From NCBI RefSeq assembly GCF_947493765.1, contig NZ_CANLSZ010000004.1, positions 1-64,000 on the forward strand: DNA of 64,000 nucleotides. The letters run 5' to 3'. Positions within the stretch are counted from its first letter, which is position 1. Each line of letters begins with the position of its first letter. The DNA is from an uncultured Arthrobacter sp. (GTDB lineage Bacteria; Actinomycetota; Actinomycetes; Actinomycetales; Micrococcaceae). The translations under genes were made by a program, and so were the position numbers. The notes below the pieces were generated by a model, which was not told the DNA's origin, ran no database searches, and worked only from the letters and a program-made list of their open reading frames with translations. Positions 1-64,000 of the stretch are shown here, piece by piece.

Positions 1-77
1 TCTCGCTCACCTACCGCGGCGCAGCCGTCCTCAGAGCCATCACACTCTGGCTCCAAGCATTAGGAGACACGCCCTAG
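1..77 (+). CDS. 3' end of an unidentified gene, truncated by the window edge
   Basis: In the third forward frame the first 77 bases read as 24 residues followed by TAG. The tail, which includes TYRGAAVLRAITLWLQALGD, has ordinary amino-acid composition for a GC-rich actinobacterium, while the other two forward frames do not look protein-like. The start lies outside the window and I do not recognise the family. The 146 bases between this stop and the next gene hold nothing I can identify. Confidence 0.35.
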   Translation, partial: SLTYRGAAVLRAITLWLQALGDTP

Positions 78-223
78 CCCATCAAAGGCCCACTTCTTCT
101 TTGCTGAGAATACTCGACGTGAGACATATTGCTGGGACGCTACGCGGCCGCCCACTCCCCCGCCACTACTGGGAATCATCAACCCACGACCGAACCTTGC
201 ATGTTGTCCAGTCAAGGGATCCC

Positions 224-1843
224 TCAGCGGGAAGTCGGGGTTGAAGCTTGCACGGTGATAGCTATGGCGCTGGCGATGATTTGGGTGAGGAGCAGCCAGG
301 GATAGGCCGCTCCGAGGTAGAGGGCGAGGAGGATCGGGACGATCGATAGGACGGTCATGTCGATACCGCGTAGGAGAGATGACATCTGATCGCGGGGGAC
401 GGAGCCAAAGGGTGTCTCTACGGGAGGTCTCGTCCAATCGGTGTGGGGGCGGGTTGCTGCGCGGACGGCTCCCGCTCCCATCCCGGCGCCGGCGATGGCC
501 CCGAGCAGGATGAGAAGTGCAGGACCTGAGGAAACGGCGACGAGTGCTGCGGTCAAGGCACTCATCCATAGGGCCAGGGCCAGCGCGGGCATGAGCATCC
601 GGCTGAAGCGTGAGAGCACCGGGCTGATCGGTAGGAGAGCATCGAGTTCTGGGACGACGGCGGTACGGCGGGCAACCGTCCCGGTCCCGGCAGCGGTGGC
701 GCAGGCGGCGATGAGGACCAGGGTCAGATGGAGCAGAACGGGAAGGGCCGGGGTGATGAGAGCGGCGGCTACGCTGATTCCCAGCCATAGCAACGGGCCG
801 ATAGGGGCGGGCTGGAGGCGCAGGAATGCTACGACGTCGGCACGTATGACCGCGGTACCAGCCCACCGTGTGGGTCTCGCGTAGAAACGCGCGCCGCGCC
901 TGCCGGTACGTGTACGCCGTTCTGCCGATAGTGCCCGGCGTAACTCGTTGACGTCGATGAGGAAGACCGACGCGGTGGCGTGCCCGGAGACCGCGCCGCC
1001 GCGCTGCAACTCGGTACCTGGAACATCACCGGCCCGGGGAAGCAGGTACGCCACGAGGATCCCGGCCACGGCCAATACCGCTACCAGTGACCAGACTGAC
1101 GGTGTCAGGAACGGTAGGACGGCCACGGGTAGGAGCCCGACGAGCACTGCCGCGCGGACGACGCCTGCGGAGTCTGTGTTCAGTTGCACCATCATGGCAC
1201 CGCTAACAGCCAGAAGCGCCCCGATGCCGAAGGTCACCGCTGACCCAGCATGTGCCCATGGGGATCGGTCGAGTGCGGTCAGGACGCTGAACGGGACGTA
1301 GGCCGCCGACGCTGCGACACCGGCCAGGACGAGACGACGCCGGAGCGGGGGTAAGACCATCGGGCGACGATCGACGGGCAACGGTAACCACCATGCAGCC
1401 TGGGCCCGGCTCACCATGACAGGGCCCACCCGGCGGGCAATCAGTGCGATACCGACCAACACCAGATACGTCAGGAACACCCACAGGACCTCCGCCGGCA
1501 CCACCTGCCAGCGTGCCGCGGCCAGGCCTACATCGCCGAGGTACCGGTCCGTAAGCTCGGCCCGGAGTGAGACGATCAAGGACCCTGCGATCATCAGCAC
1601 GCAGGCCCCGGCCAGCGCGTTTGAATACACGTCGATGAAGAGGTCCCGGACCGAGGAGCGTGCCCTGTTGTACTGCCTGGTCCTCGACTGTGTGAAGTCG
1701 ACGACCTCCCGGCCCTGACGCAAAGCACTCTTGTCGGGCGAACCCCGATGGGGTGTACTCGATCCCAGGACCACCCGTGTCGCCCCGGTTGCTTCTGTCG
1801 TCTTCGTTCTGCGTGGCGTCGTGGTCGGATCAGGCCCCTGCAA
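224..1843 (-). CDS. ABC-transporter-associated membrane protein (DUF6297-like)
   Basis: A 539-residue integral membrane protein. About 12 hydrophobic stretches can be seen, in two halves of roughly six separated by a charged middle segment (about residues 280-340, rich in Arg). The N-terminal 75 residues are polar and probably cytoplasmic. The ATP-binding gene upstream overlaps it by 14 nt, so the two are translated together and should form one transporter. Large permease-like proteins paired with a single small ATPase in actinobacteria are often classed as DUF6297; I make that assignment from the general look and the pairing, not from a search. The substrate is unknown. The start could be internal, because the first 40 residues are poorly constrained and overlap the ATPase gene. 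Confidence 0.75.
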   Translation of the reverse strand: MQGPDPTTTPRRTKTTEATGATRVVLGSSTPHRGSPDKSALRQGREVVDFTQSRTRQYNRARSSVRDLFIDVYSNALAGACVLMIAGSLIVSLRAELTDRYLGDVGLAAARWQVVPAEVLWVFLTYLVLVGIALIARRVGPVMVSRAQAAWWLPLPVDRRPMVLPPLRRRLVLAGVAASAAYVPFSVLTALDRSPWAHAGSAVTFGIGALLAVSGAMMVQLNTDSAGVVRAAVLVGLLPVAVLPFLTPSVWSLVAVLAVAGILVAYLLPRAGDVPGTELQRGGAVSGHATASVFLIDVNELRRALSAERRTRTGRRGARFYARPTRWAGTAVIRADVVAFLRLQPAPIGPLLWLGISVAAALITPALPVLLHLTLVLIAACATAAGTGTVARRTAVVPELDALLPISPVLSRFSRMLMPALALALWMSALTAALVAVSSGPALLILLGAIAGAGMGAGAVRAATRPHTDWTRPPVETPFGSVPRDQMSSLLRGIDMTVLSIVPILLALYLGAAYPWLLLTQIIASAIAITVQASTPTSR

Positions 1844-2513
1844 TGATCTGCGCTCCCCGCTGCGTATCGACCGGCTCGAGGACTTCGTCGACGAGCACGC
1901 ACGTCGATGCCGTCTTCAGCAGCAGCCGTGGATCGTGGGTGACAAGGACGACCGCGGTGCCCGCCTTGGCGCGCTGCTGGATACGATCGGCGAGGGCATC
2001 GCGCATCACCGGGTCTAGGCGCTGCTCGGGTTCGTCGAGGATCAGCAGGGACGCCGGGCGAATGAACGCAGCCGCTAGCAGCAGCCGTCGTCGCTGCCCC
2101 GAGGACAAGGCCTCCGGGATGGCATGTGATCTCTGCGTGAGACCGAAAAAGTGCAGTTCCGCGTCAACCAGGGTGTCGGGAGAGTCCAAGGCGTGGCCTC
2201 GGGCGACCAGTAAGAGGTGTTCGCGGGCCGTCAGCCCGGGGAAGAACACGTCCTCGTCGAACACGGCCGCGACCTCACGGCGGAACCCTATGGCGTCGGC
2301 CATCACCGGCAGGCCGTGTACCCGCACATCACCGGACAGAGGCTCCTGCCGGCCAGCCAGAGTCCGGACGACCGTGGACTTACCGGCGCCGTTGAACCCC
2401 ACCACCGCAAGGACCTCCCCGGCAGCAACCCGAAGCGACACCTCCCCACACACCGGGGTGCCCGCATACCCCACGACCAACCGCTCAACCTCAAGCACAT
2501 CCCCCACCACCAT
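1830..2513 (-). CDS. ABC transporter ATP-binding protein
   Basis: A 227-residue single ABC ATPase domain. Walker A is GFNGAGKST (residues 39-47), the signature is LSSGQ (136-140, Ser in place of the usual second Gly of LSGGQ), and Walker B is LLILDEP (156-162), followed by a switch His in VTHDPR. The protein would power the membrane partner encoded immediately downstream with a 14-nt overlap. There is no substrate-binding protein nearby, so export or a non-transport role is more likely than import. The chosen ATG lacks a strong ribosome binding site, and a GTG a few codons in is a possible alternative start. Confidence 0.88.
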   Translation of the reverse strand: MVVGDVLEVERLVVGYAGTPVCGEVSLRVAAGEVLAVVGFNGAGKSTVVRTLAGRQEPLSGDVRVHGLPVMADAIGFRREVAAVFDEDVFFPGLTAREHLLLVARGHALDSPDTLVDAELHFFGLTQRSHAIPEALSSGQRRRLLLAAAFIRPASLLILDEPEQRLDPVMRDALADRIQQRAKAGTAVVLVTHDPRLLLKTASTCVLVDEVLEPVDTQRGAQIIAGA

Positions 2514-2690
2514 TCGCCCAGCCTAAACCGACCACTCGAGCTACTCCTGACCCCCACCAGCGCCTTTACGAGCACCATTCACTGGCTGGCCGACGCGACC
2601 TGCAACATTCGAGAGCAGCGGTGTCGATCAGCTGTGCCACCATCAAGGATGTGTTGCCGCCCGGAAGGGACAAGGGTAGAAGACAGTCTT

Positions 2691-3206
2691 GTGATCCTTC
2701 CTGCTGCCCGCGATCCTCGCCTCGTGTCCATTCGACGCGGTGGGCACCTAACCGAGGCCGATCACCGGCTCCTGGCTTTATGGGCAGCTACTTGCGCCGA
2801 ACATGTTCTAGGGCTGTTCGAGGAAACAAACCGACAGGATGGCCGCCCTCGCGCGGCGATCGAGGCCGCACGAGCCTGGACCCGGGGTGAAACGAAGATG
2901 ATGGCGACCCGCGCGATCGGAGGACACGCGATGGGCGCTGCGCGTCCCCTGCGTGGCGCTCCACGATTCGCGGCCTACGCAGCCGGCCAAGCGGCCTGCG
3001 TCGCCCACGTTCCCGAACACGACCTGGGCGCGGCCGCGTACGCCATCAAGGCAGCAGCAGCTGCAGCATCCCGCGATCAAGAACGCGAAGCCGCACGTGC
3101 TGAACGCGACTGGCAACGTCACCAGATCCCCGCCCATCTCCGCCAGCTTGTACTCGAGGACCAAAGCCGCAGAAACAGGATCTGCTGGTCCGTCTTCGAG
3201 GACTGA
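2691..3206 (+). CDS. putative immunity protein (Imm5-like, Ala-rich)
   Basis: A 171-residue Ala/Arg-rich, largely helical protein. The motifs DHRLLALWAATCAEHVL near the N-terminus, RPRAAIEAARAW in the middle and a repeated Ala/His segment (AAYAAGQAACVAHVPEH) match what I know of the putative immunity protein family related to Imm5 of polymorphic-toxin systems. The C-terminus (DWQRHQIPAHLRQLVL) is also typical. I start at the GTG at 2691, because family members begin close to the LPAARDPRLVS segment; an in-frame ATG at 2649 is the alternative. No toxin gene is visible next to it, so it would be an orphan immunity gene here. The family assignment is recognition, not a search. Confidence 0.6.
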   Translation: MILPAARDPRLVSIRRGGHLTEADHRLLALWAATCAEHVLGLFEETNRQDGRPRAAIEAARAWTRGETKMMATRAIGGHAMGAARPLRGAPRFAAYAAGQAACVAHVPEHDLGAAAYAIKAAAAAASRDQEREAARAERDWQRHQIPAHLRQLVLEDQSRRNRICWSVFED

Positions 3207-3466
3207 ACCCCGCAGAAGAGCCGCCCTTACCCTGTTCTTCATCCCTGACCGTAAACCGGTCAGCGAACAGGACAGCTACCGGCATGGGTGGCGCGGACTG
3301 TGGATGCTGAAGTCATGAGGTATACCTGCCTTGCCTCATGGTAGGGCGTCAATAAGCAGGGTGCGCCTACCTGATGTCTGAATTGAGCGACGGCAGCGAG
3401 GGACAATTTGCTCGCTCGCTCCCACTCTGATTCATGGACGGACAGAGCTCTTGACGCCGCGATCCG

Positions 3467-3509
3467 TGTAAAGCTAGCTTTGCTATGTAAAGCAACGTGT
3501 ACATATTAG
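3467..3509 (+). promoter_or_regulatory. promoter with repeated TGTAAAGC boxes upstream of the membrane protein/XRE pair
   Basis: Two direct copies of TGTAAAGC (3467-3474 and 3486-3493) lie 19 bp apart, about two helical turns. A perfect 12-bp palindrome AAAGCTAGCTTT (3470-3481) overlaps the first copy. A plausible promoter is TTGCTA (3480-3485) with TATTAG (3504-3509), spacer 18 bp, ending 7 nt before the ATG at 3517. The repeats are probably the operator of the XRE regulator encoded as second gene; this is inference. The rest of 3207-3466 contains no gene I can support. Confidence 0.5.
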
Positions 3510-3516
3510 GGGCGTC

Positions 3517-3984
3517 ATGACCGATCAGAGCGTACGAACAACGTGGGGTCGCACAACCTTCAGCGGAGGCCGTTTCCCGGCCATGGCGATCGCCCTGCCA
3601 TGTGGAACGGTGATCGCCGCTCTCCTGGGTCTTCTAGCCGCCACGCTCCGCATCGGAGAATCGAATCCCTTCATCATCGGAGTAGTCTTCGCGGTCTGTT
3701 TCATCCCACCAGCGACGATGCTTGTCTACATCCTCATCGTCGACCGGTCGACGATGAAGGGAGCTGCCGCACGGCCGGAGGAATCCGTGGAATCCGGTTG
3801 GTACGACAAGGCAGCAGCCGGCGCCCTGACGGACATCGTGATCGTCGCCGGTATCACCGCAACGGTCCTTTCCTTCATCCCAGACAAGCTCGCTCTCGAT
3901 CCGGGACTTCTGCTCGCCGGCGTTATCTGTCTAGCCTTCGTCTCTGTCGGGGTTCGCTACCTGATCCAGCAACACCGAAGCTGA
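3517..3984 (+). CDS. four-TM membrane protein paired with an XRE regulator
   Basis: A 155-residue protein with four hydrophobic helices (about residues 20-45, 52-75, 108-128 and 135-152). Between helices 2 and 3 is a polar loop with the segment ESGWYDKAAAGALTDI. Small four-helix proteins of this type are often encoded directly with a Cro/CI-type HTH regulator, as here: the next gene starts one base after this stop. The TATTAG -10 element lies 7 nt before the ATG and there is no clear Shine-Dalgarno sequence, so the transcript is probably leaderless. The function of the membrane partner in such pairs is not established. Confidence 0.75.
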   Translation: MTDQSVRTTWGRTTFSGGRFPAMAIALPCGTVIAALLGLLAATLRIGESNPFIIGVVFAVCFIPPATMLVYILIVDRSTMKGAAARPEESVESGWYDKAAAGALTDIVIVAGITATVLSFIPDKLALDPGLLLAGVICLAFVSVGVRYLIQQHRS

Positions 3985-3985
3985 C

Positions 3986-4222
3986 ATGCAGAACCTCGTC
4001 TGCGAATCACGACAGGCCCTGGCCTGGTCCCAGCAACGACTCGCCGACGAGCTCGGCGTCTCCCGTCAGACCATCATCTCCATCGAGCGCGGACGCTTCG
4101 ACCCATCCCTACCCTTGGCCTTCCGCTTAGCGGCGACCTTCGGGACCACCCTTGAGAAGCTCTTCTTTCCCGAGCAGGACGCTCGGGGCGAAGAAACCCA
4201 GACTGTAGGTCAGCAGGATTAG
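3986..4222 (+). CDS. XRE-family HTH transcriptional regulator
   Basis: A 78-residue protein that is almost only a Cro/CI HTH domain: WSQQRLADELGVSRQTIISI gives helices 2 and 3, followed by the family hallmark FDPSLPLAFRLAATFG and LEKLFFPE. This matches the YozG-like class of short XRE regulators that are co-transcribed with a small membrane protein. Its likely target is the repeated TGTAAAGC promoter region upstream of the operon (autoregulation, inferred). Its last 96 bases overlap, on the opposite strand, the end of the membrane-protein gene at 4127-4744; the recognisable HTH fold ends before or within that overlap. Confidence 0.85.
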   Translation: MQNLVCESRQALAWSQQRLADELGVSRQTIISIERGRFDPSLPLAFRLAATFGTTLEKLFFPEQDARGEETQTVGQQD

Positions 4223-4744
4223 CGCCATGATCACCCCTGATCCGACTGCCGCTCCGAGAGCACTGGCTTGGGTGCCGATGAGAAGACCCAAACCACCGAA
4301 CAAAACGAGAACCCCGCCTAGCGTGTAAAACATGTGCTCTTTGAACGCCCAGGCGAAGGGAAGGAAGTGCAGACCTACGACCAAGGCGATCAATGCCGGT
4401 CGCAGCTCGAGCCGGCCCATCGTTTCGAGCCACCTGCTGCCGCCTGCTATCAGCGCGAACTCCCCAAGGACGCACAGAACGTACACCCCGACGTGCCATC
4501 CGCGAGGAGGGATAAAAGGACCCAGGAAGCGGGGGGTAACGAAAAGGAACCAGAGGGTCGCGCTGACAGCAGCGATGACGACGATGCGCGCCACAACCGA
4601 CAGTGGGTCGGAGAAACCGGGTGTGTACGAGAAGACGAAAACACAGGCACCGACCAACCCGATAAGAGTCCCGGTCCGCCGCGGGTCCGCGAACCGTGGA
4701 GGTGCTCCGGTCGAAGATTGCTCACGCGTGCTGGTATCGCTCAC
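4127..4744 (-). CDS. multi-pass membrane protein of unknown function
   Basis: A 205-residue protein with about six hydrophobic helices after a 30-residue polar N-terminus. I start at the GTG at 4744 because GGGAGG lies 8 nt upstream; the open frame extends further but without a ribosome site. The segment VGLHFLPFAWAF resembles small membrane proteins of unknown function in other actinobacteria. The last 32 codons overlap the 3' end of the convergent XRE gene; the final membrane helix (TYSLGFFAP) lies within the overlap region, so both genes can be real. No function is proposed. Confidence 0.7.
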   Translation of the reverse strand: MSDTSTREQSSTGAPPRFADPRRTGTLIGLVGACVFVFSYTPGFSDPLSVVARIVVIAAVSATLWFLFVTPRFLGPFIPPRGWHVGVYVLCVLGEFALIAGGSRWLETMGRLELRPALIALVVGLHFLPFAWAFKEHMFYTLGGVLVLFGGLGLLIGTQASALGAAVGSGVIMALILLTYSLGFFAPSVLLGKEELLKGGPEGRR

Positions 4745-4905
4745 TGATGGAGCCTCCCAGACCCCGACACCGCTGGCTAGACCCTGCCCTGAAATCCGCG
4801 CAGTAGAATGTCGCCGCAGATGAGCTGGCCACCCAGTACGCTTCGAGGTCATAGCTCTGATCAACCGACTTCGACCCGAGCAATCGTTCTACGCGACGCC
4901 GCGGT

Positions 4906-5469
4906 TCAGGTCCGGGCGTCGTCGCCGAGGTGGCGGTAGATCGTGCCCCGGGAGACCCCGAACGTCTCGGCGATCTGCTGCACCGTGTACATCTTCTCGT
5001 CATACATCGCCCGCGCCTGCCGGGCCCTATTCGGTGTCAGCTTCACCCGGCCCCCGCCCGTACGGCCCCGCGCCCTGGCTGCAGCCAAACCGTCCTTCGT
5101 ACGTTCCACGATGAGGTCGTGCTCGAACTCCGCGATCGCGGCCAACATGTGGAAGAACAACCGCCCACCCGGAGTCGTCGTATCAATGCCCTGAGACAGG
5201 GCCTTCAACCCGACACCACGCCGCTCGAGGTCGTCGACAATCTCCTTCAGGTTCCGCACCGACCGGCCCAACCGGTCCAGCTTCGTCACCACCAGGGTGT
5301 CCCCAGACCGCAGGTACTCCAGCGCATCCTCCAGTGCCGGCCGCTTCGCCAGCACCCCCGAGGCGTGTTCGATGAACACCTTCTCGCACCCGGCAGCCTC
5401 GAGCGCGTCGGTCTGACCATCCAGATTCTGCTCCCGCGTCGACACGCGTGCATAACCCACAGCTGCCAT
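4906..5469 (-). CDS. serine recombinase (resolvase/invertase family)
   Basis: A 187-residue site-specific recombinase. The catalytic Ser is residue 10 in VGYARVSTREQ. The conserved downstream segments LVVTKLDRLGRS and GGRLFFHMLAAIAEFEHDL are present, and the C-terminus is a Hin-type helix-turn-helix (YTVQQIAETFGVSRGTIYRH). Its length is normal for a small Tn3-type resolvase or DNA invertase, so the protein looks intact. The ATG at 5469 precedes the first conserved strand; the frame stays open for another 84 codons upstream but with no homology I recognise. No transposase lies beside it. It could be a relic of a transposon or an independent resolvase; the inverted repeats just upstream are possible recombination subsites. 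Confidence 0.9.
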   Translation of the reverse strand: MAAVGYARVSTREQNLDGQTDALEAAGCEKVFIEHASGVLAKRPALEDALEYLRSGDTLVVTKLDRLGRSVRNLKEIVDDLERRGVGLKALSQGIDTTTPGGRLFFHMLAAIAEFEHDLIVERTKDGLAAARARGRTGGGRVKLTPNRARQARAMYDEKMYTVQQIAETFGVSRGTIYRHLGDDART

Positions 5470-5488
5470 GATCCAAACTGTACCGCCA

Positions 5489-5564
5489 ACGTGCCTGACA
5501 GCACGTAGTTCTCGGACACGAGCCATGGAACACGACACGCCGTTCTCAGCGCTCTCCGCTGAGA
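5489..5564. repeat. two inverted repeats upstream of the recombinase (possible res subsites)
   Basis: ACGTGC-N6-GCACGT occupies 5489-5506 and TCTCAGCG-N5-CGCTGAGA occupies 5544-5564; both are perfect. They sit 20-95 bp upstream of the recombinase start, where resolvases of this family usually have their res subsites and promoter. The two repeats do not share a common core, so a role in recombination is only a suggestion; one may be a terminator-like hairpin for the operon converging from the right. Confidence 0.35.
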
Positions 5565-5690
5565 GTGTCTCGTGGACGGTGCCAATCAACACCCGGTCGG
5601 ACTCGGAGAGCTCGCGGGCGAGGAGGGTGCACAGGTGCCGGCCGCGGTCTAAACCTCGGGGCCAGCTCGAGATCCGCGACACGAGCGCAG

Positions 5691-7172
5691 CTAACGGACC
5701 CGGAAGACCGTGTCCTGCCATTCCTTATGAGCCGCGGAATCGCGGCTGATCGACACGTGCTTGATGTTCGTGTACTCCTCCAGCGAGTAGATCGACATGT
5801 CGTTGCCGAAACCTGAGGCCTTGTATCCGCCGTGCGGGAGTTCGGAGACCACGGGGATGTGGTCGTTGATCCAGACGCAACCTGCCTGGATCTCCGCGCT
5901 GGCGCGCATGGAACGGCTCACGTCCCGGGTCCAGGCCGATGCCGCCAGCCCGTACACCGTGTCGTTGGCCAGGACGATGCCCTCGTCGTCGGTGTCGAAG
6001 GGCAGCGCCACGAGCACCGGTCCGAAGATCTCGTCCTGCACCACCTCCGAGTCCTGCTGCACGCCGGTGATGAGCGTGGGTCGGTAGAAGGCGCCCTCCG
6101 CGAGGTCGCCGTCGGGCGCGTACCCTCCTGCCAGCACCGAGGCTCCGGCCGCACGCGCCCGGTCGACGAAACCCGCCACCCTGTCACGGTGGTCGCGCGT
6201 GATCAGGGACCCCAGATCGGTGTCGGGGTCGGTGGGATCGCCCACGACGACGGCGTCCATCAGTTCCGCCACCCGCGTGGTGAACGCTTGGAAGAGGGGA
6301 CGCTGCACGTACGCCCGTGTGGCCGCCGTACAGTCCTGGCCGCCGTTGATGATCGCCCCAGCCACGGCACCGTGCGCGGCAGCCTCCACGTCCGCGTCGT
6401 CGAAGACCACCAGTGGTGCCTTGCCTCCCAGTTCGAGGTGGACCCGTTTTCCCGACTGCGCAGCACGTGCCATGATGTGCCGGCCGACGGCGGTGGAACC
6501 GGTGAAGGAGACCATGGCGACGTCCTGGTGGCTCACCAGGTGCTCGCCGATCTCCTCGCCGCGGCCTGTGACGATGTTGATGACTCCGGGCGGAATGCCG
6601 GCCGCGCCGGCTGCTTCGGCGAAGAGCAGGGAGGTGCCCGGAGTGTTCTCTGCCGGCTTGAGGACGATCGTGTTCCCCGCAGCGATCGCGGGCAGGATCT
6701 TCCAGGCCGCCATCTGCAGCGGATAGTTCCACGGCGCGATCGACCCGATGACCCCGACGGCCTCGCGGCGCACCATCGAGGTGCCGCCGGTGCCGTACTC
6801 GCCTGCTGCCAGCCCCGCAAGCTGACGGGCAGCGCCGGCGAAGAAGTAGATGTTGTCGATCGTCCCCGGTACATCGAACCCGCTTGCCAGGCGGATGCTC
6901 TTGCCCGTCTGCTCGGACTCAAGCGCTGCAAACTCGACAGCCCGGCGCTCGACCTCGGCCGCGAAGGCCAGCATCGCCGTCGAGCGTTCGCCAGGGGTGC
7001 GGGAGGACCACCCTGGCAGGGCCGCCCTGGCAGCGGCGACGGCGTCGTCGACATCCTCGGTGGTTGCGTAGAACTGGGTTCCGGTGACCTTGCCGGTCGC
7101 AGGATCGATGCACTTCGCCTCGGCGCCGCGGGCGCGCCGGTAGGCGCCGTCGATGAACAGGTGCTTCTCCAT
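5691..7172 (-). CDS. NAD-dependent aldehyde dehydrogenase (aminobutyraldehyde/betaine-aldehyde type)
   Basis: A 493-residue aldehyde dehydrogenase of full family length. The catalytic Cys is C281 (GGQDC), the general base is E247 (LELGG), and the cofactor segments PWNYPLQMAAWK and FTGSTAVG are present. The resemblance is to gamma-aminobutyraldehyde and betaine-aldehyde dehydrogenases. As last gene of a polyamine-type operon, it would oxidise the amino-aldehyde released by the upstream FAD oxidoreductase to an amino acid such as GABA (inferred). I start at 7172, which has GGAGGAG 6 nt upstream; a GTG at 7205 overlapping the previous stop is possible but has no such site. Confidence 0.9.
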   Translation of the reverse strand: MEKHLFIDGAYRRARGAEAKCIDPATGKVTGTQFYATTEDVDDAVAAARAALPGWSSRTPGERSTAMLAFAAEVERRAVEFAALESEQTGKSIRLASGFDVPGTIDNIYFFAGAARQLAGLAAGEYGTGGTSMVRREAVGVIGSIAPWNYPLQMAAWKILPAIAAGNTIVLKPAENTPGTSLLFAEAAGAAGIPPGVINIVTGRGEEIGEHLVSHQDVAMVSFTGSTAVGRHIMARAAQSGKRVHLELGGKAPLVVFDDADVEAAAHGAVAGAIINGGQDCTAATRAYVQRPLFQAFTTRVAELMDAVVVGDPTDPDTDLGSLITRDHRDRVAGFVDRARAAGASVLAGGYAPDGDLAEGAFYRPTLITGVQQDSEVVQDEIFGPVLVALPFDTDDEGIVLANDTVYGLAASAWTRDVSRSMRASAEIQAGCVWINDHIPVVSELPHGGYKASGFGNDMSIYSLEEYTNIKHVSISRDSAAHKEWQDTVFRVR

Positions 7173-7201
7173 GATTTTCTCCTCCAGCCTGAACTGTTCC
7201 G

Positions 7202-8596
7202 TCACGAATCGAAGCCGATCCCGACGGCGTCGAGCAGCTTCAGCAGCGGTCCCCTCTTACCTTCGTTCTGGTCGGACTTGATCATGGCGCGGGTGGTCAG
7301 CTTGATGCCAGCCCAGGCGAGGGGTTCGGGCGGGAAGGGCAGCGGTGTCTTCTTGACCATCTGCAGCTCGGTGCGTCCGGTGGAAGCGCCGGAGAGCAGG
7401 TCGAGCATGACGTTGCCGGCGAAGCGTGTTGCCCCGACGCCCAGTCCCGTGAAGCCCGCTGTGTAGACGACCCGGCCGGAGTAGGCCGTGGTGAAGAAGG
7501 GGAAGAAGCGCGAGCAGGTGTCAACGGCACCTCCCCACTTGTGCGTGAACCGCACCGTCCCCAGCTGCGGGAAGGTCTCATGGAACTGCCGGGCCAGCGT
7601 CTCGAAGGTTTCAGGGCGCTGGTCGTACTCGCGCTTGAGGGTCCTGCCGTAGTAATACACAGCATCCCAGCCGCCCCAGAGGATCCGGTTGTCCGCCGTC
7701 AGCCGGTAGTAGTGGAAGCGGTTCGCCAGATCAGCCATACCGAATCTTTCCGACCAGCCGATCGACTCGAGCTGTGCATCGCTCAACGGCTCGGTCATCA
7801 GTGCGTAGTCGTAGACCGGGACGGTGTGCCAGCGCATGCGCCGCAGCAATGACGGGAAAGCGTTGGTGGCCAGTGCCACCTGGCCGGCGGTGACGTCTCC
7901 CCCGTCCGTGCGCAGCACCATGTGCCCGTTCCGCTGCGACAGCGAGCGGACCGGGGTGTGTTCGTGGATCTCGACGCCGAGTTCGCGGGCCACGCGTGCG
8001 AGTTCCCAGACGAGCTTCGCCGGATGGAGCATCGCGGTGGAGCGCTTGGTCCACAGCCCGGCCTTGAACGTCGGCGAAACGATGTGCTCGGCCAGTTCCG
8101 CGGCATCCATGAAGTACGCGTCGGCGTCGGGATCGTGTCCGGCCGCCAGCTCGGGGATCTGGTAGTCCTCCGTCGCCACATTCATCTCACCGGTGCGTTC
8201 GAACTCGCAGTCGAGTCCGTACCGTTCTACCGCCTCCTGGATCTCGTCCAGATTCTGCAGGCCCATGCGGGTCAGAAGCTCGTTCTCCTCGGGAAGGTGC
8301 TTCTCCCCGTTGCCCTCGCCATGGGTCAGGCTGAAGTCGCAGAAGCCACCGTTGCGTCCGGAGGCCGACCATCCGAGGCGCTGGCCCTCCAACAGCATCA
8401 CGCGTCGGTCAGGTTCACGTTCCTTGGCCAGCAGGGCGGTCCAGAGCCCCGTGTACCCGCCGCCGACGATGACCAGGTCGGTTGTCGAGGATCCCGACAG
8501 GGGAGGCAGTGCTTCTGGTCGGTTCGGATCATCGAGCCAGAACGGTGTGGTGGATGCACTGGCGAGGGAGGACGTCGGATCTGTGGAGTCTTGCAT
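7202..8596 (-). CDS. FAD-dependent amine oxidoreductase (DAO family, PuuB-like)
   Basis: A 464-residue DAO-family flavoprotein. The dinucleotide-binding motif VIVGGGYTGLWTA is followed by LGWSASGRNGG, a segment typical of gamma-glutamylputrescine oxidase and related amine oxidoreductases. The C-terminus has the conserved AGFTGLGVGATRFAG. In this operon it would oxidise an imported, perhaps deacylated, amine to an aldehyde for the next gene product. No gamma-glutamylputrescine synthetase gene is present in the window, so the exact Puu pathway is not supported; the true substrate is unknown. The start is 24 nt after the potC-like stop. Confidence 0.87.
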   Translation of the reverse strand: MQDSTDPTSSLASASTTPFWLDDPNRPEALPPLSGSSTTDLVIVGGGYTGLWTALLAKEREPDRRVMLLEGQRLGWSASGRNGGFCDFSLTHGEGNGEKHLPEENELLTRMGLQNLDEIQEAVERYGLDCEFERTGEMNVATEDYQIPELAAGHDPDADAYFMDAAELAEHIVSPTFKAGLWTKRSTAMLHPAKLVWELARVARELGVEIHEHTPVRSLSQRNGHMVLRTDGGDVTAGQVALATNAFPSLLRRMRWHTVPVYDYALMTEPLSDAQLESIGWSERFGMADLANRFHYYRLTADNRILWGGWDAVYYYGRTLKREYDQRPETFETLARQFHETFPQLGTVRFTHKWGGAVDTCSRFFPFFTTAYSGRVVYTAGFTGLGVGATRFAGNVMLDLLSGASTGRTELQMVKKTPLPFPPEPLAWAGIKLTTRAMIKSDQNEGKRGPLLKLLDAVGIGFDS

Positions 8597-8620
8597 GGTG
8601 TGTGTCCTTTGCAGTCGGCT

Positions 8621-9481
8621 CTAGGAGCCGGCCATCGTTTTGACGATCTGGGAGGAGGAATTACCCGAGCGCTTGAGCACCAGTCCCACCAGCGCCAGGG
8701 CCAGGAGGGTCAGGACCAGCATCGCCGTGGAAATGGCTGCCACTTCGGGCCGGAGTGCCACGCGGACGGCGGAGAAGATGTACACCGGCCAGGGCGTGTA
8801 GCCCGGCTGCTGGACGAAGCTGGAGAGGATGGTGTTGTCGAGGCTGAGGGTGAAGGCCATCAGGGCGCCGGCGAAGATCCCTGGCCCGGCCAGCGGCAGG
8901 GTGACATCGCGGAAACTTCGCCACTTGGTTGCGCCGAGGTCCTCAGCGGCCTCCTCGAGCGAACTGTCGATACCGGCCATGCGGGCCCTGATGATGAAGG
9001 TGACGATGGCCGTGGAGAACGCGGTATGCGCGATGACCAGGCGGAACAGTCCGTTGTTGAAGGGAGTCAGACCGGCGTCGACACCGAGCGTCACGAACCA
9101 GGGCAGCATCGCGATGCCGTCCACCACTTCCGGGGTCACCAGGGTCAGTGCCAGGAGCGCCGTGAGGAGCACGGGCCACTTCGCCCCCTTGGTGGCGCGA
9201 GCCAGGGCGATGCCTCCGAAGGTGCCGAGCACGGTGGCCAACAGCGCCGTGCCGGTGGCCGCCTTCAGCGACGTCATGACCGAGGCGATGATGACGTCGT
9301 TCTGCAGTCCGGATACGTAGGCCTGCACGCCGAGTTCATCGAAGGATGCCAGCAGCCGTCCATTGTTGAACGAGTAGAGGACGATCACCGCGATGGGCAG
9401 GAAGAGGAAGAGGAAGACCACTGCTCCCCACACCCATAGTGCGGTGTCGGTCAGCGAACGACGGCGGATGCGCTCAGGCAT
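8621..9481 (-). CDS. potC: ABC transporter permease, spermidine/putrescine PotC type
   Basis: A 286-residue inner-membrane permease with about six helices and the cytoplasmic EAA loop (LEEAAEDLGATKWRSFRDVTLP) that contacts the ATPase. It is the usual length for PotC. Its start overlaps the stop of the other permease by 8 nt. With the PotB-, PotD- and PotA-like genes it forms a complete importer. The symbol is given for family position; the transported amine cannot be read from sequence. Confidence 0.87.
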   Translation of the reverse strand: MPERIRRRSLTDTALWVWGAVVFLFLFLPIAVIVLYSFNNGRLLASFDELGVQAYVSGLQNDVIIASVMTSLKAATGTALLATVLGTFGGIALARATKGAKWPVLLTALLALTLVTPEVVDGIAMLPWFVTLGVDAGLTPFNNGLFRLVIAHTAFSTAIVTFIIRARMAGIDSSLEEAAEDLGATKWRSFRDVTLPLAGPGIFAGALMAFTLSLDNTILSSFVQQPGYTPWPVYIFSAVRVALRPEVAAISTAMLVLTLLALALVGLVLKRSGNSSSQIVKTMAGS

Positions 9482-10481
9482 GTGGACCTCCTGTTGTGGT
9501 TCCGGAGACAGCAGCTTCGGCCTGCCGGACGCCGCTGCCCGCGGGCAGATCCGCGGCGGTTCCGGCGTCGGGCCCGGCGTGCTGCCCGGTTGGCAGTTCG
9601 ACCCGGCCCACGTGCTTGATGATCGCTTTCACGACCAGTGCCAGCAGGGCGGTGACGACCACGACCGCGAGGGTGAAGAGCATCAGGACCACCGCCATCG
9701 CCGAACCGAGCGCCCAGTTCTGCGCATTCTGGAACTGGTTCGCCACCAGCTGGCCGATCATGGTCCCGTTGGCACCGCCGAGTACGGAGGCGGTGATGTA
9801 GTCACCGGTCAGGGGGATGAACACCAGGAGGCATCCGCTGACCACTCCGGGGGTCGCCAGCGGGAGGGTCACCTGGAAGAACGTGCGCCACTTGCCGGCA
9901 CCCAGGTCGGCGCTGGCCTCGCGCAGTTGGACGCCTGCGGAGTCCATGGCCACGAACAAGGGCAGGATCATCAGCGGCAGGTAGTTGTAGATGACGCCGA
10001 TCTGGACTGCGGCACGCGAATAGAGGATGTCCAGCGGTGAGCCGAGCAGTCCGATGCCCTGTAACGCCTCGGAGACGAAGCCGTCGGGAGAGAGGATGAT
10101 CTGCCAGCCCAGCGTACGGACCAGGAAGTTGGTCCAGAACGGTACCAGGACCAGCGCCAGCAGCAGCCCCCTGCGACCCGGTGGCACCTTCACGGCGAGC
10201 CAGTAGGCGAACGGCACCGCGATGACGAGGCACGCGAGGGTGCCGACGATCGAGATGCGTAGTGTGGCCGTGAAGACCGACAGGAACGTCGGGCTCACAA
10301 CCTCGCGGTAGCGGCCCAGGGAGAGCTGCTCCATCGAGTGCGTGGTGAACTGGTCGGGCTTGAACCCGAAGCTGTACCACATGACCAGTGCCACGGGCAG
10401 GGCGAAGAAGAACAGCATGTAGGCCCATGTGGGGAAGGAGAGCGCACTGTCCCCAAGGAATTTCCGGAACCTCGTTGTCAT
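9474..10481 (-). CDS. potB: ABC transporter permease, spermidine/putrescine PotB type
   Basis: A 335-residue permease with six predicted helices and an EAA loop (REASADLGAGKWRTFFQVTL). It has an extra polar tail of about 45 residues after the last helix, rich in Gly, Ala and Thr. The ATG overlaps the stop codon of the binding-protein gene (ATGA), so translation is coupled. It pairs with the PotC-type permease just downstream. The unusual tail is probably disordered and cytoplasmic. Confidence 0.87.
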   Translation of the reverse strand: MTTRFRKFLGDSALSFPTWAYMLFFFALPVALVMWYSFGFKPDQFTTHSMEQLSLGRYREVVSPTFLSVFTATLRISIVGTLACLVIAVPFAYWLAVKVPPGRRGLLLALVLVPFWTNFLVRTLGWQIILSPDGFVSEALQGIGLLGSPLDILYSRAAVQIGVIYNYLPLMILPLFVAMDSAGVQLREASADLGAGKWRTFFQVTLPLATPGVVSGCLLVFIPLTGDYITASVLGGANGTMIGQLVANQFQNAQNWALGSAMAVVLMLFTLAVVVVTALLALVVKAIIKHVGRVELPTGQHAGPDAGTAADLPAGSGVRQAEAAVSGTTTGGPHA

Positions 10482-11653
10482 GCTCCGCTCCTTGCCTGAG
10501 CACTGGAGAAGATCTCCACACGCCGCTGCTGGGCCTCATTCATCTCCGAGGGAGTGAGCCGGTCGAGGACCTCCTGCGCGGGGAAGATCAGCTCCGGCAG
10601 CTCCACGCCCTCCTCCTCCGCCCGCTCTTCGAGGCCCTTGGTCCCCACCGGGTACCCGATGTAGTCCATCTGTTCGAAGGCGACCTCGGGAGAGATCATG
10701 TGGTTGATCAGTGCGTGAGCGGCGTCGGGGTGTGGCGCACCGGTCGCGATCGCCCAGTTGTCCATCCACAGATTCGCCGACGGCGTCGGGTAGACGAACT
10801 TCCATTGCTCCGGATCATCCATCTCGAGCATGCCCTGCCGCGCGTCCCCGTTGTAGGACTGCAGGAGTGCGAGACCGCCCTGGACCATCCCCGTCGACGC
10901 CGCACCGAAGTAGGCGCGCACGTGCGGAGCAAGATTGTCCAGCAGCACTCGCTCGCAGGCGTCGAGCTTCTGCTCGTCCGTGGTGTTCAAGTCCTCACCG
11001 GCAGCTCCGAGCGCGATCGAGCAGACCTCCCACGGATCCTCCAGCAACGCGGTCCGACCCGAGGCCTCGCCCATGGCTGCGTCCAGGAAGTCCTGCCAGG
11101 ACGCCATGGGCCGGGTGATCGTGTACGTGTCGTACACATACCCGGTGGTCCCCCAGGCCTTGCAGATCGTGTATTTGTTTCCCGGGTCCCAGACCTGGTC
11201 GGTGAAGTTCGGGTCCATGTTGCTGAAATTAGGAATGAGATCCTTCTGCAGGGGCTGCAGTAGGCCGTGTTCGGCCATCTGCGGGATCATCAACCCGGTC
11301 GGGACGACGACGTCGTAGCCGGAGGTTCCGCGTGTGGCGGCGAGCTTGGAGATCAGCTCCTCGTTCGAGCCGAAGGAGTCGACCTGCACGGTTGCTCCCG
11401 TGGCCGCCGTGAACGAGGAGATGCTCTCCGGCGGATCGTAATCACCCCACGAGTACAGGTTGACGTTGTTCTCGATCTTCCCGTTCGGAGCCGGCGAACT
11501 GGCCATGGCACGATCGCCACCGCACCCCGCGAGTCCCAGCAGGCCGACGACGGCGGTGCCGGCGAACAGACTGCGGCGGGAGAGCTCGCGGCTCAGGGTG
11601 GTGGGGGCGAGCAGCCGGATGTCCGGTGTGCCCGTTGCCTTCCTAGGCTTCAT
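10478..11653 (-). CDS. potD: ABC transporter substrate-binding lipoprotein, PotD type (Tat signal)
   Basis: A 391-residue extracellular polyamine-binding protein. The signal has twin arginines (SRRSLFAG, R26-R27) followed by a hydrophobic core and a lipobox LAGC (Cys44), so it is probably exported folded by Tat and anchored as a lipoprotein. The mature part begins [13 protein letters not shown], a strong hallmark of PotD/PotF proteins. The ATG at 11653 overlaps the end of the potA-like gene by 11 nt. Open frame upstream of this ATG is only a shadow of that gene. Confidence 0.88.
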
Positions 11654-12782
11654 CGCAGTACACCGCCACATCCGCGCCGTCCCACTCGATGAGCACATCC
11701 TCGTCCGTCGGCAGGGGCACGGCGTCCGAGCGGGGGACCCGGGAGAGGATCTCCGTGTCCTCACCGACCAGCAGTACGTACTGCACCACGTCTCCGAGGA
11801 AGGAGACCCCGGCGATCCGACCGAGCACTGCATTCGGTGCCGATGGCACGCCGTCGGCGAGGCGGAGCCGCAGTGTCTCCGGCCGTATGGCAACCCGCAC
11901 GGTGTCACCGACCGACGGCACCGGCCGGCCCGCTGCCCCGGGATCACCAGCCGCCTTCGGCTCGGGCAGGATCGTGGTGTTGTTCACCGAGCGCAACCGC
12001 AGCGCGCCGCCGTCGTCGGACACCACGACCGCTTCCACGAAGTTCTGCTTGCCGATGAATCCGGCCACGAAGCTGTTGGACGGACGCGTGTACACCTCCT
12101 CCGCGCTACCGATCTGCTGGATACAGCCGTCATACATGACCACGATCCGGTCGCTCATGGCGAGCGCCTCCTCCTGATCGTGCGTGACGAAGATGAACGT
12201 GATACCCAGCCGCTTCTGCAGCAGCTTGAGCTCCACCTGCATCTCCTCGCGCAGCTTGCGATCCAGCGCGGACATCGGTTCGTCCAGCAGGAGGACCTTG
12301 GGTCGATTGACCAGCGCACGGGCCAGGGCAACACGCTGCTGCTGGCCTCCGGAGAGCTGTCCGGGGCTGCGGTCCGCGAACTCCCGCATCCGCACCATGG
12401 TCAAGGCCTCGTCCACCCGCTGACCGATCTCCTTCTTCGGAGTGCGCGACTGCTTGAGGCCGTAGGCCACGTTGTCGGCGACCGTCATGTGCGGGAAGAG
12501 TGCATACGCCTGGAACACGGTGTTCACCGGTCTCCTGTGCGCGGGCATCCTGGTCAGGTCCGTCGATCCGAGCTCGATGACACCGGCCGTGGGCTCCTCG
12601 AACCCGGCGATCATCCGCAGCAGCGTGGTCTTTCCGCAGCCCGAGGGGCCGAGCAGGCACAGGAACTCGCCCGCACGGATGTCCAGGTCGAGGTCCTTGA
12701 TGGCCGCTACACCGCCGAACTCCTTGTGCAGACTGCGGATCGAGAGTTCCCCGGCTATGGCTGGCGAGAGAGTGGCGCTCAT
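11643..12782 (-). CDS. potA: ABC transporter ATP-binding protein, PotA type
   Basis: A 379-residue importer ATPase. Walker A is GPSGCGKTT (residues 45-53), the signature LSGGQ (143-147) and Walker B LLLDEP (D167-E168). A C-terminal TOBE-like regulatory domain of about 130 residues follows, as in PotA. It couples ATP hydrolysis to uptake through the two permeases encoded downstream. Its ATG overlaps the amidohydrolase stop (ATGA). Confidence 0.92.
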
Positions 12783-14443
12783 GCTTCTCCTTCGGTTCGG
12801 TTGCGGGCATCGTGAACGATTGCTCCGGCCACCACGGTCAGGCGGTTGGAGAGACGGTGAAGATCGGACTCAGGGACGGCGAACGGATCGCGGTCGGCCA
12901 GCGCGAGATCGGCGGGTCCGCCGATCTCGATCCGACCGCCTGCTGCGGACCGGTTCAAACGGGCGGAACCGGAGGTGTAGGCGCGCAGCGCGTCCAGCAG
13001 CCCTATGGCCTCGCCCGGGTTCAAGGGCTCCCGCAGTTCCTCCGCGCCTCCCTCCGTACGGTTGACCGCGGTGTGGATCGCCTGCCACGGATCCGGGGTG
13101 GAGACGGACCAGTCCGATCCCATCGCCAACCGTGCTCCGGCGTCGAGCAGGGACCGGAACGGGTACTGCCAGCCGGCGCGCTCCTCCCCGAGGACAGGCA
13201 CCGTCAGGTCCCGCATGGAGTCGTCGTTGCAGGCCCACAGAGCCTGCAGATTCGCCGTCACATCGAGTTCTGCAAAACGCGGGACGTCCCTGGGATCCAC
13301 GACCTGCAGGTGCGCGATGTGGTGACGCCCGTCGCGTCCCGGGTTGGCGCCGCGCATCGCCGCGAAGGCATCCAGTCCCTGGCTGACCGCCCGGTCCCCG
13401 ATCGCGTGCAGGTGGATGTCGAATCCCGCCGCATCGATCGCCGTGAACGCTGCCGCCAGGAAGTCTGCCTCGAAATAGCTCAATCCGGACCCGGCACCGG
13501 GGCAGCCGCACGAGTGGTACGGCTCGGCCATCGCGGCCGTCCGACTCTCGACGACGCCGTCGAGCATGAACTTCACCGCCGTGGCCCGGAACCTGGTGCC
13601 GGACGAGGCGTGCCGGCGTCGTTCCCGGAAGATCCGTACCTGTTCCGGGATGTCCTGCACCTCGCGCGGCCACCAGAGGGCCCCGACGACGTCGGAGTGC
13701 AGTTCCCCGGCGGCGTCGGCCGCGCAGTAGGCGGCGTACGGGTCGGCGTGGCCGGAGTACTGACCGATGATGGCGTCCTGCCAGCCGGTGATTCCGAAGG
13801 TGTTGAGGTAGCGCTGGCCCTCGAGCAGTCCGTGGCGCAATTGCTCCTGGGTCTCCTCGGGGATGAGTCGGCTGATCAGGTCCATGGCGCCCTCGTGGAG
13901 CGTGCCTGTGGGATTGCCGGAGGCGTCGCGTTCGATACGGCCACCGGGTGGGTCAGGGGTGTCGGCCGTGATGCCCGCCAGTTCGAGGGCGTGCGTATTC
14001 ACCCACGCGCTGTGGTGGTCACGGTTCACCAGGAAGGCGCCGCGGTCCGGGATGAGCTCGTCCAGCTCCACGGCTGTGGGAGTTCCGCCCGGGAAGTCGG
14101 ACATGGTCCAGCCTCCGCCGGAGATCCAGCCGTCGACAGCTTCGGAGCGAGCGGCGTACGAGCTGATGGCGTCCCGGCATTCTGTCGCATTTCCTGCGTC
14201 GCTCAGGTCACAGCCGAGCCGCTCCACACCCCCGGCGACTGCATGGACGTGCGCGTCGATGAAACCGGGCGTGAGCAGACCGCCCTCGGCATCGATGATC
14301 TCGGTGTGGGGGCCGGCCGCTTGAAGCAGGTCCGAGCCCGTACCGAGCTCGACGACGCTGCCGCCGGCGATCGCCACGGCGTCAGCAGCGATGAGCTGAT
14401 GCCCATCGAAGATCCGGGCATTGTGGATCAGCAGGTCGGGCAT
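12779..14443 (-). CDS. metal-dependent amidohydrolase (amidohydrolase 3, YtcJ-like)
   Basis: A 554-residue TIM-barrel amidohydrolase. Metal-binding and catalytic positions visible are HVH in [10 protein letters not shown], the Lys in VKFMLDG, two later His motifs (HLHAIGD and HHIAHLQ) and the Asp in MGSDWSVS. The family (N-acyl-D-amino-acid deacylases, N-substituted formamide deformylase and YtcJ-like enzymes) cleaves amide or related C-N bonds. It is the first gene of the operon, directly upstream of the importer, so it may release a free amine from an N-acylated or formylated substrate (inferred). No signal peptide, so it should act in the cytoplasm after uptake. Confidence 0.87.
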
Positions 14444-14497
14444 AGTTCCCCGCAGATGTGTCCGAAAGTGTGGTAGAGCTCACATAGCATGCGGCTC

Positions 14498-14538
14498 ACA
14501 CTAGGCTGCAGATCATGCTTAGTCAACGATGTTGACTA
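14498..14538 (-). promoter_or_regulatory. operon promoter with overlapping 19-bp palindromic operator
   Basis: TAGTCAACGATGTTGACTA (14520-14538) is a perfect inverted repeat with 8-bp arms and a 3-bp centre. Read on the minus strand its inner half supplies a -35 box TTGACT, followed after exactly 17 bp by TAGTGT (14503-14498), a TANNNT -10 hexamer. This is placed to drive the amidohydrolase operon starting at 14443. A TetR-type repressor bound to the palindrome would block the -35 box. The TetR gene ends 9 bp away on the same strand, which makes it the obvious candidate. Confidence 0.7.
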
Positions 14539-14546
14539 TCTGCGTG

Positions 14547-15218
14547 CTACCTCTTGGCCTCGGCGTCCGGAGCGGCTCGTCGGGCTACCGACTCGAGCAG
14601 CAGGTCCACTGCCAGCTCGTAGGTGGGGTCTTCCTGGATGGTGGCCAACATCGGTGCCGCCTTCGCGATGAAAGGAAATTGTTCGGTGTCGAGCGCCGCG
14701 TACTCATTGCTCCACGCCGCGGTGTCCTTGGCCTGTTCCTCGCTGGGAAGGATCCGGAAGGCGGCGTCGAGCCCTGCGAAGGCCAGGTTCAGGTCGTCGA
14801 TCACGCGGTAGAGCCGCGCTGCCTCCTCCGGATCGAAGCCTCCTCGGGACAGCGCTGCGAGGATTTCCTCCACGATGCGGATCTCGCCGGGACGGCGGGT
14901 GACGCGTGTGACGCCGAGGACCGCTGCCTGCGGGTGGGAGAGATAGGCGCGGCGGCCCCGGTGCATAAGGTCGCGGATGGTCCCGAGCCAGTCATCGTCG
15001 GGTTCGAAGCCGTCCAGCGCCGAAACCATGAGGCTGTCGGTGACGGCGAGGATGAGCTCATCCTTATTGCGGAAGTGCCGATACAGGGCAGTCGGGTCGA
15101 CGTTGAGGGCAGCTCCCAGCTTGCGGAAGCTCAACCCTTTGACTCCGTCGCGTTCGAGGGCTTCCAGCGAAGCAGACACGATCAATTCAGGCGATAGCGA
15201 GTTGCGGGGGGCCCTCAT
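14547..15218 (-). CDS. TetR-family transcriptional regulator
   Basis: A 223-residue TetR/AcrR regulator. The N-terminal HTH is clear (GVKGLSFRKLGAALNVDPTA then LYRHFRNKDELILAV). The rest is a helical ligand-binding and dimerisation domain of the usual size. It precedes the polyamine-type operon on the same strand and is separated from it by a short gap holding a promoter and palindrome, so it probably represses that operon and responds to its substrate or a product (inferred). The start codon lies inside a near-perfect inverted repeat, preceded by the ribosome site AGGGTGG. Confidence 0.9.
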   Translation of the reverse strand: MRAPRNSLSPELIVSASLEALERDGVKGLSFRKLGAALNVDPTALYRHFRNKDELILAVTDSLMVSALDGFEPDDDWLGTIRDLMHRGRRAYLSHPQAAVLGVTRVTRRPGEIRIVEEILAALSRGGFDPEEAARLYRVIDDLNLAFAGLDAAFRILPSEEQAKDTAAWSNEYAALDTEQFPFIAKAAPMLATIQEDPTYELAVDLLLESVARRAAPDAEAKR

Positions 15219-15239
15219 ATAGCCACCCTATGTGAGGGC
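15211..15239 (-). promoter_or_regulatory. inverted repeat enclosing the TetR ribosome site and start codon
   Basis: GCCCTCATATAG (15211-15222) and CTATGTGAGGGC (15228-15239) are complementary at 11 of 12 positions with a 5-bp spacer. On the mRNA this would place the start codon in a stem and part of the Shine-Dalgarno sequence in the loop. It could be a translational control hairpin or a DNA operator for autoregulation. It differs from the palindrome in front of the operon. Confidence 0.5.
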
Positions 15240-15442
15240 CTGCTATCGGGCGGGGCTGATCCGGGCCGGGAACGGCGGGCACTCCGCGAATGTCTGGGTC
15301 TGTCCTGCGTGGCTCGTTTCCCGTCACTCAGCCGCACCTCGCACGGATTAGCGAGACAACCGAGCTCTACTGCGCCGAGCATCTTCCCTACGGCGGTCGC
15401 CGGTCCACCGTCGGCACATGAACCACCAGCCGGGCGACGTCG

Positions 15443-16138
15443 TCAGCGAACGCCTCGCTCGAGGTGTCGATGGGTAAGTTCTGTGCGTATGGCATCGAGT
15501 CTCGTGGCCCGGTACGGGTGATTTCGTACCAGGAGACGCCAGCGTCGGCCCGCGCTGGACAGCTCATCCTCGGGCTTGTCGTCGTCCCATGCTGCAAAGA
15601 GGCTCTCCGCGCCCTCTGGGTGCCCGTGGTGGCGGGCGGCGAAGAGATCGGCGCGTATCTCCTCGGCTCGGCTGTCCGCGAAGTAGCCGAAGAATCCTCT
15701 TACCGTGATGATTGCGCCGAAACCCGAGGTGATGTAACCGGCGGCTGGGCTGGTGTTGAAGCTCTCTGCGGTCGCGCCCATGATGATCCCACCGAGCAGC
15801 AGGATCACTCCGAGACCGATCCCCAGAACGTACAGCCAGACTCGTCGCTTCCACCAGCTGTTGTTCGCACTGTGCCAGAACTCGTGCGCGAGCAAGAACT
15901 CGAGCGCGCTGGACGGCAAATCACGCACAGCAGCCTCGGTGATCTTGATCGTGGGAACTCCGCGGAGAGTCGTGAATTTGGCGTTCGCCGCCGGCGAGCC
16001 GGATCCCAGGGTCGGGACAAGAAGCACGGCCGGCTCCGGCAGACCCGCTGCAGTACTCACCCTTGCCATATGGGCGCGGGCGACCCGATGCAGGCCCTCT
16101 TCTCCCCTGCTGCTCTGCTCATTGTCCGTCGTCGTCAT
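15443..16138 (-). CDS. M48-like zinc metalloprotease with membrane segments
   Basis: A 231-residue protein with the zinc-protease motif HEFWH (residues 85-89) and a second-helix motif SRAEEIRADLFAARH (about 156-170) that supplies the third ligand and conserved Asp. Between them are two hydrophobic segments (about 100-122 and 132-152). This arrangement is that of M48/HtpX-like peptidases, although the protein is shorter than HtpX and lacks its N-terminal helices. The active site should face the cytoplasm. It stands alone between the TetR gene and the transposase remnants, and its substrate is unknown. The 220 bases downstream of it, up to the TetR start, contain nothing besides the inverted repeat. 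Confidence 0.8.
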   Translation of the reverse strand: MTTTDNEQSSRGEEGLHRVARAHMARVSTAAGLPEPAVLLVPTLGSGSPAANAKFTTLRGVPTIKITEAAVRDLPSSALEFLLAHEFWHSANNSWWKRRVWLYVLGIGLGVILLLGGIIMGATAESFNTSPAAGYITSGFGAIITVRGFFGYFADSRAEEIRADLFAARHHGHPEGAESLFAAWDDDKPEDELSSAGRRWRLLVRNHPYRATRLDAIRTELTHRHLERGVR

Positions 16139-16227
16139 CGTGCCGCCATCCTACTCAGTGCCCTGTAGAGAATGCTGCTGTCGTTGAGGGCCCGTCGAGC
16201 GACGACGGCCTTGTGGGGAAGTTGAAC

Positions 16228-16485
16228 CTATTCTGCAGTGTCTCGGCACCTGCGGCCGACTGACGTCAACCACCAGACAGGAGGATCGTCATCAATCTCC
16301 CCTCCGACCACGTCATGTCCGATGAGTCCAAGGTTCTCCAGTTTCAGCAGAATCGAGGTCAGACCATCTCGTATGGTGGGGCCAAAGCCGGATAAAACGT
16401 GCAGATCTTCTCCGACCAGCATGATTTCGAGTTGCTCCGTCGATTCCGGAAACATCGCCAGCAGGTCCAACAGCTCGCGCTCCAC
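16228..16485 (-). CDS. small hypothetical protein (85 residues)
   Basis: An open frame of 85 residues from a GTG, with an in-frame stop four codons upstream, so the frame cannot extend. The sequence looks like a small winged-helix-type protein: LTSILLKLENLGLIGHDV resembles a recognition-helix and wing region, and the C-terminus ends WWLTSVGRRCRD. No ribosome binding site is evident. It borders the decayed IS3 element and could be the remainder of a longer gene. I do not recognise the family. Confidence 0.4.
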   Translation of the reverse strand: MERELLDLLAMFPESTEQLEIMLVGEDLHVLSGFGPTIRDGLTSILLKLENLGLIGHDVVGGEIDDDPPVWWLTSVGRRCRDTAE

Positions 16486-16588
16486 CGAAGACAGTTATTG
16501 AAATACAACATGGGACTTTTGTCGTGGGTCGAAGCCCTCGCTGGCGGGACCCATCCGATGTCCTTCCGTTGCGAACTATGGACCAAGG

Positions 16589-17455
16589 ATGCTCAACGAC
16601 GGTCGCCCGATGATCGAGGTCATCAAGGAGCAGCAGGTCACGGAGGCGACGTGGTACCGGTGGGTGAACCAGTACGGGTCAGCGCTGCGCAAGGGCCGCC
16701 CGGAGACTAGCTTCGAGGAAGCCCAGCTGCGGCCCGACCTTCGCGCGGTGGAGGTGAAGCATCCGGCGTGGGGGTGGCGAAAGGCGCGCTGGCATCTGCT
16801 GGCCCAGGCTCGCTGGGACGGGGTGGCGTTGAACACGAAGCGGATCCGCCGGCTCTGGCGCCTCGAGGGGCTCACCTGTAAGCCCAAGGCGAGGAAGAAG
16901 CGCACGACCTGGCCCGGCGCCGGGGAGCAGAAGCGGTTGCGGGCCCAGTACCCGATGCACGTGGTCAGCTTCGACTTCCAATCCGCTGTGACGTCCTGCG
17001 GCCGGGCATATCCGGTTCTTCTTTCGTCTCGACGAATACACGCGTACCGCTTTGGCGATCAGCCCGCGCAGGTCATTCACCGCAGCGGATGTGGTCGCCG
17101 TATTGGAGGACGTCATCGCCGAAACCGGGATTACCCCGACCTACGTGCGCTCGGACAACGGACCCGAATTCACAGCCGCTGCCCTGACCGACTGGTGCAA
17201 CACCGCCGGGGTGGGGACCGCGTTCATCGACCCCGGCTCACCGTGGCAGAACGGGTTCGCGGAGTCCTTCAACGCCCAATTCAGAAGAGAACAACTCACC
17301 GGGGAAATCCTGGACACCATGGCCGAAGCCAGCTACCTCGCCAGGAATGGAAAGACGTCTACAATCATGAACGGCCCCGCGGATCCCTCGACGGCATGAC
17401 ACCCTCGACATACTGGAAACGCTGGACCGCAGACAACCAACTAGCTATCGCATAG
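16589..17455 (+). pseudogene. decayed IS3-family transposase
   Basis: The segment shows an IS3-type transposase in pieces. Part 1 (from 16589) has the OrfA-like helix VTEATWYRWVNQYG fused to the OrfB start (HPAWGWRKARWHLL, then MHVVSFDFQS). Part 2, after a frameshift near 17005, carries the DDE core (YVRSDNGPEFTAAAL and DPGSPWQNGFAESFNAQFR). A second shift near 17340 returns to the first frame for the C-terminus (WKDVYNHERP, then PSTYWKRW). The middle part of OrfA is missing. It cannot make a full enzyme. I found no clear terminal inverted repeats, so the element ends are unknown. Confidence 0.8.
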
Positions 17456-17524
17456 CCACTGGACTGCCAACGGGGACCCAACGAGGGCCCACACCTGTCC
17501 GTCTATGTCTCCTAGTCATGTGCT

Positions 17525-17834
17525 CACCAGTTGCGCGCAGCCTACCGCCACCCCAACGCCGTCGAGGGACACACGATCGCCGGAAAAATCCTCGACTCTC
17601 TTCCGACCTGTACGGTTCCTGAAATCGCCCGGCTCGGCCGCACGCTCAAACGCTGGTCGAACGCGCTCCTGGCTTACTTCGACACCAACCGGTCCAACAA
17701 CGGCGGCACCGAAGCCGTGAAGCGGCTCATCGAGCTCCACCGCCGGGTCCCCTCGAGGATTCAGGAACAGCGACACGTCCCGCCTACGCATGCTCCTCAT
17801 CGGCGGCGGACCCACCCACCCCCACCTCACGTAA
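17525..17834 (+). pseudogene. 3' fragment of an ISL3-family transposase
   Basis: Only the C-terminal part of an ISL3-type transposase remains. VPEIARLGRTLKRW, ALLAYFDTNRSNNGGTEAVK and LIELHRRV are characteristic. A frameshift in the stretch near 17750 then moves the reading to RGFRNSDTSRLRMLLIGGG, ending at TAA 17832-17834. The 5' two thirds are absent. With the IS3 remnant immediately before it, this marks a region of repeated insertion and decay. Confidence 0.75.
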
Positions 17835-18076
17835 GAAGAGCCAGTAAATCTTCGTCCACAGGCAGGTACTCGATAGAAGAAGCAGGTAGTCCTCTCGCTA
17901 CTTCGATCCAAGAGCCGGGTTTAAACGGGTACCTGTTACTCGTGATCGTCGGATGAACATCGCCTGAACTGGAATCAGTTGTTCAAGTCCAGTAAGAGGG
18001 TCCTGATGGTGAAATTCACAACGTCGTACGGTTGTGTGGCCGGAAAGGTGTCACGGCGAACCGCGAGGGCGTTCTC

Positions 18077-19600
18077 ATGAAGATCGGTCTCATTACCGAG
18101 GGGACGTACCCGGCGGTGACCGGCGGCGTCAGCACCTGGTGCGATCAGCTCGTGAGCGGTCTGTCGGAGCATCAATTTGACATCGTAGCGCTGACCGGCA
18201 GCGGAGCCGACCAGTCCGTGTGGGAAATGCCTGACAATGTGCGTTCGGTTTGCTTGATCCCGGTGTGGGGTCCTCCTGTCGCCGCCTTGCGTCCCGGGTC
18301 ACGGCGTCGGAGCTTGGTCGAGTCGACGCAGCAGGCGCTCGTTCAGCTCTGGGATGCCGCCCTGGGATCCGATGATTCGGACCCTGTGGCACGCATGTCG
18401 GAAGCCCTGCAGCATCTGGTGGGCATCAGCGATGCGGTAGGTCTGGCTCGCATCCTGGCGAGCAGGGGATCCGTGGCGCCCATCCTGAATGCCTGGGAGC
18501 GTCAGACCAATGGTTCGGGTGCGCCTCGCATGTCCGTTGCTGATGCGGTGCTGGCCGCCAGCATCGTCGATCGTGCCTTGGCCGTCGTCGACCATTGCAT
18601 GGCGGAGGTGGATGTCCTCCATGCCACCAGCAACGGCTCCGCGGCCCTGTTAGCACTGGCTCAGTCGTGGCGGTACGGCACCCCGATTCTCCTGACGGAG
18701 CACGGTGTCTATCTGCGCGAGCGATACCTGGCGCTCCATGGGGCCAATGTGTCGTGGCCGGTGCGTCGCGCGGTGACTGCATTCCTCCGACGCCTGTGTC
18801 AGGTGGTCCATACGCAAGCGCACATGGTTCTCCCCGTGAATCAGTTCAATGCCCGCTGGGAGCGACAACTCGGTGCTGACCCGGACCGAATCTTCACCAT
18901 TCCCAATGGCGTTGACCCGGCGAAATTCACTCCCGTCACATCTGAACCGGATGTGCCAACCGTCAGTTTCGTGGGCCGTATCGATCCACTCAAGGATCTG
19001 GAAACTCTCATTACTGCCTTTGCAAGTGTTCGTGCCCGAATTCCGAACGCACAATTGCGCCTTTTCGGTCCCACGCCTACCACCAACGCGTCGTACAAAA
19101 AGCGCCTCGTCGAATTGGCGAGCACTACCGGTGTGTCCGGTGCTGTTCATTGGGAAGGGCCCAGTAAGGGCAGCCGGCCCGCGATCGAAGCGGGGCATGT
19201 GGTTGCACTGTCCAGTGTGTCCGAAGGGCTCCCCTTCACCCTGATCGAGGCGATGATGTGCGGGAGGGCCACGGTGAACACTGATGTCGGGGGTGTGGCG
19301 GAATGCCTGGACGAGCAGCAGACAACCGGCCGACTGGTTCCGGCGAAGGATCCTGAGGCCTTTGCCGATGCGTGTGTCGAGCTGCTGACCGATCACGAGT
19401 CGAGGGCCCTCATGGGTGCCGCGGCTCGACGGCGGGCTCTCTCCGAGTTCACGCTCGATCGGTGCCTCGACCGTTACCGCGCGGCCTACACGGCAACTCA
19501 CGACAGACGGTTGCTCTCGCAGGCACGCAGCGCCGACGCCGAAGTTATTCCTATCGGGGCGAGACACGCCGATGAACCTGTCATGGAGCTCTCAGCATGA
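18077..19600 (+). CDS. pelF: PelF-like GT4 glycosyltransferase (exopolysaccharide synthesis)
   Basis: A 507-residue cytosolic GT4 glycosyltransferase. The N-terminus MKIGLITEGTYPAVTGGVST is the hallmark of PelF and its DUF3492 domain. In the C-terminal half are SFVGRIDPLKD and the nucleotide-sugar binding E-x7-E motif in SEGLPFTLIEAM (E383 and E391). PelF polymerises UDP-GlcNAc/GalNAc-type sugars into Pel polysaccharide in Pseudomonas, and its length there is essentially the same. I start at the ATG at 18077, with GAGGGC upstream; the frame is open for 15 codons before it. The stop overlaps the next ATG (ATGA). The other Pel genes are not present, so the product here need not be Pel itself. 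Confidence 0.85.
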   Translation: MKIGLITEGTYPAVTGGVSTWCDQLVSGLSEHQFDIVALTGSGADQSVWEMPDNVRSVCLIPVWGPPVAALRPGSRRRSLVESTQQALVQLWDAALGSDDSDPVARMSEALQHLVGISDAVGLARILASRGSVAPILNAWERQTNGSGAPRMSVADAVLAASIVDRALAVVDHCMAEVDVLHATSNGSAALLALAQSWRYGTPILLTEHGVYLRERYLALHGANVSWPVRRAVTAFLRRLCQVVHTQAHMVLPVNQFNARWERQLGADPDRIFTIPNGVDPAKFTPVTSEPDVPTVSFVGRIDPLKDLETLITAFASVRARIPNAQLRLFGPTPTTNASYKKRLVELASTTGVSGAVHWEGPSKGSRPAIEAGHVVALSSVSEGLPFTLIEAMMCGRATVNTDVGGVAECLDEQQTTGRLVPAKDPEAFADACVELLTDHESRALMGAAARRRALSEFTLDRCLDRYRAAYTATHDRRLLSQARSADAEVIPIGARHADEPVMELSA

Positions 19601-20925
19601 GCACTGACAGCGTCTCCCTGCCGGCTTCAGGAGGCTCGTCGGCGGCTTCCAGTAACGATCATCTGACCCTCGATGCCGTTGACACCTTCGAGGTCAGTGC
19701 CCGTCTCGAAGCTTCCGGCGTCAGCGACCGTACCGTGCGTCGGCAATACGGAGCCTACGACGTCTTCGATTACGCGCAGTCCCTCCCCTGGGTTCGCCAG
19801 TTATCCGAGACTCCGGAGGTGCCGGGAAGTTGGGTGGGCCGCGAAGCCCTGCTCGGGGCCGCGCGTCGCGGCATCGTCCTGATCCTGGGCGCCATTCTCG
19901 GAGGCCTGACAGCCACCGGTCTGGCCGTGGAGACCAGCAGCATTCTCATCGCCGGTGTTGGTGCGTGGGTCATAGGCCAGGCTGTGTCGGGCATGGTCTG
20001 GACACACGCAGGTGCCGGAAATCTCCAGCGCGGCATTGCACGGGGCACGGGTGCCACCGTTTTCGTCGTGTCGATCCTCGCCTGTTACACGGCGGTTTCC
20101 CTCGCGCTCCCCGGTCACGACACGACCACGGCCGCCCTCACGACCGTATGGTGCCTGTACTCCTGCGTGGTGTCGATGCTCGTGATCCTCGGACGGTCCT
20201 GGTACCTGTTGATCGTCCTCGCAAGCGCAGCCGTGGCAATGACGCTGGCACTGGTGTTGGGCCGTGATGATGCGGTGACACACGTGACTCTCGTGGCCGG
20301 CACGGTGGTCGTGGCTTTCACCCTTGCCCTTATCGCTGTACTGCGCACCATCGACGAACGGCGTGTTCCTGATCGCAAGGACTGGAAGACGGCAGTGGCG
20401 CCGGCGGCGCAGGCAGGTTTCCTGGCTGCTGCCCTGGCAACCGCATTGACCCAACTGCCCGACTGGGAGGGAACCGCGCTCATCGTGGCCACCGTTGTAG
20501 CCGCTGCTGCCACCGATCCGGCCTTGGTTCTCATGCGTCAGCGGCTGGTGTGGTCCTCCACCCACACGCCGCTCCTCAGGCGCGCGGCAGCAAACGCCTG
20601 GTTCCTCACGCTGGGGATGTCGGGGGCCATCGTGATCGTGTCCGCAGCAGTGTCCATGCTGGTTGTCCTGCTTCTGGTAGAGGATACGCGGACCACCACC
20701 GTGCTTGTTGCCGCCGCCTTCAGTTCCCTGGCGACGACGTCGACAACGCTGAATGCCTTCGGTATGCCGCGCGGCGCGGTGCTCTTCGCCGGTGCGGCGT
20801 GCTTTGCTGCTCTGGTGTGGATCATCCTGGGGAATGCGCTCGGCGCACTGCTGACCGTCGTCTTCCTGGTCGCGGGCATCGTGATGTTGCTGGCGAGGGT
20901 CTCCGATCCGCGGGCGTACGCGTGA
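19597..20925 (+). CDS. polytopic membrane protein of the Pel-like cluster
   Basis: A 442-residue protein. Residues 1-80 are cytoplasmic and include FEVSARLEASGVSDRTVRRQ followed by YGAYDVFDYAQ, a conserved-looking helical segment. About 10-12 transmembrane helices follow to the C-terminus. It is translationally coupled on both sides (ATGA with pelF, GTGA with the next gene). By position it should be the membrane partner of the glycosyltransferase, in the place PelG takes in Pel systems, but it lacks the PelG N-terminus I know and I see no direct similarity. Export or assembly of the polymer is inferred only. Confidence 0.75.
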   Translation: MSTDSVSLPASGGSSAASSNDHLTLDAVDTFEVSARLEASGVSDRTVRRQYGAYDVFDYAQSLPWVRQLSETPEVPGSWVGREALLGAARRGIVLILGAILGGLTATGLAVETSSILIAGVGAWVIGQAVSGMVWTHAGAGNLQRGIARGTGATVFVVSILACYTAVSLALPGHDTTTAALTTVWCLYSCVVSMLVILGRSWYLLIVLASAAVAMTLALVLGRDDAVTHVTLVAGTVVVAFTLALIAVLRTIDERRVPDRKDWKTAVAPAAQAGFLAAALATALTQLPDWEGTALIVATVVAAAATDPALVLMRQRLVWSSTHTPLLRRAAANAWFLTLGMSGAIVIVSAAVSMLVVLLLVEDTRTTTVLVAAAFSSLATTSTTLNAFGMPRGAVLFAGAACFAALVWIILGNALGALLTVVFLVAGIVMLLARVSDPRAYA

Positions 20926-21608
20926 GATCCGCCCAACTTGCGCCTCCCTGGTACGTGCATCCCGCAGCCGAGCCTCAGGAATGGGCGTGGCTCGCAAACC
21001 AGCGCCGTGAGGTCTCGTTCGCCGTCATGAACGTTCACGACGGGCCAGGTCAGGACGGTGACGCATACTATCCAGCTGCGTTGGCCGAACTGCAGAACAT
21101 CCAGCTTCTGGGATATGTTCCGGTCTCCTACGGCGAGCGGTCCGTGGCGGAGGTAGCTCGCGACATCGCAGCTTGGCGAACGTTCTACGGGATGACGGGA
21201 ATCATGCTCGATGAGCTGCCTACCTCGCCGCAGAGCCTGGCGCGCTGCGGCGAGTACGCTGCTGCGGCACGGGAGGCGGGAGTCTCCTTCCTTGTAGCCA
21301 ACCCCGGCGTCTTCCCCACGTCGGAACATCTGGACCTCCTCGACGTGACCTGCGTCTTCGAGGGCACCGCCGCAACCTATACGGACTTCGAACACCCGGA
21401 CTGGGCGCGAGATGTTCCGCCGTCCCGGCTGTGGCATCTCGTCTACGGCTGCGAACCCGAGCAGATCGACGCCGTCACTTCCGGTGCGATCGAACGAGGT
21501 GCCGGACACGTCTTCGCAACTGATCGCTCGCTGCCCAACCCCTGGCTCGGGCTTCCAAGGGTTCTCTCGGCCGAACTCCGGTTCGAGCTGCAACCAGCAC
21601 AACAGTGA
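20922..21608 (+). CDS. spherulin-4-like glycoside hydrolase
   Basis: A 228-residue TIM-barrel-type protein of the spherulation-specific family 4. Visible family motifs are PPWYVHP at the start, AVMNVHDGPG, LGYVPVSYGERSVAEVARDI and GIMLDELPTS, whose acidic pair is D97-E98. Characterised relatives (GH135, Sph3) cleave galactosamine-containing polysaccharide. I start at the GTG at 20922, which overlaps the previous stop (GTGA); the open frame upstream is a shadow of the membrane gene. No signal peptide is visible, so the enzyme would be cytoplasmic, which is odd for a polysaccharide hydrolase. Its stop overlaps the GTG of the next gene. Confidence 0.8.
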   Translation: MRSAQLAPPWYVHPAAEPQEWAWLANQRREVSFAVMNVHDGPGQDGDAYYPAALAELQNIQLLGYVPVSYGERSVAEVARDIAAWRTFYGMTGIMLDELPTSPQSLARCGEYAAAAREAGVSFLVANPGVFPTSEHLDLLDVTCVFEGTAATYTDFEHPDWARDVPPSRLWHLVYGCEPEQIDAVTSGAIERGAGHVFATDRSLPNPWLGLPRVLSAELRFELQPAQQ

Positions 21609-22411
21609 CGACGCGGCGATGGCGGACCGAGCTCGCATCAACGCTCCTGATAGCACTGGTCGCCTGCGCTCCGGCGGGCAACGGTGCTCCTCCGTCAGCA
21701 ACTCCCCCTGCCTCGCTCTGGTCGCCCTCCCCGTCCGCGACCTGGCAGTGGCAACTCAGCGGTGGCCTGGATTTGAAGGTGGACGCGGACCTCTTCGATC
21801 TGGATTATGAAACCACGACTAGCGCCGAAACGGACGAGCTGAAGCGCGATGGCCGGCACCTCATCTGTTACCTCTCCGCGGGTTCCGTGGAGGAGTATCG
21901 CGATGACGCCGACGCGTTCCCGCCCTCGGTGGTGGGGGAGGTCATGTCCGGTTGGGCGGACGAACGATGGCTCGACATCCGCCGAACGGAAGTTCTGCTG
22001 CCGATCATGGCAGCCCGTATGGACATCTGCGCCGACAAAGGCTTCGACGCCGTCGAGCCCGACAACGTTGACGGCTATGTGAACGACACCGGCTTTCCGC
22101 TGACCGCCGCTGACCAGCTCACCTACAACCGGGCGGTTGCTGATTTGGCGCATGCCCGGGGGTTGTCCGTGGCGTTGAAGAACGACGTCGACCAAATTCC
22201 CGAACTCGTTGACACCTTCGACTTCGCCGTCAACGAGGAATGCATCCGCTACGCCGAATGCGACCAGTACGAGCCCTTCGTCGACGCGGGCAAGGCCGTG
22301 TTGCATGTCGAGTACGAGGGGCCCCTCGACTTCTGCGCCGAATCAAGACGCTACGGATTGTCCTCAATGCTCAAACCGGCGGAACTCACGGCCTCCAGGC
22401 AGCCCTGCTGA
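21605..22411 (+). CDS. endo-alpha-1,4-polygalactosaminidase-like lipoprotein (GH114)
   Basis: A 268-residue secreted glycosidase. The N-terminus is a lipoprotein signal with LVAC (Cys21), followed by a Pro/Ser-rich linker. The catalytic domain shows WQWQLSGGLD, CYLSAGSVEEYRDD, ADERWLDIR, GFDAVEPDNVDGY (E151, D153, D156) and NEECIRYAECDQYEPF, all typical of GH114. Characterised members such as Ega3 hydrolyse alpha-1,4-linked galactosamine. Anchored outside the membrane, it would trim or release the polymer made by the PelF-like enzyme. It is the last gene of the coupled four-gene operon. Confidence 0.87.
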   Translation: MTTRRWRTELASTLLIALVACAPAGNGAPPSATPPASLWSPSPSATWQWQLSGGLDLKVDADLFDLDYETTTSAETDELKRDGRHLICYLSAGSVEEYRDDADAFPPSVVGEVMSGWADERWLDIRRTEVLLPIMAARMDICADKGFDAVEPDNVDGYVNDTGFPLTAADQLTYNRAVADLAHARGLSVALKNDVDQIPELVDTFDFAVNEECIRYAECDQYEPFVDAGKAVLHVEYEGPLDFCAESRRYGLSSMLKPAELTASRQPC

Positions 22412-22656
22412 GTAATTCTGCCGTCGCTCGGTCTTTTACAAGTTCCTTATGTCCGATAGATGATGCATGAGGTCCGCCGATTTCGTTAGTTGATGAGAGT
22501 GCAATTCAGTACCGCGGTTGCGGTGTCTTCGAGGCTGGTCCTATGTGCTCGGGCGTGTCGCTCAGTACCCCCGCCGCAGTCAAGGAGAGCCGGTTTGTGG
22601 GTGTGATCGGGGCTTGATGGCTGCCTGATGATGTCGATTCTGGCATGTGGAAACGA

Positions 22657-22680
22657 CTTCGTAGCCCCTGCTACACGAAG
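22657..22680 (-). terminator. hairpin near the end of the DUF5946 operon
   Basis: CTTCGTAGC-CCCT-GCTAC(A)CGAAG forms a 9-bp stem with one bulged A. It lies 36 bases beyond the stop of the leftward DUF5946 gene, in the 304-base gap after the rightward exopolysaccharide operon. No clear T tract follows, so it may serve either direction. The rest of 22412-22715 has no gene I can support. Confidence 0.35.
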
Positions 22681-22715
22681 GCGGACAGCTGGTACGAGCC
22701 CGCTGGGCCTCAGGT

Positions 22716-23231
22716 TCAGCCGAGGCCCAGCGCATAGGCGTTCCAGGCGCGGATGGTCGCGTGGTGCTCGGCCCATGCCTCCCACACCTGGCGGGCCCAC
22801 TCCCGGACCAGCCGCTGGTGCTGGGCTGCGTCCTGCGCGGTGAGCACGTCCGCCACCGTCAACAGGTCGTACCGGTGCGGAGGCGCCAGCCAGCTGAAAT
22901 CGGGGCGGGTTGCCATCATCCGCTGGTGCAGGGCCGGGCCCTCGGCCGGGTCGACACCGTCCTCGACGAACAGGCACAGGGTCATCAGGCACAGGCCGAC
23001 CAGCTGCACGTCTCGACGACCGGTCAGCCCCGCGTGCTGGGCCGTATAGGCATCGACGACGAGCTGGTGCACCCTGCGGTAGTCGGCGTCGGCATAGGAC
23101 CGCGCCAGCAGTTCTCCGTACAGGGACCAGCAGGCGTCGGACGCAGTGTGGCGCTCCGGCGCGGGAGCCGGCGGAGGACCTGCAGGTCGTAAGGCGGTCA
23201 GACCGCAGCCCGGGCACGTGCTGCCGAGCAT
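22716..23231 (-). CDS. DUF5946 family protein
   Basis: A 171-residue protein starting MLGSTCPGCGL, where CPGC looks like half of a zinc knuckle. The family signature follows: SDACWSLYGELLARSYADADY, VHQLVVDAYTAQH and the C-terminal AWAEHHATIRAWNAYA. I start at the ATG at 23231, with GAGGGCGG upstream. It is a paralogue of the gene just upstream (about the same layout, diverged) and ends the three-gene operon. The function of DUF5946 is unknown to me. Confidence 0.75.
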   Translation of the reverse strand: MLGSTCPGCGLTALRPAGPPPAPAPERHTASDACWSLYGELLARSYADADYRRVHQLVVDAYTAQHAGLTGRRDVQLVGLCLMTLCLFVEDGVDPAEGPALHQRMMATRPDFSWLAPPHRYDLLTVADVLTAQDAAQHQRLVREWARQVWEAWAEHHATIRAWNAYALGLG

Positions 23232-23251
23232 GTTGTCACCGCCCTCGCCGG

Positions 23252-23836
23252 TCAGGGGTGGACCTCCTGCAGGACCCGGACCCACGTGCGCACCACCGCG
23301 TGATGCTCGGCCCAGGCGGCCCAGGCCGACTCGAACCAGGCTGCAGCCACCGACTCCTGCTCCGCCGTCGTCCGTACACCGTCGAGATCAGCGATGGTCA
23401 CCGGGCCCTGACGGCGCGGCGGCTCCAGGTAGGGCCAGTCGCTCAGACCGACTCGCGGCAGGACGACGTCGCTGGTGCGCCCGCGGCGCGCCGCAGCCGC
23501 CTCGGGACGCTGCCCGAACTCGAGCAGTGAGCAGAGCGTGATGAGGTGGACGGCGACGGACTGGCGCTGGCGTCGGTCGTGCTGGGCGCCTCCGGCGTGC
23601 TGGACGGCGTAGGCGTCGACATGGTGCCACGGGGCCGGGCCCGCAAGAGGATCCGCGTACCAGCGTGCCACGACACCTCCGTATATCTGCCAGCAGCCGG
23701 GCGAAGCCTGCATGTAGGGATGGGCGGGCCCGGAAACGTCCGGGACGAGGCCGCCGCATCCGGCGCACGGCAGGACCGGGGAGCCCTGGCTCGGCACCGC
23801 ACCCTGCTGCTCCATGGCGTCACCGTCCATCTGCAT
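23252..23836 (-). CDS. DUF5946 family protein, paralogue
   Basis: A 194-residue protein with CAGCGGLVPD near the N-terminus, then HPYMQASPGCWQIYGGVVAR, VDAYAVQHAGG, a middle segment with LITLCSLLEFG and the C-terminal AWAEHHAVVRTWVRVLQ. These match the neighbouring paralogue in order and spacing. The ATG at 23836 lies 17 nt after the DUF421 stop; open frame further upstream is only a shadow of the DUF421 gene. An alternative ATG lies two codons in. Confidence 0.72.
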   Translation of the reverse strand: MQMDGDAMEQQGAVPSQGSPVLPCAGCGGLVPDVSGPAHPYMQASPGCWQIYGGVVARWYADPLAGPAPWHHVDAYAVQHAGGAQHDRRQRQSVAVHLITLCSLLEFGQRPEAAAARRGRTSDVVLPRVGLSDWPYLEPPRRQGPVTIADLDGVRTTAEQESVAAAWFESAWAAWAEHHAVVRTWVRVLQEVHP

Positions 23837-23853
23837 CGACACCGGCCAACTCC

Positions 23854-24408
23854 CTAGTTCTCCGGATCGGCGAGGAATGCTGCGGGAACCAGGTCTGCAC
23901 CCACCACATCTTCCAGCATGCCCCGCTCGATAGGCATGCCGCGCCGTAGAACGCTGATCTCTCCGGTCGATTCCAGGATCACACAGGCCACTTCCGACCA
24001 ACTGCGGATGCCGGCCAGGCGCAATCGCGCGGTGATCTCGTGCTCGGCGACATGGGTGCGCCGCAGGTTCGCCATCACGATGCGCTCTCCTGCCATGAGC
24101 ACATACGCCCTGTTGCTGACCGCATTCAGTCCCCTCGGGAAGCGGCGCACCTGCCCTGTGACTGCCTGCAGCACCAGCAGGGTGACCACCCCCAGAGTGC
24201 CCGCCACCAGCGTCGGGGTGTAGCCGAGGATCGCGCGACCGATCACGGCTCCGAGTGCCACCGCTGCGGCGAGATCGAAACTGGACAGGCGCGCCATCGT
24301 CCGTTGCCCCATGGCCCTGATGAGGGTCAGCATGAGCAGATACAGACCGACGGTGGAGACCACGACCCGGAGGGCGTCGGCCCATGTCAGTCCCATCTCG
24401 TGCCACAT
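23854..24408 (-). CDS. DUF421/YetF-family membrane protein
   Basis: A 184-residue protein: three N-terminal transmembrane helices, including the conserved LTLIRAMGQRTMARLSSFDL, then a cytoplasmic domain with the family segments VLMAGERIVMANLRR and EVACVILESTGEISVLRR. This layout is typical of YetF/DUF421 proteins, whose role is not well defined. AGGAAGGGG precedes the ATG. It is the first gene of a leftward operon with two DUF5946 genes. Confidence 0.87.
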   Translation of the reverse strand: MWHEMGLTWADALRVVVSTVGLYLLMLTLIRAMGQRTMARLSSFDLAAAVALGAVIGRAILGYTPTLVAGTLGVVTLLVLQAVTGQVRRFPRGLNAVSNRAYVLMAGERIVMANLRRTHVAEHEITARLRLAGIRSWSEVACVILESTGEISVLRRGMPIERGMLEDVVGADLVPAAFLADPEN

Positions 24409-24583
24409 GAACGCCCCTTCCTCAGGCGGTTCAGCCTAATCGACCCGTCCCGAATCGCAGCCGAGGATCGACGACGCCGCCGTACAGGGGCGTCGTCGAC
24501 TGCGCCGGGTGCACGCATCCTTGGCAGGAGGACGAATGACGCGGAGCATATGCCGGCCCGCCGGCATCCGGCATACTGCGGAC

Positions 24584-24813
24584 CTACGGTGCACGCAGGT
24601 GGGCCAGCGTCAGTCCGATGGGGATGCTCGTGAGGATCACGACGAGCAGGATCCGGTAGGTCCACAGCGCCCACGCGGGCCCCTGCCCTTCCCCCGCACG
24701 GTCCTGATCAGCAACGCGAGGGCGACCACAAGCAACGCTCCACCGGCGTCGACGATCACGCGGAACGCACTCGAGCCTGTCCATCGGAGGCGCTCAGAAT
24801 CAATGCCGGTCAT
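24584..24813 (-). pseudogene. frameshifted small two-helix membrane protein
   Basis: From the ATG at 24813 one frame encodes MTGIDSERLRW and a hydrophobic helix (FRVIVDAGGALLVVALALLI), then runs into a Gly/Arg tail. A second frame, shifted by one base near the G-rich stretch at 24675-24690, gives ALWTYRILLVVILTSIPIGL and a normal end (HLRAP, stop at 24584). Joined, they make a sensible protein of about 76 residues with two membrane helices. It is either a recent pseudogene or a sequencing error in the G-run. Its start is divergent from the globin gene, with a palindrome between them. Confidence 0.5.
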
Positions 24814-24831
24814 GCTGCGGATCTACAGCTT

Positions 24832-24849
24832 TTCTACGAAACGTAGAAT
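24832..24849. promoter_or_regulatory. palindromic operator and -10 box of the globin gene
   Basis: TTCTACG-AAA-CGTAGAA (24832-24848) is a perfect inverted repeat in a short AT-rich gap between divergent starts. TAGAAT (24844-24849) overlaps its right arm and is a good -10 hexamer, 6 nt before the globin GTG, so the mRNA is probably leaderless. A repressor on the palindrome would block this promoter. The binding protein is unknown. Confidence 0.6.
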
Positions 24850-24855
24850 GAGTGC

Positions 24856-25293
24856 GTGGCTACCATTCGAGCTGACCTGCAGGACCGCGACGACGTCGAG
24901 ACCCTCCTCACCGCGTTCTACCGGCGCGCCTTCGCCGACGAGCTGCTGGGGCCGATCTTCGTGGACGTGGCCCGGATGGATCTCCAGGCGCACCTGCCGA
25001 TCATCTGCGACTTCTGGGAGACCGTGCTGTTCAAGGCCGGGCTCTACCGTCGTAATGCCCTCGAACCGCATCTGAACCTTCACCGGCAGATCCCGCTGAC
25101 AGCCGCGCACTTCGAGCGCTGGCTGACACTGTGGTCGGCGACGCTCGACGAGTACTACGCCGGGCCGAAGGCCGAGCTGGCCAAGGTGCAGGCCTCCCGT
25201 ATCGCCCTGTCCATGCGTCGGCGGTTGCAGGGCCGCTCCGGCAGCGCGATGGAGACGATCAGTATCGGGGAGCCTCCGGCACCGGAGGGGTGA
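24856..25293 (+). CDS. group III truncated haemoglobin
   Basis: A 145-residue globin. AFYRRAFADELLGPIF, the aromatic segment CDFWETVLF, the heme-proximal region NLHRQIPLTAAHFERWL and the helix AKVQASRIALSMRRRL fit the truncated group III class (trHbP). Such proteins bind oxygen or NO and are thought to help in NO or redox handling. The GTG start has no ribosome site but sits 6 nt after a TAGAAT box, which supports leaderless translation. It stands alone; the next gene has its own promoter region and ribosome site. Confidence 0.87.
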   Translation: MATIRADLQDRDDVETLLTAFYRRAFADELLGPIFVDVARMDLQAHLPIICDFWETVLFKAGLYRRNALEPHLNLHRQIPLTAAHFERWLTLWSATLDEYYAGPKAELAKVQASRIALSMRRRLQGRSGSAMETISIGEPPAPEG

Positions 25294-25366
25294 CCCGAGC
25301 CGATCGGGGCCAGCGGCGAAGCACCGGCCCTAGCATGGAGGGACGCCACGGAAAGGAACACTCATC

Positions 25367-26332
25367 ATGTCCTCAGCAATCGTCGTCCAGCAGTCCGGCG
25401 GACCCGAGGTTCTCACCCTCGCCTCCGCCGACCGGCCGGAACCGGGTCCCGGCCAGCTCCTCGTGAAGGTCGCCGCCGCCGGAGTCAACTTCATCGAGAC
25501 CTACCAGCGCAGCGGCGTGTACCCCGTGGAGCACCCGTTCACCCCGGGAGCCGAGGCCGCCGGGACCGTCGAAGCCGTCGGTGAGGGCGTCACCGACTAC
25601 AGCGCGGGAGACCGCGTGGCCTTCGCCGAGGGCAAGGGAACCTACGCCGAGTATGCACTCATCGACGCCGACCGCGCCCTGCCCGTGCCCGACGGCGTCG
25701 ACCTCGAGACCGCGGCGGCACTGCCCCTCCAGGGCATGACCGCGCACTACCTCATCAACTCGACCTTCGAGGTGCAGCCGGACCATACGGTGCTCGTCCA
25801 CGCCGGCGCCGGCGGCGTGGGGCTGCTCATCATCCAGCTCCTCAAGGCCAAGGGCGCCCGCGTGTTCACCACCGTGTCCACCCCCGAGAAGGAGGACCTG
25901 GCCCGCGGAGCCGGCGCCGACGAGGTGCTCGGCTACGAGGGCTTCGCGGATGCCGTCACGTCGCTGACCGACGGCGTGGGCGTGGACGTGGTGTACGACG
26001 GCGTGGGCAGGGCGACCTTCGACGAGTCGCTGCGCTCGCTGCGGATCCGGGGCACCATGGTGCTCTTCGGTGGGGCCTCCGGTCCCGTGCCGCCGGTCGA
26101 TCCGCAGCTGCTGAACAGCAGCGGCGGGCTCTACCTCACGCGCCCGTCGATCGTGCACTACGTGCGCACCCCCGAGGAGCGCCGCTGGCGGTCCTCCGAA
26201 CTCTTCGACGCCGTCCTGGCCGGGAAGCTCGACGTGCGGATCGGAGCCCGCTACGCGCTGGGCGACGCAGCCCAGGCGCACGAGGATCTCGAGGGCCGGA
26301 AGACCACGGGCAAGGTTCTGCTGGTCCCCTAG
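25367..26332 (+). CDS. NADPH:quinone oxidoreductase (zeta-crystallin type)
   Basis: A 321-residue medium-chain reductase without the zinc ligands of alcohol dehydrogenases. Visible are GVNFIETYQRSGVYP, PGAEAAGTVEAVGEGV and the nucleotide-binding motif VHAGAGGVGLLIIQLLKAKG; the C-terminus ends GKVLLVP, as in QOR proteins. It reduces quinones with NADPH by one or two electrons. AAAGGAA precedes the ATG. It converges on pheT, with a strong hairpin between them. Confidence 0.92.
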   Translation: MSSAIVVQQSGGPEVLTLASADRPEPGPGQLLVKVAAAGVNFIETYQRSGVYPVEHPFTPGAEAAGTVEAVGEGVTDYSAGDRVAFAEGKGTYAEYALIDADRALPVPDGVDLETAAALPLQGMTAHYLINSTFEVQPDHTVLVHAGAGGVGLLIIQLLKAKGARVFTTVSTPEKEDLARGAGADEVLGYEGFADAVTSLTDGVGVDVVYDGVGRATFDESLRSLRIRGTMVLFGGASGPVPPVDPQLLNSSGGLYLTRPSIVHYVRTPEERRWRSSELFDAVLAGKLDVRIGARYALGDAAQAHEDLEGRKTTGKVLLVP

Positions 26333-26344
26333 AACGCGAACATT

Positions 26345-26376
26345 GCCCGGACCCGGGGGCAACCCCGGGTCCGGGC
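26345..26376. terminator. bidirectional hairpin between the quinone reductase gene and pheT
   Basis: A perfect 14-bp GC-rich stem (GCCCGGACCCGGGG at 26345-26358 and its complement at 26363-26376) closes on a GCAA loop of the stable GNRA type. It lies between convergent stop codons and should stop both transcripts. There is no T tract, as is usual in high-GC actinobacteria. Confidence 0.8.
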
Positions 26377-26396
26377 GGTGATTTAACGGTGCTGCG

Positions 26397-28940
26397 TCAG
26401 CGCTGGACGGCCCCGAACCGCTCACCCGCGAGCGCCACCGCGGCATCGCGTGCAGCGCTGGCCTCCTCGGCCGTCAGCGTCCGGTCGGGCGCCCGGAAGC
26501 GCAGGGCGAAGGCGAGCGAGGTGCTGCCCTCGGCGATACCGGGGCCGGTGTAGACGTCGAACAGGCTGACGTCCTCGAGCAGATCGCCCGCACCCTCCCG
26601 CAGGGTCTCCAGCACGTCGCCGGCGACGACGGCGGAGTCCACCACGAGCGCCACGTCCTGCGTCGCCGTCGGATACGTGGACAGCGAGCGCGCCACGATG
26701 ATGTCGGCAGCAGCGTCGAACAGGCGGTCGACGTCGATCTCGAACGCCACCGTCCGGGCCGGCAGATCGTGGGATGCGCTGACCTTCGGGTGCAGTTCCC
26801 CGGCGTGACCGAGCACCTCACCGCTGCGCAGCACGAACTCCGCGGTCCGTCCGGGGTGGAACGCCTGGTGAGTCCCCTGCCGCACCACCACGTCCACGCC
26901 GGTCACGCTTCCCATGAGCTGCACGACGTCGACGGCGTCGGCCCAGTCCCAGGCCCGCGCCTCCACTCCGGCGGACGGCGGCACCTCGAGGCCCGTGAAC
27001 AGCCCGGCGATGACCTGCGGCTGGTGCGGGATCCCCTCGTACAGGGCGTCGAGGACGTCGTCGTCGGGCTTGATGCCCAGCGGCGGGATGGTCGGCGTGC
27101 CCATCTGCTCACCCGGCAGGAAGACGGACCCGGACTCGAACAGGGCGAGATCGCGGAAGCCCCGCGAGTGGTTCCGCTTGGCCACCTCGATGAGGCCGGG
27201 CAGGACGGACCGGCGCAGGTACGCGCGCTCCGCACTGAGCGGATTGGCGAGCCGGACCGCCGGTGCGGCTGCGCCCTCCTCGGACGTGCCGAAGAGCGTG
27301 TTGGCCTGCTCGCTGACGAACGGGTAGGACAGCACCTCGGTGAGCCCCGCCGCCGCGAGGGCGTTCAGGAGGCGCCGGCGCTGCTGCTGCACACGCGTCA
27401 GACCACGGCCGGGAGGCGCCACGGGAAGCGTGGACGGGATGGTGCTGTACCCCACGAGGCGGATGATCTCCTCGGTGAGGTCCTCGCGCGTCTCCAGGTC
27501 CGAGCGCCAGCTCGGCGCCGTGACGCGCCAGCCGCCGTCGACGGGCTCCACCACGGCACCGAGATCGGTGAGCGTGCCGGTGATCTGGTCCCCGGTGAAC
27601 TCGCGGCCGATCAGGCGCGCCGGGAAGTCGGCGGCCAGCTCGATGACGCGCGGCTCCGGCGCCTGCCCGACGTCGGTCACGGCGTCGTCGGCCGTGCCGC
27701 CGGCGAGCTCGAGGAGGAGATCGACGGCGCGCTGGGCTGCGACGTCGGCGATCTGCCAGTCGACATCGCGCTCGAAGCGCCTCGAGGCTTCCGACGGCAG
27801 TTTGTGACGGCGCCGGGAGCGGCCGATGCTCACGGGGTCGAAGTGGGCGGACTCGATGACGATGTCGGCGGTCCTGTCCGAGACCTCGGTGGACGCACCG
27901 CCCATGACACCGGCGATGCCGATGGGCCCGGAGGCGTCGGTGATGAGCAGGTCCCCGACGTCGAGCGCGCGCTCCCTGTCGTCGAGGGTCCGCAGCGTCT
28001 CACCCTCGGCGGCGCGGCGCACCTCGATCTCACCGGAGAGCGTGTCGCGGTCGTAGAAGTGCAGGGGCTGACCGAGCTCGAGCATCACGTAGTTGGAGAT
28101 GTCCACCACGAGCGAGATGGACCGGATGCCGGCCAGGCGCAGGCGCGCGGACATCCACGGCGGGGTGGGGCGGGTAGGGTCGACGCCGCGCACGGTGCGG
28201 GCCACGAACCGGTCGCAGCCGTCCACGCCGTAGATGGGAGCCTCGTCGGCGAGGCGCACCGGGTACCCCTCACCCGCGGCGGCGGGCACGACGACGGCGT
28301 CGGCCGGGTCGGTAAAGGCCGTCCCGGTGGCGTGGGCGTACTCGCGCGCCACCCCGCGGATGGAGAAGCAGTAGCCGCGATCCGGTGTCACATTGATCTC
28401 GGCGGCCTCGTCGTACAGGCCGAGGAGCTCCATGGCGTCCTCACCCACCTCGGGGTCCAGCCCGAGCGTGGAGAGCACGAGGATGCCGTCGTGGTCCTCC
28501 CCGATGCCGAGCTCCTTCACCGATGCGATCATGCCGGCCGAGACGTGGCCGTAGGTCTTGCGGGGGCTGATGCGGAAGTCACCGGGCAGGACGGCGCCGG
28601 GCAGCGTCACCACCACCTTGTCGCCCTCCTCGAAGTTGTGCGCGCCGCAGACGACGCCCTGCACGCCCGAGGGGTCGATGCCCTCGCCCGTGAGGGTCTG
28701 CTCCTCACCCTCGGGCACCACGCGGACCTGGCACCAGTTGATGGTCTTGCCGTTGGTCTGGGGCTCCGCGATCCTGCTGAGCACCTGGCCGACGACGACG
28801 GGTCCGCTGAGCTCGTCGGTGGGCCGGTGGACGTCCTCCTCCTCGAGGCCCACCTTCACGAGCTCGGCCATCACGTCTTCCGCGGTAGCGTCCGCGGGCA
28901 CGGCTGCGTACTCGCGCAGCCAGGACAGTGGGATTCTCAT
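26397..28940 (-). CDS. pheT: phenylalanyl-tRNA synthetase beta subunit
   Basis: An 847-residue PheRS beta chain of full length. It begins MRIPLSWLREY and contains the N-terminal tRNA-binding OB fold (GDKVVVTLPGAVLPGDFRIS), the B3/B4 editing domain, the B5 region and the C-terminal anticodon-binding FDX-ACB domain (STYPTATQDVALVVD). With PheS it forms the cytoplasmic alpha2-beta2 enzyme that charges tRNA-Phe. The ATG follows the pheS TAG directly with no gap. Confidence 0.98.
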   Translation of the reverse strand: MRIPLSWLREYAAVPADATAEDVMAELVKVGLEEEDVHRPTDELSGPVVVGQVLSRIAEPQTNGKTINWCQVRVVPEGEEQTLTGEGIDPSGVQGVVCGAHNFEEGDKVVVTLPGAVLPGDFRISPRKTYGHVSAGMIASVKELGIGEDHDGILVLSTLGLDPEVGEDAMELLGLYDEAAEINVTPDRGYCFSIRGVAREYAHATGTAFTDPADAVVVPAAAGEGYPVRLADEAPIYGVDGCDRFVARTVRGVDPTRPTPPWMSARLRLAGIRSISLVVDISNYVMLELGQPLHFYDRDTLSGEIEVRRAAEGETLRTLDDRERALDVGDLLITDASGPIGIAGVMGGASTEVSDRTADIVIESAHFDPVSIGRSRRRHKLPSEASRRFERDVDWQIADVAAQRAVDLLLELAGGTADDAVTDVGQAPEPRVIELAADFPARLIGREFTGDQITGTLTDLGAVVEPVDGGWRVTAPSWRSDLETREDLTEEIIRLVGYSTIPSTLPVAPPGRGLTRVQQQRRRLLNALAAAGLTEVLSYPFVSEQANTLFGTSEEGAAAPAVRLANPLSAERAYLRRSVLPGLIEVAKRNHSRGFRDLALFESGSVFLPGEQMGTPTIPPLGIKPDDDVLDALYEGIPHQPQVIAGLFTGLEVPPSAGVEARAWDWADAVDVVQLMGSVTGVDVVVRQGTHQAFHPGRTAEFVLRSGEVLGHAGELHPKVSASHDLPARTVAFEIDVDRLFDAAADIIVARSLSTYPTATQDVALVVDSAVVAGDVLETLREGAGDLLEDVSLFDVYTGPGIAEGSTSLAFALRFRAPDRTLTAEEASAARDAAVALAGERFGAVQR

Positions 28941-30023
28941 CTAGATCTCCATCCCGAAGTGGTCGCTGAAACGGACGTCGCCCTCGATCATGTCGTGCAT
29001 GTCGACGACGTCGTTGCGGAACATGAGCGCCCGCTCGATCCCCATCCCGAAGGCGAAACCGGAGTAGACCTCCGGGTCGATGCCGGTGGCCCGCAGCACG
29101 TTCGGGTTGACCATGCCGCAGCCGCCCCACTCGATCCAGCGCGCGCCGCCCTTGGCGCCCGGGTGCCAGATGTCGAGCTCGGCGCTCGGCTCGGTGAAGG
29201 GGAAGAAGTTGGGGCGCAGCCGTACCTTGGCCTCGTCGCCGAAGAGTTGCTGCGTGAAGTACTCAAGCGTTCCCACGAGATCGGCCATGGTGAGGCCCTT
29301 GTCGATCGCGAGGCCCTCGAACTGGTGGAAGACCGGGGTGTGCGTGGCGTCGAGCTCGTCGGTGCGGAACACCTTGCCCGGACACAGCACGTAGATGGGC
29401 AGCTCACGCTCGAGCATCGACCGGATCTGCACGGGCGAGGTGTGCGTGCGCAGCACGAGGTGCGCGTCGAGGGGCTCCACGAAGAAGGTGTCCTGCATCT
29501 CGCGTGCCGGGTGGTCCGGCTTGAAGTTCAGGGCGTCGAAGTTCAGCCACTCCGATTCGAGCTCGGGCCCCTCGGCGATCTCCCAGCCCATGCTGACGAA
29601 GACGTCGCTGACCCGCTCCTGCAGCGTGGAGAGTGGATGGCGCGCCCCGTGCCGCCGACGGCGGGGGGCTGCCGTCACGTCGACGGCCTCCTCGACGAGG
29701 ATCCGCGCGTCGCGCTCGGCCTCGAGCTCCGCGGTCCGGGTGGTGAGCGCCTGGTTGATCCGGCCACGTGCCGGGCCGATGTTCTTGCCCGCCGCCGACT
29801 TCTGCTCCTTCGGCAGCGCCCCGATCCCCCGGTTCGCCAGACTCAGGGGCGACTTCTCGCCGGTGTGCGCGATCCGGACCGCCTTGAGCCCGTCCAGGTC
29901 TGCCGCGGCGGCGATGGCGGCCAGCGCGGTGTCGACGGCGCCCGTGACGGACGCCGGATCCAGCGGATCGGGAACCGACGCCTCGGGGCCGGTGTGCCCG
30001 GGGTTCTCTGGGGTTTCGGTCAT
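28941..30023 (-). CDS. pheS: phenylalanyl-tRNA synthetase alpha subunit
   Basis: A 360-residue class II synthetase alpha chain. The coiled-coil N-terminal arm (about residues 25-110) is followed by the catalytic core with GRRHGARHPLSTLQERV, the motif 2 region VFRTDELDATHTPVFHQFEG and the motif 3 region GFAFGMGIERALMF. It activates phenylalanine and works with PheT. The 200 bases upstream, to the divergent gene, show a short hairpin (GGCTCC...GGAGCC near 30063-30080) but no T-box or leader peptide that I can support. Confidence 0.98.
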   Translation of the reverse strand: MTETPENPGHTGPEASVPDPLDPASVTGAVDTALAAIAAAADLDGLKAVRIAHTGEKSPLSLANRGIGALPKEQKSAAGKNIGPARGRINQALTTRTAELEAERDARILVEEAVDVTAAPRRRRHGARHPLSTLQERVSDVFVSMGWEIAEGPELESEWLNFDALNFKPDHPAREMQDTFFVEPLDAHLVLRTHTSPVQIRSMLERELPIYVLCPGKVFRTDELDATHTPVFHQFEGLAIDKGLTMADLVGTLEYFTQQLFGDEAKVRLRPNFFPFTEPSAELDIWHPGAKGGARWIEWGGCGMVNPNVLRATGIDPEVYSGFAFGMGIERALMFRNDVVDMHDMIEGDVRFSDHFGMEI

Positions 30024-30226
30024 GGAGGTGGGATACCTTGCACTCTCGGGAAGGCCGCGATGGCTCCACTGCGGGAGCCACTGCCGACGGGAACAGGAAA
30101 ACGGGAAGGAACCGGTCCACGGCGGGGCCGCTCCGGCGTGTCAAGTCTAGGCGACCGGGTCGACGGCGCCGCAACCGTGGGGCGGGTCCCTCCAGGGCGC
30201 GCCCGGAGCGTCACTAGGATGAGCGC

Positions 30227-30703
30227 ATGCAGCGACGGTTCGTTCCCCTCCTCAACTGGGTCAATCTGTCCACGCCCGTCGGCCTGGCGGTGGCCCGGCT
30301 GTCCGGCTGCCGGATCTCCTCCGGCCCGCACGGCCTGCTGCTGGCCGAGGGGTATCGCCGGAGATTGCCCAAAGCCCGGGCGTTCACGATCGGCAGCGTG
30401 GTGCTGCTCCGCGGCAGCGTTCCGCGGCGGGCACACGCCGGCTTCACCCGGCTGCTCGAGCACGAGGCGCGCCACACACACCAGTACGCCGCCTGCCTGG
30501 GCCTGCCGTTCCTTCCCGCCTATCTGCTGGCGGCCGGCTACTCAGTGCTGCGCACGGGCGACCCGGCGTCGCGCAATGCGTTCGAGCGCCGCGCGGGACT
30601 GGCCGACGGCGGCTACATGGAGCGTCCGGCGCGGCCCCTCAGCGCGGCGCTACCTGTCCTGCGCGGACGGAGGTCCCCCGTCAGTGCTCCGCGCCGGCGG
30701 TGA
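30227..30703 (+). CDS. conserved hypothetical protein with HExxH motif
   Basis: A 158-residue protein. HEARH (residues 79-83) with a further His at 85 in LLEHEARHTHQYAACLGLPF looks like a zinc-peptidase helix, followed by a hydrophobic helix (LPAYLLAAGY) and DPASRNAFERRAG. No obvious third ligand motif of a known peptidase class is seen, so proteolytic activity is uncertain. TAGGAT lies exactly 6 nt before the ATG without a ribosome site, so the mRNA is probably leaderless. The 3' end overlaps the convergent pcp gene by 23 nt. Confidence 0.72.
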   Translation: MQRRFVPLLNWVNLSTPVGLAVARLSGCRISSGPHGLLLAEGYRRRLPKARAFTIGSVVLLRGSVPRRAHAGFTRLLEHEARHTHQYAACLGLPFLPAYLLAAGYSVLRTGDPASRNAFERRAGLADGGYMERPARPLSAALPVLRGRRSPVSAPRRR

Positions 30704-31319
30704 CGCGGAGGTCACGCGTGGTGCTCGCCGTCGTCGTCGCGATGGCCACGAGCCCGGCCGCCATGGCGTCGATCGACAGGCCCGGCTGACCGTTCGCCCG
30801 CCCCTGCTCGAGGGAGTACGGCACGTGGATGAACCCGCCCCTCACCTCGGGGCGGTCCGCGAGGCGGTGCATGAGCCCGTAGAAGAGATGGTTGCAGACG
30901 TAGGTTCCCGCTGTCTGGGACACCTCGGCCGGGATGTCGAGGGCGTGCAGCGCCTGCGCACAGGCCTTGATGGGCAGCGTGGAGAAGTACGCGGCCGGCC
31001 CGCCGTCCACCACGGGATCGTCGATGGGCTGCCGGCCGGCGTTGTCCGGGATCCGCGCATCGTCCACGTTGATCGCCACGCGCTCCAGCGAGATGCGGTC
31101 CCGGCCGCCCGCCTGCCCCACGCAGAGGACCGTGTCGGGACGGTGTTCGGCGAGGGCGGCGTCCAGCACGTCGAGACCGGCTCCGAAGACGCACGGGATC
31201 TCGGTCGCGACGGCCTCGTGCCCCTGCGCCCGCAGGAGCTCGGAGGCCTGGCGCGCTGCGAGCCAGGACGGATTGGTGGCCTCTCCGCCGAAGGGTTCGA
31301 AGCCGGTCAGCAGGATCAT
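30681..31319 (-). CDS. pcp: pyroglutamyl-peptidase I
   Basis: A 212-residue C15-family cysteine peptidase, normal length. The catalytic triad is E79 (SLERVA), C142 (GTYVCNHLFY) and H165 (GGFIHVPY); the N-terminus MILLTGFEPFGG is also diagnostic. It removes N-terminal pyroglutamate from peptides in the cytoplasm. TAGGCT lies 6 nt before the ATG on its strand, suggesting a leaderless transcript divergent from the radical SAM gene. Confidence 0.96.
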   Translation of the reverse strand: MILLTGFEPFGGEATNPSWLAARQASELLRAQGHEAVATEIPCVFGAGLDVLDAALAEHRPDTVLCVGQAGGRDRISLERVAINVDDARIPDNAGRQPIDDPVVDGGPAAYFSTLPIKACAQALHALDIPAEVSQTAGTYVCNHLFYGLMHRLADRPEVRGGFIHVPYSLEQGRANGQPGLSIDAMAAGLVAIATTTASTTRDLRVTAGAEH

Positions 31320-31348
31320 CCGCCCAGCCTAGGACAGGCGGACAGATC

Positions 31349-31378
31349 CTGACAGCACACTAGAACACGTGTTCTAAT
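31349..31378 (+). promoter_or_regulatory. LexA-box-like palindrome in the radical SAM gene promoter
   Basis: TAGAACACGTGTTCTA (31361-31376) is a perfect 16-bp palindrome. It fits the actinobacterial LexA box (TCGAAC-N4-GTTCGA) except for A for C and T for G at the second and fifteenth positions; the same TAGAAC half site occurs in the box at 44295-44310 upstream of the lexA/LysM pair. A promoter CTGACA (31349-31354), 18-bp spacer, TCTAAT (31373-31378) is overlapped by the palindrome, and the expected start site falls on the ATG. Confidence 0.7.
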
Positions 31379-31384
31379 AGTTTC

Positions 31385-32449
31385 ATGCGGTGGCAGGAGC
31401 AGCAGATTTCGGACGACGGCGACGCAGCCGCCTCGCCCGCGCTGCTGCCCCTGGCCGGTCTCGTCCGCTCCGTGCGGACCCCGGAGTTCGGCGGGATCAC
31501 CTTCCACGAGGTCGCCGCGAAGTCGGTGCTGAACCGGGTACCGCCCACGTCGTCCATGCCCTTCTCCTGGACCATCAACCCCTTCCGGGGGTGCTCCCAC
31601 GCCTGCGTGTACTGCTTCGCCCGCAAGACGCACACCTATCTCGATCTCGACACCGGGCTCGACTTCGACGCCCAGCTCGTGGTGAAGATCAACGCCGCGG
31701 AGGTGCTCAGGCGCGAACTGGCCCGCCCGTCCTGGAAGCACGAGCACGTGGCCCTCGGCACGAACACCGACCCCTACCAGCGCGCCGAGGGCCGGTACCG
31801 GCTCATGCCGGGCATCATCACGGCACTCGCCGAGTCGGGTACCCCGTTCTCCATCCTGACGAAGGGCACCCTGCTGGCCCGCGACATCCCCCTGCTCAGC
31901 GAGGCGTCGCGATCTGTGAGCGTCGGCATGGGCATCTCCCTGGCCCTCGTGGACCCGGCCCTCGCCGAGGCGATCGAGCCCGGGACGCCCTCCCCGAAAG
32001 CGCGGCTCGGCCTGATCTCCCGACTGCGCGAGGCAGGTCTGCCGTGCAACGTCATGGCCATGCCGATTCTCCCCTGGCTGACCGACGGCGACGAGAGCCT
32101 CGACCGGTTGTTCGGTGCGCTCGTCGCGGCGGGCGCCACCGGCGTGAGCGCAGGTCCCCTCCACCTGCGCCCCGGCTCACGGGAGTGGTTCATGCAGTGG
32201 CTCGCGCGTCACTACCCGCTCCTCGTGCCCAAGTACGAGCAGCTGTACAGCGGGGGCAGCTACGCGTCCCAGGAGTACCGGGACTGGCTCACCGGGAGGA
32301 TCAGGATCTTCCGGGCGAGGCACGGCCTGTCCGCCGGTGCCGGCTTCTTCCGCAACCTGTCGCCCGTCCCGGGCGGGGCGAAGGCAGCCGGGACCTCCGT
32401 GCTCCCCGCGGGCGTGCCGGTCGCACCGGCTCAGGCTTCTCTCTTCTGA
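31385..32449 (+). CDS. Rv2578c-family radical SAM protein (SplB-like)
   Basis: A 354-residue radical SAM enzyme. The iron-sulfur ligands are C70, C74 and C77 in FRGCSHACVYCFARKTH. INPFRGCSHAC and later LGTNTDPYQRAEG and FSILTKGTLLARD are those of the Rv2578c/SplB-like group, which is distantly related to spore photoproduct lyase. The reaction is not known; the SOS-type operator suggests a role in DNA damage (inferred). The start codon is about where transcription should begin, so a leaderless mRNA is likely. The 3' end overlaps the convergent NUDIX gene by 19 nt. Confidence 0.85.
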   Translation: MRWQEQQISDDGDAAASPALLPLAGLVRSVRTPEFGGITFHEVAAKSVLNRVPPTSSMPFSWTINPFRGCSHACVYCFARKTHTYLDLDTGLDFDAQLVVKINAAEVLRRELARPSWKHEHVALGTNTDPYQRAEGRYRLMPGIITALAESGTPFSILTKGTLLARDIPLLSEASRSVSVGMGISLALVDPALAEAIEPGTPSPKARLGLISRLREAGLPCNVMAMPILPWLTDGDESLDRLFGALVAAGATGVSAGPLHLRPGSREWFMQWLARHYPLLVPKYEQLYSGGSYASQEYRDWLTGRIRIFRARHGLSAGAGFFRNLSPVPGGAKAAGTSVLPAGVPVAPAQASLF

Positions 32450-32910
32450 TCAGGCAGCGCTGCGTCCGGGCCGGGAAGCAGCGCACGGAGCGCGGTGAGG
32501 ATGGGCCTGTCGGCGGGGATCCAGGGGAGATCCTCCACCGCGGTGCCCTCGGTCAGGCCCACCCACCGCAGCTCGTCGTGGTCCTGCAGCGCCGCGGGCC
32601 GGCCGTCGGTCACCTCGGCGAACCACACGCGCATCGCGGCCCTCCCGTTCAGCGGCCACCCCTGCTCGCCCGGCCCCTCGATCTCCCTGCCGAGCCGGAC
32701 GGCGATGCCCAGTTCCTCGTCGAGCTCGCGGTGCAGAGCCTCCTCGCAGCTCTCGCCCGCCTCGACCTTCCCGCCCGGGAACTCCCAGAGACCGGCGAGC
32801 TGGGGCGGGGACGAGCGCCGGGCCACGAGGAGACGCGTGGGCAGCTCAAGGGAGTCGACGACGGCCGCTCCGACGATCTGGAGGAGCGGTCCTGGGACTG
32901 GGGTGGTCAC
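32431..32910 (-). CDS. NUDIX hydrolase (MutT-like)
   Basis: A 159-residue NUDIX protein. The Nudix box (G47 to I69) is complete: GGKVEAGESCEEALHREL then DEELGI. The surrounding LAGLWEFPGGK and ELRWVGLTE are typical of MutT-like enzymes that remove oxidised nucleotides such as 8-oxo-dGTP; the exact substrate cannot be told. The GTG start is preceded by TAGACT at 6 nt, with no ribosome site, so it is probably leaderless. Confidence 0.88.
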   Translation of the reverse strand: MTTPVPGPLLQIVGAAVVDSLELPTRLLVARRSSPPQLAGLWEFPGGKVEAGESCEEALHRELDEELGIAVRLGREIEGPGEQGWPLNGRAAMRVWFAEVTDGRPAALQDHDELRWVGLTEGTAVEDLPWIPADRPILTALRALLPGPDAALPDQKREA

Positions 32911-33068
32911 CGATCGAGTCTAGCGAGGGCGGGCCGATGATCACCCGAGGGTGCTGACGGCTAGTGTTGCTCAGGACGACGACGTCCGCGTCGCCCCCTC
33001 TCCTCCGCCCACCCGGGCGTGCTCGGCGGCCGACCCACCTCCTCGACGATCCCTGCCGCTAGGACACC

Positions 33069-34298
33069 ATGACCACTTCTGCTCCCCCGCTCCCCAGTCA
33101 GCGCCTGGCCGGTCGGCGGCTCGCCCTCGCGATCGCGGCGCTGGCCGCGGGTGGCTTCGCGATCGGGACCACCGAGTTCACCATCATGGGACTGCTCGAG
33201 GAGATGCGCGCGGATCTCGGCATCGACTACGCGCAGGGCGGCCATGTGGTCTCCTCCTATGCGCTCGGCGTGGTGATCGGCGCTCCCGTCCTGGCGACCA
33301 TCGGGGCGAAGAAGCCCCAGCGGGCCGTGGCGATCGCCCTCATGCTGGTCATCGCGCTGGCGAACCTGTCGTCCTTCTTCGCCGCAGGGTTCGGCTGGAT
33401 GCTCGCCTCGCGCTTCCTGTCCGGGCTCCCCCACGGCGCGTACTTCGGTGTCGCGGCCGTCATCGCCGCGACCCTGGCGGATCCTGCCCGGCGCGGACGC
33501 GCCATCGCGATGGTGATGCTCGGCCTGAGCATCGCGAACGTGGTGGGCGTGCCGTTCGCCACCTGGCTGGGCCAGCAGTTCGGCTGGCGCTCCATGTTCC
33601 TGCTGGTGGGCCTGATCGGTGGTGTGACCGTGGTGCTCATCCGGGTCTTCGTGCCGAACGTGCCCGTACGGCCGGGCGCGAGCATCCGGGCGGAGCTGAG
33701 CGTGCTCCGCCGGCCGCAGCTCTGGCTGACACTGCTCATCGGGATCGTGGGTTTCGGCGGCTTCTTCGCCGTCTACTCCTTCATCTCACCGATCATGACC
33801 GAGGTGGCCGGACTCGAGGTGTCCCTGCTGCCGCTCGTCGTGGCCCTCTACGGCGTGGGGATGGTGGTGGGGAACATCCTGGGCGGCAGGCTCGCCGACC
33901 GCTCGGTCATGGGGAGCATCTATGGGATCATGGGGACCATCACGGTGGTGCTCCTGGTCTTCCCGCTCGCGGCGACCGCCCCGTGGTCGGCGTGCCTCTT
34001 CGTCTTCCTCGTCGGGGCCAGTGGGTCCACGCTCATCCCGCCGCTGCAGGCGCGGCTCCTGGACGTCAGCCCGGGGGCGCCGTCGCTGGCCTCGTCGATG
34101 AACCACTCGGCGCTCAATGTCGCCAACGCCCTGGGAGCGGCGGTGGGCGGCGCCGTGATCACCGCCGGCTGGGGATTCACCTCCCCCGCGCTCGTGGGCG
34201 CGGGACTGGCCGTCCTCGGACTCGGCGTCGCCCTCGTCAGTGGGCGCCTGGACCGCAGGCCGGTTCAGGGTTCGCGCTGGGCGCGTGCCGAGGCATAG
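33069..34298 (+). CDS. MFS transporter (DHA1, AraJ-like)
   Basis: A 409-residue transporter with 12 predicted helices. FAIGTTEFTIMGLLEEM in helix 1 and SSYALGVVIGAPVLA in helix 2 are typical of the AraJ/sugar-efflux branch of the DHA1 family. The loop between helices 2 and 3 has GAKKPQRAVAI in place of the usual MFS motif. It should be a proton-driven exporter; the substrate is unknown. Its end overlaps the convergent spoU gene by 34 nt. No regulator is adjacent. Confidence 0.9.
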   Translation: MTTSAPPLPSQRLAGRRLALAIAALAAGGFAIGTTEFTIMGLLEEMRADLGIDYAQGGHVVSSYALGVVIGAPVLATIGAKKPQRAVAIALMLVIALANLSSFFAAGFGWMLASRFLSGLPHGAYFGVAAVIAATLADPARRGRAIAMVMLGLSIANVVGVPFATWLGQQFGWRSMFLLVGLIGGVTVVLIRVFVPNVPVRPGASIRAELSVLRRPQLWLTLLIGIVGFGGFFAVYSFISPIMTEVAGLEVSLLPLVVALYGVGMVVGNILGGRLADRSVMGSIYGIMGTITVVLLVFPLAATAPWSACLFVFLVGASGSTLIPPLQARLLDVSPGAPSLASSMNHSALNVANALGAAVGGAVITAGWGFTSPALVGAGLAVLGLGVALVSGRLDRRPVQGSRWARAEA

Positions 34299-35179
34299 AG
34301 GCAGACCGTCGCGGCCGTGCCCACGTTGAGTGATTCGGCGCTGCCGTAGATGGGCACGGCGACGCGGGCGTCGGCCTCCTCGCCGAGCGTGTCGTCGAGC
34401 CCCTGCGCCTCGTTGCCGAACAGCCAGGCCGCCGGATCCTCCAGCCGCACGGTGTGCCCCGTCGGCGGGGCAAATTCCGAGTCGGGCCGCAGGGCAGTGC
34501 CCTCCGGCGTCACCCCGGTGCGGCGCGACGCACTGGCGTCCTGCAGCGCATCCAGATCGGTGGTCCCGTAGCCGTCGGCGGCGAGGACCGTCAGGCCCGC
34601 ACCATGCAGCCGGTCGGTGAGGCCCTCGAGCTGGGCACCGTTGACGAGGGGCAGGTGGAACAGCGAGCCCACCGTGGAGCGGACGGTCTTCGGGTTGTAG
34701 GGATCCACGCTGGACCCCGTGAGGACCACGGCGTCGGCACCTGCGGCGTCGGCGGCGCGGATGATCGTCCCCGCGTTCCCGGGGTCCCGCACGCCGACCA
34801 GGACGGCGACGAGCCGCGGTCGCGAGGCGAGGACCTCGTCAAGGGGCGTGTCCACGAACCGGCACACGGCGATGAAGCCCTGCGGTGTCACGGTGGACGA
34901 CATCGCGGCCAGGACGTCCTGGGTGACCATCCGGAGCCGGGGGGCCTCCGGCTCCGCGAGCAGGGCCGCGAGGTCGTCGTGGCGAGCCAGGGCCTCGCCC
35001 GTGGCGAAGACGTCCACGACGACGCCGTCGGCGCCGGCGTCGCGTCTGTCGAGATGGAGCCTGACGGCCTCGCGGGCGGCCTGCGGGCCCTCGGCCAGGA
35101 ACTCACGGCGCCTCAACCGCGAAGGACGCCCGGCCAGGCGTGCCACCTCCTTCACCCGGTCGGCCTGGGTGTTGGTCAT
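34265..35179 (-). CDS. SpoU/TrmH-family RNA 2'-O-methyltransferase
   Basis: A 304-residue SPOUT methyltransferase with an N-terminal substrate-binding domain (about residues 1-110) and C-terminal knot. Motif 1 is DPGNAGTIIRAADAAGADAV, then YNPKTVRSTVGSLFHLPLV, AWLFGNEAQGL and ESLNVGTAATVCLYA, which bind SAM. It probably methylates a ribose in rRNA. I choose the ATG at 35179 (family members start near MTNTQADRVKEVARLAG); the ATG at 35212 is the alternative. It follows rplT on the same strand, a common position for this gene. Confidence 0.9.
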   Translation of the reverse strand: MTNTQADRVKEVARLAGRPSRLRRREFLAEGPQAAREAVRLHLDRRDAGADGVVVDVFATGEALARHDDLAALLAEPEAPRLRMVTQDVLAAMSSTVTPQGFIAVCRFVDTPLDEVLASRPRLVAVLVGVRDPGNAGTIIRAADAAGADAVVLTGSSVDPYNPKTVRSTVGSLFHLPLVNGAQLEGLTDRLHGAGLTVLAADGYGTTDLDALQDASASRRTGVTPEGTALRPDSEFAPPTGHTVRLEDPAAWLFGNEAQGLDDTLGEEADARVAVPIYGSAESLNVGTAATVCLYASARAQREP

Positions 35180-35256
35180 CAGTGGCGCCTGGGGGCGTCC
35201 GTTCACGGTCATCGTGGACAGCGGGTCGGCCGCTGGGCCGACCTTCGCTGCTGTGC

Positions 35257-35646
35257 CTAGGCCGAGGCCTTGACGGGTGCCGACGTGTCGGCCGGCAGGG
35301 CGGTCCGGGCGAGCTCCACCAGGGCCGCGAACGCGGGACCGTCGGTGACGGCGAGATCGGCGAGCATGCGGCGGTCCACCTGGATCTCCGCGGCCTTCAG
35401 CCCCTGGATGAGGCGGTTGTAGGTGAGGCCGTTCGCGCGGGATGCCGCGTTGATGCGCTGGATCCAGAGGCGACGGAAGTCACCCTTGCGCTTGCGGCGG
35501 TCACCGTAGCTGTAGACGAACGAGTGGAGCAGCTGCTCCTTGGCCTTGCGGTAGAGGCGCGAACGCTGCCCGCGGTAACCCTTGGCGCGCTCGAGGACGA
35601 CCCGGCGCTTCTTGTGGGCATTGACTGCCCGCTTCACACGTGCCAC
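35257..35646 (-). CDS. rplT: 50S ribosomal protein L20
   Basis: A 129-residue L20. [34 protein letters not shown] and [19 protein letters not shown] are diagnostic. It binds 23S rRNA early in assembly. It carries about ten extra residues at the C-terminus ([10 protein letters not shown]). It is the last gene of the infC-rpmI-rplT operon, in which L20 commonly represses translation in other bacteria. Confidence 0.98.
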
Positions 35647-35740
35647 GTGTGTACTCCTTCAATTCTTGTCGGTCACGGCCTCAGCCGCAGCGCTGCGCAG
35701 TGCGCGCAGGCGCTTTCCCGAGGGGTGGGTAGGTGGGTGG

Positions 35741-35935
35741 TCAGACGCCGAGCATCTTCTTGATGACCTTGGTGTCGGCCTTCGAGACGATCTGGTCGCT
35801 CGCGAGCCGGCGCGTCACCTTCGAGGACTTGTGCTCGAGGTAGTGGCGGCGGTTGGCCTGCTGGCGCTTGAGCTTGCCGCTACCGGTCAGCTTGAAGCGC
35901 TTCTTGGCGCCGCTGTGGGTCTTCATCTTCGGCAT
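35741..35935 (-). CDS. rpmI: 50S ribosomal protein L35
   Basis: A 64-residue L35 with the usual [20 protein letters not shown] start and the [13 protein letters not shown] segment. I start at 35935; the frame is open for 17 codons upstream but without family similarity. Part of the large ribosomal subunit and of the infC-rpmI-rplT operon. The 94 bases between it and rplT contain only repeated G/T-rich sequence. Confidence 0.98.
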
Positions 35936-36039
35936 GGGAACCGATCTCCTTCTGCTAGCCGGGCGGATGCACCCGGACGTCGGCACCCCGGGGTGCCTGG
36001 TTGGTATGTGGACTGGTCCCTCGGACCAGGGCTGCTGCC

Positions 36040-37254
36040 CTAGTCCGTGCTGTCGGGCTTCGATCCGCCGGACGGGCTCCTTGGCGGCGTGGCGCGTCCT
36101 GCCGGCTTCGGGGTGGCCGACGGCTTCGGTGCACCCGGCTTCGGCATGGGCGTGGGCTTGCCGGTCCCTGCGGGCTTGGAAGGTGCGACGGCGTCGCCCG
36201 CGGCAGGTGCCTCGGACTTCGGCGCTGCCGAACGGCTCGCGGCGGGGCGTTCCGCCGCCGGACGCGGTGCTGCAGCCCGAGGTGCCGATGACCGGGGTTC
36301 AGACGTCCGGGGTGCGGATGTCCTGGATTCAGACGCCCTGGGTGCCGATGTCCTGGATTCAGATGTCCTGGGAGCCGAGGCCGCACGGGTCGGCGCTGCC
36401 TGCGGTGCCGCCGGAGCTGCGTTCGAGGTGGTCCCGGCGTCCTTCGCCGGCGCTGCAGGTGCCGTGGCTGAGGTCGCGGCCTCCGGCGTCGTCTCCGTGG
36501 AGGTGTTCTCCGTGGAGCCGGCTGCCGCTGCCCCCTCCGCGGGAGCGTCCTTCGCGGGCGCCTCCGGCTCGGAGGTGATCGAGTAGCCCTCGGGCAGCAG
36601 GTCCGCCAGGGACTGCGTCATGGGAGCGTTGCCCGACCCCGACGTCTGCACGCGGGGCGGCTCACCGCCGCTCTTGGCAGCCTCGTTGGCGGCCTTCGCG
36701 TCGGCCCGCTGTGTTGCACGCCGCGCCTCGGCCTTCGCCTCGGCCTTGTTCTTGGTGGGCCCGATGACCATGACCATGTTGCGGCCGTCGATGCGCGGGG
36801 TGGACTCGATGACCCCTACCTCGGAGACGTCCTCGGCGAACTTCTGCAGGAGGCGGATGCCCATCTCCGGTCGCTGCTGCTCACGTCCGCGGAACTGGAT
36901 CATGGCCTTGACCTTGTCGCCGGCCCCGAGGAAGCGCAGAGCATGCCCGCGCTTCGTCTCGTAGTCGTGCGTGTCGATCTTGAGCCGGAAGCGGATCTCC
37001 TTCAGCACCGTGTTGGTCTGGTTCTTCCGCGCCTCGCGGGCCTTCACGGCCGCCTCGTACTTGTACTTGCCAAAATCCATGAGCTTCGCCACCGGAGGCT
37101 TCGCCTGCGGTGCTACCTCGACCAGATCCAGATCGGATTCGGCGGCAAGGCGGAGAGCGTCCTCGATGCGGACGATACCCACCTGTTCGCCGGCAGGTCC
37201 GACCAGCCGCACCTCGGGGACGCGGATACGATCGTTGATTCTTGGCTCGCTAAT
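36040..37254 (-). CDS. infC: translation initiation factor IF-3 with long C-terminal extension
   Basis: A 404-residue IF-3. Residues 1-185 are the normal two domains ([20 protein letters not shown], then [28 protein letters not shown] and [11 protein letters not shown]). The start is ATT at 37254, with AGGAG 6 nt upstream; AUU is the well-known special start of infC, used in autoregulation by IF-3. No ATG fits. Residues 190-404 form an Ala/Pro/Ser/Thr-rich, probably disordered tail with repeats of the type ESRTSAPR, more than doubling the usual length. The factor keeps ribosomal subunits apart and checks the start codon. Confidence 0.96.
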
Positions 37255-37294
37255 GTGTGACTCCTGTGGATTTCCGAGCGGACACCGCCTGCGG

Positions 37295-37334
37295 ACGAAA
37301 GAAGGCCTCCCATCGCATGCGCAATCGGAGGCCT
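37295..37334 (-). promoter_or_regulatory. leader attenuator-like hairpin upstream of infC
   Basis: On the infC strand AGGCCTCC (37334-37327) pairs with GGAGGCCT (37310-37303). The loop can form a second short stem (ATTGC with GCGAT), and TTCTTTC follows directly. This is a stem plus pyrimidine tract, a terminator-like structure about 40 nt before the infC ribosome site. It would fit an attenuator controlling the infC-rpmI-rplT operon. The rest of 37255-37547 is the divergent control region for infC and the DUF1844 gene. Confidence 0.6.
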
Positions 37335-37547
37335 CGGGATCCGGTCCTGGGTGGCCAGCGGGAGTTCCCACTCCCGACCGCTCAACAGGTCCGACCAGGT
37401 GACCCGGCTGCCTGCAATGCGGCCGTGGGGCTGCACCAGGCAAACGCGGGTGGGAGAGGACTCCGCTTGCAGACCGGCACCTCGCGGCTCCCTCGCAGGA
37501 GCACGACGAGTAATCGTGACCGGTTGGTCTATGCCAAGCTTACCAGT

Positions 37548-38009
37548 ATGAACATGCCACACGACAATCCGCAGCACTCCCCCGATGACGATGCGCCGGA
37601 AGCATCACGGCGCAGCTTCGCCGAGGAGCAGGAGCGGGCGGCAGGAACCCCGGACACCGCGGACGACGTGGAGCAGGGCGTCCGCCGGCAGATGCGGGAC
37701 ATCTCCGAGGTGGCAGCCGTCGAGGTGATCGTCACCTCCGCCGTCCATCTGATGAGCGCGGCGGCGGTGAAGTGCGGCCTGGCCCAGGAGGACGACGCCG
37801 AGCAGCTCAAGGACCTCGACGAGGCGCGGAAGCTGATCACCGCACTCGCCGGTTTCGTGACGGCCGCCGCCCCGGAGATCGGCTCCCAGCATGCCGGTCC
37901 GCTGCGCGACGGCCTGAGGTCGCTGCAGCTGGCGTTCCGCGAGGCGTCCATCATCCCCGATCCCCCCGGGAAGGGCCCCGGCGAGAAGTACACCGGCCCC
38001 GTCAACTGA
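37548..38009 (+). CDS. DUF1844 family protein
   Basis: A 153-residue acidic protein. Residues 1-45 are polar and likely disordered; then VRRQMRDISEVAAVEVIVTS, SAVHLMSAAAVKCGL and LDEARKLITALAGFVTAAAP give the helical DUF1844 core. It is commonly found divergent from infC in this group of bacteria. Function unknown. I start at the ATG at 37548; a second ATG is two codons in. Confidence 0.85.
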   Translation: MNMPHDNPQHSPDDDAPEASRRSFAEEQERAAGTPDTADDVEQGVRRQMRDISEVAAVEVIVTSAVHLMSAAAVKCGLAQEDDAEQLKDLDEARKLITALAGFVTAAAPEIGSQHAGPLRDGLRSLQLAFREASIIPDPPGKGPGEKYTGPVN

Positions 38010-38027
38010 GCCTCACTCCCCAGCGGC

Positions 38028-38112
38028 CTGCTCCCCAACGGTCTGCTCCCCAACGGTCTGCTCCCCAGCTCCGGCCGGGGCGCGACCTCAGCTCCGGCCG
38101 GGGCGCGACCTC
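38028..38112. repeat. two short tandem repeats between DUF1844 and the MFS gene
   Basis: A 15-bp unit (CTGCTCCCCAACGGT) occurs at 38028-38042 and 38043-38057 with a partial third copy. A 23-bp unit beginning AGCTCCGGCCGGGGC occurs at 38067-38089 and 38090-38112. The last copy runs into the stop codon of the leftward MFS gene (38111-38113), so the 3' end of that gene has been duplicated. These sit between convergent genes. Confidence 0.85.
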
Positions 38113-39403
38113 AGGCCGACGCGCGGGTGGGCACCCGCCGCGGTTGCCGGTCACGGACGACGAGACCGACCAGGGCGATCACGGCAGCCACCGCGGCCAC
38201 GGCGGTGAAACCGGCCCAGGGCCCGACGGCGTCGATGAGCACTCCCGCCACCGGAGCGCCGAGCGCCACCCCGGACGTCAGTGCGGAGCCGTACCAGCCC
38301 ATCGCCTCGCCCCTGCGGTCCTCGGCCACGAGATCGGCCACCTTCTCCGATGCGGCCGAGAGCACGGGGGCAACGAGCAGGCCCGCGGGGATGGAGAGCA
38401 GCGCCAGCGACAGGGTGCTGCCGGCGAAGCCCAGGGGAAGACTCAGCAGTGCCATGCCCAGCAGGAGCAGTGCGGGCGGGACGGGGCGGTGCAGCGCGCC
38501 GTAGATCAGCCCGCCCGCCACGGAGGCTGCGCACCACGCGGCGAAGACGATGCCGAGCCGGCCCTCGGCGCCCGAGAGCTCGAGCGCGGCGACCATGCCC
38601 ACCTCGGACCCCGAGAGGACGAGGCCGGCTCCCACCGCGATCACCATGACCATCACCAGCGGTACGGTCAGCCACGGCAGCGCCCTCCTGACCCCGCGGC
38701 GCAGCAGCGAACTGCGCGCCCGGAGCGGAGGGACGTCGGTCGGCAGGCCGATGAGATCGGCGGCTGCCTCCGAGACGTCGGCGGGCGCTGCCGCGGACAG
38801 CAGGGCGGCGTCGGGCAGCTGGTCCGAGCGGGTGGGCGGATTGAACCACAGGAGGAAGAGCCCCGCCGAGGCCGTCGCCAGTCCCACCAGCGTCAGGCCG
38901 AGGACAGTGGAGACCTGGGTCGCCAGCACGATGCCCACCGCCGGTCCCGCCATGAAGATGACCTCGGTGGAGATGGCGTCGAGGGTGAAGGCCGTGCGCC
39001 GTCGGTCGCCGTCCACGAGCACGCCCAGCGCCTGCCGGATCACGGAGAAGGCCGGCAGCGTGAACAGTCCGCCCACGAGCGCGGCGACCAGGAGCCACCG
39101 GTACGGCAGGTGCGGGGCGATCGACCAGATGAGCGCTTCCGCGACGATGGAGGGGACGAGCGCCCGGCGCAGGCCCACGGTGTCGATCCGCCGCCCGCGC
39201 CACGGCGCTCCGACCGCGATGCCGATGGTGACGATCGCCGCGACGGCACCGGCCTCGGCGTACCCGCGGTCGAGGGTCTGGACCACGTGCAGCGTGAGGA
39301 GCACGCCTGCGGCGGAGTGCGGGAAGCGGGCGATCATGCCGACCAGCAGGAGGGTCCTGACGGCGCGGATGCGGAGCAGGTCCCGGTATACGGCGAAGTT
39401 CAC
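38111..39403 (-). CDS. MFS transporter
   Basis: A 430-residue membrane protein with 12 predicted helices and a large polar central loop (about residues 195-235). The segment GAPWRGRRIDTVGLRRALVPS takes the place of the loop 2-3 signature. The GTG start has weak ribosome-site support. It lies downstream of sseB on the same strand with a gap of only 28 nt and may be co-transcribed with the histidine genes. The substrate is unknown. Confidence 0.87.
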   Translation of the reverse strand: MNFAVYRDLLRIRAVRTLLLVGMIARFPHSAAGVLLTLHVVQTLDRGYAEAGAVAAIVTIGIAVGAPWRGRRIDTVGLRRALVPSIVAEALIWSIAPHLPYRWLLVAALVGGLFTLPAFSVIRQALGVLVDGDRRRTAFTLDAISTEVIFMAGPAVGIVLATQVSTVLGLTLVGLATASAGLFLLWFNPPTRSDQLPDAALLSAAAPADVSEAAADLIGLPTDVPPLRARSSLLRRGVRRALPWLTVPLVMVMVIAVGAGLVLSGSEVGMVAALELSGAEGRLGIVFAAWCAASVAGGLIYGALHRPVPPALLLLGMALLSLPLGFAGSTLSLALLSIPAGLLVAPVLSAASEKVADLVAEDRRGEAMGWYGSALTSGVALGAPVAGVLIDAVGPWAGFTAVAAVAAVIALVGLVVRDRQPRRVPTRASA

Positions 39404-39431
39404 GGCCAGTCTTTCTGTGCCGACGGATGCG

Positions 39432-40283
39432 TCAGCGGAGGAGTTTGATGTCGAGCGAGTCCACGCGCTCCACGACGTCCGGGAGGGCGAGGAACTTCGC
39501 GCGGAGGGACGAGACGGTGTGGCGCACGGCGTCGGGTGTCAGACCGGCCCTGAGTCGGAGGTCCAGGCGGAGTTCGGGGCCGGGCCCGCCGCCGCCGGCG
39601 ATGCTGCCGTCGGCGGTCCTGGTCACGACGCCGGCGGCGGGCCGGAGTCCCACCGACACGACGTCCGGCAGGGTCCGCGCGGTGGCCCCGATGAGCTCGG
39701 CCAGCCCGGCGTCCTCGTAGGAGGGCGTCCACACGCGCTGCTGCGCCAGCGCCCAGACCGCCGGACGCCGCAGGACGAACGTCAGGGCTGCCCCCGGATC
39801 GAGCACGAGCAGCTCGGCACTCTCCGACGCCGCAGCGAGGGCAGCCCGCGCCGCATAGACGGCCACGGGCCGGGCCTCCGGATGCCACCGCTGCAGCGCC
39901 GGGGTGGAGGAGAAGACCGGGAGGGCCTTGCGCCCGTCGGGTGCCGACAGGGTCACGAGGGACATGTCGGCCTCCTTGTCGGACTGCAGTCCGGTGTCGG
40001 TCCGTGCGTGACGGCTCACCTCGGCCACGATCGGGATGAACACCCGGGCGGTGGTGAGTGCTCCGAACACGGCGCGTTCACCGGGGCCGGGCTGATCGGT
40101 CGGCGCGCGGAGGCCCTCCAGGGCGTGGGTCAGTCCCGCGTCGGCCGCGCCGTCGTCGTCGTCGAAGGCGTGGAGTGGGTTGTCCGGGCCGGAGAGGTCC
40201 CTGCCGGCCCACGCCCTCCCGGCGGAGTCCGTCCTGTTCCCCCCGAGTGCTGCGGCGATGTGGGCGGGCAGCTCGCGCGTCAC
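39432..40283 (-). CDS. SseB family protein
   Basis: A 283-residue protein with an SseB N-terminal type domain: VFIPIVAEV and a later [20 protein letters not shown], then [20 protein letters not shown]. Such proteins often lie next to priA/hisA in actinobacteria; the role is unclear. The GTG at 40283 overlaps the priA stop (GTGA), so translation is coupled. The open frame further upstream is a shadow of priA. Confidence 0.82.
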
Positions 40284-41038
40284 GCGTCGGCGCCGGGCAG
40301 CCCTGCCACGTCCAGGGCCTGCGGGAGGGTGAAGGCGCCGGCGTAGAGCGCCTTGCCGACGATCGCTCCCTCGAGACCCTGGGGCACGAGCTCGCGGAGC
40401 GCCGCGATGTCGTCCAGACTCGAGATGCCGCCCGAGGCCACCACCGGGCGCGCGGTGCGGGCGAGGACCTCCTGCAGCAGCTCCAGGTTCGGCCCCTTCA
40501 AGGTGCCGTCCTTCGTCACGTCCGTGACGACGTACCGGGCGCAGCCGGCGTCCTCCAGCCGCTGCAGGACCTCCCACAGGTCACCGCCCTCCTGCGTCCA
40601 GCCGCGCGCGGCCAGCGTGGTCCCGCGGACATCGAGCCCGACGGCGATCGCGTCGCCGTAGCGGGCGATCGCCCGTTCGGTCCACTCCGGGTTCTCCAGC
40701 GCCACCGTCCCGAGATTGACGCGCGTGGCGCCGAGCTCCAGGGCCGCTTCGAGCGACTCGTCGTCGCGGATGCCCCCGGAGAGTTCCACCTTGATGTCGA
40801 GGTGCCTCACCACCCGCTCGAGCAGATCCTTGTTGGAGCCGCGGCCGAAGGCGGCGTCGAGGTCCACGAGATGCACCCACTGCGCCCCGTCCCGCTGCCA
40901 GGCCTCGGCGGCGTCGAGCGGGTCGCCGTAGCTGGTCTCGCTACCGGCCTCGCCCTGGACGAGGCGCACGGCCTGGCCGTCGGCCACGTCGACGGCGGGG
41001 AGGAGTTCGAGGACGGGTGAATCGGTGAGGGGGCTCAT
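40280..41038 (-). CDS. priA: bifunctional HisA/TrpF isomerase (PriA)
   Basis: A 252-residue TIM barrel. [21 protein letters not shown] contains the first catalytic Asp; [20 protein letters not shown], and [19 protein letters not shown] with the second Asp follow, then [11 protein letters not shown]. In actinobacteria without a separate trpF this enzyme isomerises both ProFAR (histidine) and PRA (tryptophan). Assignment as PriA rather than HisA rests on the lineage and the RGWT segment near residue 150; no test for trpF elsewhere is possible here. Confidence 0.93.
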
Positions 41039-41075
41039 GGTCTGCTTTCGTGCGGTCGGTCGGCGGGGAACCGGG

Positions 41076-41234
41076 CTAGTCGCCCGGGAGGGTGAACAGG
41101 TAGGCGGCGACGAGGGCGAGGCCGGCCAGGACGAGGAAGGCGATCCACACCCAGCGCGGGAACTCCTGGCCCCGCAGGGAGAACGCTCCCCCGACGAGCA
41201 GGCCCGCGACGCCCATCAGGATCAGGCTCAGCAC
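41076..41234 (-). CDS. small two-helix membrane protein between hisH and priA
   Basis: A 52-residue open frame from a GTG 5 nt after the hisH stop. It contains two hydrophobic helices ([20 protein letters not shown] and [19 protein letters not shown]) joined by a short loop GQEFPRW. The tight spacing within the histidine operon and the clean membrane pattern argue that it is real. I know of no function; small membrane proteins at this position are seen in related bacteria, as far as I recall. Confidence 0.7.
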
Positions 41235-41238
41235 GCGG

Positions 41239-41874
41239 TCACAGCGCCCCGATCCAGTTCCGCAGCAGCTCCGCCCCGGCGTCGCCGGACTTCTCCGGGT
41301 GGAACTGGGTGGCGCTGAGGGGTCCGTTCTCGACGGCGGCGACGAACGGGCCGCCGTGATCGGCCCAGGTGACCTGGGGCGGCTTCATGTCCGGCTGGGT
41401 GACGTCGAAGGACCAGTCCTGCACGCCGTAGGAGTGGACGAAGTAGAAGCGCTCGTCGGCGATCCCGTCGAACAGGACGCTCCGGGCGGGCGGCTGCACC
41501 GTGTTCCAGCCCATGTGCGGGACGACGTCTGCCTTGAGCCGCTCCACCGTACCGGGCCACTCCCCCATGCCCGGCGTCCGGACGCCGTGCTCCACGCCCT
41601 CGTCGAACAGGATCTGCAGACCCACGCAGATGCCGAGCACGGGCCGGCCTCCGGCGACCCTGCGCCCGATCATGCGCAGCGCATCGACGCTCCTGAGTCC
41701 GTCCATGACCGCCGCGAAGGCGCCCACGCCGGGGACCAGCAGCCCGTCGGCGTTCAGGACGTCGTCGGGCTTCGCGCTCAGGACCACCTCCGCACCGACG
41801 TGTTCCAGGGCCCGCACCACGGACCGGACGTTGCCGGAGCCGTAGTCGAGCACGGTGACGGTCCGCGCGCTCAC
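41239..41874 (-). CDS. hisH: imidazole glycerol phosphate synthase, glutaminase subunit
   Basis: A 211-residue class I glutamine amidotransferase. The catalytic Cys is in [13 protein letters not shown], and the His/Glu pair is in [33 protein letters not shown] starts the domain. It supplies ammonia to HisF, which is not in the window. The ATG overlaps the end of hisB by 4 nt. Confidence 0.97.
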
Positions 41875-42488
41875 AGCGCGCCCTTCGTCGAGGGGATGCC
41901 CTCCACGCGCGGATCCGGTTCGACGGCCGTCCGCAGGGCGCGGGCGAGGGCCTTGAACTGGGCTTCGGCGATGTGGTGGGGGTCCCGCCCGGCGATCAGC
42001 GTGACGTGCAGGCAGATGTGGGCGTGCAGCGCAATCGCCTCCAGGACGTGCCGCGTGAGCGATCCGGTGAAGTGCCCGCCGATCAGGTGGTATTCCTGTC
42101 CCGCGGGCTCTCCCCCGTGCACCAGGAACGGACGTCCGGAGATGTCCACCACCGCCATGGCCAGTGCCTCGTCGAGCGGGACCGTCGCCTCGCCGAAACG
42201 GCGGATACCCGCTTTGGTTCCCAGCGCCGTCCGGAGTGCCTCGCCGATGGCGATGGCGGTGTCCTCGACCGTGTGGTGGACGTCGATGTGCGTGTCTCCC
42301 GAGGACTCGATCCGCAGGTCGATTAGGGAGTGCTTGGACAGGGCGGTCAGCATGTGGTCGAAGAACGGCACGGTGGTGCTGATCGAGGACTCTCCGGTGC
42401 CGTCGAGATCGAGCTCCACGACCACGCTGGACTCGCTCGTGGTCCGCTCGATGCGTGCCGTGCGTCCGCGGGCGTCATCAACTGTCAT
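41871..42488 (-). CDS. hisB: imidazoleglycerol-phosphate dehydratase
   Basis: A 205-residue monofunctional HisB. The metal-binding segments [34 protein letters not shown] and [13 protein letters not shown] are intact. It catalyses the dehydration step in histidine synthesis. The C-terminus ([14 protein letters not shown]) is the usual actinobacterial form. It follows hisC after an 88-nt gap of short GTC-rich repeats and overlaps hisH. Confidence 0.97.
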
Positions 42489-42576
42489 GGCATTCCTTCT
42501 GTGCGCCGGGAACCGTCCGGGCGCGCATCGATGGGTCGTGGATCGACGGGTGGTGGTCGACTGGTGGGTCGACCGG

Positions 42577-43710
42577 CTAGGGATCGAGAGGTCCGTACGG
42601 GCGGGAGCCTGCGGGCCCGAGGAGGCGCTTCAGCGCCGTGAGGAACGCCGTCGTCTCCTGTTCGGTCCCTGCGGTGACCCGCAGTGAGCCCGGGATGCCC
42701 ACGTCGCGGATCAGGACGCCGGCCTCGAGCAGTCCCTCCCAGACCCGGCGGGGATCCTCGAGCCCGGAGAAGAACACGAAGTTGGCGTCCGAGGGTGCCG
42801 GGGTCAGGCCGAGCGCTCCGAGCTCCCGGACGATCCTGTCCCGCTGCACCTTGATTGCCTCGACATTGGACAACAGGGTGGCCGCGTGGGTCAGGGCCGC
42901 GTTCGCCGTGGCCTGGGTGATCGCCGACAGATGGTAGGGCAGGCGCACCAGCCGGAGGGCGTCGGCCACCTCGGGAGCGGCGGCCAGATAGCCGATCCGC
43001 GCCCCGGCCAGTGCGAACGCCTTGCTCATGGTGCGGGACACCAGCAGGCGGGGTCTGCCGGGCAGCAGGGACAGGGCACTCTCGGTTCCCTCCTGGGTGA
43101 ACTCGCCGTACGCCTCGTCGACGATGATGATCGCGCGGGCGTCCTCGCCCGCCGCGTAGGCGGCCTCGATGACCTCGAGGTCGAGTGCCGTACCGGTCGG
43201 GTTGTTCGGCGAGCACAGGAAAACGATGTTCGCCCCTGAATCGCGGACGGCCCGCGCCGTCCCCTCCGGCGTCATCGCGTAGGCGCCCTCCCGCTCGGCG
43301 GTGATGTAGCGCGTGCCGGTCCCGCTCGAGAGGAGCGGGTACATGGAGTACGTGGGAGGGAAGCCGAGCGCCGTCCGGCCCGGACCGCCGAAGGCCTGCA
43401 GGATCTGCTGCAGCACCTCGTTGGACCCGTTGCCCGCCCACAGCTGATCCGCGGTGAGCCCATGGCCGAGATAGGCGGCGAGATTCGTCCGCAGCTCCGT
43501 GAACTCCCGGTCGGGATAGCGGTGCAGGCCCCGGGTCGCGTCCTCGACCGCCCGCACGATGGCGGCGTGCACGTCCGGCGGGACGCCGTGGGTGTTCTCG
43601 TTCACGTTCAGCAGGATCGGGACGTCCAGCTGCGGGGCCCCGTACGGGTGGAGCCCGACGAGGTCCTCACGCAGGGGGAGATTCGCTAGGGACTCGACAG
43701 AGGACGGCAC
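42577..43710 (-). CDS. hisC: histidinol-phosphate aminotransferase
   Basis: A 377-residue fold-type I PLP enzyme. The N-terminal [20 protein letters not shown] and [11 protein letters not shown], the phosphate-binding region [16 protein letters not shown], and [19 protein letters not shown] with the PLP Lys are clear. It converts imidazole-acetol phosphate to histidinol phosphate. The GTG at 43710 has TAAACT exactly 6 nt upstream and no ribosome site, so this first gene of the his cluster is probably leaderless. Upstream, 43711-43857 holds GGCCCGT-type repeats. Confidence 0.97.
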
Positions 43711-43857
43711 CTTCCGAGTTTAAGCGATGCGACCGCCGGCCCCTAACCGGGCCTCGCGCTGACCGCGGGGCGTCGGCCCGTGTGGCGCCGGCCCGTATGC
43801 CCCCGGCCCGTGTAGTTCCGGCGCAAGGGCAGCAGCTCAGGCTCCTGCGGGAAGGAG

Positions 43858-44232
43858 CTATCCGACGGGAATGGCGATGGGCTGTCCCGCCTGGACCACC
43901 GAGCTGCGCAGTTCGTTCAGCTCCACCATCTCGGCGACGACATCCCGCGGATCGCGCTCGGGCGCGTACTGCACGGCGAGGCCCCACAGGGTCTCCCCCG
44001 AGGAGACCGCCACCTCGACCGTCTCGGTCACGTCCGGCTCCTCGCTCCCGGCCCGCGCCACGGAGGTGAGGAAGGCCCCGAGGAGGATCAGGGCGGCCAC
44101 ACCCAGGGCCAGCGGCAGACCGACGAGCAGGAACCGGCCCCGACGGGTGAGGGTGAGCGGCCGCTCGGCGTAGTGCTGGGCGGTCACATCGCGCAGCGCC
44201 GTGCTGCCGTTCAGTACGGGTACTTCAGCCAT
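43858..44232 (-). CDS. LysM-domain protein divergent from lexA (SOS division inhibitor candidate)
   Basis: A 124-residue protein: a basic cytoplasmic N-terminus, one membrane helix (residues 34-57), and a C-terminal LysM domain (VSSGETLWGLAVQYAPE to GQPIAIPVG). The same layout and the divergent position next to lexA are found in YneA (Bacillus), DivS (Corynebacterium) and Rv2719c/ChiZ (Mycobacterium), which delay cell division in the SOS response. GAGG precedes two adjacent ATGs; I use 44232, with 44235 as alternative. The LexA boxes at 44295-44310 and 44363-44378 should control it. Confidence 0.85.
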   Translation of the reverse strand: MAEVPVLNGSTALRDVTAQHYAERPLTLTRRGRFLLVGLPLALGVAALILLGAFLTSVARAGSEEPDVTETVEVAVSSGETLWGLAVQYAPERDPRDVVAEMVELNELRSSVVQAGQPIAIPVG

Positions 44233-44294
44233 CATGTGTCCTCTTTCCCTTCGACCGTCCGACGCCTGCTCCAGCCATGTCACTCGAGCCTTGT

Positions 44295-44378
44295 TCGAAC
44301 ATGCGTTCTATTTCCACTGGGTCCATTCCTAGCACCTGCACCGGCACGCTGTCGAGACTCACTCGAACATATGTTTGA
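44295..44378. promoter_or_regulatory. two LexA boxes between the LysM gene and lexA
   Basis: TCGAACATGCGTTCTA (44295-44310) and TCGAACATATGTTTGA (44363-44378) match the actinobacterial SOS box at 15 and 15 of 16 specified-plus-free positions or nearly so. The first is nearer the leftward LysM gene, the second nearer lexA, so each divergent promoter appears to have its own box. The 5' region of lexA, 44379-44555, shows no other element I can name. Confidence 0.87.
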
Positions 44379-44555
44379 AATCCGCCAGCCTCTGTCCTAA
44401 CGTGATGAGAACAGGACGACGATGGTTCGGAGACGACGCCGTTCGGACAGGTTCAGCGGCCGGGCCCGGTCAGCGGACCGTCGGCGTTCTTCGAGACAAT
44501 CACCCACCACCGACAATCCGGCCCCCACCGGAGGCACGGTGCGGAGGATCACAGC

Positions 44556-45398
44556 GTGCATCAGGGCGCAGGATCCCAGGCGAAAGGCACCACAGTGGCG
44601 GACCCCACACCGGCGGAATCCATCCCGACGGACCGGAGCGCGGAGGACCCGCAGGAACGCGACGCCGACGGTTCCGGCGCTGCCGTCCCCCTGACCGCGG
44701 GACGTGGCCGTCCCCGCGGACGGTCCTCCTCGAAGGGGCTCTCGGCGCGCCAGCTGACCATCCTCGAGACGATCCAGCGCTCCATCGCCGACAACGGGTA
44801 CCCTCCCTCGATGCGGGAGATCGGCGACACGGTGGGACTGGCGAGCCTGTCCAGCGTGACCCACCAGCTGTCGCAGCTCGAACGCCTCGGCTACCTGCGG
44901 AGAGACCCGAAACGTCCCCGCGCCATGGAGGTGCTCCTGCCGCTCATCCTGGCCCCGGAGACCGGCTCCGGCACGGACGGGGACGACGCCGACGGCAAAC
45001 CCGCGGAACGCCAGATCGCCGTCGACACCGCGCTCGTCCCGCTCGTGGGCCGCATCGCCGCGGGTGGTCCGATCCTGGCCGACCAGGTGGTGGAGGACAT
45101 CATGCCCCTCCCGCGCCAACTGGTGGGCCACGGCGATCTCTTCATGCTCCGGGTCTCGGGCGACTCCATGGTGGACGCCGCCATCTGCGACGGCGACTGG
45201 GTGGTCGTCCGGCGTCAGCAGAGCGCCCAGAACGGCGACATCGTGGCCGCGCTGCTCGACGAGGAGGCCACGGTCAAGACGTTCCGGCAGCGCGACGGCC
45301 ACACCTGGCTGCTACCGCAGAACACCCGCTACGAACCCATCCTCGGGGACCACGCGAGCATCATGGGCAAGGTCGTCTCAGTGATGCGGGCCCTCTGA
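44556..45398 (+). CDS. lexA: LexA repressor
   Basis: A 280-residue LexA. The winged HTH is at residues about 62-125 ([36 protein letters not shown]). The self-cleavage site is Ala169-Gly170 (GRIAAGGP), with the catalytic Ser204 (SGDSMVD) and Lys241 (ATVKTF). RecA filaments trigger the cleavage and release the SOS genes. I use the GTG at 44556, which has GGAGG 8 nt upstream; another GTG at 44595 with AAAGG is possible and would remove 13 residues of a long, disordered N-terminus (about 55 residues). Confidence 0.96.
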
Positions 45399-45466
45399 CG
45401 CCACCTCTTCCACCCGAGTCCGACCCCCCACGAACCGGTCGGGTAGGTCAGCGGGCGGACAGTAGG

Positions 45467-47542
45467 TCAGCGGGCGGAGAGCCGCTCCAGGATGCCCGTG
45501 GCGGTGGCTCGGTCGGTGGTGGACCAGAAGGGCGGCAGGGCGGCGCGGAGGAAGCCGCCGTACCGGGCGGTGGCGAGACGGCTGTCCAGCACGGCGACGA
45601 CGCCGCGATCGCCGGTCGCACGGATGAGCCGGCCGGCGCCCTGCGCCAGGCGCACCGCCGCGTGGGTCGCTGAGACACTCATGAAACCGTTGCCGCCGTT
45701 GCGGGCCACGGCCCTCGTCCTGGCCGTCATGAGGGGATCGTCCGGCCGCGGGAACGGGATGCGGTCGATGGTGACCAGCCTGCACGCCGAGCCCGGCACG
45801 TCGACACCCTGCCACAGCGACATGGTGCCGAACAGGCAGGTGTCCGGTTCGTCGGCGAATCTCTCCACCAGGGCGTTGAGCGAGGAGTCACCCTGGCAGA
45901 GGATCTCGAAGTCCACCTCGGGCCGCAACGCTTCCGCAGCCTCCTCGGCTGCCCGCTTGGAGGAGAAGAGACCCAGCGCGCCTCCCCGGGAGGCCTGCAG
46001 GAGCACGAGCAGTTCCGCCAGCTGGGCCTCGGATGTCCCGCGCTCGGGCCTCGGCAGGTCCTTCGCCACGTACAGCACGCCCTGGCGCGGATAGTCGAAC
46101 GGACTGCCGACGTCCACTCCGCTCCAGGTCGGTGCTCCGGGGCCGTTGAGGCCCAGTGAACCCGCCACCGGTCCGAACTCGGAGCCGATGGCGAGCGTCG
46201 CGGAGGTGAGGATCACCGTGTGGTCCTCGAACAGTCCCTCGCGCAGCCGCTGGGCCACGGAGAGCGGGGCCACGTTGAGCAGCGCGGGCGAGTCCTCCTC
46301 CGGCCGGCCGAAGCCCGATCCCGGGGAGAAGGTGCTCGGCCGGGACGCCCAGACCACCTCGTCCAGGGTGGAGGCGGCGAGCAGGCGTTCGGAGAGCTCG
46401 AAGACGGCCGTGACGCGCGAGCGGGCAACCTGCCGACCGCCGTCGGCGTCCGCCTCGGTCTTGCCCTCCGTCTTCGAGTCGGACAGCGCAGCGCGCGCGG
46501 CGTCGCGCACCTGCCCGAGCGCCTGCTCCAGCTCCTCGGGGAGGCCTCCGGGCAGCAGTCCCGCGGCGATCGTCGCGGTCGCCGCCTCGAGCGCCTCAGC
46601 CGCGCTCTCCAGGGCCGCCGTCCCGATGGAGGCGTGGCGCCGCATGGCCGTCGCAGCGGTGCTGACCATCGCCGCCGAGAGTTGCCCGGACACGGCGCCG
46701 GTCACCCGGTCGTGGAGTTCGTGGGCCTCGTCGATCACGACGACGTCGTACTCCGGCAGCACGGCGAGGCCCTCGAACGCACTGATCGCGAGCATGGCGT
46801 GGTTGGTCACCACGATGTCGGCCTCGGCCGCCGCCGCGCGGGCCTTCTCGCTGAAGCACTCCTGCGCGACGGGACACCGGGCCGCGCCGAGGCAGTCCAT
46901 GCTGGAGACCGAGACCTGGCGCCAGGCGCGGTCGCTCACCCCGGGGACGAGGTCGTCGCGGTCGCCCGTCGCGGATCCCTCGGCCCAGGCCCGCAGCCGC
47001 ACCACCTCCGCGCCGAGCGCCGAGCCCGGGGCCCCGGTGGGCTCCGCCGGCGCGGGGTGCGGCGCGGCGTCCGGCAGGCTGAACAGGGTGCCCGGGGCGT
47101 CCTCCTCCGGGAAGCCGCCGCCGGTCTTGTGCAGGCACACGTAATTGGAGCGCCCCTTGAGCAGGGCGACGTCCACCGGGCGGTCGAGTGCCGGGCCCAC
47201 GGCCTCGAGGAGGCGGGGCAGGTCCCGGGTGATGATCTGCGCCTGCAGTGCCAGGGTCGCCGTGGAGACGACCGACGGGCGCCCGCTGCCCATGGCGTGG
47301 GCGAGCAGCGGGACCAGGTAGGCCAGGGACTTCCCCGTGCCGGTCCCGGCCTGGACGAGCAGGTGTTCGCGGGCGCCGATGGCCTCGCTGACGTGACGCA
47401 CCATCTCGTGCTGCCCGGGACGGGGCTGGCCGTCCATCGCCGCCACGGCGGTGTCGAGCAGTCCGAGGGACTGCCGGGCGAGGGCCGATCGGGGCGCGGT
47501 GCCCGGCGTCCCGTCGGCGCCGGACCGCGTGCGCTCACTCAT
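45467..47542 (-). CDS. DinG/YoaA-type iron-sulfur DNA helicase
   Basis: A 691-residue superfamily 2 helicase. Walker A is in VQAGTGTGKSLAYLVPLL and the DEAH box in VVVIDEAHELHD. Four cysteines between them (NYVCLHK, MDCLGAARCPVAQECF) can hold the iron-sulfur cluster, as in XPD and DinG. The C-terminal part has LFGTMSLWQGVDVPGSACR and AQGAGRLIRATGDRG. It unwinds DNA with 5' to 3' polarity in relatives. The start overlaps the end of hflX by 8 nt. A 17-bp direct repeat at 45443-45478 runs through its stop codon. Confidence 0.93.
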   Translation of the reverse strand: MSERTRSGADGTPGTAPRSALARQSLGLLDTAVAAMDGQPRPGQHEMVRHVSEAIGAREHLLVQAGTGTGKSLAYLVPLLAHAMGSGRPSVVSTATLALQAQIITRDLPRLLEAVGPALDRPVDVALLKGRSNYVCLHKTGGGFPEEDAPGTLFSLPDAAPHPAPAEPTGAPGSALGAEVVRLRAWAEGSATGDRDDLVPGVSDRAWRQVSVSSMDCLGAARCPVAQECFSEKARAAAAEADIVVTNHAMLAISAFEGLAVLPEYDVVVIDEAHELHDRVTGAVSGQLSAAMVSTAATAMRRHASIGTAALESAAEALEAATATIAAGLLPGGLPEELEQALGQVRDAARAALSDSKTEGKTEADADGGRQVARSRVTAVFELSERLLAASTLDEVVWASRPSTFSPGSGFGRPEEDSPALLNVAPLSVAQRLREGLFEDHTVILTSATLAIGSEFGPVAGSLGLNGPGAPTWSGVDVGSPFDYPRQGVLYVAKDLPRPERGTSEAQLAELLVLLQASRGGALGLFSSKRAAEEAAEALRPEVDFEILCQGDSSLNALVERFADEPDTCLFGTMSLWQGVDVPGSACRLVTIDRIPFPRPDDPLMTARTRAVARNGGNGFMSVSATHAAVRLAQGAGRLIRATGDRGVVAVLDSRLATARYGGFLRAALPPFWSTTDRATATGILERLSAR

Positions 47543-49118
47543 GCCGGAGATACGGCTCCAGCTCCGCTGCCAGGCCCTCGCGGACCATCACCTCGAGCCG
47601 GGTCCCCTCGCTCTCGTGCTCCAGGCCGAGGATCTCCGCGTCCTCCTCGTGCAGCCGACTCACGATCTCCCCGTGGTCGTAGGGCACCATCAGATCGAGC
47701 TTCACGCCGGGACGCGGGATGCCCGCGCTGATGAGCTCACGGAGCTCGGTCAGGCCGGCGCCGGTGCGGGCGGAGACGACGACGGAGCGCGGCTCCCGCT
47801 GGCGCAGGCGTTCGACCACGAAGGGATCCGCGGCGTCGGCCTTGTTCAGGACGATGATCTCCGGGACCGTCCGGGCGTCCACCTCGCTCAGGACCGAGCG
47901 GACCGCCCTGATCTGTCCCTCGGGGTCCGGATGGGACGCGTCGACCACGTGCAGGATCAGATCGGCGTCGGCCACCTCCTCGAGGGTGGAGCGGAAAGCC
48001 TCGATGAGCTGCGTGGGGAGGGAGCGCACGAACCCGACGGTGTCGGCCAGGGTGTAGCCGATGCCGTCGGGGGTCTCCGCCCGTCGCACCGTGGGGTCCA
48101 GAGTGGCGAAGAGGGCGTTCTCCACGAGGACGCCCGCGTCGGTGAGCCGGTTCAGCAGCGACGACTTGCCCGCGTTGGTGTAGCCGGCAATCGCCACGGA
48201 CGGCACCTGGTGACGACGGCGGTTGGACCGCTTGGTCTCGCGCGCCGGCTTCATCCCGGAGATCTCGCGGCGCAGCTTGGCCATGCGCGTGCGGATCTTC
48301 CGGCGGTCGAGTTCGATCTTCGTCTCGCCCGGTCCACGCGAACCCATGCCCGCGCTCGCGCTGCCCACCTGGCCGCCGGCCTGCCGGGACATCGATTCGC
48401 CCCAGCCACGCAGTCTCGGCAGCAGGTACTCGAGTTGCGCGAGTTCCACCTGCGCCTTGCCCTCGCGGCTCTTGGCGTGCTGGGCGAAGATGTCGAGGAT
48501 CAGTGCGGTGCGGTCGATGACCTTGACCTTGACGATGTCCTCCAGCCCGCGCCGCTGCGACGGGGAGAGCTCACTGTCGATGATCACCGTGTCGGCGCCG
48601 GTCGCCTGCACGATCGCCTTCAGTTCCTGGGCCTTGCCCGACCCGAGGAAGGTGGCGGGGTCCGGCTTGAGCCGACGCTGCACGATTCCGTCGAGCACCT
48701 CGGACCCTGCCGTCTCGGCGAGGGCGGCGAGCTCCTGCAACGAGTTCTCGGCGTCCTGGGCGGTGCCCTCGCTGCGCAGACCAGCGAGCACGACCCGCTC
48801 GAGCCGCAGCTGCCGGTACTCGACCTCGGTGACGTCCTCGAGTTCCGTGGAGAGTCCGGCGACACGCCGCAGGGCATGGCGCTCCGAGAGTTCCTCCTGG
48901 TCGCCGTCGGCGTCCGAGACCGGGTTCTCGCCGGACAGCGCCAGGGCCCGGGACCGCCACGTGGACTCCTCGGGGGCCGCGGGCCGCTCCGGCTTCGTCG
49001 CCGCGCTCCGGGTCCGTGCCGCGACTGCCGTGTCGTTGTCGAGGATGCGGTCGATGACGGCCTGGATCTCGTCCGGGCTCATGTCGGCGCCGTCGGAGGA
49101 TGCGTTGTTCTCGGTCAT
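47535..49118 (-). CDS. hflX: GTPase HflX
   Basis: A 527-residue HflX. The N-terminal ND1/ND2 domain (with VIIDSELSPSQRRGLEDIV and GMGSRGPGETKIELDRR) leads into the G domain with AIAGYTNAGKSSLLNRLTDA, DTVGFVRSLPTQLIEAFRST and VLNKADAAD. HflX splits stalled ribosomes. A polar N-terminal extension of about 75 residues precedes the domain. GGGAG is just before the ATG. Confidence 0.96.
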   Translation of the reverse strand: MTENNASSDGADMSPDEIQAVIDRILDNDTAVAARTRSAATKPERPAAPEESTWRSRALALSGENPVSDADGDQEELSERHALRRVAGLSTELEDVTEVEYRQLRLERVVLAGLRSEGTAQDAENSLQELAALAETAGSEVLDGIVQRRLKPDPATFLGSGKAQELKAIVQATGADTVIIDSELSPSQRRGLEDIVKVKVIDRTALILDIFAQHAKSREGKAQVELAQLEYLLPRLRGWGESMSRQAGGQVGSASAGMGSRGPGETKIELDRRKIRTRMAKLRREISGMKPARETKRSNRRRHQVPSVAIAGYTNAGKSSLLNRLTDAGVLVENALFATLDPTVRRAETPDGIGYTLADTVGFVRSLPTQLIEAFRSTLEEVADADLILHVVDASHPDPEGQIRAVRSVLSEVDARTVPEIIVLNKADAADPFVVERLRQREPRSVVVSARTGAGLTELRELISAGIPRPGVKLDLMVPYDHGEIVSRLHEEDAEILGLEHESEGTRLEVMVREGLAAELEPYLRHE

Positions 49119-49240
49119 AGTCTCCCTAGCTGGATGTCATTAGAGTCTACGTCCGCCCACCCACCCGGGCACGGCCACTTCTCCCAGCGCTGAACCGGGC
49201 CGGCCCCGGACAGTGGTCGGGAGGCCACTAGGCTTTCACC

Positions 49241-49849
49241 ATGGAGTCCCAGCACTATTTCAGCGCGCAACCCGCCGGACCCGACACGCGCCGGCCCCTG
49301 TCCGTCGTGCTGGCGGGAGAACGCCGGGAGCTCGTGACGGCGCCGGGTCTGTTCAGCCCGGACGGCATCGACAAGGGGACGGCGATCCTCCTGGACCACG
49401 TCCCCCCGCCGAGCGGGACGCACCTGCTGGACATCGGCTGCGGCTGGGGACCGCTCGCCCTCAGCATGGCGCTGGCGTCCGGGGATGCCGCGGTCCACGC
49501 GATCGACGTCAACGAACGGTGCCTGGCCCTGACCACCGAGAACGCGCGGCGCCTGGGCCTGGACCGTGTCGTGGCGACCACGCCCGACGCCGTGGACGGA
49601 GACCTCGAGTTCGACACCATCTGGTCCAATCCACCGATCCGGATCGGCAAGCAGGAGCTGCACGCGCTGCTGCTGCGCTGGGTGCCGCGCCTCGCCCCGG
49701 ACGGTCGGGCCTGGCTCGTCGTGCAGAAGAATCTCGGTGCCGACTCGCTGCAGCGCTGGCTCGGCGAGACCCTCCCCGGGCAGTTCACCGTGCGCCGCGC
49801 ACACACCGCGAAGTCCTTCCGCGTCCTCGAGATCCACCGGGCGCCGTAG
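49241..49849 (+). CDS. class I SAM-dependent methyltransferase (RsmC-like)
   Basis: A 202-residue methyltransferase. The SAM-binding motif is LLDIGCGWGPLALSMALA, then VHAIDVNERCLALTTENA; the catalytic motif SNPPIR is that of N-methyltransferases acting on bases. It resembles the C-terminal half of RsmC/RlmG. TAGGCT lies 6 nt before the ATG without a ribosome site, so the mRNA is probably leaderless. It stands alone, divergent from hflX and convergent with dapF. Confidence 0.88.
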   Translation: MESQHYFSAQPAGPDTRRPLSVVLAGERRELVTAPGLFSPDGIDKGTAILLDHVPPPSGTHLLDIGCGWGPLALSMALASGDAAVHAIDVNERCLALTTENARRLGLDRVVATTPDAVDGDLEFDTIWSNPPIRIGKQELHALLLRWVPRLAPDGRAWLVVQKNLGADSLQRWLGETLPGQFTVRRAHTAKSFRVLEIHRAP

Positions 49850-49895
49850 CCCGGGCGAAACGGGTGCTGCCGGGGTACTGCCGAGGTACTGCCGC

Positions 49896-50873
49896 TCATC
49901 GCTCCATGAGCAACGTCCCCTCCGCGACCAGTTCCGCGGGGCCGCTGAGCTCCACGTGCTCCCGCCCGTCGGGGCCGGGAAGGAAGCGCACACCCACCAC
50001 TCCGCCCGGGACCTCCACGAGCCAGCGGTCCGGTGCGCCCGTCCCGGCCCAGAACCGGGTCGCCACCGCTGCCGCGCACGCGCCCGAGCCGCAGGACTGG
50101 GTCTCCCCCACCCCGCGCTCGTGCACCCGCATGGTCAGGCGTCCCACGCCGTCGTCGCCGACGAGCGGCTCGGCCGGGACCACCACCTCCACATTGGTCC
50201 CCTCCGGCGGTCGCGGCTGGACCGCGGGAGCCCGGTGGAGTTCGGCCGCGTGCAGTTCGGCGAGCTCGGCGAGTGCCACCACCGTATGGGGGTTGCCCAT
50301 GCTCACGGACAGCGCCGGACGGTCCACGTCCAGCCCGGAGATCTCCACGAGCGAGTCCATGCCCCGCGCCACGGCCGCGTCGGGGAAGATGAACTCCCAC
50401 GGGCCCATGTCCACCGCGTACCCGTCCCCCGCGCGTGTCACGCGCTTGACGCCGCTCCGCGTGCCGACCGCGAGCTCACCGCCGTCCTGCAGCTCGACGG
50501 CGCCCTGGTCGAGGAGGAAGTGTACGAAGACACGGACGCCGTTCCCGCACATCTGCGCCACCGAGCCGTCCCCGTTCCGATAGTCCATGAACCATTCGGC
50601 CTCCGGGTCGCTCTGGAGGAGTGCCTGGCCCTCGGGGAGTGACGACGACCGGACGGCCCTGATGAAACCGTCCGCCCCGATCCCGCGGTGCCGGTCGCAG
50701 AGGCCGGCGACGAAGGCGGCGTCCGTGCGGCCCACGGCCTCCGGATCGAGGGTGAGGACGAAGTCGTTGCCCGTGCCATGACCCTTGGTGAAGGCCAGCC
50801 CGGAGGGTTGCCGGTCGGCTCCGGGGACGGCGGTGTCAGTGGCGGCGGCAGGGACGGCGGGGTAGGAGGTCAC
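49896..50873 (-). CDS. dapF: diaminopimelate epimerase
   Basis: A 325-residue epimerase. The two catalytic cysteines lie in [10 protein letters not shown] and [24 protein letters not shown] begins the fold. It interconverts LL- and meso-diaminopimelate for lysine and cell wall. The GTG at 50873 is 4 nt after the miaA stop and is preceded by a G-run. The N-terminal 25 residues are a poorly conserved extension. The 3' side contains an imperfect 11-bp triple repeat (49863-49895). Confidence 0.96.
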
Positions 50874-50877
50874 CCCC

Positions 50878-51789
50878 CTAGGATAGGTCGCCCTGCTCGC
50901 GGAGATGCTCGACGGCCCGGTCCACGAGGGCCGGGGACCCACCGTCGAGCCAGGTGACGCGCGGGTCGCCGCGGAACCAGGTGAGCTGCCGCCGGGCGAG
51001 GCGTCGGGTCGCGGCGATGGTCTCGGTGATTGCCTCGCTCTCGGTGAGGTCGCCGTCGAGCACCTGCAGGAACTGCCCGTAGCCGAGGGCGCGGGACGCG
51101 GTGCGGCCCTCCCTCAGGCCCCGGTCGGCGAGTCGCCGCACCTCCTCCCCCAGACCTTCCCGGACCATCGTGTGGACCCGGACGGCGAGCCGCTCGCGCA
51201 GCAGCTCCCGGTCCACGCCGAGCCCGAGCTGCACGGCCGGCTGATGGTACTCCCGGCGGGGCATGAAGGCGCTGAAGGGACGGCCGCTGATCTCGTGGAC
51301 CTCCAGCGCCCGGACGAGGCGGCGGTCATCCTGGATGCGGTCGGCCGAGACGGGGTCCACGGCGCGGAGGCGCTCGCGGAGACCCAGCGCTCCGTGCGCC
51401 GCGAGATCGGCCTCGAGCCGGGCTCGTACCGCGGGATCCGTGGGCGGGAAGTCGAGCCGGTCGAGGGCGGCGCGAACGTAGAGCCCGGACCCCCCGACCA
51501 GGATGGGCACACGTCCCCGCGCACGCACCGCGTCGATGGCGTGCCGCGCGTCCACCTGGTAGGCCGCGACACTGGCCTCCTCCCGGAGGTCGAGGACATC
51601 CAGCAGGTGGTGCTGCACACCGCCGCGGTCGTGGACCGGGAGCTTCGCCGTCCCGATGTCCATCCCCCGGTAGAACTGGAGGGCGTCGGCGTTGACGACC
51701 TCCCCGTCGAGGCGCTGTGCGAGAGCGACGCCGAGCTGCGACTTGCCGGAGCCCGTGGGCCCCACCACCGCCAGGACCGGCAGGGTCAA
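50878..51789 (-). CDS. miaA: tRNA dimethylallyltransferase
   Basis: A 303-residue Mia[21 protein letters not shown] is the P-loop; [38 protein letters not shown] and [16 protein letters not shown] are diagnostic. It adds dimethylallyl to A37 of tRNAs reading UNN codons, the substrate of MiaB. The best start is TTG at 51789, overlapping the miaB stop (TTGA); there is no ATG or GTG between that and the P-loop with a fitting length. The open frame upstream is a shadow of miaB. Confidence 0.93.
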
Positions 51790-53321
51790 GGGGCCGTGGA
51801 CCGTGCGGGCAGGGAGGGCATCCCGAGCACGACCGAGCCCGGCCGAGTGGCGCCCGGGGCCGGGGCACCGCATGACTCGGCGAGGCTCCTGTCCCAGGCG
51901 TCCCCGGCCCGGGAGCGCCGCAGCGAGTACTCCGACGCGAGCGGGTCCGAGACGAGGTGGAACGACGCGGCCTCCGTGACGGGCAGTGTCACGAAGTCCC
52001 CGGGCCGCGGGACGTCCGCGCCCTCGGGCACGGTGAAGTGGACGAGGCGCTGATCCCGGGCGCGCCCGGTCAGGCGGTGCGTCCGGTCGTCCTTGCGGCC
52101 CTGCTGGTCCGTGACGAGCACCTCGACGGTCCGCCCCACCTGCGCCGCGTTCTCCTCCGCCGCGATCCTGTCCTGCAGGGCGGTGAGCCGTTCGAAGCGT
52201 TCCTGCACCACGGCCTTCGGCAGCTGGTCCGGGAGATCGGCGGCGGGCGTCCCGGGCCGCTTCGAGTACTGGAACGTGAAGGCGGTGGCGAAGCGGGACC
52301 GTTCGACGACGTCGAGCGTGGCCCGGAAGTCCTCCTCGGTCTCACCCGGGAAGCCCACGATGATGTCGGTGGAGATGGCGGCGTGCGGCATCCGGTCCCG
52401 GACCCGTTCGAGGATCCCGAGGAAGCGGGTGGACCGGTAGGACCGTCGCATGGCCCGCAGGATCCGATCGGAGCCGGACTGCAGGGGCATGTGCAGTTGC
52501 GGGGAGACGTTCGGCGTCTCGGCCATCGCGTCGATGACGTCGTCGGTGAAGGCCGCCGGGTGGGGGCTCGTGAAACGCACGCGCTCGAGCCCCTCGATCG
52601 TCCCGCAGGCGCGCAGCAGCTTGGCGAAGGCTCCGCGATCGCCGAACTCGCTCCCGTAGGAGTTCACGTTCTGGCCCAGGAGTGTGACCTCCACCGCGCC
52701 GTCGGCCACGAGCGCCTCGATCTCCGCGAGGATCTCCCCGGGGCGTCTGTCGCGTTCCTTGCCCCGCAGGGACGGGACGATGCAGAACGTGCAGGTGTTG
52801 TTGCAGCCGACGGAGATCGAGACCCAGCCCGCGTAGACGGACTCTCGTCGCGTGGGCAGGGTCGAGGGGAAGACGTCGAGCGATTCGAGGATCTCGAGCT
52901 GCGCCTCCGCGTTGTGCCGGGCGCGCTCCAGCAGGGCGGGCAGCGCCCCGATGTTGTGGGTGCCGAAGACGGCGTCCACCCAGGGCGCCTTCCGCAGGAT
53001 CGTCTCGCGATCCTTCTGCGCCAGGCATCCGCCGACGGCGATCTGCAGGTCCGGCCGGGCGTCCTTGACGGCCTTGAGCATCCCGAGATTCCCGTAGAGC
53101 TTGTTGTCGGCGTTCTCCCGTACGGCGCACGTGTTGAAGACCACCACGTCGGCCTCGGTCCCCTCGGCCCGGTCCAGACCGGCGGCCTCGAGCAGTCCGG
53201 AGATGCGTTCCGAGTCGTGGACGTTCATCTGGCAGCCGTAGGTGCGTACCTCGTAGGTGCGCCGGACCGCGACCGCATCCGCGGGTTGCCGGGCGTCGAG
53301 GCCGGGAAGTGTCATGCTCAC
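51786..53321 (-). CDS. miaB: tRNA-2-methylthio-N6-dimethylallyladenosine synthase
   Basis: A 511-residue methylthiotransferase. The N-terminal cluster cysteines are in [23 protein letters not shown] and [10 protein letters not shown]; the radical SAM cluster is in [24 protein letters not shown] domain is at the C-terminus. It thiomethylates i6A37 made by MiaA. The GTG at 53321 has TAGGCT 7 nt upstream, so it may be leaderless; ATG at 53315 is the alternative. A tail of about 50 residues after the TRAM domain is not conserved as far as I can judge. Confidence 0.95.
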
Positions 53322-53374
53322 GGGCCCAAGCCTACGGCGGGGGACGGCGACGGCGGCAATCGCGGGCCGATGAT

Positions 53375-54577
53375 TCACCCGGCCGCCTGCGCCTCCGCCA
53401 CGACGTCCTTGACGACGGCGAACGCCGCTCCGGGGCTGTAGCCCTTGCGTGCGAGCATGCCGACGAGACGGCGCACCTCCCGGTCCCGCTCCGCCCGATC
53501 CGTCAGATCGGCGCTGCCGCGGAGTCGGCGCCGCACCAGGTCGTGGGCCTGCTCGCGCTCGTCGTCGTCGGTGACCTGGAGCAGGGCGTCCTCGGCGAGC
53601 TCGGGGTCGATGCCCTTGTCCGCCAGCTCGCCCCGCAGCGCGGCTCGCGACAGGGCCTTCAGGGCGGTGCGGCTGCGGACCCACATCATGGCGAACTCGG
53701 CGTCGTCGATCAGCTGCACCTCCTCGAATCTGTCGAGGAGAGCGGACACGACGGCGGACGGCACCTCGCGCTCGGAGAGCTTGCGCTGGAGCTGGTAGCG
53801 GCTCCGGGGGCCCAGGGCGAGTTGGCGCAGCAGGACGGAGCGACCCAGGGAGGTCCACTCGTCGGTGGTGCGGACCACCTCGGTGTCGTCCTGCCCGTTC
53901 GGGCCGTCGCTGCCCGGGGCGGCGGACCGCGCTCGATCGTCACAGGTGGCGCTTCTCCGCCCTGATCGACGTGCTGCCGTGTCGCTGCTGCCCGCCCGGC
54001 CGCTCCGCCCCGCTCCGGACGCCGTCGCCCATTCCGCCCTCGAGTCCGGTGCGGATCCTGAGCTACCCGACTCTGCCGCAGCGGTGTCCGCTGTGGCTGC
54101 TGTGTCCGGTGCGTCCGCCGAGGAGCCGACGACGGGGCCGAACGGGTCAACGTAGGAGCGTCCCGCAGCGGACCGCGCCCCTGCTCCCGGTCGTCCGCTG
54201 GAGCCGCGCTGTGGGGTCCCGTTCCGTCCGGACGTCAGCTTCCCCAGCGACTGCTTCCCCAGCGACTGCTTGCCCCACGACTGCTTCCCTGACGACTCCT
54301 TTCCCGACGAGCGGCCGGACGCCCACTGAGCGCGGTCCGAACGCCGTGCGGACCGCGCGCCCCGGGGCGAGCCCGGATCAGCACGCCCATGATCGGTGCC
54401 AGCACGATCAGCACCAGCACGATCAGCACCAGCACGATCAGGACCGCCCCGACCCGCAGCACCCGCCCCGGAACCCGATGCCGCCCCATGGTCGGTGTCC
54501 CCTGCGGAGCTGTCCCTGCCGAACGTCCCGAACGAGGTTCCCCAGTCGATCGGCTCCGATCCCGTGCCGGACGGCAT
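53375..54577 (-). CDS. recX: RecX regulatory protein with long disordered N-terminus
   Basis: A 400-residue RecX. The real domain is about residues 240-398 ([73 protein letters not shown]). RecX restrains RecA filaments. The first 240 residues are low-complexity, with a five-residue repeat of the form DRAGA and another of SLGKQ, coded by 15-bp DNA repeats at 54400-54441 and 54236-54300. The ATG is 3 nt after the recA stop, so the two are co-transcribed. A later internal start cannot be excluded. Confidence 0.9.
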
Positions 54578-54580
54578 CGG

Positions 54581-55624
<1,044 letters not shown>

Positions 55625-55819
55625 TCTTCACCTCGGTTGTTGGTGGCCGTGAGGCCTGTGTTCGTATTCTGCTGGACTGTGGGAATCCGCACCGTGGGGT
55701 GTGGACCGTCGATGCCGACCGTGTCGGTCCGGAATCCGTTGCTCAGGAATCTAGTAGCCCGCGCCGACACTTTGAGGTGCGGCTGCGTCCATGTGCACAA
55801 GAGCGCCACCGCCGTCATC

Positions 55820-55848
55820 AGTCTAGCGCGGTACGAACAGATATTCGA
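55820..55848 (-). promoter_or_regulatory. recA promoter with LexA box
   Basis: ACGAACAGATATTCGA (55833-55848) fits the SOS box with two mismatches. On the recA strand TAGACT (55825-55820) is a good -10 hexamer and the box covers the -35 position, so LexA would block the polymerase. The start site would give a leader of about 190 nt. No other gene lies in 55625-55913. Confidence 0.75.
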
Positions 55849-55913
55849 TTGTTCGCCCGGCTCCCGAGCGTGTCCGCGGCGCCGGATCCCGAGGAGCCGC
55901 GACGGACGCTGAC

Positions 55914-56135
55914 TCAGGCGCGGGGCGCGATGTCCCGTCCGAGCCAGCGCTCCCGCGGGACGTCCTGGGCCGCGCAGATCGCCTGCCAGACGGTCTTCGG
56001 ATCCGCACCGGCCGCGAGTGCCTCCGCCGCACTCCGGTCGCCCAGCCGGTCCACCACCAGCTCCCGGGCGAGGGTCCGCGAGTACGCCTCCCCGAACTCG
56101 TCGTCCATCAGTCGCCAGAAATCGCTCACGCGCAT
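55914..56135 (-). CDS. DUF3046 family protein
   Basis: A 73-residue protein starting MRVSDFWRLMDDEFGEAYSR, with LARELVVDRLGDRSAAEAL and WQAICAAQDVPRERW. This is the small actinobacterial family DUF3046, normally located just upstream of recA. Function unknown. AAGG precedes the ATG by 7 nt. Confidence 0.9.
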   Translation of the reverse strand: MRVSDFWRLMDDEFGEAYSRTLARELVVDRLGDRSAAEALAAGADPKTVWQAICAAQDVPRERWLGRDIAPRA

Positions 56136-56318
56136 CGATCATCCTTGCCGTCGTCGTTCCAGGGTGCCGCTCGGTCGACCTCCGGGGACCATTCTGCCCG
56201 CCCGGTCCTCCCCCGCGCACCGTCTCCAGCGCCGTCGGCCGCCCGTCTACCGGCCCGCCGGTACTCGCCGTCATGGCGGGGAAGCGCCCCGGTGCCGCCC
56301 TGACCCTACAATTGCCCC

Positions 56319-56822
56319 ATGGACGCGAAGCCCAACACCCCCGACCCCGGCCGTGCCGTCGAGCCCGGGGACGACGCCGTCGCCGATGCCGCCGTCGAGG
56401 CCCTGGAGCAGCAGCTGAGCATGCTGTGGAGACGCGCGCGCTCGAACTCTTACAAGGTGGCACGCCGCGTCCATCCCGACATGGAGCCTGCGGCCTACGG
56501 CCTCCTCGTCATCCTCCAGCGCGAGGGATCAATGCGTTTGACGGACATCGCAGCGAGTGTCGGAGTGGGCAAGCCGTCGGTGAGCCGCCAGATCGCGATG
56601 CTCGAGCAGCTCGGGCTCGTGCAGAAGGAGGCCGACCCGCTGGACGGGCGCGCCCAGTCGATCTCCCTGACCGATGCGGGGAGCCGGCAGCTCGTCGCGG
56701 CCCAGACGGCGCGGAAGCAGGCATTCCACGAGCTCATGGAGGACTGGGACGTCGAGGATCTCACCCGCCTCGGCACGCTGATCGCCCAGCTCAACGAGAC
56801 GTACATCAAGGACAGCTGGTAG
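56319..56822 (+). CDS. MarR-family transcriptional regulator
   Basis: A 167-residue MarR. The winged helix is RLTDIAASVGVGKPSVSRQI then AMLEQLGLVQKEADPLDGRA and SISLTDAGSRQL. Its N-terminal 30 residues are an acidic extension. TACAAT lies exactly 6 nt before the ATG with no ribosome site, so it should be leaderless. No obvious target gene is adjacent; autoregulation is likely. A strong terminator follows. Confidence 0.9.
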   Translation: MDAKPNTPDPGRAVEPGDDAVADAAVEALEQQLSMLWRRARSNSYKVARRVHPDMEPAAYGLLVILQREGSMRLTDIAASVGVGKPSVSRQIAMLEQLGLVQKEADPLDGRAQSISLTDAGSRQLVAAQTARKQAFHELMEDWDVEDLTRLGTLIAQLNETYIKDSW

Positions 56823-56832
56823 CGGACAGCAG

Positions 56833-56862
56833 AAAGGCCCACCCCGGACGGGGCAGGCCTTT
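56833..56862. terminator. bidirectional terminator between marR and the clgR-like gene
   Basis: AAAGGCC...GGCCTTT with an inner CCCC-GGAC-GGGG forms a long stem with one CA/CA internal loop. It is between convergent genes and ends in a short T/A tract on both sides, so it can act in both directions. Confidence 0.87.
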
Positions 56863-56872
56863 CCTGTCGCGA

Positions 56873-57301
56873 CTAGCGGTTCGTCGTCGCGAGTCCCCGA
56901 CCGAAGTCGTCGGTCAGGTCGTCCCCGAACTCCCGCGCGAACTCCTGCGGGACGGTGTCGGGGATGGATACGCCTTCTGCTTCTGCCAGGCGGTCGCTGA
57001 CTTCCCGCAGCATCGAGGAGAGAGGCACCTCGAGAGCGCTGCAGATCGATGAGAGGAGTTCAGAGGATGCTTCCTTCTGGCCACGCTCAACCTCACTGAG
57101 GTATCCGAGGGAGACCCTTGCACTATGAGACACCTCACGCAGGGTTCGCCCCTGGCGCTGGCGGACGTCGCGGAGGACATCGCCGATCTCATGGCGAAGG
57201 ACGACCATCTTGCGCTCCTTGGGCTTGCGCTGGGCATCATCTGCCAACCCCACATCACGCCAACGGACCACGCCGTTTACGGACACGGGCTGCTTTACCA
57301 T
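56873..57301 (-). CDS. clgR: XRE-family regulator, ClgR-like
   Basis: A 142-residue protein. The HTH is in [20 protein letters not shown] followed by [20 protein letters not shown] and [20 protein letters not shown], which is the ClgR/PopR signature. ClgR activates clpP and other proteolysis and stress genes in actinobacteria, and its position after cinA and pgsA is conserved. The ATG at 57301 has AAGG upstream; an internal ATG at 57208 has AAGGAG 6 nt upstream and would remove a 31-residue extension that I believe is conserved in relatives. Confidence 0.87.
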
Positions 57302-57416
57302 CTGTATCGCCTTGCTCCCTCATGAAGGGGGCACCGCCCGCTGCTGGACGAGTGCCCGTGATGACCGACCCCGTCGTCCGGGACCCGTCGCGCCAACCTT
57401 ATCAAGGCAGCTATGT

Positions 57417-57926
57417 CTATAACTGACCCGATTCCCCGTTTGTTCCCCTGGACAATTTGTCGAACAGCTCGGTCAGTGCGGCGTCGCAGGCCGCCTGCCG
57501 GATCGCGGCGCGGTCCCCGGAGAAGTGGTGCTCGAAGGTCGTCGTGGACGTCGCGGTGGAGATGGCCGTGAAGACCGTCCCCACGGGCTTGCCCCCGTGC
57601 GCGGACGGTCCCGCCACACCGGTGGTGGCAACACCGAGGTCGGCGTCGAGGGCGGTCCGTGCACCGTCGGCCATGGCCGCCGCGACACGTGGGTCGACGG
57701 CCCCGGCGCGGGCGAGCAGCTCCGCGTCGACGCCCAGGAGATGCTGCTTGGCGGAGAGCTGGTACGCGACGATCCCGCCCTGCAGCACCGTGGAGGCGCC
57801 CGGGACACCGGCGAGGGTCGAGGCGACCAGTCCCGCCGTGAGCGACTCGGCGGTGGCCACGGTGCGGCCGAGGCGTCCGGCCTCGGCCACGACGCCGGCT
57901 GCTGCGTCGGCTGTGGCATCGGTCAC
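57417..57926 (-). CDS. cinA: CinA C-terminal domain protein (nicotinamide-nucleotide amidohydrolase type)
   Basis: A 169-residue single-domain CinA. TVATAESLTAGLVASTLAGV, STVLQGGIVAYQLSAKQHLL, and DLGVATTGVAGPSAHGGKPV are conserved. The domain deamidates NMN in several bacteria; the N-terminal molybdopterin-like domain is absent. The GTG at 57926 overlaps the pgsA stop (GTGA). Confidence 0.93.
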   Translation of the reverse strand: MTDATADAAAGVVAEAGRLGRTVATAESLTAGLVASTLAGVPGASTVLQGGIVAYQLSAKQHLLGVDAELLARAGAVDPRVAAAMADGARTALDADLGVATTGVAGPSAHGGKPVGTVFTAISTATSTTTFEHHFSGDRAAIRQAACDAALTELFDKLSRGTNGESGQL

Positions 57927-58510
57927 CGGCGGGCTCCCGCCCGGAGCCGCGCGGCCTGCACGAGATAGTCGACGCCGGTCACGACCGTGATGAGGACGGC
58001 CACCGCCATCACGACTGCGGCGATCCACCACGCCCAGTCACCGAGGAGCGACTGCAGCGGGAGAAGGAACAGGAGGATGGCGACCGTCTGCACGACCGTC
58101 TTGAGCTTCCCGCCGCGCGAGGCCGGCATCACGCCGTAGCGGATGACGGCGAAGCGCAGCACCGTGATGCCGAGCTCGCGGACCAGGATGACGATGGTCA
58201 CCCACCACCACAGTTCGCCGAGCACGGAGAGCAGCACGAGCGCCGACCCGATGAGCAGCTTGTCCGCGATCGGGTCGGCGATCTTGCCGAAGTCCGTGAT
58301 GAGCCCCCTGCTGCGCGCGAGGTCGCCGTCGAGCTTGTCGGTGTAGATCGCCACGGCGAAGGTGAGGACGGCGAGCCAGCGGAACAGCTCGCCGCGCGCG
58401 TCGTCGAGCAGGAGGAACCAGATGAAGAAGGGCACCAGCAGGATCCGCACGACCGTCAGGACGTTCGCGATGTTCAGGACCGGCACCGCCGGGGTCGGGG
58501 ACGTGTTCAT
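57923..58510 (-). CDS. pgsA: CDP-diacylglycerol-glycerol-3-phosphate 3-phosphatidyltransferase
   Basis: A 195-residue CDP-alcohol phosphatidyltransferase with four to six helices. The catalytic signature DKLDGDLARSRGLITDFGKI with the following ADPIADK is exact (DG-x2-AR-x8-G-x3-D-x3-D). It makes phosphatidylglycerol phosphate in the membrane. The order pgsA-cinA-clgR is common in actinobacteria. Confidence 0.93.
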   Translation of the reverse strand: MNTSPTPAVPVLNIANVLTVVRILLVPFFIWFLLLDDARGELFRWLAVLTFAVAIYTDKLDGDLARSRGLITDFGKIADPIADKLLIGSALVLLSVLGELWWWVTIVILVRELGITVLRFAVIRYGVMPASRGGKLKTVVQTVAILLFLLPLQSLLGDWAWWIAAVVMAVAVLITVVTGVDYLVQAARLRAGARR

Positions 58511-58519
58511 GATGCCCTC

Positions 58520-61500
58520 CTATCTCCCGGTCAGGTTCCAGGCGTCGTCCGAGCCGTCATCGGCCCCGTCGCCCTCACCGCTGTCGGCGCCGTCGTGGTA
58601 CTCCACCGCCTGGGTCCGGGAGGCGAGATCGTCGGCCACGAGATCGACGGGTTCCCGCGGGGCCGCGGACGGTGCGGACGGTGCGGCGGGCTCGTCGCCG
58701 CGCATGGCGGCCAGCACGGGCGCGAGATCATCGGGTTTGACCAGCACGTCGCGCGCCTTCGAGCCCTCCGAGGGTCCGACGACGCCGCGCGACTCCAGCA
58801 GGTCCATGAGCCGGCCGGCCTTGGCGAACCCGACCCGGAGCTTGCGCTGGAGCATCGAGGTGGAGCCGAACTGGGTCGTGACGACGAGCTCGGTGGCCTG
58901 GAGCAGCACGTCGAGATCGTCCCCGATGTCGTCGTCGATCTGCTTCTTCGGCGCCTCCACGGCGACGTCCTCGCGGTACACGGCCTGCAGCTGGCCCTTG
59001 ACGTGCTCCACGACGCGGTGGATCTCGGACTCGGTGACCCAGGCGCCCTGCACGCGGATGGTCTTGGAGGCGCCCATCGGCAGGAACAGGGCGTCGCCCT
59101 GTCCGATCAGCTTCTCGGCTCCCGGCTGGTCGAGCACCACCCGGGAGTCGGTGACCGACGACGTCGCGAAGGCCATGCGGGAGGGGACGTTCGCCTTGAT
59201 CAGGCCCGTGACCACGTCCACCGAGGGGCGCTGCGTCGCGAGGACCAGGTGGATCCCGGCCGCCCGGGCGAGCTGCGTGATGCGCACGATCGAGTCCTCG
59301 ACGTCGCGGGGGGCCACCATCATCAGGTCCGCGAGCTCGTCCACGATGACCAGCAGGTACGGGTAGGGCCGCACCACGCGCCTGGAGCCCTCCGGCGGGA
59401 CCACCTTGCCGTTGCGGACGGCCTTGTTGAAGTCGTCGATGTGCTTGTACCCGTAGTTGGCCAGGTCGTCGTAGCGCGTGTCCATCTCGCGGACCACCCA
59501 CTGCAGCGCCTCGGCGGCCTTCTTCGGGCTCGTGATGATCGGCGTGATCAGGTGCGGCACGCCCTCGTAGGCCGTCAGCTCGACGCGCTTGGGATCCACC
59601 ATGACCATGCGCACCTCGTCGGGGGTGGAGCGCATGAGGATGGAGGTGATCATCGAGTTGACGAAGGACGACTTGCCCGCCCCGGTGGCACCGGCCACGA
59701 GCAGGTGGGGCATCTTGGCCAGGTTCGCGACGACGAAGCCGCCCTCCACGTCCTTGCCGACACCCATGACCATCGGGTGGTCCGTCTTGCGGGCATTGCC
59801 CGAGCGCAGGACGTCGCCGAGCGAGACCGTCTCGCGATCGGTGTTCGGGATCTCGATGCCGATCGCGGACTTGCCCGGGATGGGCGAGAGGATGCGCACG
59901 TCCGAGCTCGCGACGGCGTAGGAGATGTTCTTCGACAGCGCGGTCACCCGCTCCACCTTGGTGCCCGGGGCCAGTTCGATCTCGTAGCGCGTGACCGTCG
60001 GACCGCGGGAGAAGCCGGTCACCCGGGCGTCCACGTTGAACTGGTCCAGCGTGTGTGTCAGGGCGGCCACGACGGCGTCGTTCGCCTCCGAGCGTTCCTT
60101 CGGCGGTGTGCCGGCGGGGAGGTAGTCCGAGGGCGGCAGCGTGTAGGCGACGTCGCCGGCGAGCTGCAGCTGCTCGGTGCGCTGCGGGATCGGCGACGGC
60201 GGCACCTGCGGCTGGACGGGGGTCGAGGGGACCAGCAGCGCCTTCGCGGACGGGACGATGTCGATCGCCTCGGTGCTGCCCTCCGGGGCCTTCTGCGGCG
60301 GGCGTCCCGGGACGGCTGGGGCGTCCTCGGGTGCGTCCGGGACGCCGATGCCCTGCGCCCGCTTGAGTTCCTCGGCGGCGCGCTCCTGCCGGGTGGGACG
60401 GCGGACCCCCGGCGGCACCGCGGCACCGCTCTCACCGACAGTGCTCCTACCGGCACCAGTCTCTCCGACACTGTTCTCACCGGCACTGCTCTCGCGGGCG
60501 CGGCGCTCCTCGTCCTCCACGACGGCCCGCTCGAAGGCCTCGTCGCCCACGAAGCCGGTGTCGTCGTCGTCCTGTGCGGGCCGGTCCTCCGGCCGGCCCT
60601 TGCCGAACAGGCGCCTGCGCCGCCTGGTCCTGGGCGTGGCCGTTGAGCCGTGGCCGGCGTAGAGATAGCTCTGGTCGTGCTCCTCGGTGCGCTCCGGGTC
60701 GTCGCCGGAGCCGTGCGCGTCCGCGAGGTCCTGGCCCATGAGGTGTTCGTACAGCGCCCGCAGCCGGGAGGGGATGTGCCGGAAGGGTGTCGCCGTGATG
60801 ATGAGTACACCGAGGAAGACGACGACGGAGAGCAGGATCCCCACCGGCCAGGCGGTCAGGAGTGCGGTGAGGGGTCCGGCCACGAGGAAACCGACCACTC
60901 CCCCGGCCCGCCACAGGGCGTCGAGTCCCTCGGAGAGCGTGGGCTGTCCGCCCACGAGGTGGGCGATCCCGGATCCGGCGAACAGGATGAACAGCTCACC
61001 GATGGCGATGCGGTTGTTGGCGCGCTGGCGCTCCGGGTAGCGGAAGAGGCGGACGGCGCCGATGCCGAGCATGAAGGGCACCAGCAGGGCCATCCAGCCG
61101 AAGGTCCCCCCGGCGGCGGCGTGCACGCTGTCGGCGACGATCCCGGTGAGGGCCCACCACTCGACGGCGGCGACGGCCAGCGCGAGGAGGAGCAGGAAGA
61201 ATCCCGACCCGTCACGCCGCAGCTCGCGCTCGGGATGCACGTCGTGACCGAACTTCCGGACGCCCGAGCCCGTGAGGCGGGCCAGGGACATCCAGGCGGC
61301 GCGGATCACCCGCAGCGGGAGGGCCGGACGGTCGTCCTGCCGCGGCTCGGGTGTCGCCTCCGACGGACGCGTCGAGGAGGTGGTGCGCCCCTGGCCCTTC
61401 GGGGAACCGCTCGCCCTGGCGGGTCGCGTGGCGGCGGTCTTGCCGCGGGGCGCCGCCGTCGAGCCCTTCGCCGTCGCGCCCTTGCTGCGGGTGCGCTGCT

Positions 61501-61534
61501 GGCCGCGGGGAGCGGGGGACGTTCGAGTTGCCAT
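58520..61534 (-). CDS. ftsK: DNA translocase FtsK/SpoIIIE
   Basis: A 1004-residue translocase. An N-terminal basic region (residues 1-65) and a membrane part with about five helices (to about 270) are followed by a disordered linker with SVGETGAGRSTVGESGA repeats. The motor has Walker A GATGAGKSSFVNS (near residue 615) and LVLATQRPSVDVVTGLIKAN; the C-terminal gamma domain (STSMLQRKLRVGFAKAGRLM) reads DNA polarity. It pumps DNA through the division septum. I start at the ATG at 61534; TACCGT lies 7 nt upstream, consistent with a leaderless message. Confidence 0.96.
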   Translation of the reverse strand: MATRTSPAPRGQQRTRSKGATAKGSTAAPRGKTAATRPARASGSPKGQGRTTSSTRPSEATPEPRQDDRPALPLRVIRAAWMSLARLTGSGVRKFGHDVHPERELRRDGSGFFLLLLALAVAAVEWWALTGIVADSVHAAAGGTFGWMALLVPFMLGIGAVRLFRYPERQRANNRIAIGELFILFAGSGIAHLVGGQPTLSEGLDALWRAGGVVGFLVAGPLTALLTAWPVGILLSVVVFLGVLIITATPFRHIPSRLRALYEHLMGQDLADAHGSGDDPERTEEHDQSYLYAGHGSTATPRTRRRRRLFGKGRPEDRPAQDDDDTGFVGDEAFERAVVEDEERRARESSAGENSVGETGAGRSTVGESGAAVPPGVRRPTRQERAAEELKRAQGIGVPDAPEDAPAVPGRPPQKAPEGSTEAIDIVPSAKALLVPSTPVQPQVPPSPIPQRTEQLQLAGDVAYTLPPSDYLPAGTPPKERSEANDAVVAALTHTLDQFNVDARVTGFSRGPTVTRYEIELAPGTKVERVTALSKNISYAVASSDVRILSPIPGKSAIGIEIPNTDRETVSLGDVLRSGNARKTDHPMVMGVGKDVEGGFVVANLAKMPHLLVAGATGAGKSSFVNSMITSILMRSTPDEVRMVMVDPKRVELTAYEGVPHLITPIITSPKKAAEALQWVVREMDTRYDDLANYGYKHIDDFNKAVRNGKVVPPEGSRRVVRPYPYLLVIVDELADLMMVAPRDVEDSIVRITQLARAAGIHLVLATQRPSVDVVTGLIKANVPSRMAFATSSVTDSRVVLDQPGAEKLIGQGDALFLPMGASKTIRVQGAWVTESEIHRVVEHVKGQLQAVYREDVAVEAPKKQIDDDIGDDLDVLLQATELVVTTQFGSTSMLQRKLRVGFAKAGRLMDLLESRGVVGPSEGSKARDVLVKPDDLAPVLAAMRGDEPAAPSAPSAAPREPVDLVADDLASRTQAVEYHDGADSGEGDGADDGSDDAWNLTGR

Positions 61535-61588
61535 GGTCATCACGGTACCCGACGAGGCCCGCGATCCAGCAGCTCCGGAGCGTGCGGA

Positions 61589-63289
61589 TCAGGCCTCGAG
61601 GACCACGGGGATGATCATGGGGCGCCTGCGGTAGCGGCGGTTGACCCAGGTGCCGATGATGCGCCGGACCACCTGCTGCAGCTGGTGGACGGTGTGGTCG
61701 GCGTTGGCCGTCACGGCCTCCTCGAGGCCCGCGCCGATCGCGGGCTTGATCTCGTCGAAGACCGCGTCGTCCTCGGCGAAACCGCGTGCGTGGATGTCGG
61801 GGCCCGAGACGATCTTGCCGGTGGTCCGGTTCACCACCGTGATGATCGAGATGAAGCCCTCCTCGCCCAGGATCCTCCGGTCGAGCAGATCCGCGTCGGT
61901 GATCTCACCGACGCTCGCCCCGTCCACGTAGACGTACCCGCACTCCACGGCGCCGACGATCCTGGCCGTGCCGTCCACCAGGTCGATCACGGAGCCGTCG
62001 TCGGTGAGCAGCACGTTCGACGCCGGTACGCCGGTCTGCTGCGCGAGCCTCCCGTTGGCGATGAGGTGGCGGGTCTCCCCGTGCACCGGCATGACGTGCC
62101 TCGGTCGGAGGATGTTGTAGCAGTAGAGCAGCTCGCTGGCCGCCGCGTGCCCTGACACGTGCACCTTCGCGTTGCCCTTGTGGATCAGGTCGGCGCCGAG
62201 CTTCAGCAGCCCGTTAATGACGCGGTAGACCGCGTTCTCGTTCCCCGGGATCAGCGACGAGGCGAGGATCACGGTGTCCCCCTTGCCCACGGTGATGCGG
62301 TGCTCACCGGCGGCCATGCGCGAGAGCGCTGCCATCGGTTCGCCCTGCGACCCGGTGGACATGAGGACCACGCGGTCGTCCGGAAGCTCGTCCACGTTCC
62401 TGATGTCCACCAGGATGCCGTCCGGGACGTTCAGGTAGCCCAGCTTCGCGGCGATGGCCATGTTCCGCACCATCGACCGTCCCGCGAAGCACACGAAGCG
62501 CTCGTGGGCGGCGGCGGCGTCGAGGACCTGCTGGACCCGGTGCACGTGCGAGGAGAAGGACGCGACGATGATCCGCTTGCGGACCTGCCCGAACAGGGAT
62601 TCGAGGACCGGGCCGATCTCGCGTTCGCCGGTGGTGAAGCCGGGCACGTCGGCGTTCGTCGAGTCGACCATGAGCAGATCCACCCCCTCCTCGCCGAGGC
62701 GCGCGAACGCCCGCAGGTCGGTGATGCGGCCGTCCAGGGGCAGCTGGTCCATCTTGAAGTCGCCCGTGTGGAGCACGGTGCCGGCCCGGGTGCGGATGAA
62801 GACCGCCAGGGCGTCGGGGATGGAGTGGTTGACCGCCACGAACTCGCACTCGAAGGGCCCGAACTGCTCGATCTGGCCCTCCGTCACGGTGAGGGTGTAG
62901 GGCTTGATGCGGTGCTCCTGGAGCTTCGCCTCGACGAGCGCGAGGGTCAGCTGGGAGCCGACGACGGGGAGGTCGGGCCGGTGCCGGAGGAGATAGGGCA
63001 CCGCACCGATGTGGTCCTCGTGACCGTGCGTGAGGACCAGCCCCACGACGTCGTCCATCCGGTCCTCGATGAAGGAGAAGTCGGGCAGGATCAGATCCAC
63101 CCCGGGCTGGGTCTCCTCGGGGAAGAGGACGCCGCAGTCGACGATCAGCAGTCTGCCGTCGATCTCGAAGACCGCCATGTTGCGCCCGATCTCCCCGAGG
63201 CCGCCCAGGGGGACGATCCGCAGGGTGCCGGGCGCGAGCTCCGGGGGCGGTCCGGCCGGCAGGGACGCGCGGGCGTCCGTGCGGCTCAC
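61589..63289 (-). CDS. rnj: ribonuclease J
   Basis: A 566-residue metallo-beta-lactamase/beta-CASP ribonuclease. The zinc motif is LTHGHEDHIGAVPYLL; PLGGLGEIGRNM begins the fold, and the beta-CASP part has VLMSTGSQGEPMAALSRMA and MPVHGETRHL. It degrades and matures RNA with 5' exonuclease and endonuclease activity. The GTG at 63289 overlaps the dapA stop (GTGA). Confidence 0.96.
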   Translation of the reverse strand: MSRTDARASLPAGPPPELAPGTLRIVPLGGLGEIGRNMAVFEIDGRLLIVDCGVLFPEETQPGVDLILPDFSFIEDRMDDVVGLVLTHGHEDHIGAVPYLLRHRPDLPVVGSQLTLALVEAKLQEHRIKPYTLTVTEGQIEQFGPFECEFVAVNHSIPDALAVFIRTRAGTVLHTGDFKMDQLPLDGRITDLRAFARLGEEGVDLLMVDSTNADVPGFTTGEREIGPVLESLFGQVRKRIIVASFSSHVHRVQQVLDAAAAHERFVCFAGRSMVRNMAIAAKLGYLNVPDGILVDIRNVDELPDDRVVLMSTGSQGEPMAALSRMAAGEHRITVGKGDTVILASSLIPGNENAVYRVINGLLKLGADLIHKGNAKVHVSGHAAASELLYCYNILRPRHVMPVHGETRHLIANGRLAQQTGVPASNVLLTDDGSVIDLVDGTARIVGAVECGYVYVDGASVGEITDADLLDRRILGEEGFISIITVVNRTTGKIVSGPDIHARGFAEDDAVFDEIKPAIGAGLEEAVTANADHTVHQLQQVVRRIIGTWVNRRYRRRPMIIPVVLEA

Positions 63290-64000
63290 GCGCGCCGTCC
63301 CGTGCCGGCGAGGTCCCAGCCGGCCTCCGCCAGGTCCGCGAGCACCGGTACCAGTTCGGCCTCCGTGGCTTCCACGAGGGGCAGGCGTACGACGGCGTTC
63401 GGCAGCACCCCCGTCAGCTGCAGGATCCGCTTCGTCGAGACGGCTCCGGGGATGTGGGTCATGACGGCGCGCACCACCGGGTCGAGCTCGAAGTGGATCC
63501 GCCGGGCCTCCGCCATGTCGCCGCGGGTTGCGGCGTCGACGAGGGAGCGGAAGGCGGCGGTCGCCACGTGTGCGCTGACGCTGACCACACCGACGGCACC
63601 CGCGGCCATCCAGGGGAGGGTGAGTCCGTCGTCGCCCGAGTACACGTGGAGATCGGTGGAGGCGAGGACGCGGGTGACGGCCGCGAAGTCCGCCTTGGCG
63701 TCCTTGAGCGCCCCGATCCTCGGATTCTCGGCCAGCCGCAGCATGGTCTCGGTGGCGATCGGGATCGCCGACCGGCCGGGGATGTCGTAGATCATGATCG
63801 GCAGCTCGGTCGCCTCGGCGATCGCCTCGAAATGGGCCACGACACCGGACTGGGAGGGCTTGTTGTAGTACGGCGTCACGACGAGCTGCGCGTGCGCCCC
63901 GGCGCGCTCGGCACGCCGTGCCATCTCGACCGAGTGCGAGGTGTGGTTGGTCCCCGTCCCGGCGATGACCCGCGCGCGGTCCCCCACCGTCTCCACGACC
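63286..64000 (-). CDS. dapA: 4-hydroxy-tetrahydrodipicolinate synthase, 5' end beyond the window
   Basis: About 237 C-terminal residues of DapA. GTGTNHTSHSVEMARRAERA, VVTPYYNKPSQSGVVAHF, MIYDIPGRSAIPI and IGALKDAKAD with the Schiff-base Lys are conserved; YSGDDGLTLPWMAAGAVGVV follows. It condenses pyruvate with aspartate semialdehyde in lysine and DAP synthesis. The reading frame runs off the right edge. It is translationally coupled to RNase J. Confidence 0.96.
   Translation of the reverse strand, partial: VVETVGDRARVIAGTGTNHTSHSVEMARRAERAGAHAQLVVTPYYNKPSQSGVVAHFEAIAEATELPIMIYDIPGRSAIPIATETMLRLAENPRIGALKDAKADFAAVTRVLASTDLHVYSGDDGLTLPWMAAGAVGVVSVSAHVATAAFRSLVDAATRGDMAEARRIHFELDPVVRAVMTHIPGAVSTKRILQLTGVLPNAVVRLPLVEATEAELVPVLADLAEAGWDLAGTGRRA

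Follow-up and report, generated by a model that had tools for sequence, protein, structure and literature searches.

Four genes lie on the forward strand between positions 18077 and 22411 of the window (the whole 64,000-nucleotide stretch that was analysed, from an uncultured Arthrobacter sp.), each overlapping the next by 4 bases (Table 1). No regulatory RNA was found between 15 and 26 kb, and scans for promoters and terminators gave signals at or below chance level.

Table 1. Coordinates of the operon genes, their sequence motifs and flanking features in the window.
Feature	Position	Strand	Description
IS3-type transposase remnant, frameshifted	16589..17455	+	HTH_21 (below Pfam cut-off) and rve pieces; outside the operon
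ISL3-type transposase fragment	17531..17956	+	DDE_Tnp_ISL3; outside the operon
Gene 1, pelF	18077..19600	+	507 aa; PelF-family GT4 glycosyltransferase, putative GalNAc polymerase
Gene 2	19597..20925	+	442 aa; ATGA overlap with gene 1; integral membrane protein without family name, ~10 predicted TM helices, putative polymer exporter paired with PelF
N-terminal motif of the membrane protein	19675..19779	+	Residues 27-61, ahead of the first predicted TM helix; based on alignments
Gene 3	20922..21608	+	228 aa; GTGA overlap with gene 2; GH135 (spherulin-4/Sph3-like) hydrolase, predicted cytoplasmic
Gene 4	21605..22411	+	268 aa; GTGA overlap with gene 3; GH114 endo-alpha-1,4-galactosaminidase (Ega3-like), predicted lipoprotein
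Presumed GH114 lipobox LVAC	21656..21667	+	Residues 18-21, behind a hydrophobic stretch
Zinc-binding dehydrogenase (quinone oxidoreductase type)	25367..26332	+	Position marker common to second-genus carriers; outside the operon
Two genes, 847 and 360 aa	26397..30023	-	Position markers common to second-genus carriers; outside the operon

Identity of the four gene products

The product of gene 1 matched the NCBIfam PelF model NF038011 with 171 bits over nearly its whole length (curated cut-off 100 bits) and Pfam DUF3492 with 166 bits. Its E-x7-E pair corresponds to E383/E391 and does not vary across an alignment of 13 sequences, the window's plus those of 12 relatives; residues R301 and K306 were also noted. 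The phylogenetic tree split all PelF sequences from five other GT4 sequences (support 99; three of the five above the MshA cut-off) and separated clade A, to which the window PelF belongs, from the PelG-linked branch, in a quick search in which long branches meet.

The membrane protein encoded by gene 2 matched no Pfam or NCBIfam family, and one of 40 members of its family gave a weak match to DUF7185. The core of an N-terminal motif, (L/I)E-x2-G, is present in all 78 sequences of this family (the strict pattern matched 75, and the other 3 were recognised by eye). Two candidate identities were rejected by profile-profile comparison: a diverged PelG (probability 0.2%, no detectable likeness) and the membrane protein of GHL15-linked loci (0.5%).

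Gene 3 encodes a spherulin-4 (GH135) protein, as judged from Pfam Spherulin4 (1.4e-32) and from its top PDB matches, the two spherulin-4 entries 5c5g and 5d6t (~1e-14). The motifs GIMLDEL and VFEGT, which hold the catalytic residues, align with Sph3; the Asp is kept in 68/68 members and the Glu in 67/68. For the acid/base residue PMC12054363 names Glu222, and the nucleophile Asp was placed by alignment and spacing. The residue that follows this Asp is Q in 51 members, R in 11, E in 5 and C in 1; Sph3 has Asp-Glu, as do all 14 GH135 proteins of Micrococcaceae carrying the operon (13 by pattern, plus that of carrier L182). Since both catalytic residues are retained, Asp-Gln and Asp-Arg were not taken as signs of inactivation. 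No signal peptide was seen in the 41 GH135 proteins (of 68) encoded directly behind the membrane gene; six of the 41 exceeded the hydrophobicity cut-off, every one through stretches within the domain itself. The window GH135 is thus probably cytoplasmic, a topology that depends on the choice of start codon, as the frame is open upstream within the membrane gene.

Gene 4 matched Pfam GH114 (1.9e-84) and, as top PDB entry, 6oj1 (Ega3, 5e-52). Its motifs VEPDNVD and VNEECI hold the catalytic Asp and Glu, present in 58/58 members, and alignment with 6oj1 gave the 58-residue spacing of Asp189/Glu247. A hydrophobic N-terminus was found in 52 of the 55 GH114 proteins that could be placed (58 in all). 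In the window, it is followed by LVAC, which by the lipobox rule we take to be a lipobox, and the protein is predicted to be a surface lipoprotein. The window genome has a second GH114 gene, unlinked to the cassette, whose product shows 37% identity over 126 aa. The first-pass annotation had named the PelF family with its E-x7-E pair, GH135 and GH114, and had described ATGA/GTGA/GTGA overlaps; all of these hold, with exact coordinates.

Conservation of the cassette and distribution of Agd3-like deacetylases

The order pelF, membrane gene, GH135 is kept in all 14 Micrococcaceae carriers found, and GH114 directly follows GH135 in 12 of them; it is displaced ~3.3 kb onward in carrier L183 and was not found within the fetched stretch of carrier L182. 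This conservation exceeds chance, and the first refuting condition set in the first-pass annotation, absence of the gene order from relatives, does not apply. The cassette is patchily distributed, being present in 3/38 and 11/29 genomes of two genera. The first-pass annotation had also suggested horizontal gain from the adjacent transposase remnants. These are real (IS3-type HTH_21/rve pieces and an ISL3 DDE piece), but the gain itself did not find support: the 14 carriers represent one clade within the family, and in 8 of the 11 second-genus carriers the cassette lies beside markers that are also ~3 kb from the window's cassette. Among these markers, the 847-aa and 360-aa genes are presumably pheT and pheS. 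A single carrier clade together with shared position markers makes transfer less likely.

Loci of relatives were collected with PelF alone as the query. Among the best 80 named loci, the neighbourhood of pelF included the membrane protein in 77, an Agd3-like deacetylase in 72, GH135 in 67 and GH114 in 57. In the three loci without the membrane protein, the sequence stops less than 250 bases from the end of the PelF match; the two hydrolases are less constant than PelF and the membrane protein, partly owing to contig ends. The profile of the Agd3-like proteins matched fungal Agd3 (PDB 6nwz, E 7.7e-14), and among its 10 members six matched Pfam CBM87_Agd3 and five Agd3_CE (E 0.01 or better). The four-gene set had been regarded as a minimal variant, which does not apply as a general design given the 72/80 loci with an Agd3-like deacetylase near pelF.

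The lack of a deacetylase at the locus was confirmed, and it extends to whole genomes. None of the 14 Micrococcaceae carrier genomes, the window's included, contained an Agd3-like gene (four searched at E up to 1, ten at E up to 0.01) or a DUF2194 deacetylase (control genome G290 matched). A decayed agd3 was not detected in the 14 carrier loci either, where an unfiltered search gave no match better than E 0.62. The 14 loci have no further neighbour of the cassette in common, and a replacement deacetylase at this position was rejected. Three non-carrier genomes gave weak matches to the Agd3 profile (E 0.06 to 0.26). The window genome encodes a single CE4 protein, unlinked to the cassette. A few scattered absences of the Agd3-like gene also occur elsewhere (L043, L054 and L116). 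In the tree, the PelF proteins of the 14 carriers group as a single clade (SH-aLRT 100) inside the Agd3-linked one. Because most relatives outside Micrococcaceae have an Agd3-like gene near pelF, its absence looks like the derived state of one clade. This kind of operon is already known, as a bacterial relative of the fungal galactosaminogalactan (GAG) cluster; the new part is a Micrococcaceae variant in which genome-wide searches found no Agd3-like or DUF2194 deacetylase and whose PelFs are a single clade.

Proposed function and alternative readings

We consider it quite probable that the cassette represents a form of the bacterial GAG-like operon without Agd3, and that it builds and trims a galactosamine-type polymer. 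Such a product had been proposed earlier, and it remains the likely one. Computation established the identities of the genes, their linkage, the absence of Agd3-like and DUF2194 matches, the catalytic residues and the differences in signal peptides, from which we infer which sugar is used and how it is linked, its export, the docking of PelF and what each hydrolase does. On the inner side of the membrane, PelF would polymerise UDP-GalNAc, possibly along with further sugars, and the membrane protein would dock PelF through its N-terminal motif and move the chain outward. Cytoplasmic GH135 may cut or recycle nascent acetylated chains inside, and the surface lipoprotein GH114 may trim the chain after export. 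In most relatives outside Micrococcaceae, a secreted Agd3-like enzyme encoded nearby would deacetylate the chain and render it cationic. As this enzyme was not found in the carrier genomes, the polymer of the Micrococcaceae clade could be left largely neutral, or lose acetyl groups to an enzyme encoded elsewhere in the genome, for instance the CE4 protein. Acetylated polymer is described as the specific substrate of Sph3, and deacetylated polymer as that of Ega3 (PMC7229062, PMC12054363). Since fungal Ega3 acts on deacetylated stretches, the retention of GH114 without Agd3 is odd and would argue for an unrecognised deacetylase.

The locus had first been called a reduced Pel cluster. Pel is described as a polymer of alpha-1,4-linked GalNAc that is deacetylated in part (PMC12022489), and its operons as pelABCDEFG or a Gram-positive type, pelDEA(DA)FG, reported in some actinobacteria (PMC7112168). 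These operons share a PelF-family glycosyltransferase with the window operon, whose own enzyme exceeds the PelF equivalog cut-off, and canonical loci can have GH114, as in Pseudoalteromonas (L152), where a PelD gene, pelF and pelG lie beside an annotated endo alpha-1,4 polygalactosaminidase. The window could thus hold a true Pel locus cut down to PelF and hydrolases, having lost PelG, PelD, PelE and PelA, with an unrelated membrane protein substituting. We regard this as improbable. PelD and PelE are not among the four genes, PelG is absent from the window genome (0/1 genome searched), DUF2194 was not found and, unlike in Pel operons, GH135 is present. In the quick tree search clade A (SH-aLRT 91) stood apart from the PelG-linked PelFs, which group with the GHL15-linked ones (SH-aLRT 96), the membrane family does not match PelG profiles (0.2%), relatives have Agd3-like deacetylases and the neighbours match Agd3/GAG-like operons (Bamford et al. 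2020). The label was therefore abandoned as the main reading.

It is equally doubtful that the cassette serves to degrade or scavenge foreign GAG or Pel of fungi and other bacteria, the glycosyltransferase having another job. The predicted surface location of GH114 and the second GH114 gene would suit such a role, but GH135 shows no signal peptide, the polymerase and the membrane protein vary least in their presence among loci, and the cassette has no additional neighbour common to the 14 carrier loci. Least likely is a decaying remnant of a complete operon, with Agd3 lost and the rest on its way out: patchy presence, the displaced or absent GH114 in 2/14 carriers and the upstream insertion-sequence remnants point that way, but in the window all four frames are open with catalytic residues and 4-base overlaps kept, no agd3 remnant was found in the 14 loci, and the Agd3-less clade has persisted, since it spans two genera.

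Comparison with GHL15-linked and GAG-type operons

Actinobacterial PelF + GHL15 loci (L045-L052, L061-L063 and likely L158), which also occur in the window's genus, resemble the window operon in that a PelF-family glycosyltransferase occurs with a membrane protein and with a neighbour resembling a hydrolase (10/11 loci). They differ by a distant PelF (~24-26% identical), another membrane family, and GHL15, an identity scanned in L045 only, in place of GH135/GH114.

The closest counterparts are the bacterial Agd3-type exopolysaccharide operons, described as putative by Bamford et al. (2020, PMC7229062), with a cytoplasmic glycosyltransferase, a multi-spanning membrane protein, GH114 and, in some Actinobacteria, spherulin-4. 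All four are present in the window; an agd3 homologue was found in neither operon nor genome. The main text of that paper does not use the name PelF; it cites a wall polysaccharide of Streptomyces that contains galactosamine, and an endo-galactosaminidase secreted by S. griseus. Several bacterial GH114 candidates, actinobacterial ones included, were tried according to PMC12054363, and very few were soluble. Deacetylation is reported as required for GAG adhesiveness and Pel biofilms (PMC4817252, PMC12022489). A clade that retains a synthase, a putative exporter and both hydrolases but has lost the deacetylase offers a natural test of this requirement.

The GAG cluster of Aspergillus fumigatus comprises uge3, sph3, gtb3, ega3 and agd3 (PMC4817252, PMC8224951). 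Window GH135 and GH114 are homologous to Sph3 and Ega3, and both systems have a glycosyltransferase; the window cassette has no epimerase and no Agd3. Fungal Sph3 is described as membrane-bound and acting outside, and Gtb3 (also named Gt4c) as a single putative transmembrane glycosyltransferase. In the window, separate genes encode the glycosyltransferase and the membrane part. The operon would be a two-gene bacterial stand-in for Gtb3, and it points to an unnamed putative exporter family. More tentatively, PelF and the motif-bearing membrane protein may form a new two-part synthase-exporter, the bacterial counterpart and perhaps ancestor of Gtb3, and the Micrococcaceae clade, in which this system would run with no dedicated deacetylase and with GH135 kept in the cytoplasm, might be coated with neutral poly-GalNAc rather than produce a cationic adhesive. 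The operon also bears on the published idea that the fungal GAG cluster was acquired from bacteria.

The cassette and its conservation in Micrococcaceae

The positions of the four genes described in the first-pass annotation were confirmed, with 4-base overlaps joining them, and family and structure matches bore out their identities. Gene 1 encodes PelF (PelF equivalog 171 bits, cut-off 100; DUF3492 166 bits), gene 3 a Spherulin4/GH135 protein whose closest solved structures are the spherulin-4 entries 5c5g and 5d6t, and gene 4 a GH114 protein closest to Ega3 (6oj1). Family searches gave no good match to any named family for the membrane protein of gene 2, which was assigned to no family.

Coordinates of the cassette and of related loci
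Feature	Location	Strand	Observation
Four-gene cassette	window, 18077-22411	+	pelF, membrane protein, GH135, GH114
Second GH114 of the window's genome	L060:9549-10406 (G000:C10)		distant, 37% identical over 126 aa; no pelF among genes called in the surrounding 20 kb stretch
Lone clade-A PelF	L043:9718-11937 (G127)		integrase-like gene (by eye) immediately downstream
10-TM neighbour	L065:2621-3922		similar LEAWG stretch; score under the membrane-family cut-off used
Annotated endo alpha-1,4 polygalactosaminidase	L152:5859-6683		adjoins pelG, on the opposite strand, in a canonical PelD-pelF-pelG locus

Among 149 genomes drawn from the family, the window's included, PelF was detected at E 1e-30 in five. 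Full-length relatives of the membrane protein were found in four, the window's and three of another genus (61-63% identical to the window's), a count that leaves out two weak partial matches (E 2e-4 and 4e-4). One of the five PelFs, in G127, is 43% identical and has no partner genes nearby. At E 1e-90, profile A2 identified three carriers of the cassette among 38 genomes of the window's genus and 11 among 29 from a second genus. The order pelF, membrane gene, GH135 is kept in 14/14 carriers, and GH114 immediately follows GH135 in 12; it is displaced by about 3.3 kb in locus L183 and absent from the fetched stretch in L182. The cassette is a real, conserved operon.

Six of the 11 second-genus carriers have the cassette flanked by pheT on one side and, on the other, by a quinone oxidoreductase gene followed by arginine genes; in two more it touches one side of this site. 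In the window, the same dehydrogenase gene and pheTS are found about 3 kb downstream; the dehydrogenase apart, these are the names we presume for the markers. The cassette is located elsewhere in two other carriers of the window's genus and three of the second genus. The common marker position makes an old shared site, followed by losses, more likely than a recent capture by the adjoining insertion sequences. The transposase remnants reported upstream of the cassette are real, but the horizontal gain read from them is not supported.

PelF phylogeny and Agd3-linked loci

A scan of named genomes with a PelF alignment matched at least 594 stretches, at least 574 of them encoding a relative, and the best 80 were kept. 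These loci, mostly from Actinomycetota with a few from Deinococcota, gave profile matches to PelF (80), the membrane protein (77), an Agd3-like protein (72), GH135 (67) and GH114 (57), besides a sugar epimerase/dehydratase (31), a nucleotidyltransferase (31) and a GalE-type protein (9). The membrane protein is missing from L082, L086 and L139, where the sequence stops less than 250 bases from the PelF match. The eight without an Agd3-like gene are L070 (a carrier of the window's genus), L071 and L072 (second-genus carriers), L074, L086, L096, L116 and L134, with less than 3.1 kb of upstream sequence in L071, L086, L096 and L134. A wider set comprised 95 loci, window excluded, whose PelF matched the clade-A profile with more than 360 bits; four pairs in this set are one contig fetched twice. 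Among the 82 with 5 kb on both sides, 74 carry an Agd3-like gene, in a sample biased towards Streptomyces and query-like sequences; the eight lacking it are five Arthrobacter-group loci, L043, L054 and L116.

Profile A1, built from 10 Agd3-like proteins, matches fungal Agd3 (6nwz) with E 7.7e-14; its matches to heparan sulfate deacetylases are weak. Its members match CBM87_Agd3 (6/10) and Agd3_CE (5/10), under Pfam's own cut-off in the two whose scores were inspected. Judged by its sequence, the large neighbour of clade-A pelF is Agd3-like.

A quick maximum-likelihood tree was built from 82 hand-chosen rows (13 Streptomycetaceae kept). Five non-PelF GT4 rows, three of them scoring over the MshA cut-off, were set apart from all PelF rows (SH-aLRT 99). 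Clade A comprised 63 rows (SH-aLRT 91), while PelG-linked and GHL15-linked PelFs grouped together (SH-aLRT 96; PelG-linked alone, only 76), with a program warning that long branches meet. Since clade A is, in this tree, a branch separate from PelG-linked PelF and the wider loci mostly have Agd3-like neighbours, the earlier Pel framing of the operon was not borne out. The 14 carriers form a single clade (SH-aLRT 100) within the Agd3-linked clade, and therefore one loss accounts for them; the four further clade-A rows in which no Agd3 was seen (L043, L054, L074, L116) are scattered.

Several other PelF loci were noted. L057 and L065 hold a deep-branching PelF pair, each with GH114 and two Agd3-like genes, one apparently without signal peptide. 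Plasmids of Thermus, Deinococcus and Streptomyces likewise carry Agd3-linked PelF clusters (L155, L156, L157). A second actinobacterial operon type (L045 and L046, of the window's genus, L047-L052, L061-L063, and probably L158) contains an unnamed membrane protein, a distant PelF and a GHL15 hydrolase (scanned in L045). The pTC2 plasmid in Paenarthrobacter aurescens TC1, conjugative according to PLSDB typing, also carries PelF of this type, with galE downstream.

The missing deacetylase

The absence of a recognisable deacetylase from the operon, already suspected, was borne out: profile A1 had no match in 14/14 carrier genomes (E up to 1 in G000, G080, G131 and G146, up to 0.01 in the other ten), DUF2194 had none in the same genomes (control G290 matched), and no agd3 remnant was found in the 14 carrier loci. 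At E up to 0.01, A1 matched 8 of 19 genomes, which are not independent controls because they supplied its sequences; the independent controls are the 72 Agd3-like loci of the best 80, minus four on contigs shared with A1 rows. G270, outside the family, gave no A1 match either (E up to 0.01). A single CE4 deacetylase (PF01522) is encoded in the window's genome, at a site unlinked to the cassette.

Predicted topology and comparison with known systems

A hydrophobic N-terminus was found in 52 of 55 placed GH114 sequences (58 in total), many with a lipobox by eye, which we take LVAC to be in the window's protein, and in 42 of 67 placed Agd3-like sequences (72 in total), whose automatic starts are often wrong. 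The membrane protein has a conserved N-terminal motif, (L/I)E-x2-G in 78/78, ahead of the first predicted helix. GH135 directly follows the membrane gene in 41/68 cases, and in 40 of these the domain's estimated start lies from 27 bases before to 88 after that gene's stop (172 after in L077). No signal peptide was seen in these 41; in six the hydrophobicity cut-off was exceeded, by segments lying within the domain. PelF would thus be a cytoplasmic polymerase and the membrane protein an exporter, with GH135 acting on the inner side, GH114 on the outer side, and no dedicated deacetylase. Ega3 is described, in parts of PMC7229062 and PMC12054363, as specific for deacetylated stretches, and the retention of GH114 is awkward for such a scheme. 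Either acetylated polymer is a substrate of the window's GH114, or the polymer is deacetylated by some other enzyme.

Fungal GH135 is membrane-bound and acts outside, according to excerpts of PMC12054363, whereas no signal peptide was seen in the 41 bacterial GH135 sequences; the two would truly differ, provided that the start sites are correctly placed. The same excerpts state that production of single bacterial GH114 enzymes, actinobacterial included, was tried and very few were soluble. Among the matches listed by a literature search with most subscription journals outside its scope, no experiment dealt with such an operon from an actinobacterium. According to excerpts of Bamford et al. 2020 (PMC7229062), homologues of Agd3 occur in 45 bacterial species, and 30 of the 35 bacterial species in their tree have agd3 inside or near such operons, a context that the authors read as supporting a bacterial-to-fungal transfer. 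The operons described there pair a cytoplasmic glycosyltransferase with a multi-spanning membrane protein; GH114 is usually present too, and some Actinobacteria also have spherulin-4. The operon kind was therefore already known, as a prediction. The cassette is a new variant of this published, so far predicted kind.
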